Below, in pieces: positions 1 through 64,000 of a stretch of DNA of 64,000 nt (the first letter of the stretch is position 1; every line of letters starts with the position of its first letter). Position numbers and translations under genes: made by a program. This stretch comes from Mya arenaria (Eukaryota > Mollusca > Bivalvia > Myida > Myidae): the NCBI RefSeq assembly GCF_026914265.1, contig NC_069134.1, forward strand, positions 67,139,594 to 67,203,593, given 5' to 3'. The notes beneath the pieces are model-generated. The model did not search any database, had not been told where the DNA came from, and saw only the letters and a list, made by a program, of their open reading frames with translations.

Positions 1-1876
1 GACATTCAAAAGTGAAAGTCGTGCTAGCACGACATTGGACATTCAAAATCGAATGTTGTGCTGGCACGACATTGGACATTGGACATTCAAAATCGAATGT
101 TGTGCTGGCACGACATTGGACATTGGACATTCAAAAGTGAAAGTCGTGCTAGCACGACACTGGACATTGGACATTCATAATCGAATGTTGTGCTGGCACG
201 ACATTGGACATTGGACATTCAAAAACGATTGTCGTGCCGGCACGACATTGGACATTCATAATCGAATGTTGTGCTGGCATGACATTGGACATTGGACATT
301 CAAAATCGAATGTTGTGCTGGCACGACATTGGACATTGGACATTCAAAAGTGAAAGTCGTGCTAGCACGACACTGGACATTGGACATTCATAATCGAATG
401 TTGTGCTGGCACGACATTGGACATTGGTCATTCAAAAACGATTGTCGTGCCGGCACGACATTGGACATTCATAATCGAATGTTGTGCTGGCACGACATTG
501 GACATTGGACATTCAAAAGTGAAAGTCGTGCTAGCACGACATTGGACATTCAAAATGAAAGTCGTGCTAGCACGACATTGGACATTGGACATTCCAAATC
601 GAATGTTGTGCTGGCACGACATTGGACATTCAAAAGTGAAAGTCGTGCTAGCATGACATTGGACATTGGACATTCAAAATCGAATGTTGTGCTGGCACGA
701 CATTGGACATTGGACATTCAAAAACGATTGTCGTGCCGGCACGACATTGGACATTGGACATTCATAATCGAATGCATGTTTTGAATGCACGACATTGGAC
801 ATTGGACATTCAAAAACGATTGTCGTGCCGGCACGACATTGGACATTCAAAATCGAATGTTGTGCTGGCACGACATTGGACATTGGACATTCAAAAGTGA
901 AAGTCGTGCTAGCACGACATTGGACATTGGACATTCAAAATCGAATGTTGTGCTGGCACGATATTGGACATTGGACATTCAAAAGTGAAAGTCGTGCTAG
1001 CACGACATTGGACATTGGACATTCAAAATCGAATGTTGTGCTGGCACGATATTGGACATTGGACATTCAAAAGTGAAAGTCGTGCTAGAACGACATTGGA
1101 CATTCATAATCGAATGTTGTGCTGGCACGACATTGGACATTGGACATTCATAATCGAATGTTGTGCTGGCACGACATTGGACATTGGACATTCAGAAGTG
1201 AAAGTCGTGCTAGCACGACATTGGACATTGGACATTCAAAATCGAATGTTGTGCTGGCACGACATTGGACATTGGACATTCAAAAGTGAAAGTCGTGCTA
1301 GCACGACATTGGACATTGGACATTCAAAATCGAATGTTGTGCTGGCACGACATTGGACATTGGACATTCAAAAGTGAAAGTCGTACTGGCACGATATTGG
1401 ACATTCAAAATCGAATGTTGTGCTGGCACGACATTGGACATTGGACATTCAAAAGTGAAAGTCGTGCTAGCACGACATTGGACATTCAAAATCGAATGTT
1501 GTGCTGGCACGACATTAGACATTGGACATTCAAAATCAAATGTTGTGCTGGTACGACATTGGACATTCAAAAACGATTGTCGTGCCGGCACGACATTGGA
1601 CATTGGACATTCATAATCGAATGTTGTGCTGGCACGACACTGGACATTGGGCATTGGACATTCAAAAGTGAAAGTCGTGCTAGCACGACATTGGACATTG
1701 GACATTCAAAATCGAATGTTGTGCTGGCACGACATTGGACATTGGACATTCAAAAGTGAAAGTCGTACTAGCACGACATTGGACATTGGACATTCAAAAT
1801 CGAGTGTTGTGCTGGCGCGACATTGGACATTGGACATTCAAAAACGATTGTCGTGCCGGCACGACATTGGACATTG
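1..1876. repeat. 44/37-bp palindromic satellite, block 1
   Basis: Tandem array that enters from the left edge of the window. The main unit is 44 bp; a 37-bp form lacks one copy of the heptamer ACATTGG, so part of each unit is itself a 7-bp repeat. Three monomer classes differ mainly in the core: tTGTGCTGGCACg (class A), GTCGTGCTAGCACGAC (class B, a perfect 16-bp palindrome) and GTCGTGCCGGCACGAC (class C, also a perfect palindrome). Open frames in this block are by-products of the repeat, since 44 and 37 are not multiples of three and the frames drift. The array ends abruptly at 'gacattgg|tatgacgggc'. Confidence 0.95.
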
Positions 1877-2692
1877 GTATGACGGGCTGGTCGGACAGCT
1901 AAGTCTATTACCACACGACCTGCACACTTGGACACCGTCTCACGCTATTATTTGTCAAGTGTAGAAGCACTCAAGTTTATTTTTTTTCCCAAGAATCACA
2001 TTATGTAGCCTATTAGTATCTTCCATGGCCGAGAGTGTAAGATGGGTTCAGCCCAACCCGAGCGTAGGGTCTTTTGCGGAAACGAGGTTTACCTGTTTCC
2101 GCAGAACACCCTGTGCGAGGGTTGGTATGAACCTATCTTACACGAGCGACTATGGTAGATGTTTTTCTGTCTCACCGCAGTTAAACAAAATAATGTAAAA
2201 ATGTATTTTATCGCTGGAACTTTTTTGTGCGTAGTGAAAATAATGTGCGCATAGATATATGACAATTCCTGGTTGTCATAGATGTTCGCGCAGTGATTCA
2301 GATTATGTTAATAGTCAAATCGTTCTTTAAATAGATCTGGATGCAGCAAAGTGAAGGCAATAAAAAAGACTTCCATACGGGTACTTGTTTATCTTTGCCC
2401 GTTGGGAAGATAAAAACGCATGGACAAATGTTTGAATCTACTTTTCTGAGGTGGCAGAAATATATATATCCGAAATCTTGGACTGGTGATAAGGCTGCAA
2501 TTCTAATTTGTCCATTCAAATTATTGTGTTAAATAACGACATTCAACTTGGCTTTTATTTTTTAAATATGGTTTATAATAACGTATATCTATCTATTCAT
2601 AGTGACCAAATATTATTTAGGCATCCAATGGAAGTGGTAAATATTAAGAGAAAAAATATAATGAAACGACAACCAGTATACAAATAATAATT
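1873..2692. repeat. Satellite-linked tail sequence, copy 1
   Basis: A non-satellite segment of about 820 bp fused to the right end of satellite block 1. It reappears at 3531-4350 with a constant offset of 1658 bp, no indel that I can see and no base difference noticed. Its right limit is 'aataataatt', after which the flanks of the two copies differ completely. It contains a large imperfect hairpin (about 2022-2165). Two short opposed frames (2298-2519 minus, 2341-2532 plus) are identical in both copies but look like no known protein, so they are not called as genes. Confidence 0.9.
2022..2165. other. Long imperfect hairpin inside the satellite tail
   Basis: Nested inverted repeat. The outer arms are 'ccatggccgagagtgtaaga' and its imperfect complement ending in 'cttacacgagcgactatgg'. 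The middle arms are 'ggttcagcccaaccc' and 'gggttggtatgaacc'. The inner perfect stem is GCGGAAAC/GTTTCCGC around the loop 'gaggtttacct'. The stem could fold as RNA or extrude as a cruciform. It is repeated at 3680-3823. It may be a terminal structure of a non-autonomous element or a separate nested palindromic MITE. Confidence 0.75.
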
Positions 2693-2885
2693 ATCGGTAT
2701 ACTCGAATAGAAGGTTACCGGAATACTCGAATAGAAGATTATCGGAACATTCGAATAGATTATTGGATTACTCGAATTAAAGGTTATCGAAAAGATCGGA
2801 TGGACGATTATCGGAATACTCGAAAAGACAGTAATTTAAATACTCGGGTAGAAGATTAACGGTTTATTCGAGCAAAAAATCTTTA
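2693..2885. repeat. Degenerate ~25-bp tandem repeat (atactcgaatagaagrttatcgg)
   Basis: About seven diverged units of the form 'ggaatactcgaatagaagat' joined by 'tatc'. It begins exactly where tail copy 1 ends (2692) and is absent after tail copy 2 at 4350, so it marks flanking DNA and not part of the duplicated element. The rest of the gap to 3008 shows no gene. Confidence 0.8.
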
Positions 2886-3033
2886 AATCGTTGCCACCCT
2901 AAGCAAGTGTTGACAATTAAAGAAAACGTTTAAAAAGTAGCTGAATAGAAGAAAGACCAGCTTTGAATCGTCTTTGCATTTAGATGGAGGCTAAATAAGT
3001 AGAGAAATTCAGCTGTGTGAAGTTAGCTAAACA

Positions 3034-3534
3034 TACGACATTGGACATTGGACATTCAAAATCGAATGTTGTGCTGGCACGACATTGGACATTGGACATT
3101 CAAAAGTGAAAGTCGTGCTAGCACGACATTGGACATTCAAAATCGAATGTTGTGCTGGCACGACATTGGACATTGGACATTCAGAATCGAATGTTGTGCT
3201 GGCACGACATTGGACATTGGACATTCAAAAGTGAAAGTCGTGCTAGCACGACATTGGACATTGGACATTCAAAATCGAATTTTGTGCTGGCACGACACTG
3301 GACATTGGGCATTGGACATTCAAAAGTGAAAGTCGTGCTAGCACGACATTGGACATTGGACATTCAAAATCGAAAGTTGTGCTGGCACGACATTGGACAT
3401 TGGACATTCAAAAGTGAAAGTCGTACTAGCACGACATTGGACATTGGACATTCAAAATCGAATGTTGTGCTGGCGCGACATTGGACATTGGACATTCAAA
3501 AACGATTGTCGTGCCGGCACGACATTGGACATTG
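3034..3534. repeat. 44/37-bp palindromic satellite, block 2
   Basis: Same monomer classes as block 1. The last ~250 bp (from about 3284) match the end of block 1 unit for unit, including the unusual 'ggacattgggcattggacat' variant, with a few single-base differences (for example cgaattttg against cgaatgttg). This shows that the duplication includes part of the array as well as the tail. Confidence 0.95.
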
Positions 3535-4350
3535 GTATGACGGGCTGGTCGGACAGCTAAGTCTATTACCACACGACCTGCACACTTGGACACCGTCTCA
3601 CGCTATTATTTGTCAAGTGTAGAAGCACTCAAGTTTATTTTTTTTCCCAAGAATCACATTATGTAGCCTATTAGTATCTTCCATGGCCGAGAGTGTAAGA
3701 TGGGTTCAGCCCAACCCGAGCGTAGGGTCTTTTGCGGAAACGAGGTTTACCTGTTTCCGCAGAACACCCTGTGCGAGGGTTGGTATGAACCTATCTTACA
3801 CGAGCGACTATGGTAGATGTTTTTCTGTCTCACCGCAGTTAAACAAAATAATGTAAAAATGTATTTTATCGCTGGAACTTTTTTGTGCGTAGTGAAAATA
3901 ATGTGCGCATAGATATATGACAATTCCTGGTTGTCATAGATGTTCGCGCAGTGATTCAGATTATGTTAATAGTCAAATCGTTCTTTAAATAGATCTGGAT
4001 GCAGCAAAGTGAAGGCAATAAAAAAGACTTCCATACGGGTACTTGTTTATCTTTGCCCGTTGGGAAGATAAAAACGCATGGACAAATGTTTGAATCTACT
4101 TTTCTGAGGTGGCAGAAATATATATATCCGAAATCTTGGACTGGTGATAAGGCTGCAATTCTAATTTGTCCATTCAAATTATTGTGTTAAATAACGACAT
4201 TCAACTTGGCTTTTATTTTTTAAATATGGTTTATAATAACGTATATCTATCTATTCATAGTGACCAAATATTATTTAGGCATCCAATGGAAGTGGTAAAT
4301 ATTAAGAGAAAAAATATAATGAAACGACAACCAGTATACAAATAATAATT
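3531..4350. repeat. Satellite-linked tail sequence, copy 2
   Basis: Copy of 1873-2692 at a fixed 1658-bp offset. The lack of visible divergence across ~820 bp of non-coding DNA points to a recent duplication, gene conversion or an assembly artefact. It carries the hairpin at 3680-3823. Confidence 0.9.
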
Positions 4351-5630
4351 GTTGGACATAGGTCATTTTTACTCATTAATTATCTGTCAGGAGTACCCTT
4401 TAAAATATTATATAGGATCCCCATGCATCAAAATGTAGCATTATCGCCAATGGTTTATGCATTGACAAGTTTAGCTGTGTGTATGTTGCCTTAAGTCTCA
4501 TCCATGTCCGACAATATTATACATTTGAGGTACCTAACACATATTTAACAAAGAAACTTGTATTTGAAAGTCCGCAACATTGTTATTGAGAGTTGTATTA
4601 AAACAATCCTTTCGATTGATATACATACATATTCCCATGTAAATGCAGACACATTCATTAATGTAATATAATTATTCTAAAGCTCTGTAGATAAACACAT
4701 ACTGAAGTGCACATTTGTTGGGTTTATATAATTATTTGCGCTTTGTTTCCTTTCAACCCTTTCAACTATTGTCAGTTCTGCCCAAGATGCTATTTCCAAT
4801 GGCTCTGGTGTCACATTTTACATGTATAAATTGTATATTCTGTAAAACCTATAAGAACTTATGTCGTATGTGATGAAGACGTCATTTTGAATTCTTTAAT
4901 GTCGATGCGATTGATTATAAAACGCTTTGTGTAATTCTGTCGACTTATAAAATTTATATCAAAAAGGTTTATCGAACACAATTATTTCATATAAACTTTA
5001 CCAAATGAAGACGACGTAGCATGTTCGACTAACTGAGTCGATAAAAAAACAAGTCGACAGGCAGGAATAGGTTACTTTATCGACTCAATGACAATATTTT
5101 TTGTGTATACGTAAAACCAGATAAAAAAGATGTACGGACGATTACATTTATACTTGTAGGAATCATCAATGCATGTCTATATTTTCCATATGTCATTATA
5201 TACTGTGGATATAATTATCTTCACTTCCTTTATAAATGGTACTAGATGTGTAGCAGTGGTGTGTAAACAATTAAGCTTATTAAAAATATGCCATTTTGAA
5301 AGCATTATCACTGTTTGTCTACATATAATCCACGACCTTCATAGGTATATTCATTTAAATCTTTCTCTGCATATGTGACATCATATATATCTAAATCATG
5401 CTTAAGTTTCAAATATTGCGATGGAATCGTCATGAAAATGCTCTCTTGGTGTTAATAAATTTTATAATGGTTCATTGCTTTGTGATCTCTGACCCTTTTC
5501 AAATAATTTCAAGACAATATCTCAAACAAACAAAACATCCGAATATTGCATGCCATCCAAATTAATTTAAAGTCGGTAAAAAAAACATTCATTCATAAAA
5601 CATGTCATACATTGATATGAATGTGCTAAC
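4351..5630. other. AT-rich DNA, no gene recognised
   Basis: No coding exon, RNA gene or strong repeat could be supported. The one frame of note (5169-5378 plus, 69 codons) is hydrophobic and AT-driven, with no recognisable motif. Confidence 0.6.
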
Positions 5631-6195
5631 TGCTAGCACGACTTTCACTTTTGAATGTCCAATGTCCAATGTCGTGCTGGCCCAACATTCGATTTTGAAT
5701 GTCCAATGTCCAATGTCGTGCCAGCACAACATTCGATTTTGAATGTCCAATGTCCAATGTCGTGCTGGCCCAACATTCGATTTTTAATGTCCAATGTCCA
5801 ATGTCGTGCCAGCACAACATTCGATTTTGAATGTCCAATGTCGTGCCAGCACAATATTCGATTTTGAATGTCCAATGTCCAATGTCGTGCCAGCACAACA
5901 TTCGATTTTGAAAGTCCAATGTCCAATGTCGTGCCAGCACAACATTCGATTTTGAATGTCCAATGCCCAATGTCGTGCTAGCACGACTTTCACTTTTGAA
6001 TGTCCAATGTCCAATGTCGTGCCAGCACAACATTCGATTTTGAATGTCCAATGTCCAATGTCGTGCTAGCACGACTTTCACTTTTGAATGTCCAATGTCC
6101 AATGTCGTGCTAGCACAACATTCGATTTTCAATGTCCAATGTCCAATGTCGTGCTAGCACAACATTCGATTTTCAATGTCCAATGTCCAATGTCG
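5631..6195 (-). repeat. 44/37-bp palindromic satellite, block 3 (inverted)
   Basis: The same satellite in reverse orientation to blocks 1 and 2. Its right edge joins 'gtcgtatgtttagctaact' (6190-6221), the reverse complement of the left end seen at 3009-3034. Its left edge (5631) passes straight into unrelated DNA without the 820-bp tail, so this copy is truncated at its 3' side. Confidence 0.93.
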
Positions 6196-6221
6196 TATGT
6201 TTAGCTAACTTTACACAGCTG

Positions 6222-7387
6222 AGTCATAATATACCGATTTCCTACGAGTAATTTACATGATAGGTCAGTTTTCATTATAGGTATAATCAATAATGCTGAA
6301 ATACCATTACCTGAACTTGATGATAAAGGATAACAGTAATATTGATACTCCTGCCTTCACTGGCTTTTTCTTCGAAAGCAGCAATAATCCGATATATTGA
6401 TAATTGTTCCCAATGAACATGGTGTCGAAACAATTAACCGTGTTTTGATATACGCGTCCTTTTTTATTTAACATTTATATTTCATCTCCACTAATTCTAA
6501 ATAAAACGACTAAATTTGTTCGCACGTCCATGAGACGAAGGTATGAATAGGAACAAAAGATAAGAGGCTGTAAACCATAATGGATGTATGTTTCACCACA
6601 TACACATAATCATTATGGATCAGAATGATGTTCTTTCAAATTGTTATAATGAGTCCTAAGTCTGAGTTGCTGTATTTTCGAAAGCGACCACCAAAGCAGA
6701 AATGATATTAAAACGAATACGAAAAAGAACAGTATCTGTATTTCTTTTTTTAACAGTACACACAATAAACACACTAATTAAGTAAAGAAATGACAATATT
6801 TAACAATGTGGTGTTTAACTAGGATAAAATAGAGATCATATACATACAGGAATTAAAATATTAAATCAAAATAATCATCAATCATTACACATACACACAA
6901 TATATTCAAACAATGATCAGCAATTATTATAATACAACAGACATTCATAAAAGAACTACTCGGTGTGGAACTTAGTAACAATGTATTCTTAAAAGAACTA
7001 GGTCATGATGGTATTTGCTATATACTCTTGGTATATGTTCACCACTGTCAGGTCAAGGTCAGGTCAAGGTAGGTCACAAGGTAAAGTGTATGATAATTCT
7101 TTCTAAAACACGAATCCTTTTTATAATGAATCTTGTTCATCGGTCAAAATATTTTGTTTAAATCCTGTTCAAAATTTAAAGTAAGTAACGCTTTTAAAGA
7201 CTATTTTATTTAAAGAACTTTGGTGGTAGTTTGTATATCATACACTTAATGTTTGTGCTTTCGGATGCTGTCAATATATTTTATAAAGGTCGCTTGGTGA
7301 AATTTCGAAAAACCTGTTCATATAATAAGTGCCTCATGTTTTAATTTCGATTTATGAAACTAGGCCAGAGAGTATGCTATATAAATA
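6222..7387. other. AT-rich DNA, no gene recognised
   Basis: No exon or RNA gene seen. The only notable item is the AGGTCA-type cluster listed separately at 7047-7077. Confidence 0.55.
7047..7077 (+). promoter_or_regulatory. Cluster of AGGTCA nuclear-receptor half-sites
   Basis: Within 31 bp there are overlapping direct repeats of AGGTCA/AGGTAGGTCA, including TCAAGGTCA, which matches the extended half-site recognised by monomeric nuclear receptors of the ERR and NR5A types. The spacing is irregular. It may be a real response element or a chance short repeat; no nearby transcription start is evident. Confidence 0.3.
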
Positions 7388-8768
7388 TGTGACCAGTCAC
7401 GGGAATTTTGGCCCGAAACCACTTTTTGGGCGAAAATGAGATACGAGTAATTTCTGACACTCATATTCTTTAGGATAAAAACACTGAAGAGAAAATTCAA
7501 AAATTCCTATTTTTAACGAAATTATGACAAAAACTAGAAGGGCACTTGTTTAAGAAACAGCTGGAAATTCGGTAAAGTTCAAAAATTTATTGAAACATTT
7601 GTATTCACAGATGCAATAAATATGCATTTACTACAATTCCCACATTATAACAACAACATATTTTCAAAAACATTCTCAATTATTATTGAGAAAATAAATG
7701 AAAATTAATTGGTTACAATGGCAACCGTTATTGAAAAAAGGCGTTTTGGGGTTAAATTCGCATTTAAATATACAATAAAAGTCATTTGAAGCATTCGGTA
7801 ATAATTGATTTGTTAATTGATATCCTCAAACCTTACTGTACCTGGTGTATGTATTTGACAAATGTCAGAATAAATAAAAACTATTTGCTGTAGTTTATTG
7901 GAAATTTTTCACAATAAATTGACATTAGGCTGGAACTTGCAAATAATAAATGTACAATGTATATGTAGAGGTTAAAGTATGTTACCACTGTAATTAACTA
8001 TTATTTATCTTCTTTGAATGGTCTTAAAGGGTTTGTTTTTTATCCTGGTTACCATGGCAACAGGCCACAAACATGATCAGTATCACACCAACTTAACCTC
8101 AAATGTGATTTTTGTATAGTCATTTATAGCTCATAAAACATGAAATGGTGGTTAATATACTCTTAATTTAATAAACATAACAATACTGCATAATTTACAC
8201 TATTATATAATAAGATCAGTTAATAAATGGGCACATTTACAAAATGAAAACAATTTCTTAACATACTAACTACTTAGCATGTACAAGTCATTATGTAGTT
8301 TCAAGAAGTATGCAATTGGCCACATAGTACATGACAAATGATATTCTCGATGCTTATTCATAGGTAAAAGTTGCTAAGGTACATTTTATCAGGCTGTGAA
8401 TTAACTAATTTTGACAAACAGTATTATAAATGTCTTCAATTCAAGCATTTATAGGCTTCAACTGCCAGATTTTTTTAAGTTTGTATTAATAATTAATAAT
8501 CATAAAGTGGTCTCCATTATGGCAGAAGAGTTCTACCAACAAAAGACTGGGTGCAGCACCCTTCCATCACTCATTTGCTAAAACCACAGTTTATCACTCA
8601 AAATCACTGGTAGCCTTATTTCACATAAACAAGTTTCTATTGAAAAATAATTGTCAAACAAAAATTGATTTAAGTTTATAAAGATCACATATCAGTATAC
8701 TGAAAAGTTCTTTTCACTTATTTAAGGTATCAGAGCCTTTTTGCATCAAGTCCTTTTAGTTGGATGGT

Positions 8769-10235
8769 TCAGGGTACTCTCCATGGAAAAGCCATTGTTG
8801 TGGGCTTGTCAATTTTAACTTCAATCTCACTGTCCTTGGCATGCTCTCTCATGAATTCACTCACTGGGTTGTCAGCTGAAGTTCTGAAAAATAATGTTCA
8901 TATGTACAATACTTAGTGTTTGGAATAATTATGCAAATTAACTTGAACATCAAAACTCACATCTGAATAAAATGGAAAATTAGTCTAGATATACATACAC
9001 AGGCAGTGATACTGTCCATAATACTGTTGTTATACCTGAAGTGATGATATTTCCTCAAGTTTGGAATGGACTTCAGGGGTCTCTTGGTGTACTCCAACCA
9101 GTCAAAGAATATAACCAGTTTGCCAAGGTCATCAATCCACAAAAGATGTGTGCTGCCTCCATTTGGTCTAAATAAATAAACATGTTGTTTATATTATGAT
9201 ATAATACCTATTGTTTTAACACAAGCTTTCTTTCACATAATAAGGTATTATTACCAACATCAGTGTCTAAATAAAGTACCAAACTTCAATATTTTTTGTA
9301 CACAAAATCCTTTAATTTGGCTTTAAATCGACATTTAAAGCACCAACATTAAAAAAAAAAAAACTTACAACTTACCTCCCACAGACCAAATCTCTGACAG
9401 GACTGAACTTTATGTCACCTGCTTCCATTTTAGTAAATGCTGTTTTTCTCCCTTCAGAATACATCAGACCCTTAAACATAGAATAACATACAATTTATTG
9501 AACTGATTGCCTTCATTCCATGGCATTTAGAGAAGTAAGAGAACAGATTTAAGCCCAAACTATTTTTATAAGTCTAATGAATATTTTGAGATTTCTGATT
9601 ACTTGTATTGAAAAAATAATAAATGTTACATTGTTTTGTTATTCTGATGTTCTCATGTGTCAATATGCAGTGCATAAGTGATGTATTTCAACATAACATA
9701 ATATTTTGTCAATCATACCCAATGACTGCATTGTTTTTATTCCGCCCAACACAGTTGTCAATGTGCAGGTATGCAAAGTCTTCTCTATATGGATGATGTT
9801 GAAAATGAGGTACCACACCATTGGCCACATAACAGCTAAACCCTTATCACTGAGATAAATATCTGTGAACCTGAAAAAACAGACTTTGAAATAGAAAAGA
9901 TATATATATATATATATATATTTATTTACACTATAATTTCATGTTCAAGTAAGAACTTTGAATAAAGGGGATATAAAATATTTAAACAAGAGCGCCCCAG
10001 AGCAAATGTGAGTGCTTCTCTGTTTTTTAAGTGAATTTACAAAATATAAAGGTTTTCCATTTCCCCTATAATAATTAAGTCAAATGGCAAAACTGTATTA
10101 ACCACTCAATTTATAAATAAGATTTACCATATGATTTACAGAACACTTCAAAGCAGGGCCTTCTTGCTGTGCCTAGTATGGGTAAAAGACCTGCTCGGCA
10201 TAATCAAAGCTGTAATGGATTGTTGTTCTATGTAC
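8769..10235 (-). pseudogene. Decayed multi-exon transposase-like gene (DUF7869-type motifs)
   Basis: Minus-strand exons: about 10150-10235, 9719-~9830, 9376-9470, 9036-9167 and 8769-8883 (stop at 8769-8771). The last three splice in phase with GT/AG sites and give a continuous C-terminus containing the motif NLRKYHHFR. The upstream exons hold HYSFDYAEQVFYPY and HIDNCVGRNKNN. From memory, these correspond to the H-DNC-GQNKNN and HYS-D-AQQV motifs of a widespread invertebrate protein family (DUF7869-like, thought to be RNase H-fold). An in-frame TAG follows YPY, and the segment expected after NNAVIGY is missing, so the copy is probably inactive. A possible 5' exon (10967-11030) ends at a GT donor. 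The family name is recalled and not verified. Confidence 0.55.
9900..9925. repeat. (TA)n microsatellite
   Basis: About a dozen TA dinucleotides inside an intron of the decayed transposase-like gene. Confidence 0.9.
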
Positions 10236-11560
10236 AGCAGGTGCTTGACCTGAAATTCACGTTTGATCATAATGTTGTAAAAATATGTATTTACAGAAAT
10301 ACAAATCTTTAACTGTTTATAGTTGGGGTGATGCCCCGGCAGATCAACATGTACACAATATTGCATGCCAAAGAAAGTTCCTGTTAGTCTGAATGTCATG
10401 CATTCCCAAAAAGCAGCTTGCAGCTACAGTCATTAATATTGGTCCTGGCTTTTACAGTATTGTGCTCAAATTCTATATAAACATTTTCCCCAACTGCATT
10501 AGTCTATTATTTTCATAATCATCATGATCATCTTCATCATAACAGAAATTTATTTCAATGTACCTGAACCTCATGAGATGGTATGTTATGCACATAAGTC
10601 AACATTGCTAAAAAAGTTCATCTACAACTTTAAATTCATCAACATAGCTAAAATTACAGTTAAACTGACACTCAAAATTAATTTGTAAAATCCATCAATA
10701 ATTTTATTGATAGTTGGCCGCGGTAAGATGATGATTATGTCCTTTTTCAGTCATCATAAGTATGCAAAAAAGGAATATCTGCTGGATTTTGATCTGTTTA
10801 CATTTTCAATGTCACACTGTCAAATTTCACTTCCGTTTTGTTTTCCTGCGATCAAGTTCCATCCATTTAACCGAATTTAGAATATATTGCATTACATTAA
10901 AGATATACACATTCGTAAAATTATATGCTTAAACAATGAAAATAATTCTACTTACCAACAAATTCCTATAATTTGATGTAAATGCCTTTAGTTCAGCTCG
11001 ACCTACATCCTCAAATTTGGGTTAAAAAATAGCCATGACAACTACGGGAGATAACACCAAAAGTAATAAACAATACGAAAGAAAGTGGTTAAAAAACACT
11101 ATTTCTATGAACATTACATTTTAAAGAATATAATTGACTTAACAATCTAGGGTGACAAAATGTTTAATGGTTGTTTTTACGATAAAAACTTCATTACTTT
11201 CTTATTTTTTACGCTTCAACTTTGCGCACGTTTTTCTCGAAATCGAGGCTATCGGTTTCGGGCCAAAAGTCTCATGACGCGTCACATATATTGATCAAGT
11301 TCGCTTATAGAAAATGTCTATTGAATGGTAGATCACTTGGATACATGTTCGAAAACCAAAAAGTATGGTACCCCATAAGATCTGCATGAGAGAATAAAAC
11401 TCAATATTTCTATATAAGAAATCATTTGCTTAATATAGTTGTTAAAGTTTGATACTTCTCAATCTGATGTTTGTGCATACAATGAACATATAATATATGA
11501 TTTTGGATGATAAATGATTCAATAATCAATTATTATGTTGTTGTTGTTTTTTAAATTCAG

Positions 11561-12072
11561 ATTGCAGTTGCGCTCATGACTGTCAAGCAGGCTGGTGCTG
11601 TTTTCTGCAATCTACATTTAATAAAACGAAAAGAGATGGTACTGTTTGCTCTCGATCTACATTTGGACACGAACTAGTAGAGGATATGTATGGATTATAT
11701 ATGGTGAATACATGCCCAGTAAGTATTTGATTTTGTATCTTATATCATAAGCTCTATGAGTCTACATACAAATCAAAAATGATCACCCAGATTTTTAATA
11801 CATTTTAACTTCAACATCTGGTTCCGAATTCTCAAAACATCTTAAGACCATTATAAGAAAGATGATTAAGCTAAGCTTACTATTTTTGTTGAAGAATAAT
11901 TAGTGAAGTCCATATTGTTAAGAGATTTTGGAATTTAAAATGGACATTTTCTTTATAATACTAACGACATACTATGTTGGTTTGTAAAATGGATGTAAAG
12001 TTAGTATTTTGGCTAAAATAAATAAAAGATTACGATGCACTATTTTCGTCGATAAATTGGGGTCAGTTTCGA

Positions 12073-12119
<47 letters not shown>

Positions 12120-15100
12120 GTTCATAGAGACAAAAATTTCTGGAGGGAGCTGGACGTATCCAATAGTCCGTAATTTAGAACCAGATATCCCCCCATGACA
12201 TTTCAAATTAAATATTTTATGATTTCCTATTTTCATTTGTTACAAATTCACGATTTCATCTTTTCGAATTAATGATTACAAGATCTCAACTTCACGATTT
12301 ATTTTCCCGAATGAACGGTTTCACGATTTCAACTTAACGAACTCACGTAATCGTACCGCATTCGTTGTTTTACGGGAATATGATAAGGTGATTAGTTTCA
12401 TCAAACACTTCGACAAACTTGTTTCCAAAAATCTGTTTTGACAGTATTCCGTCAGAAGGCCGTTTTGTGAAAAGGTCTGTCGAAGTGTTTTAAGAAACTA
12501 AACTCTCAGCAAACTCTGGTAAAAGACCGAAGGCGGGGCTCCGTAAGCGGCGTAGACGACACTATGTTTCATTTAAAATGTTGAAGAAATAGTGAAATTA
12601 TCTTTGTTTAAAGTCTTCATTCAAAGCAAAAGCAATGCCTTCAGACGTACATTTATGACGCAATTTATCATGTGGTATACACACACACTAATTAATAAAT
12701 ACATAATTAATTGCAGCCAGGCGATAGTGAAAGAAGTCTTGGCGACTGTGGAACACAGAGAGTAGCGCCATGGGGAAGCCTTAGTCCTGTAGTTTCACCT
12801 GAACGAAAACTGGTGTACAAGAATATACATTGTGCAAATTGTCACAATGTTAACGATTCACTTGATCTTATTTCGTTAATAGTATGTAACCAAACTGTAA
12901 TTGGGAGAGATGCTATATCTATTGACGAAATATTGACAAAGATCAAAACAAACTTTGCTGATCAGCCGTTTTGCTACGTACACTATATACTACCAGATTC
13001 CGTTTCACGTGCTGGACTCGCCACCTTTATCCAAATACCCTATTTACAGTGTTATCCGAGTATTGTCAGCTCTTGTAATCGGTCAAGTGTTTTTACCACA
13101 CCGGAATGGATTTATCTTTGTGAAAACGGTCCATACAGTCCCGTACTGTCAATGCGGTATAGGCCGATATGGTACAAAAACCGTGCGTGTATGTATTGTA
13201 ATGAAGGTAATATGGAGTCAGTCCTTAGACGAATAGAGCTTTATATGATAAAATATTTTTATGAAGAAATCAAACCCGCTGGAGATTCTGGCTCTTTCAC
13301 GTTCATGTTATCTGCTACGCAAGAAGAGGCTTACTGGGAGGTCGATTCAAGTGAAGTTCCTTTGAGAAGTGTATGCGTCGCCGCTACGAGCGGACAAGAA
13401 AACGTAGGAATTGTATTATTATAATTCAATACATAGAAAATATTCATATCGAAAAAGAATCTTAGCTTATAATACTGTCCACTAGTAGTACTGATATGGT
13501 TTTGCATGGTATTTATTCCTTTTCTAGACTGTCGTATTTTTTATCAGTTCGAAAGATCAATACCTGGTCCAAAGATAGATAAACTTCGAGTACCAATGCA
13601 ACAACTAAAATACCCGATTAAGTAAGAGGTGTCTGATGCGTAAGAGACTGTTGCCTTCGTTTTTGTTCTTGAATCAGTCGAGACATTGTCATACCGTAAT
13701 GTTGATGTATGCGGTTCCTGTCACATAAACGACTTTATCATTATCAGCAACTTTTACAAATAAACTCTGCACGTGTAATGGCAATGTATTATAAAACACA
13801 CTTTACGAACAACTAGGCAATAGTACGTTCTTTTAAATCCCCACTATACGAAAAAACTAGACAGTAATGCGTGCGTACTATTTAAACTCAAATATGCGGA
13901 AAATCAGCGAGTAATGAAGAAGGTTCATATAACATCTAATAAGCCATACGACAACAAACACAATATTTACAAATAGTTACAATGGTACATACATATACAT
14001 ATATATAAGGCACACAATAATTGTTTCAACAATGCTCTGAAGAACACAACATTACTTATAATAGTAAGTTGTATTTCATCGCAAATACTGTATACAGTTT
14101 TATTGTTATAGTACTGTATACGTCAGACTTGAATTTATAACAATATCATTTAAATGCGATTTCATAATGGAATAAGATTTTATGATTATTGCATGCTTAG
14201 AATTAACACAGTTAAATGTATAAAGAAGTATTGTTTGAATCTGTTGATTCATTAAATCTTTAAATATGTATAATATCTAGCCATGCAAGGCCAGACCTAG
14301 CCACTGGCCAAAACAAAAGTGTGTCTAGGAATTTTGTCATGGCGACATTCAAATAAATAAACACAATATTTACATTGCATAATAAATACAATGACGAAAA
14401 TGCACAATATTAACATAACGTAGCAAATACAATGCATGCGTTCTGTAAAATCCCCACTACACGGACAATCAGACTGCAATGTTTTCTAACTATGAAATCC
14501 CCAATATTAAAAATAAGAAAGTAAAGCGTGCGTTCGTGAAATTAGACAGTAATTCATCCTTTTCTATTCCATCTATACACTCAGACAGTAACATGTGTTA
14601 TAAATAGCACTAACCTTCAGAAAAACCAGACCGTATTACATCACACCTACTTTACAGACAAGCAGACCATAGTATGTGTACCACTATAACAATAACAATA
14701 CGGGAAATTAGACAGTAATCTGTTTGATATAAAGCACCAAACATGGGATAATCCAGACTGCTTTATTTCACTAAAACTATACGGAAAAAGAAACAACTAT
14801 CAATCAGTGAGATTTGACATTTGTATTGTGTCCGTAACAATTTTCAGTTTCAGGTCTGCCGTTCGGTGTTTTGTCCAAGTTCACGATCAGTTCGTTATGA
14901 TGGATCCTGTGGGTCGCCAGTTATTGAGATATTAGAAGCAAGCTTTCAGATTTGTCTGAACGTTACTCTAACGCCCAGTATACAAGAACACTACGCTTTA
15001 GAATTGACTTTGCCAACTGACAGTAACTGGAAGCACTTCCAAGGTAACTTGAACTCGCCTTGGGCGAGATCCTGGGATAGTCCGGATCATGTATTGTACA

Positions 15101-15753
15101 AGTCTCTGAACGGTTATATTAGCAATCTTATTTATGTTTTAGTCCAACCAAACAGAGAAATGTTATATAAATGGGTTTTAGCTGATACTGAACGCAGTAT
15201 CAACAAACAGTGGAAGATTCAAATTGATAACAAAACGGTCACTGTTTCCCAAACATTAAGCAATCTATGTTCTTTCAAAGATCCCTCTGTTAAAAAGTTT
15301 CTGAATGAATCTTCAGAAGTTTTGCCTGTAGACTTGGAAAATATAACAAATGAAGAACAACATATTTTGAATCAATACTCAGGTAGTTTAAATGAGCACG
15401 TCTATTCATTTCATGATTTTAAAGAAATGGATGTCAACAAGTTTTATCATAAAATTTCTAAATTTGCATTCTGTGAACAAATTGAACTCAAATCTGAAGA
15501 TGTCTATCTTTTTCAAAACAACCATATTTTATTTGTCAATATATCTGGTGAGATTCTGTTTTCAGAACAGTTTTACACCTACAAATATGCAAACACAACT
15601 GAGAAAGTATACAGAATTTGTCTGGAAGAGGCACACCTACCAGTTTCTGCTTCAAGCACCAATAGTTACGGTGCTTTTTTGTACTACATGTTGATATTAG
15701 TTGGTATTATACATGCAATTTTCGACCAACATTACGTACTCACATTGTTTTAA
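11561..15753 (+). CDS. Cys-rich extracellular protein, Mth/adhesion-GPCR-like ectodomain (partial 5')
   Basis: Three exons fit GT/AG rules and phase: 11561-11718, 12717-13403 and 14854-15753 (stop TAA). They encode about 581 residues; the start exon and signal peptide lie upstream and are not found. Exon 1 holds a somatomedin-B-like Cys cluster (CSCAHDCQAGWCC). Exon 2 has YKNIHCANCHNV and WYKNRACMYCNEG, and exon 3 starts VCRSVFCPSS. From memory this order (Cys cluster, YKN-HCA-C, FCP) is typical of the extracellular part of molluscan methuselah/adhesion-like GPCRs. After the ectodomain there is one hydrophobic stretch (AFLYYMLILVGII), then a stop, with no seven-helix domain. A GT donor lies inside that stretch (ttggtatta, near 15700), so a longer spliced form is possible, but I found no downstream 7TM exon. 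If exon 2 is not spliced at 13403 it reads to a stop at 13424. Confidence 0.5.
12077..12116. repeat. (TA)n microsatellite in intron
   Basis: A run of about 19 TA dinucleotides in the intron between 11718 and 12717 of the receptor-like gene. The rest of that intron shows nothing recognisable. Confidence 0.95.
13795..14780. repeat. Highly degenerate ~45-bp repeat in intron
   Basis: Motifs of the form 'ctatacggaaaatcagacag' followed by 'taatgygtg' recur at about 43-48-bp spacing (for example near 13858, 14470, 14538, 14582, 14628, 14664, 14710 and 14754). The middle (about 13930-14440) is mixed with a second repeated phrase, 'aacacaatatttaca'. Divergence is high, so this is an old array. It fills most of the second intron of the receptor-like gene. 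Confidence 0.6.
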
Positions 15754-17519
15754 AGATGTAGATGACCATATTTATTGTATCCTACCCAAATATATCCTAG
15801 CTCCATTAGCCTTTATATTAGTTAAGGGGGGATGCGGCGAGTTAAATTATTAGTTATATGTTTTGGAAAAAAGTAATAAAATACCCCCAAAATGCATCAT
15901 TCCGGACTACAAGTTGTTAAAATGTTCTCAGGGGGAGCAATTGTAAAATTCAATTGATAATCGTTATTTTACAGAGATACTGTTTTTTGTTAAATAAATA
16001 CCCCGTTCGTTGTCCTTAAATATGTTACATAAATTGGCTGCCCAGAACTGTAATCTTATAAATACTTATTTCAACATGGTATTGATTTCAAATTTAAAGA
16101 TACATGCCTTTTGTTGTTCAAAAAGCAAATCGTGGTGATTTTAACTCTCTGATACAATAATTGACTAGCACTTATGATATTAATTTCCATTTTCAACCAA
16201 TGTGAGCGTTTTAGAGTCCCCAGGTGGCGCCCATGTTCTCCTACCTTTACTGCAGTTATAATTGCTAGTTCCGCTGAGTTTATTCTCGTCTATTTTTGGA
16301 AACAGCTCGTTTGAGTGCTTATTACATTGGCTACAAGCTAATGATCGTTTATGATATTTAAATATACCTTAGTAAATATGTTGCCAGAAGCAATGGGCAA
16401 ATGTGTGGCAAAACCAAAAACTCTGGTTTTAATAATTTATCCATTTGTTTTCCCACTTTTTCGACTGCAGTAAGCGTTATCGACATCTTGAAGACTACTC
16501 ACAAGCGTAGTAATTTACGTTTGTTTGGCACTATTCTTATAATGTTTGGCCTCTTCGATATCACCATCAGACTGTATGAACACATGGTTTTAAACCATGA
16601 ATTTACTTAGTCGTGCAACGTTGGATATATGTCTGTTTATGACTTATCGACCATTTGGGACGTTTGCACTCATAGTTCGGCTGTATTCATTCTTCTTGTG
16701 CATGCAATGATAGAATCTAGTCGTTAAATACTTGCGGTGTTTAAACGTCTGCGTCTATAGTTTATTGTTATTTACCCTTGCCTTGTGTCTCTTAAAAGGG
16801 TTTATGTTTTAATTTTCGACTACTGAGCTTGTCCCTGAATTTTTATTGTATTATTGTTGAGGTAAAGTTGGGGGAGAGTACCCGTAAATTAGCTTAAACC
16901 GCCTGTGAATTGGTCGTGAACTTATATTCCAGTGATCTCACGGCCTTTCCAAGGCGGTAATCCCATCATTTTTAATTCAATTTCGCAAATGGAAGCCTTT
17001 CTTGCATGAATAAGGTGAGATATAACATTGGTGAAGTGTTATAAACGAAAAGCCTCATTTTCCGATTTTAGTTACTGTAATGTCAAATCATAAAATCCTT
17101 GTGGCTATATGTTAAGAAACTTCATTGCCACAATATATTTCAAACATGTTTTAAATATATTCCAAATAAAAGACGATGTGTTTGGAGTTTGGTTCAGTAT
17201 ATAATAATTAATCATAAAACTAATAGTCAAAGGTCACAAACAGTGAAACACTTCTATAATTTCGACGTCGTTTGCTACCTTATGACGTTTATTCACACGT
17301 CCACTCTAAAACAAATAAATATAACGAAAGCTATAATTGTTTTATCAAAATTCCACATATAATATATGTATTGTTTTGTTCTGTGTAATTTTTGCGCTTT
17401 ACAGGTTGATGTTTTGTGGCCAGAAAACAAAGTTAAATAAGTGTATGTTGTTGTACTTTTGCTTTGTTTGTTGTTCGTACTGGCGTAAAAATATAGTAAC
17501 AGTAATCACATGTTTCATT
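15754..17519. other. Intergenic, with one interspersed-repeat fragment
   Basis: No gene recognised. About 15870-15960 carries 'tgcatcattccggactacaa' and 'tcagggggagc', phrases shared (diverged) with 43800-44080 and 52890-53230, so it is a fragment of a dispersed repeat family. Hydrophobic short frames at 16401-16610 and 17099-17663 are AT-rich and carry no motif. Confidence 0.5.
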
Positions 17520-19405
17520 GTTAATAAGGTTGTTACCATTTTGTCATTAAACAAGACCGTAGAACTGTGTATCACTGTTTCAAGCCGTTACCATTTTGTT
17601 ATTAAACATTTAGACCGCAGCAGTGTTTTTTTCCATTTTCAGGCTGTAACCAATTTTCATTAAGCAAGACCTCAGCAGTGTGTATTCCAGTTTCAGCGTG
17701 TAATCATTGTTTCATTAAGCAAGACCTCAGCAGTGTGTATTCCAGTTTCAGCGTGTAATCATTGTTTCATTAAGCAAGACCTCAGCAGTGTGTATTCCAG
17801 TTTCAGCGTGTAATCATTGTTTCATTAAGTAAGACCTCAGCAGTGTGTATTCCAGTTTCAGCGTGTAATCATTGTTTCATTAAGCAAGACCTCAGCAGTG
17901 TGTATTCCAGTTTCAGCGTGTAACCATTTTGTCATTAAACAAGACCTCAGCAGTGTGTATTCCAGTTTCAGCGTGTAATCATTGTTTCATTAAGCAAGAC
18001 CTCAGCAGTGTGTATTCCAGTTTCAGCGTGTAATCATTGTTTCATTAAGCAAGACCTCAGCAGTGTGTATTCCAGTTTCAGCGTGTAACCATTTTGTCAT
18101 TAAACAAGACCTCAGCAGTGTGTATTCCAGTTTCAGCGTGTAATCATTGTTTCATTAAACAAGACCTCAGCAGTGTGTATTCCAGTTTCAGTGTGTAACC
18201 ATTGTTTCATTAAGTAAGACCTCAGCAGTGTGTATTCCAGTTTCAGCGTGTAATCATTGTTTCATTAAGCAAGACCTCAGCAGTGTGTATTCCAGTTTCA
18301 GCGTGTAATCATTGTTTCATTAAGCAAGACCTCAGCAGTGTGTATTCCAGTTTCAGCGTGTAATCATTGTTTCATTAAGCAAGACCTCAGCAGTGTGTGT
18401 TCCAGTTTCAATGTGTAACAATTGTTTCATTAAGCAAGACCTCAGCAGGGTGTATTCCAGTTTCAGGGTGTAACCATTGTTTCATTAAGCAAGACCTCAG
18501 CAGTGTGTATTCCAGTTTCAGCGTGTAATCATTGTTTCATTAAGCAAGACCTCAGCAGTGTGTATTCCAGTTTCAGCGTGTAATCATTGTTTCATTAAGC
18601 AAGACCTCAGCAGTGTGTATTCCAGTTTCAGCGTGTAACCATTGTTTCATTAAGCAAGACCTCAGCAGTGTGTATTCCAGTTTCAGCGTGTAATCATTGT
18701 TTCATTAAGCAAGACCTCAGCAGTGTGTATTCCAGTTTCAGCGTGTAATCATTGTTTCATTAAGCAAGACCTCAGCAGTGTGTATTCCAGTTTCAGCGTG
18801 TAATCATTGTTTCATTAAGCAAGACCTCAGCAGTGTGTATTCCAGTTTCAGCGTGTAATCATTGTTTCATTAAGCAAGACCTCAGCAGTGTGTATTCCAG
18901 TTTCAGCGTGTAACCGTTGTTTCATTAAGCAAGACCTCAGCCGTGTGTATTCCAGTTTCAGCGTGTAATCATTGTTTCATTAAGCAAGACCTCAGCAGTG
19001 TGTATTCCAGTTTCAGCGTGTAACCATTGTTTCATTAAGCAAGACCTCAGCAGTGTGTATTCCAGTTTCAGCGTGTAACCATTGTTTCATTAAGCAAGAC
19101 CTCAGCAGTGTGTATTCCAGTTTCAGCGTGTAATCATTGTTTCATTAAGCAAGACCTCAGCAGTGTGTATTCCAGTTTCAGCGTGTAACCATTGTTTCAT
19201 TAAGCAAGACCTCAGCAGTGTGTATTCCAGTTTCAGCGTGTAACCATTGTTTCATTAAGCAAGACCTCAGCAGTGTGTATTCCAGTTTCAGCGTGTAACC
19301 ATTGTTTCATTAAGCAAGACCTCAGCAGTGTGTATTCCAGTTTCAGCGTGTAATCATTCTGTCATTTAACAAGACCGTATCAGTGTTTATCCCTGTGTCG
19401 GTTAC
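17520..19405. repeat. 55-bp satellite array
   Basis: About 34 tandem copies of a 55-bp unit ('ttcattaagcaagacctcag' + 'cagtgtgtattccagtttca' + 'gcgtgtaatcattgt'). The first two units (from 17520) and the last (to 19405) are diverged, while the interior units differ by only one or two bases, the usual pattern of homogenisation. A variant with 'attttgtcattaaacaag' recurs 165 bp apart (near 17930 and 18095), showing local amplification of three-unit blocks. The sequence between repeats is not unique, so it is not a CRISPR array. Confidence 0.96.
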
Positions 19406-21880
19406 GCTTTTGTGGAAATATATCGTCGACATTGTTGCTTTCAATGTTTTTGTTATTGTATCGAACAATATAATTAATTAATAATACTATTACTTGCATT
19501 CAAATCGACCCTCATCAATCTTCCTTAATCAAGTCAGTTCGTTACGTGATTGTTTTCTCAGGTCAGTGGGTCGGCGGGTTATTTTAAAATGAAATGAGAT
19601 ATTTGTAGTCATTTATTGTATTTAATCTCTATTGATTTGTAAAATCTGAGAAAACAAAACGGTACCTTTAAAAATAACATGTAATACTGATATCTATTTC
19701 ACGTGTTTTTGCACCATTTACACTTAATAGGTTAGTGACAATTTTTATTACGCAGAAAGGTAAAACAAATTGTCAGCGTAAATCGAGAATCAAGATTGAG
19801 AAAAGGACATTATTAAATGCTTAAATAGATTGTTCATTAATCGAGAATTAAAGTATGTTAGTGTTAAAATTATATATCTAAAGCATTTCGCCAAGCTAAG
19901 TATGTATTGTATGTTTTAGAAAATTGTCAGTTGCTTATGGCTCCATGCCGAAAATGGCGAAAGGAAATACCAAAATATGTGTGACTGTAAGTGGACTTAA
20001 TGCGAGTAACCCGATCAATTTCTATAAACCACCCACTCCCAATCCACGACACTTAACTGTTATTCCCTATAACTATATTTTCCACTGACCCAAGTCCACT
20101 CTTAAATTGCATCCAAATAGTGTTTCGCTCTCTCCTTCACATGCAAGCTGTTTATGTATTTTAACGTTGTCACTCAAAATATACACTCATCAACAGAGTC
20201 ATCGTTAATTGGTAAACTACTGAGTGTGTCATTGCTTTCTATCCAGTTGTATTTGAATATTGGCAAGAAGATGCCACTTTGAAAATGTCATTATGAAAAG
20301 TTTTATTATTTTGAAATAATGGAAATAAGGTGTTGTATTTGAATACATGAATAATGGTGTTGATGTTTTTATTGTTTTGATAAACCATATATCTTGTCGA
20401 AGCAGTGCTTCTTTGTTGTTTTTATTTGATTGTGTTAATGCTAATGTTAATTTCTCAATCTTTGAATTAGCTTTATCACTAGTATTGACAACAGACTCGT
20501 TACGTTTGTATCCCATATGTATACACATAAACGCTTGTACCGTACAGTCGCATTTTTGAACAAAAACTCGGAGAATTTATAATACCTTTTTAAAAGCTTC
20601 TGTCTTTATTTGCTGGATTAAGCAACTTATTTTGTTATGCAAGCATTTTTAATATCATTTAGTGCATTCGATCATGGATTTCTTGATCTTACTAGCTATT
20701 GTAGTACGCTTGTGTTAAATGGCCCATTTCGTTCGATGAATGCCACGTATCCTGTCACTGTTATACATTCACATTGTCGGAATAAATCTTCGTGTCCTAC
20801 GTACCTGTATCAAGGACATAAATATTTTCTAGCAGTTTTAATGCATATTTTAGGCAAACTATCACATGGATGTATATTCCAAAGGATTAGTTTGTCCACG
20901 TCACAAGTGCACAAAACAAGCTAGGCTCCCATTCGTGTCATACTTAGTACAACAAAATAGATAATAGGTCTTTTGTACCGACGAAAGCGCTGTAATCATA
21001 AAATACCAAGTTATCATCTATCATCCAACTGCGTGAAACTCCATTACCTCTTACGACCAGAAAACTGAATGGTAAATATTAAATGCATGTCTTAAATAGG
21101 GGCCAATCGAAATGCCAAATTGCTGAACAATACGCAACAATGCGTGCAATTCCGCACAACCGGTTAAACGTGAAATATCGTACTTTACGATTGCTTATTA
21201 TAAAGAACACGGCTTTAAAGCCCGTTTTGTGTAGGAAGTGTAGATTGGTCGAAAAGTTAACGGTGATGTCACTGATATAAATAATACATAAAAACATTCT
21301 GACAGGGATGTTGGTCTAGCCTAACTGCTGAGGTACAGACAGAAGCAGGGGGAGAACAATATAAGGTCAATCTGTATCAGAGTTGTCTGTAACTACCTTT
21401 TGAACATTATTACCAAGAGTTCTTGCAATACCATAATTATACATTCAATGTTGTGTTTATTTGTTGAGTTTACCAAAACGGTATGAAGAACAATTGAGTT
21501 AAAAGCAATATGACAACCCTTCTGGAACAGTTTTTTTAGAGGCGGTGCGCCACCGACTTACAACACCGAATGAAGTTCGTTCCCATAATCACGTGACATG
21601 ATTGGTTGCTCTGCGTATCAGGTATTACAAGGTACTGGTAATTCAATAATAAATTATGGCACTGCAACAAAAACTTCATTGTAACTCAGTATGTCAAGTG
21701 AATGACCACTGGCGACAGAAATATTAAAATCAACACCCAGTATTTCATATTAACTTATGTATACTTATCCGGTAAAGACTAGTGAAATGATTATTTGTGA
21801 AAAGGAAAAGAACAAATATTTGGATCAACAACTAAACGATCTAGTAAAGAACTTGGTTTTTTAACAGATACACTGCAATC
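19406..21880. other. AT-rich DNA, no gene recognised
   Basis: Several short frames on both strands (60-99 codons) have no recognisable motif, no splice-consistent partners and AT-rich composition. None is called. Confidence 0.5.
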
Positions 21881-21889
21881 ATTAAAAGA

Positions 21890-22625
21890 AAAAGTTTCAA
21901 ATTGGCCATGATTTGGTACTACTTCTGGGCGACCAGTAGCAGCAACAGGAGCTAGTTTTGGTGACCAGTTTGTTGGTCTGTATTATGTTGGCTATATGTA
22001 AACTGTTGAGTGTTACCTCTGTAACTTTCTCTAATACGCCATTGACGTTTGTTGTTGCGAGCCGGCTGGTTCAGCGACTGCGTGTATGATCGAAAGGGCG
22101 GTGCTTGCTATGAGGTTGGTGGCTTAATGAATTGAGTTGGAGGATATGTTGCCGCTGGATAACCAGACATAGCCAAACTGTCAAACTGCTGTAAGATCAT
22201 GCTAAATATATTGTCGACCTTAGACAAAATGCTTATCATCGTTTTATTGAGCCTTTGTACCAAGTCGACCAGCTGCTTTTGAAGTTTGGATAAGACTGTT
22301 AAGCATGTGAATGGGACTTGGATTTCGTATTATCAATTCTACCTCAACTTGCCTTACTTCATGTAAAAACTGGTCATAGGCCGATGAGGTGTCTAACTTG
22401 TGGCGGGTATTTCTAGGATAATGCTAACTCTAAATTACTCTCAAGACGACAGCCAAAAGTAATTGTCTGGCAGAATCTTCCAGTTTCCTGAGAAATAGGT
22501 CAACATGAGCAGGGTACCTTAAAGAAACAAAAGGCATCGGGCCGTATCCAGGAAGGACGCTCCGATAGCCTGAAAACTTGAAACGCAGACATAGAAGCGT
22601 CTTTACGAGTACAATAGTCTTCATG
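21890..22625 (-). pseudogene. Possible retrotransposon gag-like remnant
   Basis: Minus-strand reading in shifting frames gives stretches that look like coding DNA in decay: HKLDTSSAYDQFLHEVRQVE (about 22310-22420), then QLVDLVQRLNKTMISIL and a Gln/Pro/Tyr-rich tail near 22000-22200. The first phrase resembles the end of LTR-retrotransposon gag domains (KLDT..DYD.F....R..E.E). Several stops and frame changes are present. The assignment is weak; it could also be a decayed host gene. An open 64-codon frame (22430-22624) may be part of the same region. Confidence 0.3.
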
Positions 22626-24430
22626 TTGCCATCTTGTTTCGTAAAGGGATCTTGAGCTGTCTATAAACACCAGTAGAAGTAGGGGGATTTATAAATTGAG
22701 AATGGATGGAAGAACTATCTGTATTTGGAAATTCTTTAAGGAAATAGCAATGTAGTAAACATCCAACCGCTGATTGGATAAACAATGCAGGCAGCTGAAT
22801 CTAAGGAACCAATACAAAAACTCAGTAACCTAAAAGTACACGTACAAAATATGAAATACACAATAGCACAGCAACTTATTTCCACGTGAGTCTGAAATTT
22901 AAATGTGTATTAAGAGAACAGCAGATGTTCGCATTTATATTTAAAATGAAAACAATTGCTGTTTCCAAACAGAAAGTAAACTGCAAATATTCAGTAATCT
23001 CGACGTTACATAATGTGAAAAATGTGTACTCCGCAGTTAAAATTGTGTCAAGCACAAATCAACAATAAATATCTCTGATTGCGTAAGAAAGCATGCCAAA
23101 ATAATTGTACACACAAACAAATTAAAAGATTGATCACACTCAAATGTTCTTTCTTTACGTAAATTGAAAAGTAACTGCGTGCAATATATATGCATAATAT
23201 ACGTGCAAAGAGTGGATGGAACATAAAGGAAGAGAAAAAAATCTAACCGACCATTCGAAAAATGTATCAAAAAAATAGATTACATCAAAAAGCATTGCTA
23301 TAGAACTATATTGTAACACTTAAACTCAAACCTAATGAATATTCAAATTAAAAACTAAAGCAGTGAATAAATTTGGTAATAATTCTACAAAAGGGCTTGG
23401 TGCGGTATGCTCGGAAAAAAATGGCCTATCATAGATTTTCACGATATTTACCACGATGAAAATGCATCCCTTCCCATTATGGGCATGTGTTTGTTTAATG
23501 AATCGGACTATTATTTATTAAGATATGATTAAATTACAAGTCAAAACATCTGTCAAATAAATAACAGACGTCGACGTCTTTTTGCTTATTGTTTTTTATC
23601 CTGTCACTAGCATACAAATCGATCCAATAACAAGGTGCCGTGTAAACTTTAGTTTATTAGGTTAGTAGACCACGTGATGTTTATCTACAGTCAGGTGGTC
23701 ATGTGACCGTGAAAACGAACTTCTTTTCTGTACTCTGCAGTGTCAGAGGAAAAGCACAAATACTGTTTCAGTATCTTATCAATAGACGCCACCAATCGAA
23801 CACAACAATCACTCGCCCATAAACCCCCACCAATCTGCATAATAATGACACTGGCAAAAAAATCAACCTGAAACTCTACATGTGATGTGAAAATCTTACC
23901 CCACCCGCAAATGCTGGAATTTGTGAAACAGCATTCAACGATACTCGTCGATAGTTTATTCCATTTCTGTGGTGTATGACAAAATCTCACTTAAAACATA
24001 AATGAATGATCTCTTTGCCGGTGCAGTTCTGAACATACAACACTATCAACATGAATCAAATCCATTTAACATGTGGCGTTGTTTGTAAACACTCGTGATC
24101 TTGAACCATGACCTGTGTACTGTACTCTATGACTTGCGGAATAATTGTTACATTATCAGATAATGTTTGGTGACTGATCCGTGTTTGTACACTTTTAAAA
24201 GTTTTTACATGTTTAGAATTTAATTTTTCATATTAAAATGCAATGACTTTGACTATAAGCGTATTAAATACAATTGAACAATTTTAAGAACTATTTCGGG
24301 GGCGATTTAAACATGGAGACCTATTATGCAGACGTCACCAGTGAAAAACAGTTGTCCCCCTTATTTTTAAAAATACTTAATAATTTTAAGGCAATTCATA
24401 GTGTTTAAATAACAAAGTAACAGGATAAAT
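22626..24430. other. No gene recognised
   Basis: AT-rich, without supported exons, RNA genes or tandem arrays. Confidence 0.5.
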
Positions 24431-24573
24431 AGAATACTAGGTTAGTGCCGTGGATGGAGAAAGTTTATCTGGCTCGGCTGCGGAATTTATCGGGTTCGCC
24501 TTCGGCTCACCCAATAAATTCCTCCGCCTTGCCAGATAAACTTCCTCCATCCACGACACTAACCTAGTATTCT
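24431..24573. mobile_element. Hairpin MITE, 143 bp
   Basis: Near-perfect inverted repeat: the left arm starts 'agaatactaggttagtgccg' and the right arm ends 'cgacactaacctagtattct'. Each arm continues with 'tggatggag', 'aagtttatctggc' and 'ggaatttatcggg', so almost the whole element can fold on itself. A single-arm relative lies at 48941-48985. No coding capacity. Confidence 0.85.
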
Positions 24574-26900
24574 CTATATCGTTGACGTTGTAATGTCGCA
24601 TTTAATGCGTGTCAAAACTAGAGTTAATAATTGAATAATGTAATATTTTACCATTAACCATCGGCTTGTGTATAAACTGCTGTTGGTGCTGTTGTGACTA
24701 ATAAAATATCAACACGCACGTAATTGTTGTAGTACGTGCATGAATTATAATCGAATGTTCTAAATCGCCGCTATAATATGAAAGAGATAATACTACATGC
24801 GTTTGTATTAAAGACAACTTTCGAAAATACCTTGATGATTTCTATTTAGATTACTACAAAAGTATTTGATTAAACCATTAGTGTTATTATAATTTGATAG
24901 CAACAGTTTATATCACGATCCACCAAGCGACATTCTATTTATGGCGTGTTTCACGTGCTCCATGCCCATTCCGTACCTAAATGTAACTACTCATAGACAC
25001 TTGGTGTATTCCAGTCACAGACAGTGACCGATAAAATCTCTACGTTCACCCGATACCTTATTCAACAGAAATGTATGGGAAAGTCCAACGTTATTACTTA
25101 CTCAACTACCCTTTCGATATATGTTAATGAGGTAGATACATGGGCGCTAAATTTAGAATATATTTCCAGGGATACTTTGTGAATTTGTCGGGTGAAATAA
25201 CTGTTTAAATGACAAATTTCAGTTTACTACATACTGTATTGCACAGTAATGAAACTTTCCTATCAAATGTAGTAATATTTTGAACGCATAAAGAAAACTA
25301 TCCATATATGAAAGTGCCGATCTTAAAAAGGACATGTACCTCGGGTAATGATTTTCATTGGTAAACGGGGATCAAACCCAGCCCAAAACATGTACAATTT
25401 GATTTCCGGCCTGCATGCACTTTATATAAGCAATAAATGACAAACTTTTCTGTTCAGTGGTGCCCATTTTTTATACCTATCACTCTTCAAATGCTTTCTC
25501 TTTCAAAGTGTATTTACGTCTGTTTCCGAAGCATATGTATGTATTTTACTGGTTATTAGAAATGTTTAAAAAAAATGACCCGAATTCAGTATTCTCGTGT
25601 GTGGTTGTTCTATATGCCTATTTCTAATTGGTGAGTAAATGCATGTCATTGTTTATGGTTATTCAGTCATTCATCGTTTTGTTTAGTTTTCCATTCATTA
25701 CCACGTTGCACACGTGTACATTTCTTCAAACGCCTTTTGATATATGCATAGTTTTCATTGGCGTGAAATCTTTTCAATTCCTGTTCAGTGTCCATTTTTT
25801 ATATAATATTTTAGGTTTCATACATTTCTTCTTTGGAATACTTTTTGTTACATTTTACATATTCTGTTCGTATCCACCCTCACACATTTGTTTGACTTTA
25901 TATTCTTTACTACAACATTTCAATAACTGTCCGTATATATTAATGTTTAAATTTCTGTCAGTTTAGTACTGTGTTTGTATTCAAATATCTTTCACACCCC
26001 TGTGTAAGTCAGTGGCTATATACTCATCTTATCAGCTTTTTCAGTGACTCATCCAACTAAAATATTTTCTCACTCTATCAGTGATGTACTTTTAGCATTT
26101 TTTACTTTAGCAATTGGCAAAGGAAACTGTTAGTGTTTAAAATTTAATTTAAGTGTTTTATTATTTCCTCTTGTATACCTTTACGGCAATTATTTAGTTG
26201 AAAAATACGCATTTATGTGAAAAACTACAGAAACAAGCTCAGTAGCCATAAGTTTACAAATAAACCCGGTTAAGTCATATTTACAAATAAAATTTTGAAT
26301 TAAGTAATCTAGAATTATTTCATTTATGTAATATCACATTTAGGCTAAATGCGTCATTGGTAAAATTTAAGTTAGCACCTTTAAAAAATTCCTTGGTATT
26401 TTTTCCTTTCTTTGTAGTTATATAACATTTCTGTTCTTTTCTCTTTTAAATGTCATCACCACACGGTAATTGGGTATGGTAAATATACATTGGTACTTTT
26501 TTATACATATGATTGTATTTTTTTTCTCACCATGGATCCTAAAGAGGAAACATTCGGAGCAGGTTGACGTGGAGATGAACACCCACTTCTGGTACTCCAA
26601 AAATAATAAAAATAACTGAAGAACACATGTTAAAAGTGCTTTCAAAAATATTCATTTTCCATTGATGAAACCCTCCCTGTCAAAAGTTCATTTCAGGAGA
26701 CAGGAACCAATCCAAAATAAAAGCCCCATTCTCTAGCATCATAGCTCAACCAGGTGCATTTCAATTTACTCTAGGGCCTTCACAAGCAACCCATCGAGTA
26801 AAGTATCAAGTTATAAAATATCTAAATTACCTCACTGTTCTGGAGACGACCCTGTCCCAATGATTGAAATTGCAAACTATGATGGCGATATCAGGTACGC
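24574..26900. other. No gene recognised
   Basis: AT-rich. The 112-codon frame at 25628-25966 (plus) is almost wholly hydrophobic because of T-richness and has no domain signature; it is not called. Confidence 0.5.
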
Positions 26901-26944
26901 TGCCTGCGACATGGTAAAAAATACAGTCAAGCCAGCTACCCCAG

Positions 26945-29515
26945 CTACCAGGTAGTCCCTTCGAGGCACCAATGGTTCCCTTGGAGACACATGTAGTTTC
27001 TGACTCCATTCTACATACGCTTGAGGTAAATTATGGAGAACCATCCCGCAAAGGCATTACAATGCAGGATTTATTTTACGCAGGCCAGCGTGTTGATGAA
27101 TCTGTCACCGCATTTGAATGTCGCTATCCCTCCTGCAGGCTTTATTTCACCACAGTCACAGGGCAATTCTTTCAGCCATACTCGTGGGGGTAAACACAAA
27201 AGTCCTTGTAGTGGTATGACACACAAGGACTGACTGACATAGGTTCCATGGTTACAAATGTTTCTTCTTCTTTTTATTATTATTTACAAATAAGCCACCA
27301 TTACTAAAACTTTATGATTTTTGTATTAATCTTGATGTTGCTGTTGCCAATGGTAACAATTTAAACATATAAGGATGCATTGAAGTTAAAATTGCAATAC
27401 CTGCACTTGATTTAGAAATTTCAGTGACAGACTTTATAGTATTAGACACGAATATAAACTTATCGTACCCTGTTAGTTTGTCGTACGGCGCTCTAAGCTG
27501 GCTGCAGCCGTCATCGCCTCCGCTTTGCCAGAGCCCTGAAACATGAATTTTGACTCATTTGTATCACGCCGAGTCGAAAAATGGTCAACAAATGAGCATA
27601 CAGTTGTAGTCGCACCGTTTGAAACTGTCACAATAAATGGTGTTGCAAGAGTTCTCCGCCACAACATTCAAAAGGTGATTACTGAAAATCATTTTAGTTA
27701 ACAGTTCATTCATGGTTAGGCCCAATGTCTTGAAAGTACCACAGCATGTTGGTTATTCAAAAATGCCAGTCCGTGTTTAATGTGTCGGCTCAACCTCTTT
27801 TCATCAAACATAAATTTGACATTTGTTGCATTATGAAGTAACAGTGGTATATATGGCCTAACATCTAGCGTCTCTTCTCAACCTTCAACTTCATTTACCA
27901 GTATAAATGAGATAGGCGTGAATATTGACAGGAAATCTCACACCTGATCAGCTTCTTCACGTCAAGTATCTGGCAATTCGCAACATATCTTTTCTACAAG
28001 ACCGCCAAATATAAGTCACTGTAATCTGGTTAAGCACAATATTGTTCTCAATGATAACCCCCCATTCAAACAACCATACCATAGGATCCATCAAGGCATG
28101 GATTATAGCATTGGGAACGTAAAGCTTTTGGATAAGTAAACAGTGCAGGTGCTCCTTTCCAACGAGCAATGGAAAAACTCTAGACGATCTTCTCCTTTGC
28201 AAATGCCTTGTCTTTATTGACGAGATTCTCATTTTTTAGAGTCTCTTGATGAGCATACTGCCCGGTTGCAGGATTTATTCAAGCGCATTTCCTCTCATGA
28301 TCTCAAGCTCAACGGTTCTAAATGCGAACTCTTAAAGGGGCTTGATACCAGATGGTCCAAAAATCTGCCAATACATTATTTCCTCAGAACAAGCCTAGAA
28401 TTGTCAATGCCAGCCAGTAGGAGGCCGATTATACGTCACCTACAATGTTAAAATAATAAACGCAAAAATCCTGCTGCTGTCCCAGCTTTGTTTTCCCGTT
28501 TAAATTAGCGCATAACGGTTTCCCAGTTTAAATCTTGTTTGTTTGTGCGTATATACAAATGGACCGGCGTTATTTTAAACTTATAGGAATTTTGACGTGG
28601 TAAAATCTAGTAAATTTCGGATTGGAAAAGTGCGCAAAAACAAAGATGCACTGACCCTTCAAAAGGTAGTTGTATGACAAATTAGCCAATCCCCACCAAT
28701 TATTCAAATCTAAGATCATTCTGGGGCACTACAGGATTTTACCGCAGCTATATTAAGATTTACGCAAAAAAGATCTCAACAAGCTGCTTGAATGCCAGAA
28801 GTTGAAAAAGTTCAAGAAAAACAGAGTCCCCTAGATGATTTGTGGGCTTTGAGCAACCGTCCGACTTTGATCGCTTTATGGGGGAAATTAGCCTGTTTCC
28901 CTGTACTTGCATTTGCAGATTTTACCAAACCCTTTATGGTCCATACTGATGCAAGTGGTTATAGATAATGCGTGGTTCTGTTGCAGGAGCAATATGATGG
29001 AAATGAGAGCGTTTTTGCTATCGCCAGCTGAGGGACCCGCCCAAAAGAGCGGGTGTGGTTTGTGGTCACCAAGCCGGACAAGTGGGTTTTCTCCGGGTAT
29101 TCCGGTTTCCCCCACAACATAAGTACACACTCTCTCATCGTGCGAACGAGAGTGTTTAATATTATGTTGTGATAACTTTTTTCACAATCGTTGTAAAATA
29201 AATAAGTTTAAACTAAACTTAGTGAGCGGAGAAACACAGTCCATAAGTTGAAATACTTTGCGCTTTTGTGGGAAGTAACCGATAAGTTCCACGACTACTT
29301 ATATAATTATAATTAATTCACAGTCACGATTGGTAACAACCCGTTGACCTTTGTCATGACGAAAGCGAAGCTCGATGCAATCGGTCACAGCTGGGTCGCT
29401 GCTTTATCAGTTTACAATTTTGACATTGTTTACAAGTCGGGCAAGCTGAACGGTGACTGTGATGGCTTGAGTCGCTATCCCAAATTGTTTCTGAAGCTAT
29501 CAAAGAGCCTGGTCA
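26945..29515 (+). pseudogene. Ty3/Gypsy-type LTR retrotransposon remnant (gag, RT, RNase H)
   Basis: Decayed plus-strand pieces in the expected order. Gag-like, 26970-27130 (EVNYGEPSRKGITMQDL, then QRVDESVTAFECR). A protease-RT linker-like piece, about 27550-27665. RT pieces: an N-terminal strip near 28040-28090 (NDNPPFKQPYHRI), the catalytic strand as VYIDEI (near 28210; the usual YxDD has its second Asp changed to Glu), and the thumb-side strip 28250-28320 (LNGSKCELLK). RNase H start near 28895-29020 (VLAFADFTKPFMVHTDASG) and RNase H end 29330-29510 (NPLTFVMTKAKLDA, CDGLSRYP). Frames shift and stops intervene. A SINE-like insert splits RNase H. No integrase or LTRs identified. Confidence 0.8.
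29050..29217 (+). mobile_element. Truncated SINE (tail domain) inserted in the Gypsy RNase H region
   Basis: Carries 'gtggtcaccaagccggacaa', 'gtgggttttctccgggtatt' and a 3' part 'gttgtgataacttttttcac', matching in order the 3' half of the SINE at 51661-51930. It lacks the tRNA-like head and separates the two halves of the retrotransposon RNase H region. The central ctccgggt..tccggttt domain resembles a conserved SINE domain known from molluscs and other animals (possibly Nin-DC, named from memory). Confidence 0.65.
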
Positions 29516-29799
29516 TTCAATGGTCATGCCGAATTGTGGCCACAAAGGGGGTAATCAATTAGTGCCAATTTACGGACTATGAGAAGCAGTATCCGGCAGT
29601 TTTATTTCAATACCGCTTCATGACTATAAAACCGATCTGTATCGGGTTTTTTTCTGACGTTCATAAGAATACAACCTGTCACAAACAATCGATGAGAATT
29701 TAGTTTATATTATCTAAATGGTAAAGTTAACAGTCAATATATGGTGTGTGAGTGAAACGGAAAACGAGATTGAAAATAATAATTATATTTTAATTAAAT

Positions 29800-29900
29800 T
29801 TTAAATAAATACGTAAACGAACAAACAGCGTCATTTAATAAATAAATGAGCAAATAAAATAAATGAATAAATAAAATAAATAAATAAATGAATAAGTGGT
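29800..29900. repeat. (AAAT)n-rich microsatellite
   Basis: Imperfect run of aaat/aaatg tetramers and pentamers. The rest of 29520-30000 shows nothing else. Confidence 0.8.
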
Positions 29901-30008
29901 TTCACAGTTAAACGAATAAAAGTACATGAATAAGATTGTATTGTAAAAGAGAATTACAAATAATACAACACAACAGATATAACCTGGTTCATGATTAATA
30001 TAATCAGT

Positions 30009-30766
30009 CTATTCTTTTAAGTCTAAGCAAAACACACAACACCATTCTGCCCCTGCTTCAAGACTCGCCCTTAGATCATACTTTTCAGCCGGACACAGAC
30101 ACTCAAAATGATATCTTACAGCCAAATGTCCAAATTGCTCCTTGTCCGCTTGCTCTCTCTTCGTCTGCTCCTCTTTCTGTATCTTCTCCACATCCCTTTT
30201 ACTTCTCTTCACTAGCCTTCCCCTTCAAGCTTTCGCTTTCGCTTTTCATGTCGCTGTATTGAACGCTCCTCCAGTTTTGGTTAACATTTTACTGACTGAC
30301 ATGTGATACTTAGGTAACGCTTGTTCATGGTCATCTTTATCGCAGGTATTTATTCATTGCGTATATATCGTCATGTCAAGTTCAAGATCATAGTGCCTAA
30401 ATGGTTAGTTTCAAAGTAAGTTCAAAACTGATTGCCTGAGCGTTTCGCTATCAGTTGGACATAACCGCGGGCCTGGTCCCTCGTTAGGCTGAAGCGCTGG
30501 CCCGCGCAATACAGAGCGAAATTAACCAATCTAGTTCGTTCTTGCTCCGTTAGCTGCTTTTTTCTCGTACTATCATTGTGGCCATGTACTTTAGACCGAG
30601 GAACGCCGATATCCCGTGCTGCCTTTGAAAAGCTCATAATTCCTCGGCGCAAACTGGACATGGTCAGTTTCAGATATTCGCACGTGTATTTCATTGCCCT
30701 ATCGTTGAGTAAAATAAAAACACACATATATGTGTACTTTTGGTTATTGTGTATGTTATAATGCAT
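30009..30766 (-). pseudogene. Internally deleted pogo/Tigger-like transposase
   Basis: On the minus strand, 30422-30670 encodes an N-terminal helix-turn-helix of the Psq/CENP-B type (RRGIMSFSKAARDIGVPRSK, then LTEQERTRLVNFALYCAGQ), the DNA-binding part of pogo/Tigger transposases. About 200 bp further on, 30009-30290 encodes a Lys/Arg/Glu-rich linker (EKRKRKLEGEG) and a Cys-rich end (HFECLCPAEKYD, EWCCVFCLD) like the C-terminal zinc-binding tail of these proteins. The DDE catalytic core that should lie between is absent. This is the layout of a non-autonomous deletion derivative. The zinc-tail assignment is less certain than the HTH. Confidence 0.6.
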
Positions 30767-30769
30767 TTA

Positions 30770-31835
30770 TTGGTAACAACCGCGCATTAATTGTAGTTAA
30801 ACACGACATAAGATAATTAGTTATACAACATTAAGAAATGAACCTATACAATTATACTGCAGATAACTTATGATCATCAATATCAAATTTTCCTAAAACG
30901 AGTGGATTTTTTTTTATCAACATCTTAACCTTGAAGATATCAGGATCGATTTAAATTGATATTATTACATGTCATTCATAATACTTCCAAAATTAAAATA
31001 GGATTGATTTCATAGTAGTCCCAATGTTCAATTAATATTGACTTCATCACGTTCATCAATAGTTTTCATTAAAATATGTAAACAGCTACATTTCTTTGCT
31101 TTCACTTTTTAATTATTGTCCATTGTACATTTTATCCAACATGGAATGAATGCATTTGTCGACTTTTTAAGGGTTATTAACGGCTCATTAACTTTAATTT
31201 CCCCATGGAGCGACTCTATTAAACAGGGAAGTAACACTGGTAGTCAAGCATTTACAGCGCTGGAGTAGTCTCGCTTTAACAACGCGTCTAAAACCATATC
31301 ATGGCAACATGAAATTTTGAATTTGGTCTCAATATTGTTTGCGGGCAACATGAAAATAACATTTCAACAGGCTTTTTTAAAAAACATATGTTGCTGTGAT
31401 CCATCGAATAATAATTGTTGTAATTTGACAACGAATATCATTTGTTTTAGAGTTCACATAATAGACACCACCACAGTATACATAAATTAGTGGAACGAAA
31501 TTGAAGCTATTTTGAAAAATGTGTGTTTATTTTTTAAGCATTTGAATTAAAAAAAAACACTGCGTTATACTCCATGTAATATGTGTAAGTTTTGTGATTC
31601 AAGCAATCTCATGTAGCCAAAGATAAATATTAACTAGTAATACACCTCTCTAATTGTCTGCATCATTATGTTTTTATTATCATATGTTTGTTTTACATTT
31701 TTTTTATTTTTTCATAGACTGTATTTATTGTGTTATTGCTGCTTTGTGTCGCCATTGTATATGTACATGTTTTACCAGTTGGTCTATGACCTTCTTAGAA
31801 ATAAATGCTTTGTTTTCTTCTGTTCATAACGAAAT
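30770..31835. other. AT-rich DNA, no gene recognised
   Basis: No supported exon, RNA gene or repeat between the pogo remnant and the 63-bp array. Confidence 0.5.
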
Positions 31836-34800
31836 GGAGAATGCACATGACGATCAGTATAGATAACATAATGGAATGTGCACATAACGAAACAGAGAAC
31901 AAACCTTACATGTTGATAAGCAAACATATCATAATGAAGTGTGCACAACCGGAGAATGCACCTTATAAAATGATCAGTACATTTAATATAATGAAAGCTG
32001 CACATAACGAGATATAGAACATAACTAACATATTGATCAGTACACATAACATAATTAAGTGTGCTGCACATAATGACATGTAGAATAACATGTTCATTAG
32101 TATACATAGCATCTTGATAAGTATACATATGATCTTGATAAGTATACATAGCATCTTGACAAGTATACACAGCATAATGAAATGTGCACATAATGAAATG
32201 AAGAATGCACCAGACATGTTGATAAGTATACATAGCATAATGAAATGTGCACATAATAAAATGGAGTACAAACCTCACATGTTGAAAAGTAAACATAACA
32301 TAATGTAGTAATATGTACATTATAAAATAGAGAATGAACCAGACATGTTGATAAGTATACATAGCATAATGAACCATGCACATAATAAATGGAGAATGCA
32401 CCTGACATGTTGATTAGTATACATAGCATATTGAAGTATGCACATAACGAAATGGAGAATGCACTTGGCATGTTGATAAGTATACATAGCATAATGAAGT
32501 ATGCACATACCGAAATAGAGAATGATCTTGGCATGTTGATAAGTATACATAGCATAATGAAGTATGCATATAACGAAATGGAGAATGCACTTGACATGTT
32601 GATAAGTATACATAGCATAATGAAGTATGCATATAACGAAATGAAGAATGCACTTGACATGTTGATAAGTATACATAGCATATTGAAGTATGCACATAAC
32701 GAAATGGAGAATGCACTTGGCATGTTGATAAGTATACATAGCATAATGAAGTATGCACATAATAAATAAAGAATAAACCTGACATGTTGATAAGCATACA
32801 TAACATAATGAAGTATGCACATAACAAAATGGAGAATGCACTTGACATGTTGATAAGTATACATAGCATAATGAAGTATGCACATAACGAAATGGAGAAT
32901 GCACTTGACATGTTGATAAGTATACATAGCATAATGAAGTATGCACATAACGAAATGGAGAATGCACTTGACATGTTGATAAGTATACATAGCATAATGA
33001 AGTATGCACATAACGAAATGGAGAATGCACTTGACATGTTGATAAGTATACATAGCAGAATGAAGTATGCACGTAACGATTTGGAGAATGCACTTGACAT
33101 GTTGATAAGTATACATAGCATAATGAAGTATGCACATAATAAATGAAGAATGATCCAGACATGTTGACAAGCATACATAGCATAATGAAGTATGCACATA
33201 ACGAAATGGAGAATGCACTTGGCATGTTGATAAGTATACATAGCATATTGAAGTATGCACATAACGAAATGGAGAATGCACTTGGCATGTTGATAAGTAT
33301 ACATAGCATAATGAAGTATGCATATAACGAAATGGAGAATGCACTTGACATGTTGATAAGTATACATAGCATAATGAAGTATGCACGTAACGATTTGGAG
33401 AATGCACTTGACATGTTGATAAGTATACATAGCATAATGAAGTATGCACATAATAAATGAAGAATGATCCAGACATGTTGACAAGCATACATAGCATAAT
33501 GAAGTATGCACATAACGAAATGGAGAATGAACCTGACATGTTGATAAGTATACATAGCATATTGAAGTATGCACATAACGAAATGGAGAATGCACTTGGC
33601 ATGTTGATAAGTATACATAGCATATTGAAGTATGCACATAACGAAATGGAGAATGCACTTGGCATGTTGATAAGTATACATAGCATAATGAAGTATGCAT
33701 CTAACGAAATGGAGAATGCACTTGACATGTTGATAAGTATACATAGCATATTGAAGTATGCACATAATAAATGAAGAATGCACTTGGCATGTTGATAAGT
33801 ATACATAGCATAATGAAGTATGCACATAATAAATGAAGAATAAACCAGACATGTTGATAAGCATACATAGCATAATGAAGTATGCACATAACGAAATGGA
33901 GAATGCACTTGACATGTTGGTAGGTATACATAGCATAATGAAGTATGCACATAACGAAACGGAGAATGATCTTGGCATGTTGATAAGTATACATAGCATA
34001 ATGAATTATGCATATAACGAAATGGAGAATGCACTTGACATGTTGATAAGTATACATAGCATAATGAAGTATGCACATAACGAAATGGAGAATGCAATTG
34101 ACATGTTGATAAGAATACATAGCATAATGAAGTATGCACATAACGAAATGGAGAATGCACTTGGCAGTTGATAAGTATACATAGCATAATGAAGTATGCA
34201 CATAACGAAATGGAGAATGCACTTGACATGTTGATAAGTATACATAGCATAATGAAGTATGAATATAACGAAATGGAGAATGCACTTGACATGTTGATAA
34301 GTATACATAGCATAATGAAGTATGCACATAACGAAATGGAGAATGCACTTGGCATGTTGATAAGTATACATAGCATAATGAAGTATGTATATAACGAAAT
34401 GGAGAATGCACTTGACATGTTGATAAGTATACATAGCATAATGAAGTATGCACGTAACGATTTGGAGAATGCACTTGACATGTTGATAAGTATGCATAGC
34501 ATAATGAAGTATGCACATAATAAATGAAGAATGAACCAGACATGTTGATAAGTATACATAGCATAATGAAGTATGCACATAATAAATGAAGAATGAACCA
34601 GACATGTTGATAAGTATACATAGCATAATGAAGTATGCACATAACGAAATGGAGAATGCACTTGGCATCTTGATAAGCATACATAGCATAATGAAGTATG
34701 CACATAATAAATGAAGAATGAACCAGACATGTTGATAAGTATACATAGCATAATGAAGTATGCACATAACGAAATGGAGAATGCACTTGGCATGTTGATA

Positions 34801-35710
34801 AGTATACATAGCATAATGAAGTATGCATATAACGAAATGGAGAATGCACTTGACATGTTGATAAGTATACATAGCATAATGAAGTATGCACATAACGAAA
34901 TGGAGAATGCACTTGACATGTTGATAAGTATACATAGCATAATGAAGTATGCACATAACGAAATGGAGAATGCACTTGGCATGTTGATAAGTATACATAG
35001 CATAATGAAGTATGCATATAACGAAATGGAGAATGCACTTGACATGTTGATAAGTATACATAGCATAATGAAGTATGCACGTAACGATTTGGAGAATGCA
35101 CTTGACATGTTGATAAGTATGCATAGCATAATGAAGTATGCACGTAACGATTTGGAGAATGCACTTGACATGTTGATAAGTATACATAGCATAATGAAGT
35201 ATGCACATAATAAATGAAGAATGAACCAGACATGTTGATAAGTATACATAGCATGTTGATAAGTATACATAGCATGTTGATAAGTATACATAGCATGTTG
35301 ATAAGTAAACATAGCATGTTGATAAGTATTCATAGCATGTTGATAAGTATACATAGCATGTTGATACGTATACATAGCATAATGAAATGTGCACATAATA
35401 AATGGAGAATGCCCCTGACATGTTGATAAGTATACATAGCATAATGAAGCATGCACATAATAAATGAAGAATGAACCAGTCATGTTGATAAGTACACATA
35501 GCATGTTGATAAGTATACATAGCATGTTGATAAGTATACATAGCATGTTGATAAGTAAACATAGCATGTTGATAAGTATACATAGCATGTTGATAAGTAT
35601 ACATAGCATGTTGATACGTATACATAGCATGATGAAATGTGCACATAATAAATGGAGAATGCACCTGACATGTTGATAAGTATACATAGCATAACGAAAT
35701 GTGCACACTT
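31836..35710. repeat. 63-bp satellite array (3 x 21-bp ancestry), ~3.9 kb
   Basis: Unit of 63 bp: 'ttgacatgttgataagtata' + 'catagcataatgaagtatgc' + 'acataacgaaatggagaatg' + 'cac'. The left 600 bp are diverged and the interior is nearly homogeneous. The thirds of the unit resemble each other ('cataatgaagtatgcacata' against 'cgaaatggagaatgcacttg'), and in 35230-35380 and 35480-35635 the array is a pure 21-mer run of 'catgttgataagtatacata', so the 63-mer derives from a 21-mer. Because 63 is divisible by three and the unit lacks stops in several frames, long frames appear (1203 codons on the minus strand). These are not annotated as genes. Confidence 0.95.
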
Positions 35711-35929
35711 ATTACAATTGTTTCAATTTACCGAAACGACAATTATTCTTATGAAGGATTTCGAAATGAATTTGAAAAAGGAGTAGAAAACACGGTATTT
35801 ATACCTTATGAGACGACTTTTAATTACTGTAAATCTTTTAGGACCCAACAGTCATTTAATATTTGTGCGTTTCAATTATTTATTTCACAGTAACAATCCT
35901 GTTATCAGTAATTTTTATTTTTCAAAAAT

Positions 35930-36160
35930 GGATTCAAGGACAGTAATGTCAGGTGCGTTCAGGTTTCCTGGTTCGTTGTTTGGGGTTAAAAATGTCCTCG
36001 ATTCGTATAAACATTGTTTATGAATTTTGAATGATACCCCTTTATATACTTACTAAATAATCCCAATGGTAGTAATGTCAGATGCGTCCAGGTTACCTGG
36101 TTCATTGTTTTGGGTAAACAACGCCCTCGATTCGGTATTCGGTATAAACGTTGTTTTCTA
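35930..36160. repeat. Local direct duplication, ~125-bp offset
   Basis: Two diverged copies (about 35940-36020 and 36066-36155) share 'agtaatgtcaggtgcgttca', 'cctggttcgttgttt' and 'ccctcgattcg...ataaac'. No coding signal. The surrounding stretch from 35711 to 37190 shows no gene. Confidence 0.65.
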
Positions 36161-37193
36161 TATGTTAAAACGATATTTCTAGAAACCACCTTGGACACCG
36201 AATGAAGAGCAATTGCATGTTTACACTGTGTCGGAATACCCTATGTACACTAACATATATGTACAACTTCCTCGTGTCAAACAATAACACAAAGGGGTTT
36301 CTACCAGGAATCAACTCAGGAATTTTAGCGACGCTTTAGTAGAGCCTTGAGATAAAATTAAAGAAGTTTGCGCTCTTGTTGATTTTATGATAAATCCAAA
36401 GCCCTTGGCGGAGTTAAGCATCGACGTTTTCTTTTAAGCATTATTATTCAATGTACTTTATAGTGTTAGAAAAATGATTAATAAATAAATGATAAAAAAT
36501 CATCGGTACCTTGCACATTGTAACGAGTATATATTGTTTAAAATAACACGTGAAACCCACAATTTGTGCTCATTTCAAGAAAATATCATTCAGCATGCAA
36601 TATTAAATACTACTGAAATGGCCAGAAACCATGTGTAAGGTTTCCCGAGCTGGCCGGACTTTTGAATACCGGGCAATAGTTCGGTGGCCGTAATACTGTT
36701 GTTCTTTTGCATATTCTTACATTTTGCTATAAGTAACAAATCTTTTTGAGAAAAATTGATAGATATTATATTGAATTACTTTTCAATTATGTAACCATTG
36801 CACCAATCGGACAAATATTTGTATATTGTCAGTTAATCACCCTTATGGATTTAATTCGAATTAAATCCGATAACCGCAATCCGATTTTTGAAAAATGTTC
36901 ATTGAGGAATGCATAACGTGGTAATATGGAACAAAATAAAATGTGCTTACATTTATAATATTTATTGATGGTAAATTAATATGCAAAGCACATCAGAGGT
37001 TCGGAGGTCCGGAGACATTTCATTTTATGCAAAGCGATTTAATTACAATAACATAACAAAAACATGTATACATAACACATTGCACAAAATGAGGAAATTT
37101 TCACCGAAATAGAAATTTGAAAAATAAAAAGTGTGTAAAAGATTGTCTTATTTTTTTAATTTAATTCACAAACTTACTGCTCAAATACGCATT

Positions 37194-40100
37194 CTATCGC
37201 TTAGTGTTTATGTACCACAATGCAACGGTCATGGCTGATAGCTGTAGCAGTGTGTGAGCTATGGGTCCCGCAAGATACGTGTAGGACATCGGGTTCCACC
37301 ACGTGATCACGTAAGGAGCGTGTATGGCCGCGTAACAAAGGGACAGCCATGTACTCAACATGATGGCGTCCTTCCATGTCCGGACGCTCCAGTATGTCCT
37401 TGCAAAAGGAAAATATGCTTTGATTGCAAAGGTACTAGCCCGCATTGTGAATAAGAAGAGAGAAAAGGGCGTGAGAGTGGTTTATTGGTATAGGGTCCGC
37501 CTCTAACCCAAGAGGTTGGGGGTTCGTTCCACACCTGGGGTTCTTTCTTATGGCATCTACAAACTGAACACCAGTACTGGTTTCTACACAGGAAACCGAC
37601 TCGACAGTAATTCTATTAGCAAACAGTTTTCGTCACAATCGAGTGAAAAGAAGTAAGTATTAACTAAAGAAAACCGTTTGATAGATTCATTTTCCCCCTC
37701 TAGCAAAGAATTGCTTAACGGTCATGGCGACCCCTTTTGGTACACTTAACATGCACGTGTTTCTATACAAAGCAAAATTCGATTCAAATGTGTCAGTTAA
37801 ATATCATTTACAAAAGATTATTCAAAAATAAAATGTCTAAAAAGTATTTGAAGATTATAACATATAAACAGACAAATAAAAAAACCCGCAAAGTAACGTT
37901 TTTGCAAGAAAAAATAAACAGTTTATCAAAGTGTGAGGTATTTGCAAACATTTGTATGTGTTCTTTAATCAGCTTATTGTTTGATTAACCTTACACGACT
38001 GACTCACAAAATACCGTATAGTTACCCAAAAGGCTGTAAAGCCTCTACCTTTGTTATTATTTTTTTTCGATCTTTATAAAGGAGTAAAGCGGATGAGATA
38101 AAAAAAAATAGACACTTCAATTGTGGCCTTATCTGAGAATGCTAATGAAATTATTATCATTTCAAAACAGATATAAAGGGCTGTGTCGAAAAACATTCCG
38201 ATTAAATTGTTAATAATTCATGTACGTGAAGTGAGCGGCCTAGCGGCCTAGCGGTGTAAAGTTAGCGGCCAAGCGGCGTGAAGTTAGCGGCCAAGCGGCG
38301 TGAAGTTAGCGGCCAAGGGGTCTAGCGTCGTGAATTTGGCGGCCTAGCGGCCTAATTTTTTCTCTATTTTTCAAGCAATTGTTAGTGCGTATTTTGGAAA
38401 AATCGCTTCAGATTTATAATTTGTGCATTAAAACAGTTAATTTATCAATGTTTTAGAAGAAAACGTTTAGCAAAAATGCTCTCAATAGAAAACAATATAA
38501 GGCGGCTATGTTACTGTATGAATAAAAAAAATTGGATTTATCATTGTTTTCCAAAAAACGCATTAACAATTGCTTTGAAATAGAGAAAAAAAATAGGCCG
38601 CTGGGCGCCAACTTCACGACGCTAAGCCGCTAGGCCGCTAGGCCGCTAGGCCTCCAGGCCGCTAGCCCGCTGACTTTACGCCGCTTGGCCGCTAGGCCGT
38701 TGACTTCACGCCGCTAGGCCGCTGTGCCGCTATGTCGCTAATATCACGTACATTAATAATTAAACATTTCAAAATGATGTAATATAGACATTCTTATACA
38801 ATACATTGTTTTTCTGATTGATTTTATCATCACGTTTAAACGATAAATTTATATTAATGATAAACTATTCCATGACCTGTTTTGATGATACCAATCGTTT
38901 AACCAATGTCCACTTGCTTTATTGCACTTTTGTTCTTTATATGTTCATATTTGTCCAGATACTGTCGAGAGTCAAGCTTATATGCAATATATTATTATAT
39001 GTTAAAGCAATTGACTATACGTTGAATTTATTGTAGCTAGATTGTGCAGAAAGATGAAAGTCGATATAATTTATTTTCGAGTTTGTTTCCTGGGCAGAAC
39101 CCAGTACTGTAGCCTTCTTTATTGGTCATGAGGAAGTACCACCTGGTTGAGATCGTACCCAAAACATCTCGGGTGAGAGGCAGACACCTATTCCACTAGA
39201 CCACTGACCCCAATGGGGTCATGTATATTTCGCGAGTCTGCTTCATGATAACCCGCAAGATGAGGCGACTCTTAAATGTAACATGCACACACCTTTTATA
39301 ATAAAAAAACATTGACAGATTTAAAACAAATACAAATTATACAGCTAATTTCAGATAGGAGTTTATAAGACATATTTAATAGCATTTTAAAATTTATATT
39401 TCCGGCCTTTTTGCACTATTTAGTCCATGAATATCAAAGGAAAGGTGACACTTAGTTCTACTAATGACAAACATTATGTAATAGTTAGATGGCATGAAGT
39501 AATATGCTAATGATTAAGAATGGGCGGAGTGAGCGTAGCGAACGAGCCCTTTTTAATCATTAATATATTGCTTCAGGTTAACTCTCTGTCTTAAAGAGCA
39601 AAAATAGCAACCTCATTGGCTGACATATTGTCAACGCAAAATCTGACGTTGGGATTGTGTATCGGATGAGTGGCAGTAGGCGGACCTTTTAAACGAAAGG
39701 TGAAATTCCTAATGATTAAGCCTAGTACATAATGATAACCTATCTGCAATTCCATTTGCTTAAATGTAGGTTGTATTCTAAATCATTTTGTTCAACCGGA
39801 ATTAGAAATTTTTTTTTTTAAATTTTAATATCTCCCAAAGCTTAACGTACAGAATACCACGACGATGAGTCGAAAAAAATCCTCGAAATGAATCAGAATA
39901 ATAAAGTTTTTTTTAAATTCTTAAAAGTTATTAATAAGGCGAGTTTGTTTTTTTAGGCAAATTTTAATGTTTTTTTAGAAATCCTGTATTTTCTTTACTG
40001 GATATTGTAGTCAGCATTTGGTCATTTTATTTGAAATGCACCTGCTGCAATTGTGTCCATCGTGTTTAGTGGTTTCCGCAGCTTTTGATATTCAACAGTC

Positions 40101-40915
40101 TTGATATGCAATACATTTTTCCCTTCTGTTTAACTTCTTTATATCAAAGAGCCTTTAAAACCCTCGTGAATTCTTTAACGCTTTCAATGACCATTAAAGG
40201 TGGTAGTTCTATGTGTATCAGCAGACAATATAGTGTTATTTCAGTGTATTGAGGGTTTATTGTTTCGTTGTATTTTGTTGTTTTTGTTATTAGTTGTGAC
40301 GTTTTGTTTTGTACTTGCTTGATATTTACACTTTTTAGACAAACGTTCATACACGTGTAAAGTCGAGCACTAACAAACTGGTTCAGCAACGTATAAACTC
40401 CTTCCCGACGGTAGCCATACTATATAATTATGCATGCATGTGTGTGGTCTGCCTGTGGTTTAGTACGCTGTACGTGTCTCGTTGTTAGTTGGTCCATTGC
40501 CTTGTGCCTTCAATAGCTTGCAGAGTTCAATGTACCATTATCTACTTTATCAAATTGTCCTAAACAAAACGAGAAGTAAGCAGTCGAGACTACTTTCTTG
40601 GAGTTTATGAAGATTAATTGGAAAATGAAGAATACTGCAAGTTTATTTTTTCAGATACATTCATCAAATATGCAACATCTGGACCAAAAATAGCATTGCG
40701 TACCCTTGATATTACCCGCGTACTTACCGTACAAGTTTGTTAACTAGTGTGATGAGCAGAAGATTACATGCAAGGGAGCTGTAGAGCGACCTCTGGCCCG
40801 GAAGTAGAAACCACGGAACTATCATGTAGTACAGGATGCTGGCGCCCTCTGCCGCTCCGACACCGGCCGCCATGGCCACCAACGTCATCTGCTTTTGCTC
40901 TCGGAACAGCGGCAT
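37194..40915 (-). CDS. Unrecognised multi-pass membrane protein, two 3' exons
   Basis: Exon 40728-40915 and terminal exon 37194-37398 (stop TAG at 37194-37196) join with a consensus GT donor (CG|gtaagt) and AG acceptor (gcaag|G), both phase 2. They encode about 130 residues starting MPLFREQKQMTLVAM. Three or four hydrophobic segments alternate with short polar loops (for example SILYYMIVPWFLL, LACNLLLITLV, AIMLSTWLSLCYAAIHAPYV, LLQLSAMTVALWYI), and the C-terminus is charged (NTKR). G+C is higher than in the flanks, and splice sites plus conserved hydrophobic periodicity support real coding. The ATG at 40915 directly follows an AG acceptor (ccctag), so it may be internal and earlier exons may exist to the right. 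I do not recognise the family. The intron holds a SINE pair and a foldback element. Confidence 0.6.
37470..37640 (+). mobile_element. tRNA-derived SINE, family 1 copy a
   Basis: A-box-like 'tggtatagggtccgcctcta' and B-box-like 'gggttcgttcc' at tRNA spacing, followed by a body with 'ccagtactggtttctacaca' and 'ggaaaccgactcg'. The same body occurs at 39083-39215 and 58333-58465. Confidence 0.7.
38208..38764. mobile_element. Foldback element, ~557 bp, with GC-rich minisatellite arms
   Basis: Almost the whole segment is one inverted repeat. The tips are 'taataattcatgtacgtga' and 'tcacgtacattaataatta'. Next come GC-rich arms of repeated 'agcggccwagcggc' units (38232-38350 and complement at 38598-38742), then AT-rich inner arms ('ttttttctctatttttcaag' with 'caattgttagtgcg', and their complement at 38545-38597). 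The loop is about 38400-38540. The arm repeats are unequal in number. The structure resembles foldback-type transposable elements; no coding capacity. Confidence 0.85.
39083..39215 (-). mobile_element. tRNA-derived SINE, family 1 copy b
   Basis: Read on the minus strand it has the A-box-like 'tggtctagtggaataggtgt', a 'ctgcctctcacccgagatg' anticodon-arm region, a B-box-like 'gggtacgatctc' and the family tail 'cagtactgggttctgcccag' followed by 'gaaac'. Confidence 0.65.
39495..39576. repeat. Short palindromic element
   Basis: Inverted arms 'gaagtaatatgctaatgatt' and 'aatcattaatatattgcttc' around a loop containing 'gcggagtgagcgtagcgaac'. MITE-like; no other copy noticed in the window. The flanking DNA up to 40727 shows no gene. 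Confidence 0.6.
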
Positions 40916-41054
40916 CTAGGGAGTCCGATAACAAATTACAGTAAACAAGAAAAGAGCAGATAAATGGAGTGAACACAAAACATCTTTCAACAGCTTTAGA
41001 TGATTTGTTAAATGCTTGCTATGTATGACTACTGAAATACAATATACATGTTTT

Positions 41055-41326
41055 ATGCACCAGTCAATTATAACCACACACAGCCCCCCCCCCCCCAACC
41101 CCCCCTCCCAGTTCCGGGGAATAGCGGATACTTTGACTTTCGGTCCAGCCAACCCCGGATAAACTGATGGTAAGGCCCATACCCTGCTATATTTTGCGCG
41201 AAGACAAAACCACCGCATTCACCCGGCACTACGGGGCAGCTTGGAAGGTAAAAACACGGCCCATTTCCCCGGCTATCCCCGGTATACCCTGGATCGGGGG
41301 GGCGTGGTTACAATTGACTAGTGCAT
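41055..41326 (+). mobile_element. C-rich TIR MITE, copy 1
   Basis: Ends are inverted: 'atgcaccagtcaattataac' at the left and 'ggttacaattgactagtgca' at the right. The interior is C-rich at the left (poly-C 41084-41096) with 'actttgactttcggtccagc' and 'gacaaaaccaccgcattcac'. Copies 2 and 3 lie at 50086-50320 and 56337-56662; copy 3 is in the opposite orientation. Confidence 0.85.
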
Positions 41327-41847
41327 TACTGTGTGTGTACGCATGGACAATTTGCCTCATGTATTTTAAAATAAACTCTAAAATCTTTATAAATGTATGT
41401 CGTAAAAATTATCTCAGGAACACGTCATCGTTGAATGAATGAAGATCAACACGTGTAATGATTCAAGACATGTAACATCGATGTACAACGTTGCGTGGTA
41501 ATCCTATGTGTTGGCAAAGGGAATGTGTTGGCAAGGGAATGTTTTTAAAGTGCATGAGTTAAATGTAAATCAATCAAATGCTATAAAATATGTCTAAAAA
41601 TATTAAGCCGCAAAACCAATGCAAGTTTAATTTGTGGTAATTTGATAGTTCGTGTCACGTAAGTAAATTGCTTGATTGGACAAAGAAGTAGCTTACCGTG
41701 ATGATAATCATAAGAAGAAGTCGTTGAAAACCATTAAAGAGCATTCAAGCAAAAATAACATGTTACATCTTATATGTATATATTGCGTCATTGCATCCTA
41801 AAATCGTTAGTCGAACACTTGCATTGCTAGCTTCGTGAAAGATTTTT

Positions 41848-42354
41848 TAAAGTGACACGCTCATGGTTTGTAAAGTGCACTCATGTTTTAATTACGAAAT
41901 GAAGTGCGGCAAATCATAAGGAGTGTTAAAACAAAAATACCCAAAACTGGAACCCTTCAGCAAATGTTGGTATTTGCTCAAACATCGTCTTTGAAGACCA
42001 CAATTTTCATTAGCGTTTATAACCCGATTGAAAATTAATTACGACTGTTGTGTTGCGTGATTGGTGTTATCACGTGATGTTATCAATGAATCCTTAACAG
42101 GTCAACATATCCACCATTTTTGTTAAAGTCCCGGTGGCCGTGTGGACTAGCCGGCTGTTTCTATCCTTTTTTTTCTTGACTTTACTGGCGTTGATTCGAG
42201 ATCCACCAAAAACAGAATACCTTTTTATGCTATAACTGTATTTTTCTGCAATTTCGATATTATAGAGTAAAATAATGATGAAATATGTGTTCTCTGATGC
42301 ATTACCGGGAAAACTAATTTTTGGTCCAAAGACATGAGCGAGTCACTTTAAGCT
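41848..42354. mobile_element. TIR element with tRNA-like segment
   Basis: The termini 'ttaaagtgacacgctcatgg' (41848) and 'catgagcgagtcactttaag' (to about 42354) are inverted with one or two mismatches. The interior (about 42125-42230) has a tRNA-like A box ('gtggccgtgtggactagccg') and B box ('gttgattcgagatcc'), so either a SINE sits inside a MITE or the composite is a TIR-flanked SINE. No coding capacity. Confidence 0.55.
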
Positions 42355-42689
42355 CAGATATAATCTCATTTAAGCTAAATTTTACTTTGATTTGACGCGG
42401 CATATTTGTTTTGATTGTTTTAATACGAAGTTGTACACATCATATGAAAGGTGTGTACTTGGTTTTTATTGCTGGGGGTTCAATTTGTCATAATGAATAA
42501 AAGTATTTGAAGTGCATTTTACCCTTTGGCAGTAGTTTGTAGTTTGTCAAATATTTCTTGGTCCTTGTAAATGCAAGTTAAGATGGCCTGCTTGTATTAT
42601 ACCCTATATCTCCCTCAAATGTTGCCCGCTGTTGCAAGTCATATGAGTTGCCGTTGAACAGATTCCTGACAATACGATGGATTGACAGG

Positions 42690-42965
42690 TTAATGCTAGA
42701 ATATTGGTTCCATAGAACGAGGTGTTGAGCAGTGGGAAATATAAATGCGAGGACGTTGCCTTGGAAGGGATGAAGTTCTTCATTGCTCTAGGTATTGCCA
42801 TGGGATTTATTGACAAGTCTGACATTGAAGATTACTGGACAACAAACTACATCCCTGAGACCCCAATCTTCTATGATATATGTCAAGGGACCACCCCGAC
42901 TACCAATAAATTAAGGTGTCCCAGAATCATCAACTGTGTTTATGAACAGTACGTGGTTCTTTAAC
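42690..42965 (+). pseudogene. piggyBac-type transposase fragment
   Basis: The frame 42722-42964 encodes MKFFIALGIAMGFIDKSDIE, then DYWTTNYIPETPIFYD, matching the start of the piggyBac (DDE_Tnp_1_7) domain, where F-G--I-MG is followed by YW and tP-f. The fragment stops before the catalytic Asp residues and no upstream start is convincing. It is a non-functional relic. Confidence 0.6.
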
Positions 42966-43790
42966 TGTGTTTGGTTTATGAACTTCATGAACTATGGGTT
43001 CAAGAACTCTTACCTGTTTATTAATTTCATGATATTTGTGTTCATTACCTTTAACTGGTTCATAAACTAGTATTTCATGTTTATGCATAATTCATGAATT
43101 GTGTGAGAACCATTCATTAATTTTATTCATGAACAGTTTATAAATCATTGAAGATATTATCGACAGGGTAATATGAAAACCAACCAAAATACGCGGCTTA
43201 ACCATAGTGTTAAACATTATAGCTGAAATATATATTGATCAATATATAGACACCGTATATAGTCAAACATAGTGAACGTTATATATATTTAAGGAAAGAT
43301 GAAAATTATAATTAAGAAATATATCATATATAACAAAAATGTACATACCTAGTGTTTAAGGGATTTAACATTCGCTGTAGCGCGATCTCCAAACTCATCT
43401 GGAGATTGGTATACTTAATAGAAATAGAGTAAATAGACTACCGTGAAGTTTATCAACCCACGCAAGAATGCCTTTACTTATTAAACAGAATTCGTATTTC
43501 AGTGTCATGTATCCTACCTTTTCAAAGGCGTCGAGATACTTCACCAAGCGAATGAGAGCTCTTAATGTATTTTTTCACACACAGATGGTTTTTCTATTCA
43601 TGTATATTTTGAACTGTGAATCTGACACGATTCGCACCAGGTGACAGGTATCCGTGAGAAATAGGTGTTTATTACTTTATATACATAGTGAGATGTTCTT
43701 CATGACTGCTTTTGATCCAGTGCCCAGTATACTAATAAATTATAGTAAACAAAACGACGTTTAATTACAAACATATTTTCATGTAGTATG
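42966..43790. other. No gene; short 'ttcatgaact' motif repetition
   Basis: From 42960 to about 43150 the phrase 'gtttatgaacttcatgaact' recurs in diverged form, like an old short tandem repeat. The remainder is AT-rich without recognisable features. Confidence 0.45.
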
Positions 43791-43794
43791 TAAG

Positions 43795-44080
43795 GTCACT
43801 TCAGGGACGGATCCAGGATTCGACTTTAGAGGGGGCGTAACTAAGGACGTAACCTTTTGACTTGCGTCACTCCATCGAACCGAACTCTATGTGATTGAAA
43901 GTGTTAGCAGGTGGGTTTGGGGGTACCCTCTAAGGAATTTTATTCTTCTTTTTTAGTCCGAAATGGTGCATTTGGTGCATATGTTATTACTTATATTTTT
44001 CTACATTAAATTAAACTTGGACGAGTTTATGGTGGAGGGAGCGCCATGTATGCCCCCCCCCCCGGATCCCCTAGTGCACT
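43795..44080 (-). repeat. Dispersed repeat family copy (also at 15870 and 52890)
   Basis: Contains 'gggacggatccaggattcga', 'gggtttgggggtaccctct' and 'agtccgaaatggtgca', the reverse-complement counterparts of 'tgcaccaattcagactaaa' and 'gagtatccctaaaccccact' at 53025-53085. The family is diverged and non-coding here. From 44090 to 45015 no gene is seen. Confidence 0.55.
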
Positions 44081-45015
44081 TACCTGCATAATCAAGTTAA
44101 AGATGTGTGATTTAAAAGGAGAAACTGCATTCATGTTTGTATTGATATTCAAGATCCAAAACTTTCTTTTAGTTTATGTAGTCTATATCGAATTTAAGTT
44201 GTATGTTGTTTTTTTCTTTTTTCTTTTTCGAACGCAACTTAAGTTACAATCCTTACAAAGGCTTGTGTCAATAATGTATCTTTACAGATACATTAAATGA
44301 ATATTGCACAGTTCAATGGGTCCGATGGAACTGTCTGTTAAAATGACCACAATAAATATGGGATAATACGGCCTTCGCAAAAAAACAACGCTTGTGCATG
44401 CCAGTTCCCCAGTAGACGTGCAGGTTGGCTATAACTACTATTCTTGATTCATGTATAATACTTTCAGGGCTGGTATTCAATATTCAACATAAGTCAATCT
44501 TATCGTCATACATCATAACCTTTATTCATTGTGTATGCCCGTTATTTATATCGAGTAATCCGATTAGCTACATCCTTCTTAGAAACAATGATGAGCAATA
44601 TAAAAAAGAATTGTCTATTGGGTGAAAACAGTCTAAGATAAGTTATTTAACAAACAAATGTTTGACCATGTCTGGCCTATGAACCATAGTGTTTACGAGC
44701 TGAACACACTCCTCACCGCGATGTTTACGTGTAGAAACTAACTATAATAAAAACTTATAAGAATTTCTTGTATTTAATTCTTTATTCAATAACATCTCTA
44801 TAAAATAATTTATTCCGTCACAACATTGACGTTTACGAAGACTACAAAACACAGTGCTTTTTCAAAATGACAAACTTTGAAATATATAGAGAGTATTATA
44901 GTAATGTAGATTGGCGCTGTAAGAACATTTTGTGGAATTGAGGAAAATCATTCTATCTAAAACAAGTAAAATATATAAAAATGAATCATTTATTACATTT
45001 GGTAGATAATCTCAA

Positions 45016-45330
45016 ATTCTATTGACACTGGCGCCAAATAGAAATGCGGCTACTTACTAAGGTACTATAATAAACACTGGCGCCAAATGGAAAAGCGGCT
45101 ACTAACTAAACTACGATAATAAACACTGGCGCCAAATAGAAATGCGGCTACTTACTAAGGTACTACTAGTATAATAAACACTGGCGCCAAATGGAAAAGC
45201 GGCTTCTTACAAAGCTACGATAATAAACACTGGCGCCAAAGGGAAAAGCGGCTACTAACTAAACTACGATAATAAACACTGGCGTCGAAGGAAAAAGCGG
45301 CCGCTGACAAAACTACGATGATAAACACTG
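45016..45330. repeat. ~48-bp tandem repeat, six units, just 3' of the SLC5-type gene
   Basis: Units of 'aataaacactggcgccaaat' + 'rgaaawgcggctacttact' + a short variable link. Alternate units share variants ('tagaaatgcgg', 'tggaaaagcgg'), suggesting a two-unit higher-order block. GGCGCC is constant in the first five units. It lies about 260 bp past the stop codon of the minus-strand transporter, so it may be within its 3' UTR. Confidence 0.85.
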
Positions 45331-45588
45331 TTAAGAGTATATACAACATTTGGATTTCAAAAGTTTGGTATAAAAACATATACAGTACTAAAGAGAAATG
45401 AATTGATTACATTTACATATTTTCCTTTTTTTAAAATATGCCTACGATATCAAAATGCTTGAAATATCCAAAAGCAGACTAAAATGTTAAGAATAATCTT
45501 TGTTCAGTTCTGTTCTGTAACTGGCAGAATTGTGAAATTATATGGCATGCTGCCAAGACGTACAATGATGCAAAAGTTGTTTTGTTTT

Positions 45589-47499
45589 CTATAAGTTCGT
45601 GCTTGAATTATTTTCGTCAGCATAAGCATTAATATCTAATCCATCCTTCGTGTTTGGATTATGGTCGTCAGCAAACACATTATTATCTAATCCTTCCTTG
45701 TTGTGATCTGCAGCATACTTGTCTTCCTTTCCGTACACTACACCGAACCGCAGTGGTTTACGTATACTCTCAGGAAGACATGGAAACATTGTGTCAAATA
45801 TCGGGCACATTAGCCGGCTGTCAATAGTGTCTGCCCGTGTGTATCCAGTAAGAAAACTTACTAGCACAGCAACAAAGACAGCAATGATCATTCCCAGACC
45901 GGTGTACCATTGGTATGATATCCGATAGAAGTCGTAGAGAACTGGTTCGTCGGTGTTCATCATGATTGTTGTCATGTTTGTTGCCATGGACGTTGGAAGA
46001 AGTGTCGTTGTGGTGTAAAGTGAGTTATTACACCCATAGGTATAGGTAGGTAATGGAAAAGATGGCCCCTTTGGTGATTCTATAAGCTTTCCTAGTCCAA
46101 GCCAGCACATGAATGCCAGGGAAACGATAAATCCAGCCACAGCGCCAATCTCATTTGTCCATGGAAATATCATACCTGCTACGAACAAGCCAAAAATAGG
46201 ACCTGCCGTTATTGAATACAAACTGTAAGAGAACTGTACAATTAAACCGGTAAACTTTGATATCAAGACTGCAAATCCAAACTGGATGAAACCCATTACA
46301 ACAACGAGGATTTTAGAAATAACAATCCCGTACTTTGCGAATAGTTTGCTTTTACACGCATTTGCTATCGGCTTCAAATAGTCCTCTTGTACAACAGCTG
46401 ACATTGCATTTAGTCCTGACGATATTGTACTCAAACCTCCGCTAAATACGCACGCAATAAACACACCTGCCAGCCCCGGAACTTTCCCCAAGGTGTCCAT
46501 AACAAACAATGGCAGTAACTGGTCACTTCTATTAATAAGTCCGGCTGTCACAGGATGGCATGATTGATAAACAGCATATATCACTACACCGATCATGCAG
46601 GTCAGGGTAACAATAAGAATGAGTCCCACAAGGTTCAGCCACATCGCTATTTTTGCCTTTCTGAGTGTAGGCAAGGAGCATACACGTTGAACTTGAGCCT
46701 GGTTGACAGCGTACAGGTACAACCAGAAAAATGACCCGCCAATAGCTACTGTCCATACACTATGACGTGTCTTCGGATCGGGTGAAAACTCTAGGAATTC
46801 AATTCTGCCATTTTCATTTGCGATATTCCAAGCATTTTCAAAACCGTTTGCATATTTGGAACCTTCAATAATTACTGCCAACAGACCAGCAACCATGATT
46901 GAGAATTGAAGTGAGTCTGTCCATATCACCGTCTTCATTCCCCCGAGAGTGGTGTAAAGTGTACAAATCGCGGCTGTCCCGATCATGGAACCCCAGAGTG
47001 AAACTCCTGTGACAGCCTCAAGTGCTAGAGAGGGGGCATACAGGACGAATCCCATGTATACCAACGTCTGAATCATGAACAGTATCGATGTGATGAAACG
47101 CGCTACTTTGCCGAACCTCATCTCGAAGTATTGAAAACAGCTGGTGATATTCAGCCTGTAGAATACTGGAACGAATATGTGTGCCGCTGCAGCTATAGCT
47201 ATAACCATCGCCAAAACGATCCAGTAGAACATCGTGCCGTTGGTGTAGACCTCGGAAGGAGTGCCCAGGAGAGTCAGAGAGGAAAGAAACGTAGCTGACA
47301 ACGACAGGCTCACTGGAATTGGATGCATCTTTCGACCACCAAGGTGAAAGTCCTCGGCCTTTCGCTTGTTTCTATCTCTGTATGCATGGTAAAACCCGAT
47401 CGCAGCAGATGCAACGAACGCAAGAGAAAACAGTACATAATCAACAGTCCCAAATTCACCCTTTCGTCCTGTAAATATACTTAAATCTTTCTTATCCAT
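45589..47499 (-). CDS. Sodium/solute symporter, SLC5 family (SLC5A8/A6/A12-like)
   Basis: Intact single-exon frame of 636 residues. It has the SLC5/SSSF layout of about 13 membrane helices: TM1 near residues 19-40, then a basic loop leading to FHLGGRKM and the conserved SLSLSATFLSSLTLLGTPSE (63-83), the GGMKTVIWTDSLQF motif (186-199), the FIACVFSGGLSTISSGLNAM segment that contains the second sodium-site region, and a polar C-tail with a short duplicated phrase (GLDNNVFADD / GLDINAYADE). By family it would be a plasma-membrane Na+-coupled carrier of small anions such as monocarboxylates, iodide or vitamins; the substrate cannot be read from sequence. An extracellular loop has several N-glycosylation sequons (NNS, NMT). 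The length fits the family (about 600-650). Most animal SLC5 genes have many introns, so an intronless copy suggests retroposition or lineage intron loss. Confidence 0.93.
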   Translation of the reverse strand: MDKKDLSIFTGRKGEFGTVDYVLFSLAFVASAAIGFYHAYRDRNKRKAEDFHLGGRKMHPIPVSLSLSATFLSSLTLLGTPSEVYTNGTMFYWIVLAMVIAIAAAAHIFVPVFYRLNITSCFQYFEMRFGKVARFITSILFMIQTLVYMGFVLYAPSLALEAVTGVSLWGSMIGTAAICTLYTTLGGMKTVIWTDSLQFSIMVAGLLAVIIEGSKYANGFENAWNIANENGRIEFLEFSPDPKTRHSVWTVAIGGSFFWLYLYAVNQAQVQRVCSLPTLRKAKIAMWLNLVGLILIVTLTCMIGVVIYAVYQSCHPVTAGLINRSDQLLPLFVMDTLGKVPGLAGVFIACVFSGGLSTISSGLNAMSAVVQEDYLKPIANACKSKLFAKYGIVISKILVVVMGFIQFGFAVLISKFTGLIVQFSYSLYSITAGPIFGLFVAGMIFPWTNEIGAVAGFIVSLAFMCWLGLGKLIESPKGPSFPLPTYTYGCNNSLYTTTTLLPTSMATNMTTIMMNTDEPVLYDFYRISYQWYTGLGMIIAVFVAVLVSFLTGYTRADTIDSRLMCPIFDTMFPCLPESIRKPLRFGVVYGKEDKYAADHNKEGLDNNVFADDHNPNTKDGLDINAYADENNSSTNL

Positions 47500-48387
47500 T
47501 TTGATAATTTGTGAAAACGAAACTGCGTCAGTATTTGACAGATATATTCACATTTATGCACATCAATGCCTGCTGACAGTCCCTGTTATACAAGATTTGT
47601 TTACTCTGTCAGTGACCTTCTCTACTGCTCGTATTTGAATAGCGAATGCTTAAGTGGGAACCACTCAGACGCAACGGCAGTAAGTTTTAAAGCTATGTGT
47701 AATTAGATATTAGATAAATCTCAATCCAAAAACGAATACGATTCATTTCAAGGTGCAATTTCATCGATATAAGAAATACAAACCAGTGTTATAAATGACG
47801 TTGCTACATAAATGTATTTACATGTATGTGGTATTATCGCCTGATCTTCCCATGCATTGCTTGTCATCTAATATACTGCAGGTACGGACTGTTGAACTCT
47901 GATAACAAACAACATCGTAAATGAACTCATGTCCGACTACCCATATCACAACTATTTGAACGGTATCGGGATTTAATGTCCCTTCATTAAGGATGTTTGA
48001 AGCTGTCTTTCTTTTGTTTTTAATTACAATATTCTTAGCCAAGATGGATGAAAGTACACTGTAATTTTCTTATGGGGCTTAGATTTAAGAAAACTTTAAG
48101 ATAAGAAGTCTTGACGCAAATCATGATAGTTCTCTATGCATATTCGATCATTTATATCGATCGACATTTACTTTACAAACCATATAGCTTCAACACAAAA
48201 TAAAATAACCCTTAAATTACACTACATTAATATACGTTTTGATATATGCACTGAATAAAAATTATTGTGCGTCATGACGTGAGTAAACATCATCGCACGC
48301 GCCTTTTGGTAAAATGTACATAAAAAGCGTTTTTCTTCGTAACTTTCTTTGCAAAAAAGTGATTTAAGGTATGCTAGAAAAAGAAAT
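47500..48387. other. 5' flank of the SLC5-type gene, no other gene seen
   Basis: No clear TATA box or upstream non-coding exon could be assigned; the ATG at 47499 is preceded by 'gttttcacaaattatcaaa' on the coding strand. The 74-codon minus frame at 47818-48042 lacks a motif. Confidence 0.4.
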
Positions 48388-48530
48388 CATGTGTTTCCGG
48401 CCCGGATAGAAAAATCCGACCCAAGGGTACTTACGTTCCGAGCCCATGGGTACTTGCGTTCCGAGCCCATGGGTACTTGCGTTCCGAGCCCGTGGGTAGG
48501 AATTTTCTATCCGGAACGGAAACACATAAC
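48388..48530. mobile_element. Hairpin MITE with internal 27-bp repeats
   Basis: Arms 'gtgtttccggcccggataga' and 'tctatccggaacggaaacac' enclose three copies of a 27-bp unit based on 'gggtacttgcgttccgagcc'. Wholly non-coding. Confidence 0.8.
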
Positions 48531-48940
48531 ATATATTGTTATACCAGCACGGCTGAATTATTAGTAGCCGAAAATGCCTATCCGGTGTTATAGAAATAGA
48601 GGTCCGACGTTATATTTGGATTTGGCTCAGACACGACGTTAACGTGTTCATATTGTTTTTCGTCCCGTGAAATACATATCGAAAATATGTTAAAACTGTC
48701 CTTAATCGAACGAATGCACTACATTTAAAATACATTAACACAAATTTCTGTCCTAAAAGCATGTGAATAAAAAAGTAAAGGAACTTGAAAATTTAAGATT
48801 TTGGAATTTGATTATAAATCAAACCAAATTGTTATTTCAACGTTGAAATATTATAATAAACTTGTCAGTTTGATTTTAATTGTATTAGACTCGCATTGGA
48901 TATGAAATAATACAAAATGTGTTATGGTCGTACCTGGACG

Positions 48941-48985
48941 TTGGCTCACCCGATAAATTCCTCGGCCTCGCCAGATAAACTTCCA
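48941..48985. repeat. Single-arm fragment of the 24431 hairpin MITE
   Basis: 'ggctcacccgataaattcct' followed by 'cggcctcgccagataaactt' matches the right arm at 24504-24545; no left arm is present. Confidence 0.7.
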
Positions 48986-49084
48986 ATTCTCTATTTATAT
49001 GCTAAACCATCGAATATTTTTGCACAAATGTTGACACAATTGCCGCTGCATTAAGCGCTGAACAGGGCTTTGATTTAGCGAATG

Positions 49085-49295
49085 CTGTACATTTTGTGAG
49101 TGTTATGAATGTCGCAAATGTTTTAAATGATGTGAAATTCTCGAATGTCGTAAACGTTGTGAAAGTTTAATTGTCGCGAAAAACGTCAATGTTTTGAATA
49201 TTGTAATGGTCTTGAATGTTGCAAATGTCGTGAAAGTTGTGAATGTCATGAACGTTGCGAATGCAATGAAGTAAGTAAGTAAGTAAGTAAGTAAA
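49085..49295. repeat. Degenerate 9-bp minisatellite plus (GTAA)n
   Basis: Repeated 'gaatgtcgt/gaatgttgc/aacgttgtg' nonamers to about 49270, then a GTAA tetramer run (49270-49294). Confidence 0.8.
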
Positions 49296-49631
49296 TTGGG
49301 CCTATAAGTCACCTATATATCGGCTGTATATGGAGCATATTTCATGTAAAACATAAGTTGTTTGTAACAGTGCAGATATACAAACAATCAAGTACTATTT
49401 TACATAGCATCAATGACTGGAATTAAGACAACAATAATCAATCGAGTAAGTGCAATTATTGCAAAATGATACATTTAAGTGATAAATGCATTTCATACAA
49501 TGACTATGTCAGAAATATTATAAATATATAAAGATATTTAAGTGTACAATGTAAATGTGATATCAACAGTGATAATAGAGCGAATACAAATTTATCAACA
49601 CAATATAAGAAGTTAAGAGAATAGGACGTTT

Positions 49632-50035
49632 CATCTAAGCGTGTAAACTTTTACAATATATTTCGCTAATTGTCTGACATGGTTTTGCATTAAATGTGTA
49701 TTTTTTTCTAAATCAGACAGATTTAAAAAGTCATCTTTGGACAAAAGTTGTCCAAAACAGGTGGTTCTAATTACATCGTACACTTGACATTTGAGAACAA
49801 AATGACATTCGTTCTCAGCCTACATAATCTAGAGTCAACTGGTTCCCCTAAATAACGCCCAGTTGTAATTCGCAATGGAGGTATTGAGCAAGCAATGAGC
49901 GTTCGTTTTTTTCCTTAGTCCGAAGTTCAAATAGCTTTCACAGTTCAGTTCTTGTTTAAATTCACGATAAGTTCGTAGTTTTGGCATGGAACCTACATCT
50001 GCTGACCAAATGTTATTACTGTAGTGGTTTCGCAC
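49632..50035 (-). pseudogene. 3' end of a non-LTR retrotransposon RT polyprotein
   Basis: Minus strand: 49835-50035 encodes KLRTYREFKQELNCESYL, then FGLRKKTNAHCLL and ANYNWALFRGTS. After a short frame change, 49632-49815 gives ENECHFVLKCQVYDVIRTT and LAKYIVKVYT before a stop. The 'KLRTY..FK', 'R.t.HrL' and 'ENE-HF--KC--Y---R' phrases are the familiar C-terminal signature of animal LINE-type endonuclease/reverse-transcriptase proteins, including the CCHC-like terminal region. A 5'-truncated copy with at least one frameshift, as expected for LINEs. Confidence 0.7.
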
Positions 50036-50085
50036 AAGTGTTTGTACATTAGATATGCTAACAGGTAACTTATTGTTGAAAGTGT

Positions 50086-50320
50086 CACGGTCCCCCAGGT
50101 CTGGGGAATAGCCGGGACTTTGACTTCCGGTCCAGCCAACCCCGGGTAAAATCCCCGCCCTGCGGGGACGAACTGATGGTTAAACCCCGGCCAAATGCCC
50201 CCGCACCCCAGAGACTCTATATAAGCCCCAATCTCCGCTAAATCTGGCGCTATGACAAAACCACCGCGGTCACCCGGTCCCGGACCCGGGGGCCGTGGTT
50301 ACAATTGATTGGTGCATAAC
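50086..50320 (+). mobile_element. C-rich TIR MITE, copy 2 (left end missing)
   Basis: Begins inside the element ('cccccaggtctggggaatag'), continues with 'actttgacttccggtccagc' and 'gacaaaaccaccgcggtcac', and ends with the intact right terminus 'ggttacaattgattggtgca'. The left 25-bp terminus present in copies 1 and 3 is absent. Confidence 0.85.
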
Positions 50321-51655
50321 ATGCTTGTCCATATGAATGTTGCTCACAGTATACAATTGGTATGTCGCGAATGTCGTTTATACTTATAATTCAGTGTCGA
50401 ATGTCGTTTTTTCAACCAAATTCACAAAGTTGATCGGAGATGTTCATATTCACAAATGGTCGACTTGTTTGGAACTAAGATCAGCGCAAACGCAAACTAG
50501 AGAGGGTTTAGTTTTTTTGCGTTTTTAACTCCGGCGGTTGCTGTCTAATAAACACAGAAATTTTGTGGAACTTGTTTCTAATCTTCTTTATTTCATATTT
50601 GAAAAACACGCCTTAAAAGTATATACTATCGGCATTGAACTATCAGGGTCCTTACAAAAAGTATTTGATAATGGTAAACTGTTTTTTACAACACTGAAGT
50701 ATAATGAGATAGGTGACGTATTAAGCCTACATAAAAAGGCGAAAAATTAGACTTCTGTTTGTGCCGGCTGAGCACAGAGGTTATCTCCTATATTATAACT
50801 GGTTATATAGTTATTATGTAACGTCAGAGGGTCAGGCTAACAGGTGTTACGCTCAAATGGCGATTTTGTCGTCAACGGAAATATGTGTTGTTAAGTGCAG
50901 TATTTGGTAGTGTGAATCGAATTATGAAAACTTAATTCAGATTGAATAGTATACTTTTAAAGGTCCGCACTTTATAAATTTTAAAATATTGCCCCTTTTT
51001 AAAGTCGCAAACAATAGTATATGGTTATAGACTATCGAGATCATCCATATATCAAATATATTAAATATACTAGTACAATACACAACCCTTAATTGTTTAC
51101 CTAGTCTGTATTTGATAGAGGTTAAATTAGATCAGGTTTCTTCTTTTTAGAAAAGCACCTTATATCAAAATGACTGATATGACTACTTCATTTATTGAAC
51201 TATTCGGTAAACTCGTTAAACATTTCAAATGGATAATACTCTCGACGTCAAGATATATTGTGTCAATTTATAAATTGTGTAGGTTTTTGATCGTATTCAA
51301 TTTTTAAGATGTAATATAGCAGGAAAATAACGTCAATTCCCCGAAGGGAGCCCCATGAAATCAGAAGTTGTTTGGCAAAAACAGAGGTTAAACGACTATT
51401 CTACGGGTGGAATACCTTAAAGACTTTAAATATTGACATATCTGAAAAACAGTTAGAATAAATAATAAAGGTACAATAATCATGCACGGAATCTCCATTT
51501 GTCATTATACAAGTATGTATTTGCATTGGTTTTCTCCCGCTGGATAATAACGATAGCCTGAACGCTGCAGAGAAATGTTTCTTAGAAGAAATAAATCGAT
51601 TCTATAAAAGCAGTTCGGCGTTCTATTTTGGATAACTTTGATAAGTGATCAGTTT
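50321..51655. other. No gene recognised
   Basis: Two 63-70-codon frames (50337-50750, plus) lack motifs. The rest is AT-rich. Confidence 0.45.
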
Positions 51656-51660
51656 GTTCA

Positions 51661-51930
51661 GTTTGTCCGGTTAGCGCAGTTGCTAGCGCATTTATGAGCC
51701 ACCTCCCTTCTCACCTAGGTGACCCTGGTTCGATTCCAGGCCTGGACGCATGAGTGTTTTGTTAGTGGTCACTAAGCTGGACAAGTGGGTTTCCTCCAGG
51801 TTCTCCTTTGTACCCCACAATACAAGAACACTGTCTCGCGTAAAATCGTGCCAACAAGATTGACTTATATAATGCTGTTATAACTTGTTTCACAGTCGTT
51901 GAAAATTAAATATGTTTAAATTAATTTATC
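51661..51930 (+). mobile_element. tRNA-derived SINE, family 2 (full length)
   Basis: tRNA-like head with A box 'ggttagcgcagttgctagcg' and a canonical B box 'ggttcgattcc', then the central domain 'gacaagtgggtttcctccag' and a 3' part 'gctgttataacttgtttcac' ending in an AT-rich tail. The anticodon arm is mispaired, so it is not a tRNA gene. The truncated copy at 29050-29217 confirms the body. Confidence 0.85.
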
Positions 51931-52889
51931 AGCTTGTCTCTTTAAGCTAGTTTGCTTATTTTGGTTGAGGAATTTTTTCTATACAACTTGGCTACCTTTG
52001 ACCAAACCAATGAATTAATCATGCAGTGTTATACATGTGCATGGCAACTAAACACTTGCTCTATCACTCATCGGTAGTGAAAAGAAAATGAGCTGTCGGC
52101 ACTGCCTTGATGCAGCTGTATGGAGGCTGTTCGTTGTCAAAAGTCCAGACGTGTAATTCCCACAATGTGCTTCTTAATCGTACTAAATATCTCTAACATT
52201 TGTCAATGTAGACGTGCTATTTGTTGTTTCTATTCGTCAGTTTTTCCGTATTGATTTGTCATTTGTCATTATAGTAGTCAAAATGTATATTTGTCAGATC
52301 GACCCTGTATAAACTCACTAAAACATAGATCGTATAACTTGCCTCTAACAATATGATGATGTAATTTAGAAAGCCGAATCATGCATATGTAAAACTGCAA
52401 TCCTACAGTCGACACTTGCATTCGTAAAATGAACATTTGAAGTCCAACAATTCCAGGTTTACAAAAGTCAATTGACAAGTTCAGAAATACAAGGATAGAC
52501 GATTTCGCCTATACCTTATGTGGTAAATGTTACCGAAAGAAACGAAGGTGAATGGGCGGAGCTAACGAATCAGATTTTCTTTCGTTTTTTTCCGTCGAAT
52601 CAAGCAAGGGAGAGAACATCTTCGCCTACCTCCTGTAAATTCCCGGTTGTAAGTCCGAGTACTCTCTCTTTATTTCACAATAAAAACTAAAATTAACTTC
52701 ATCTTTTATTTTATTTTGACGATCAATGTTCCTAAATGGATTATAAATCACCATATTATTTAGTCAATTGCAGTTGGGTGTATCTGAGCTGGGCTCACGG
52801 ACCCAGATTTATACTGCCACTGTCAGTTGTTTTTTTTACTTATATACCCAAGCAAGCAAAAATTGTTCATTTATTTTATTTACAAGTGG

Positions 52890-53230
52890 ACCATGGGCGG
52901 GTTGTTCAGTGTGGGGGTGGGGGGGCTGTAGGACCTGTGTCCCCCAAGTTGGCCCGCAAGTAAACTTAAAGGTTATTTTTTTGTCAATATTTCTCAGAAA
53001 AAAATACTTAATTACGCCATAATGCACCAATTCAGACTAAAAATATTTAAAATATTCTAGGAGGAGTATCCCTAAACCCCACTTCCCACATTTTAAACAT
53101 ATGAATGTCATGCCCACTCGAGGGATCATGTCCAAAACGTTGTGCCCCTAAGTAACGCCCCTCTAACGCAAGTCCCTGTTCAAAACCTGCTCCAGCAAAC
53201 CCACGAAACTGTTGATGGACATCATAATGA
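52890..53230 (+). repeat. Dispersed repeat family copy (also at 15870 and 43795)
   Basis: Shares 'tgcaccaattcagactaaa', 'gaggagtatccctaaacccc' and 'agtaacgcccctctaacgca' with the complement of 43795-43990. Non-coding. DNA from 51931 to 52889 and 53231 to 53883 shows no gene. Confidence 0.55.
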
Positions 53231-53883
53231 TATCCACCTAGTTTTGTCTGATGTTATACATTTACTATCTTAATAAGCATGTATGGTGTAAACGTGTACT
53301 TTCAATACATCATTGAAACAAAATATCCATGTGGATGGAAGAACAGCCCTCCAACCCACTTGTGTCCCCCTGTTATGAATTACGGGATCTGCCATTGTGA
53401 ACCATAACAATCAAGTGGGGGATTTCAAGAACATGAAAAAATAGATATCGTGAGTCTAAGATTAGAAAAACAAACGCGCGATTTTTCCCCTCCAAAAGGG
53501 CTAGGTCCGCTTCACCTAAATGTGAAAAAAGCACTGACTGTTGAGTGTGGGTGGGGTATAAAAGGTAGCAGCAAGTAATAATTGTTTATTAGCAATAAAT
53601 TGACTTCATCATTAAAATACTTTATTAATTACCTATAAAATAATATTCGTTAAAGTATATTGTACGAGTTATATGAAGTTGTAATCTAAGTGTATTTCCA
53701 TACAGTTCCAGCTACCAGGTAAGAAACCTCTGGGGCGTCTTAGTGGATAATTTCAAGTTAATGAACATTTAGATTTTTTTCTTCGTAAATTTTAAATAAT
53801 CTAATATTACTTGCAATTTTAAACATTGCAAAAAGGCAAGAAAGTGTCCTCTATGGTAGAATTTAAAATAGTGTTTATAGTAA

Positions 53884-54060
53884 TTTAAAGCTGCACTCTC
53901 ACAGATTGACAGTTTTGACAACCTTTTTTTTGTCACAGACTCGGCTGATTTTGGCAGCAATGCTTTCTCAACAACCGACTTCCATTTCACCTGTATCGTG
54001 ATAGATATATCGTTTCTCTTAAGCACACGTGTTGAATTTATGATGCAATACCGGGATAAT
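53884..54060 (+). mobile_element. MITE-like fragment, 'taaagctgcactctcacag' terminus
   Basis: Starts with the terminus 'ttaaagctgcactctcacag' followed by 'attgacagttttgacaacc', also seen at 59430. No matching right end could be fixed, so the end is approximate. Confidence 0.5.
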
Positions 54061-55360
54061 GCATTTTAGTCTGGAGAATTTCGGTGAAATTTGCGGGTAG
54101 TTGGTTCGTCGAGTAACATGTTTTAGGAAATTCGGTTTTGAAATTGCATTTGTTTTCGTTAAAGCTGTACATTTTCTTAAAAATTGACACTAACTCTACA
54201 ATGAAAGTCCAAAAATGTAGAGTTTGGTTAAGATTTGATAAAGTTATGGCCTCTTAAACAGGGTCATGTCGGCAAATACATGGAAATTCAGGGTCAAGTC
54301 GTCACCCTTTACAAAGATAATAAAATATAAAAAAAAAAATATAACAAATTTTTTTGCCAATTTTCACAAGTGACAGTTACCACATCATATTCTTACTAAA
54401 ATTAGATAAAAAAAAAAAGGGACGGGGGCGTGATGTGTCAAAACAACGCAACCTGCCCCTGTGGTGATGGCACTCTCGAATGGTGGTGGCGCTGTCGAGT
54501 ATGTTTTGCGCCCGAAGTAACATGCATACTTAACGCTTTGGGAATGAATACAATATAAAGGTGGCTTTGTTTATCATACTTTTTCAATGCTTGTTATGCC
54601 CACGAGTACTGTACACGAAGTACCTTGACCAAAGTGTACACTAATTTCGAAAGCAGAAGGCTGGTGCCGCACATTTTACCATTAAAAGACTTCTTTCTTA
54701 ACCTAAGACATTTAAACAACGACTAATGTGTCGGGATGTTTGGGTTCGGAGAACGTTTACTTTTCGTAGAAGTTTACCTACATTTTCAAACATAAGTATA
54801 TGACTTTATTTATTGAACTTTTCGGTCTGAATATCAAATATTCTATTGTGTTAGTGAGAAATTGACTCCTTGTCCAATCATGGTGCAAGCATAAAATGTT
54901 TTCACAATACGCACTTGATGTTGAAATTTCATAGCGGTAAACGAAAAATTGATGAAAATATCGGTTATTGTAGCTGGAACGCAAAAATATGACATACGTC
55001 TCAAAATTGACGTCAGTGGCATGTTTTGAAGACTCGTAGTTTCAAAACTATTTCGAATATTGAAAAAGTAAAAACAGTTCCTAACTGGGCATATGCTCTT
55101 CTATTCGTATACCAATTTTCAGACAGTAACTCGAAAAAAAATTCATAGTCGCGTTCCACCTTAAAGTGTGTGCCTCTAAAATGAATCGAAAAAGGGGGAG
55201 AGAACGTATCACAACATGGTGAAGTAGTGAAATGTACGAGACAATGCATAGAGAATGAGACAGTTAGAAATAAACACACGTTCCCATTTATCATAATAAA
55301 TAGCTGAATGCACAATACACGACATTGAATGAGACAAAACGACAATGGGAAGGTTTTCCA
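54061..55360. other. No gene recognised
   Basis: AT-rich. The minus frames at 54778-54984 and 55013-55345 do not join to any neighbouring exon in phase and lack motifs. Confidence 0.45.
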
Positions 55361-59892
<4,532 letters not shown>

Positions 59893-61405
59893 CTGGAATG
59901 TAAATGAAATGTCAATAATTCCTGGCATTGTTAGAATTACACAAAACTTTTGCCTGCTAGAAACAAGCTTAAATCTACAGTTTCGCTCATGCTATCTTAT
60001 AGTATTGCGATTACTTTACACGATATAACATCAATATAAATTAACTGTGTGCCAATGATGGTTCACTCCACACTTCCGAATCATTAACAGTTTACATACT
60101 ATCTTCTAGATTTGACATAAAGTTTAAAGTGAGCATTGAAATAATTTTTTAAAAGAGCATCTAACTTTCCAAAAAAGATTTTTTCCTAAAATTGTTATAT
60201 AGTTTTCGCAAATTTAGTTTATTATGTATGTTTAATTAATTTCATCCTTTTCAGATTTCAGAAAATACAATACGAATAATAAAAAGTTATCTTAACTATT
60301 TTAACAAAAATATTACAAGAAATAATAATAACAGTAATATTTGTCTGAGTTTTATACAATTTAATCCTTTGCAACTAATAATGCCTTTCTTATAAAGTCA
60401 GAGCTCTATTTCTCATTCCGTTCGCACTGAAGGAAACCTAAGGTGAATATGAAGTTAAGAACGATACGCTTCCCTTTTTAAGCCCTGTTTATTTTCCATC
60501 ATTTCCTTGTTTACCGCGCGTATCAATCCCTGAAGGAGCGTTTTGAGTATATTGCCATTTTTTCATTCACAAAATACCGATCATGTGTCTGATATTGCTA
60601 ATTAGTAATTACATTTATTGTCAGTTGTCATAAATGATTAAGACTTTACATGTATATAGCATGTAAACAGACAGTAGAACGCATCCGATGTTTATAATTA
60701 CACTCCTACACGTGCTTACTCACAGTTCATCGTTGGTTGTATAACAATGGCCACACAACACAATTTGACATGAATCTCTCTTTTTAAACCAATATTTAAT
60801 ATATTGTGCACTTGTTATTCTTATACTTACACTGAATGACTTGTTCGTGTGTTGTTTAATTATAAAGAAAATAAACGTTAAAAGCCATTTCTTGGAATTT
60901 GTGTTTTACACAATGTTTGTAGTCAGAAAGTTTTTTTTATTTTTAAAAAAACAAGTGATTATAACATTCATTTAAAAAACCTAAAAGAATGGCATTTTTG
61001 TCAAAAACGCCTTATAATTGCAGACGCATCGGCGCTTTGATGACATACAGACACTACGATTGAGCTAGTTTTGTGTGCATTTATGTTTGTTGGACTAAGC
61101 GTTAGGGCTTTTCCTGTGTTATATTATATGAAAGGGGATTCTTATCCTGTAACACTGCTTCTAAATTCGAAACTTTTATGTGATGTTCTTTTCATCTAAA
61201 ACGCATACAGTAAGAAATTAAACGTAACAAAATAGCCAAGATAAAATAGCCAAGATGTGTTAATGCTCCAACAAAGTTCAATTTGTAAAACACTTCAATC
61301 AAACTTATAATGATAACAAAATAATTATTTGGAAAAAACAGTTTCAACAATGTAAAGGGTTGTGAGGCACTGTACCCCACATTCCTGACGTCTAGGTATG
61401 ACGTC
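59893..61405. other. Upstream of the CAP gene, nothing recognised
   Basis: A 5' UTR exon and promoter of the CAP gene are expected in or beyond this stretch but could not be located. No other gene seen. Confidence 0.4.
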
Positions 61406-61499
61406 AACATCAGTAAATCATTTGAATATTGATAACAAATGACGCAAATTCAGCGCCTGTGTCCTTTTTGAAAGATTCTTGCACATTATATATAGACGG

Positions 61500-64000
61500 G
61501 ATTTCACCGTCTAAGTCATTATGTAAGGGCAGAATTTGCACGGACTCAGCTATTATGTCAGGGCAGAATGGCACAGTCTCAGCAATTATATACGAGCAGA
61601 ACTGCACGGTCTCAGTTATTATGTAAGGGAAGGGTTGCACGGTCTCAGTTATTATGTAAGGGAAGGACTGCACGGTCTCAGTTATTATGTAAGGGAATGA
61701 TTGCACGGTCTCAGTTATTATGTAAGGGAAGGATTGCACGGTCTCAGTTATTATGTAAGGGAAGGACTGCACGGTCTCAGTTATTATGTAAGGGAAGGAC
61801 TGCACGGTCTCAGTTATTATGTAGGGGAATGATTTCACCGTCTAAGTCATTATGTAAGGGCAGCATTTGCACGGACTCAGCTATTATGTCAGGACAGAAT
61901 CGCACAGTCTCAGCAATTATATACGGGCAGAATTGCACGGTCTCAGTTATTATGTAAGGGCAGGATTGCACGGTCCCAGCCATTATGTAAGGGTAGGATT
62001 GCACGGTCCCAGCCATTATGTAAGGGCAGGATTGCACGATCCAAGCCATTATGTAAGGGCAGGATTGCACGGTCTCAGCCATTATGTAAGGGCAGAATTG
62101 CACGGTCTCAGCCATTATGTAAGGGCAGAATTGCACGGTCTCAGCCATTATGTAAGGGCAGAATTGCACGGTCTCAGCTTCTATGTAAGGGCAGAATTGC
62201 ACGGTCTCAGCCATTATGTAAGAGCAGAATTGCACGGTCTCAGCCATTATGTAAGAGCAGAATTGCCCGGTCTCAGCCATTATGTAAGGGCAGAATTGCC
62301 CGGTCTCAGCCATTATGTAAGAGCAGAATTGCCCGGTCTCAGCCATTATGTAAGAGCAGAATTGCACGGTCTCAGCCATTATGTAAGAACAGAATTGCCC
62401 GGTCTCAGCCATTATGTAAGAACAGAATTGCCCGGTCTCAGCCATTATGTAAGAGCAGAATTGCACGGTCTCAGCCATTATGTAAGAGCAGAATTGCACG
62501 GTCTCAGCCATTATGTAAGAGCAGAATTGCCCGGTCTCAGCCATTATGTAAGGGCAGAATTGCCCGGTCTCAGCCATTATGTAAGAGCAGAATTGCACGG
62601 TCTCAGCCATTATGTAAGGGCAGAATTGCACGGTCTCAGCCATTATGTAAGGGCAGAATTGCACGGTCTCAGCCATTATGTAAGAGCAGAATTGCACGGA
62701 TTCAACAATGGTGTAAAGGCACAATTGCACAAGCTCAGCTATTATGTAAGGGCAGAAATGCATGGTCTCAGCCATGATGTAAGGGTGGAAATGCACGGTC
62801 TCAGTCATGATGTAAGGGTGGAAATGCACGGTCTCAGCCATGATGTAAGGGTGGAAATGCATGGTCTCAGCCATGATGTAAGGGTGGAAATGCACGGTCT
62901 CAGCCATGATGTAAGGGTGGAAATGCACGGTCTCAGCCATGATGTAAGGGTGGAAATGCATGGTCTCAGCCATGATGCAAGGGTGGAAATGCACGGTCTC
63001 AGCCATGATGTAAGGGTGGAAATGCACGGTCTCAGCCATGATGTAAGGGTGGAAATGCACGGTCTCAGTCATGATGTAAGGGTGGAAATGCACGGTCTCA
63101 GTCATGATGTAAGGGTGGAAATGCACGGTCTCAGCCATGATGTAAGGGTGGAAATGCACGGTCTCAGTCATGATGTAAGGGTGGAAATGCATGGTCTCAG
63201 TCATGATGTAAGGGTGGAAATGCACGGTCTCAGTTTGATGTAAGGGTGGAAATGCACGGTCTCAGTCATGATGTAATGGTGAAAATGCACGGTCTCAGTT
63301 AGATGTAAGGGTGGAAATGCACGGTCTCAGTCATGATGTAAGGGTGGAAATGCACGGTCTCAGTTAGATGTAAGGGTGGAAATGCATGGTCTCAGTCATG
63401 ATGTAATGGTGGAAATGCATGGTCTCAGTCATGATGTAAGGGTGGAAATGTACTTTCTCAGCCATGATGTAAGGGCAGAATTGCACGGTCTCAGCAATTA
63501 TGTAAGTGCAGAATTGCACGGATTCAACAATGGTGTAAAGGCACAATTGCACAGCCTCAGCTATTATGTAAGGGCAGAAATGCACGGTCTCAGCCATGAT
63601 GTAAGGGCAGAAATGCACGGTCTCAGTCATGGTGGTAGGGTGGGATTCAACGGTCTCAGACATTATTTTAGGACAGAATTGCACGGTCTCATTCGTTATG
63701 TGAGGACTAACTTGTATGGTCCCAGTCATTATGTGGGACAGAATTCCACGGTCTCAGTCACTACTCGAGTGCAGAATTACACGGTCTCTGACATTATGTA
63801 AGGGCAGAATTGCACAGTCTCAGTCACGAAGTGAGGTCAGAATTGCACGGTCTCAGTCATTACGTGAGGTCAGAATTGCACGGTCACAGACATTATGTGA
63901 GGGTAGGGTTGCACGGTCACAGACATTATGTGAGGGTAGGGTTGCACGGTCACAGACATAATGTAAAGGCGGGGTTGCTCGGTCTCAGTCGTTATGTGAG
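61500..64000. repeat. 33-bp satellite array, runs off the right edge
   Basis: About 75 copies of a 33-bp unit ('ggtctcagccattatgtaag' + 'ggcagaattgcac'). Variant classes are grouped in blocks: 'gaaggactgcac' (61600-61820), 'gcagaattgcac' (61930-62700), 'gtggaaatgcac' (62760-63470), then mixed and more diverged units. Longer blocks are duplicated: 'gactcagctattatgtcagg' recurs after ~330 bp (10 units), and 'gattcaacaatggtgtaaag' recurs after ~830 bp (about 25 units). Because 33 is a multiple of three, 11-residue periodic frames of up to 471 codons exist on both strands; they are not treated as genes. Confidence 0.95.

Follow-up and report, generated by a model that had tools for sequence, protein, structure and literature searches.

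Sola enzymes are DDD transposases, and the Sola superfamily with its Sola2 group was reportedly introduced by Bao et al. in 2009. In the excerpted text of PMC3627910, Sola2 elements are characterized by AT-rich 4-bp target-site duplications of the form AWWT (e.g., ATAT, AAAT, ATTT) and by inverted repeats of 12–21 bp, and members from Dictyostelium fasciculatum are described in which most of the transposase region has been deleted; an 888-aa protein of that species is also named there. Sola1, Sola2, and Sola3 are all reported from bivalves in the available portion of PMC10294476. PlavakaA shows TGT..ACA termini and 2-bp duplications, with Plavaka described from fungi in the accessible part of PMC12730594. 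The element investigated here probably represents a non-autonomous Sola2-like DNA transposon family carrying a decayed DUF7869-type transposase gene, likened to Sola2 by its target sites.

The window is a stretch of 64,000 nucleotides within contig C13 of the Mya arenaria assembly, which was searched as a whole (1.216 Gb, 18 contigs). The element occupies positions 7389..11285 of the window (3897 bp, a non-autonomous copy), with a left terminal inverted repeat at 7389..7420 (+) and a right one at 11254..11285 (−), reading GTGACCAGTCA.../...TGACGCGTCAC, and is flanked by 4-bp ATAT target-site duplications at 7385..7388 and 11286..11289. The terminal inverted repeats of about 33 bp proposed in the initial annotation were borne out: the pair was the longest among 60 inverted repeats between 6800 and 11900 (arms 7385-7420 and 11254-11289, 36 nt, 86% complementary), and the terminus pattern, with up to three mismatches, occurred at two places in the window, both of them element ends, against a shuffle expectation of 0 (100 shuffles). 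A genome-wide search with up to two mismatches revealed 80 forward and 80 reverse matches, compared with 0 + 0 for the reversed control. Among the open frames that overlap the window element, the longest has 92 codons.

We then collected copies of the element. A DNA search with the element returned at least 85 matching pieces, a lower bound as are all copy counts from this search (37 of 659 candidates scored), and 36 loci were fetched besides the window. Most of them match the element from first to last base, several with internal deletions or inserts, and these co-terminal copies elsewhere in the genome bear out its reading as a mobile DNA transposon. Among 27 long copies that were aligned, the 26 others showed identities of 0.93 to 0.98 to the window copy, and identities to L013 and L018 ranged from 0.91 (L010) to 0.999. 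The copies L030 and L031 are almost identical (branches of 0.0006 each) and their duplications differ (ATAT vs AAAT); because near-identical copies sit in different sites, they must have moved, rather than having been duplicated with their surroundings. The window family is a young, recently mobile group of cut-and-paste DNA transposons. L016 and L027 are a single insertion copied by segmental duplication (8.4 kb, 99.1%); contigs C13 and C10 (L045/L046) share at least 8.4 kb at 99.1%, element copy included. Two further loci, L034 (C16:12269805-12279800) and L036 (C14:26953927-26960108), consist of joined, partly repeated partial copies of the family, each locus enclosed by one outer ATAT duplication pair, and the C1 copy L010 (= L047) contains an insert and is damaged at its right end. 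A 7.2-kb terminus pair at C9:31689741, considered as a longer autonomous element, was rejected, as its extra length comes from 3 kb inserted into exon 3 of an ordinary copy; a 5.7-kb pair at C7:14445473 (L043) was read in part.

For the target-site duplications, the window and the 7.2-kb C9 copy were tabulated together with 33 of the fetched loci, 35 entries in all, with L010 and L043 outside this set; L016, L022, L027, L032, and L037 were set aside for having no clean end pair, which left 30 clean-ended copies. Identical AWWT 4-mers lay outside GTGAC..GTCAC in 29 of these 30 (ATAT 23, AAAT 4, ATTT 1, AATT 1), the exception being L039, whose ATGT/ACAC flanks fit neither a 2-bp nor a 4-bp reading. 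The outer A and T were constant in 29/29, and the central dinucleotide was AA, TT, or AT, not TA, in 6/29. The TA noted on both flanks in the initial annotation is thus present as the middle, but is better read as part of a 4-bp ATAT duplication. Written with TGTGAC..GTCACA termini, the identical data become 2-bp WW duplications within A..T, and within the window family alone the two readings are inseparable, the outer bases being invariant in the 29. The 2-bp reading, which we considered first, was dropped in favor of the 4-bp reading once the outer bases of a second element of the same genome, described below, were seen to vary in step.

The window element contains a relic gene on its minus strand. 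A stretch at ~10176..10217 carries the motif HYSFDYAEQVFYPY, with the candidate Asp for the first catalytic position, and then runs into a stop codon; variants of this motif were present in at most 32 of 37 sense sequences. Relic exon 3 (~9719..9870), with a frame break upstream of GFSCY, carries HIDNCVGRNKNN, intact in 11 of the 37; FDYAEQ and HIDNCVGRNKNN are the candidate sites of the first and second catalytic aspartates. Of the 25 aligned copies counted, a set without L010 and L027, stops interrupt relic exon 4 (9376..9470; GLMYSEGR...DLVCGR) in 23 and relic exon 5 (9036..9167; PNGGSTHLLWIDD...IPNLRKYHHFR) in 22, with none in the window copy for either exon, and relic exon 6 (8769..8883; TSADNPVSEF...WRVP) ends at an in-frame TGA. 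In the window copy, the frames tested for exons 3–6 are free of stops, but a stop follows the FDYA stretch and the frame is broken where exon 3 begins. The minus-strand gene had been credited with at least three in-phase introns, and two of these stand, exons 4/5 and 5/6 joining at GT..AG with matching codon phase as read by eye; a third is not shown, since exon 3 spliced directly to exon 4 meets a stop, as would be the case if an intervening exon had been lost.

In relatives, the second aspartate is followed by a G-H-T..D motif. No match to a crude G-H-T..D pattern for this third catalytic motif turned up in the 37 sense sequences, in keeping with their being non-autonomous, and no full catalytic triad was detectable in the copies looked at. 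The motif search suggests that the third catalytic stretch has been lost in the window family. Divergence among the aligned copies was 0.036/0.027/0.033 at codon positions 1/2/3 and 0.038 in introns; position 2 was slightly lower, and because no excess of third-position change was observed, there is no visible sign that selection maintained the gene during the spread of the family. The DUF7869-like gene survives in the aligned copies as a relic under neutral decay. With the gene decayed and its third catalytic motif unrecognisable, the copies examined are non-autonomous, and the family appears to move in trans.

The Pfam profile PF25273 (DUF7869) matched window exon 3 with E = 0.022 and 14.8 bits (13.8 in another search), below its 26-bit gathering cut-off, and the D2 motif of the HIDNCVGRNKNN region, HIDNC-G-NKNN, aligned to profile positions 61-80. 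A Pfam profile search for DUF7869 gave no match in exon 3 of L030 or in the joined exons 4–6, and no Pfam match to another transposase family was obtained with seven relic pieces of the window, where decay limits sensitivity; a solved-structure search with exons 4–6 found nothing. Accordingly, the name as applied to the relic rests on motif order and a weak match. A relative elsewhere in the genome does pass the cut-off.

To relate gene and termini, we compared their positions across the genome. A peptide search with the relic yielded 197 exon matches, of which 150, among the matches listed, fell into 69 loci; the terminus listing held 100 of the 160 termini. A listed terminus lay no more than 6.5 kb away in 55 of the 69 listed relic loci (chance ~0.001 per locus), and 27 have at least two termini. 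These results support the mobile-element context claimed for the DUF7869-type gene, which travels inside the termini, and homologues lying outside any inverted repeats are not the rule: 14 of the 69 listed loci had no listed terminus nearby, one of which, C4:52958691 (in L032), is a known copy with mutated ends. Conversely, 19 of the 100 listed termini had no listed relic locus nearby. An 811-bp pair of element termini at C9:13338055-13338865, also with no listed relic nearby, is perhaps a short deletion derivative of the window family. No intact gene was found inside window-family termini among the 100 of 160 listed, and of the 139 significant matches to DUF7869 the closest to any of these termini lies 73.6 kb off. 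A relative at C1:35611905 with a stop-free exon 5, examined as a possible intact gene, proved to be another relic; its exon 4 ends in CTGTCTGAGATTT, where it shares the position of a TGA with aligned main-group copies.

The 139 matches were obtained by a PF25273 profile search of the genome, and the window element was not among them. Fifteen of them are alike (38.1–39.6 bits, profile positions 27–168), and 12 of these 15 lie in 974-codon frames. The representative L053, 99.8% identical to L054 over 3879 bases, has this frame at L053:1608-4529 (−), with no intron and the first Met at residue 107; it contains an OTU protease domain (residues 197–312, 25.8 bits vs a cut-off of 23.3) and DUF7869 (residues 715–858, 34.7 bits vs a cut-off of 26). 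A candidate catalytic triad, assigned by eye, comprises D674, D752, and D795, with 77 and 42 residues between them. The C3 element is 4210 bp long and bounded by CGTCCCATTAGAGC and the inverse of that sequence, and these termini are accompanied by inner repeats of GCAAAAAGGTACCA. Ten of the 15 elements were read at both ends, and all ten showed perfect 4-bp duplications (ATAT x5, AAAT, ATGT, ATAC, ATTT, GTAT); seven fit AWWT, and ATGT, ATAC, and GTAT depart from it. Since the outer bases differ between insertions yet agree at the two ends of each, the duplication of this element is truly 4 bp. The OTU + DUF7869 elements (L053 and 14 others), with their frame without introns, have probably been active recently.

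The target preference of the 974-codon element resembles that of the window family: both have 4-bp duplications with ATAT preferred, and both share the motif order FD / D-x-C-x-G-x-N-x-N. They differ in the intronless frame, the OTU domain, and the termini of the 974-codon element, and the window element gave no blastn match to L053. The 974-codon element shows that DUF7869 is associated with 4-bp, ATAT-preferring transposition, which we regard as the finding worth keeping. Intron-containing DUF7869 copies also occur in this genome: L051 and L052 (C10:33585200 and C17:42355700), which carry the motifs GHTHEDIDQVF and DNSGKDNKN, are 96–98% alike across almost all of the 8 kb fetched, which puts their ends outside it.

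Compared with Sola2 as excerpted in PMC3627910, the window family agrees in its AWWT duplications, including ATAT, AAAT, and ATTT, in having inverted repeats, and in the existence of transposase-deleted members; it differs in repeats of ~32 bp instead of 12–21 bp and in the spliced relic gene of its copies. The AWWT form was found in 29 of the 30 clean-ended copies, a family that the 2-bp WW reading within A..T fits as well, and the inverted repeats were compared with those of Sola2 by presence, not by terminus sequence. Judged by these 4-bp AWWT sites, and to the extent that the excerpts of PMC3627910 describe the group, what the initial annotation had suggested might be a little-described superfamily appears instead to be the described, little-studied Sola2 group.

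Enzymes that are not related could have the same target-site preference. The DUF7869 transposons may form a superfamily distinct from Sola2 with merely a common target preference, a reading that we consider rather unlikely. The link to Sola2 consists of target sites and general features, not sequence, and OTU, present in the intact-looking element, is absent as a word from the excerpted text of PMC3627910; against this, the AWWT duplications closely match those given there for Sola2, and the by-eye spacing of the three aspartates (674, 752, 795) is in line with the DDD character of Sola. A broader proposal, which we put forward tentatively and would not yet bet on, is that DUF7869 proteins, for which no function is annotated, serve as transposases for a large branch of ATAT-targeting transposons in animals. 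In the clam this branch would comprise at least an OTU-protease-armed intronless lineage and intron-containing lineages whose termini are unrelated, all within a superfamily that is either distinct from Sola2 or far broader than it.

Placement of the window element in the CMCT group near PlavakaA appears very improbable. Its TGTGAC..GTCACA termini with WW duplications, if read as 2 bp, do fit the TGT..ACA ends and short duplications of that group, but Plavaka is described from fungi in the available portion of PMC12730594, and the 4-bp reading is backed by the invariant outer A/T of the window family and by the in-step outer bases (GTAT, ATAC) of the DUF7869 element. Sola2 is favored over PlavakaA by the reading as 4 bp and by the parallel with the DUF7869 element. 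There is similarly little to commend a Tc1/mariner-type or other TA-targeting transposon with the DUF7869 gene as a captured passenger: TA is central in 23/29 duplications and non-autonomous elements can hold captured gene pieces, but duplications are not of TA only (AA, TT, or AT being central in 6/29, with outer A/T in 29/29), the same-genome DUF7869 element shows the same preference with 4-bp duplications in 10/10, and the longest overlapping frame has 92 codons, with no other transposase family in the seven pieces searched.

Under the Sola2-like reading, an autonomous ancestor would have carried a minus-strand, intron-containing DUF7869-type gene encoding the transposase; in an ancestral copy the region of the third catalytic residue may then have been lost, after which this copy would have spread passively. 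A transposase supplied in trans from another locus would recognise the inverted termini, excise the element, and insert it at AWWT sites, mostly ATAT, the repair of a 4-bp stagger producing the flanking duplication. We infer that the partner enzyme is of DUF7869/Sola2 type and still present in the genome. A Pfam domain of unknown function thereby receives a probable job, as the transposase of elements inserting at ATAT-like sites; a literature search on the name DUF7869 found no paper. Furthermore, this bivalve holds a group of elements that look young, have long open frames, and could be tested for activity. DNA transposons are reported to be expanded in the transmissible cancer of Mya arenaria in the accessible part of PMC10663159, for which the window family is an added candidate.

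Several other features were observed in the rest of the window. Arrays of a 44-bp unit (GACATTGGACATTCAAAATCGAATGTTGTGCTGGC...) lie left of the element at 31-1877 and 3035-3535 (+) and, in inverse orientation, at 5631-6196. Further long tandem arrays occupy 17612-19390 (55-bp unit), 32152-35707 (63-bp unit, with strong strand skew), and 61501-63997 (33-bp unit). A 652-codon open frame at 45589-47547 (−) resembles, by eye, a sodium/solute symporter.
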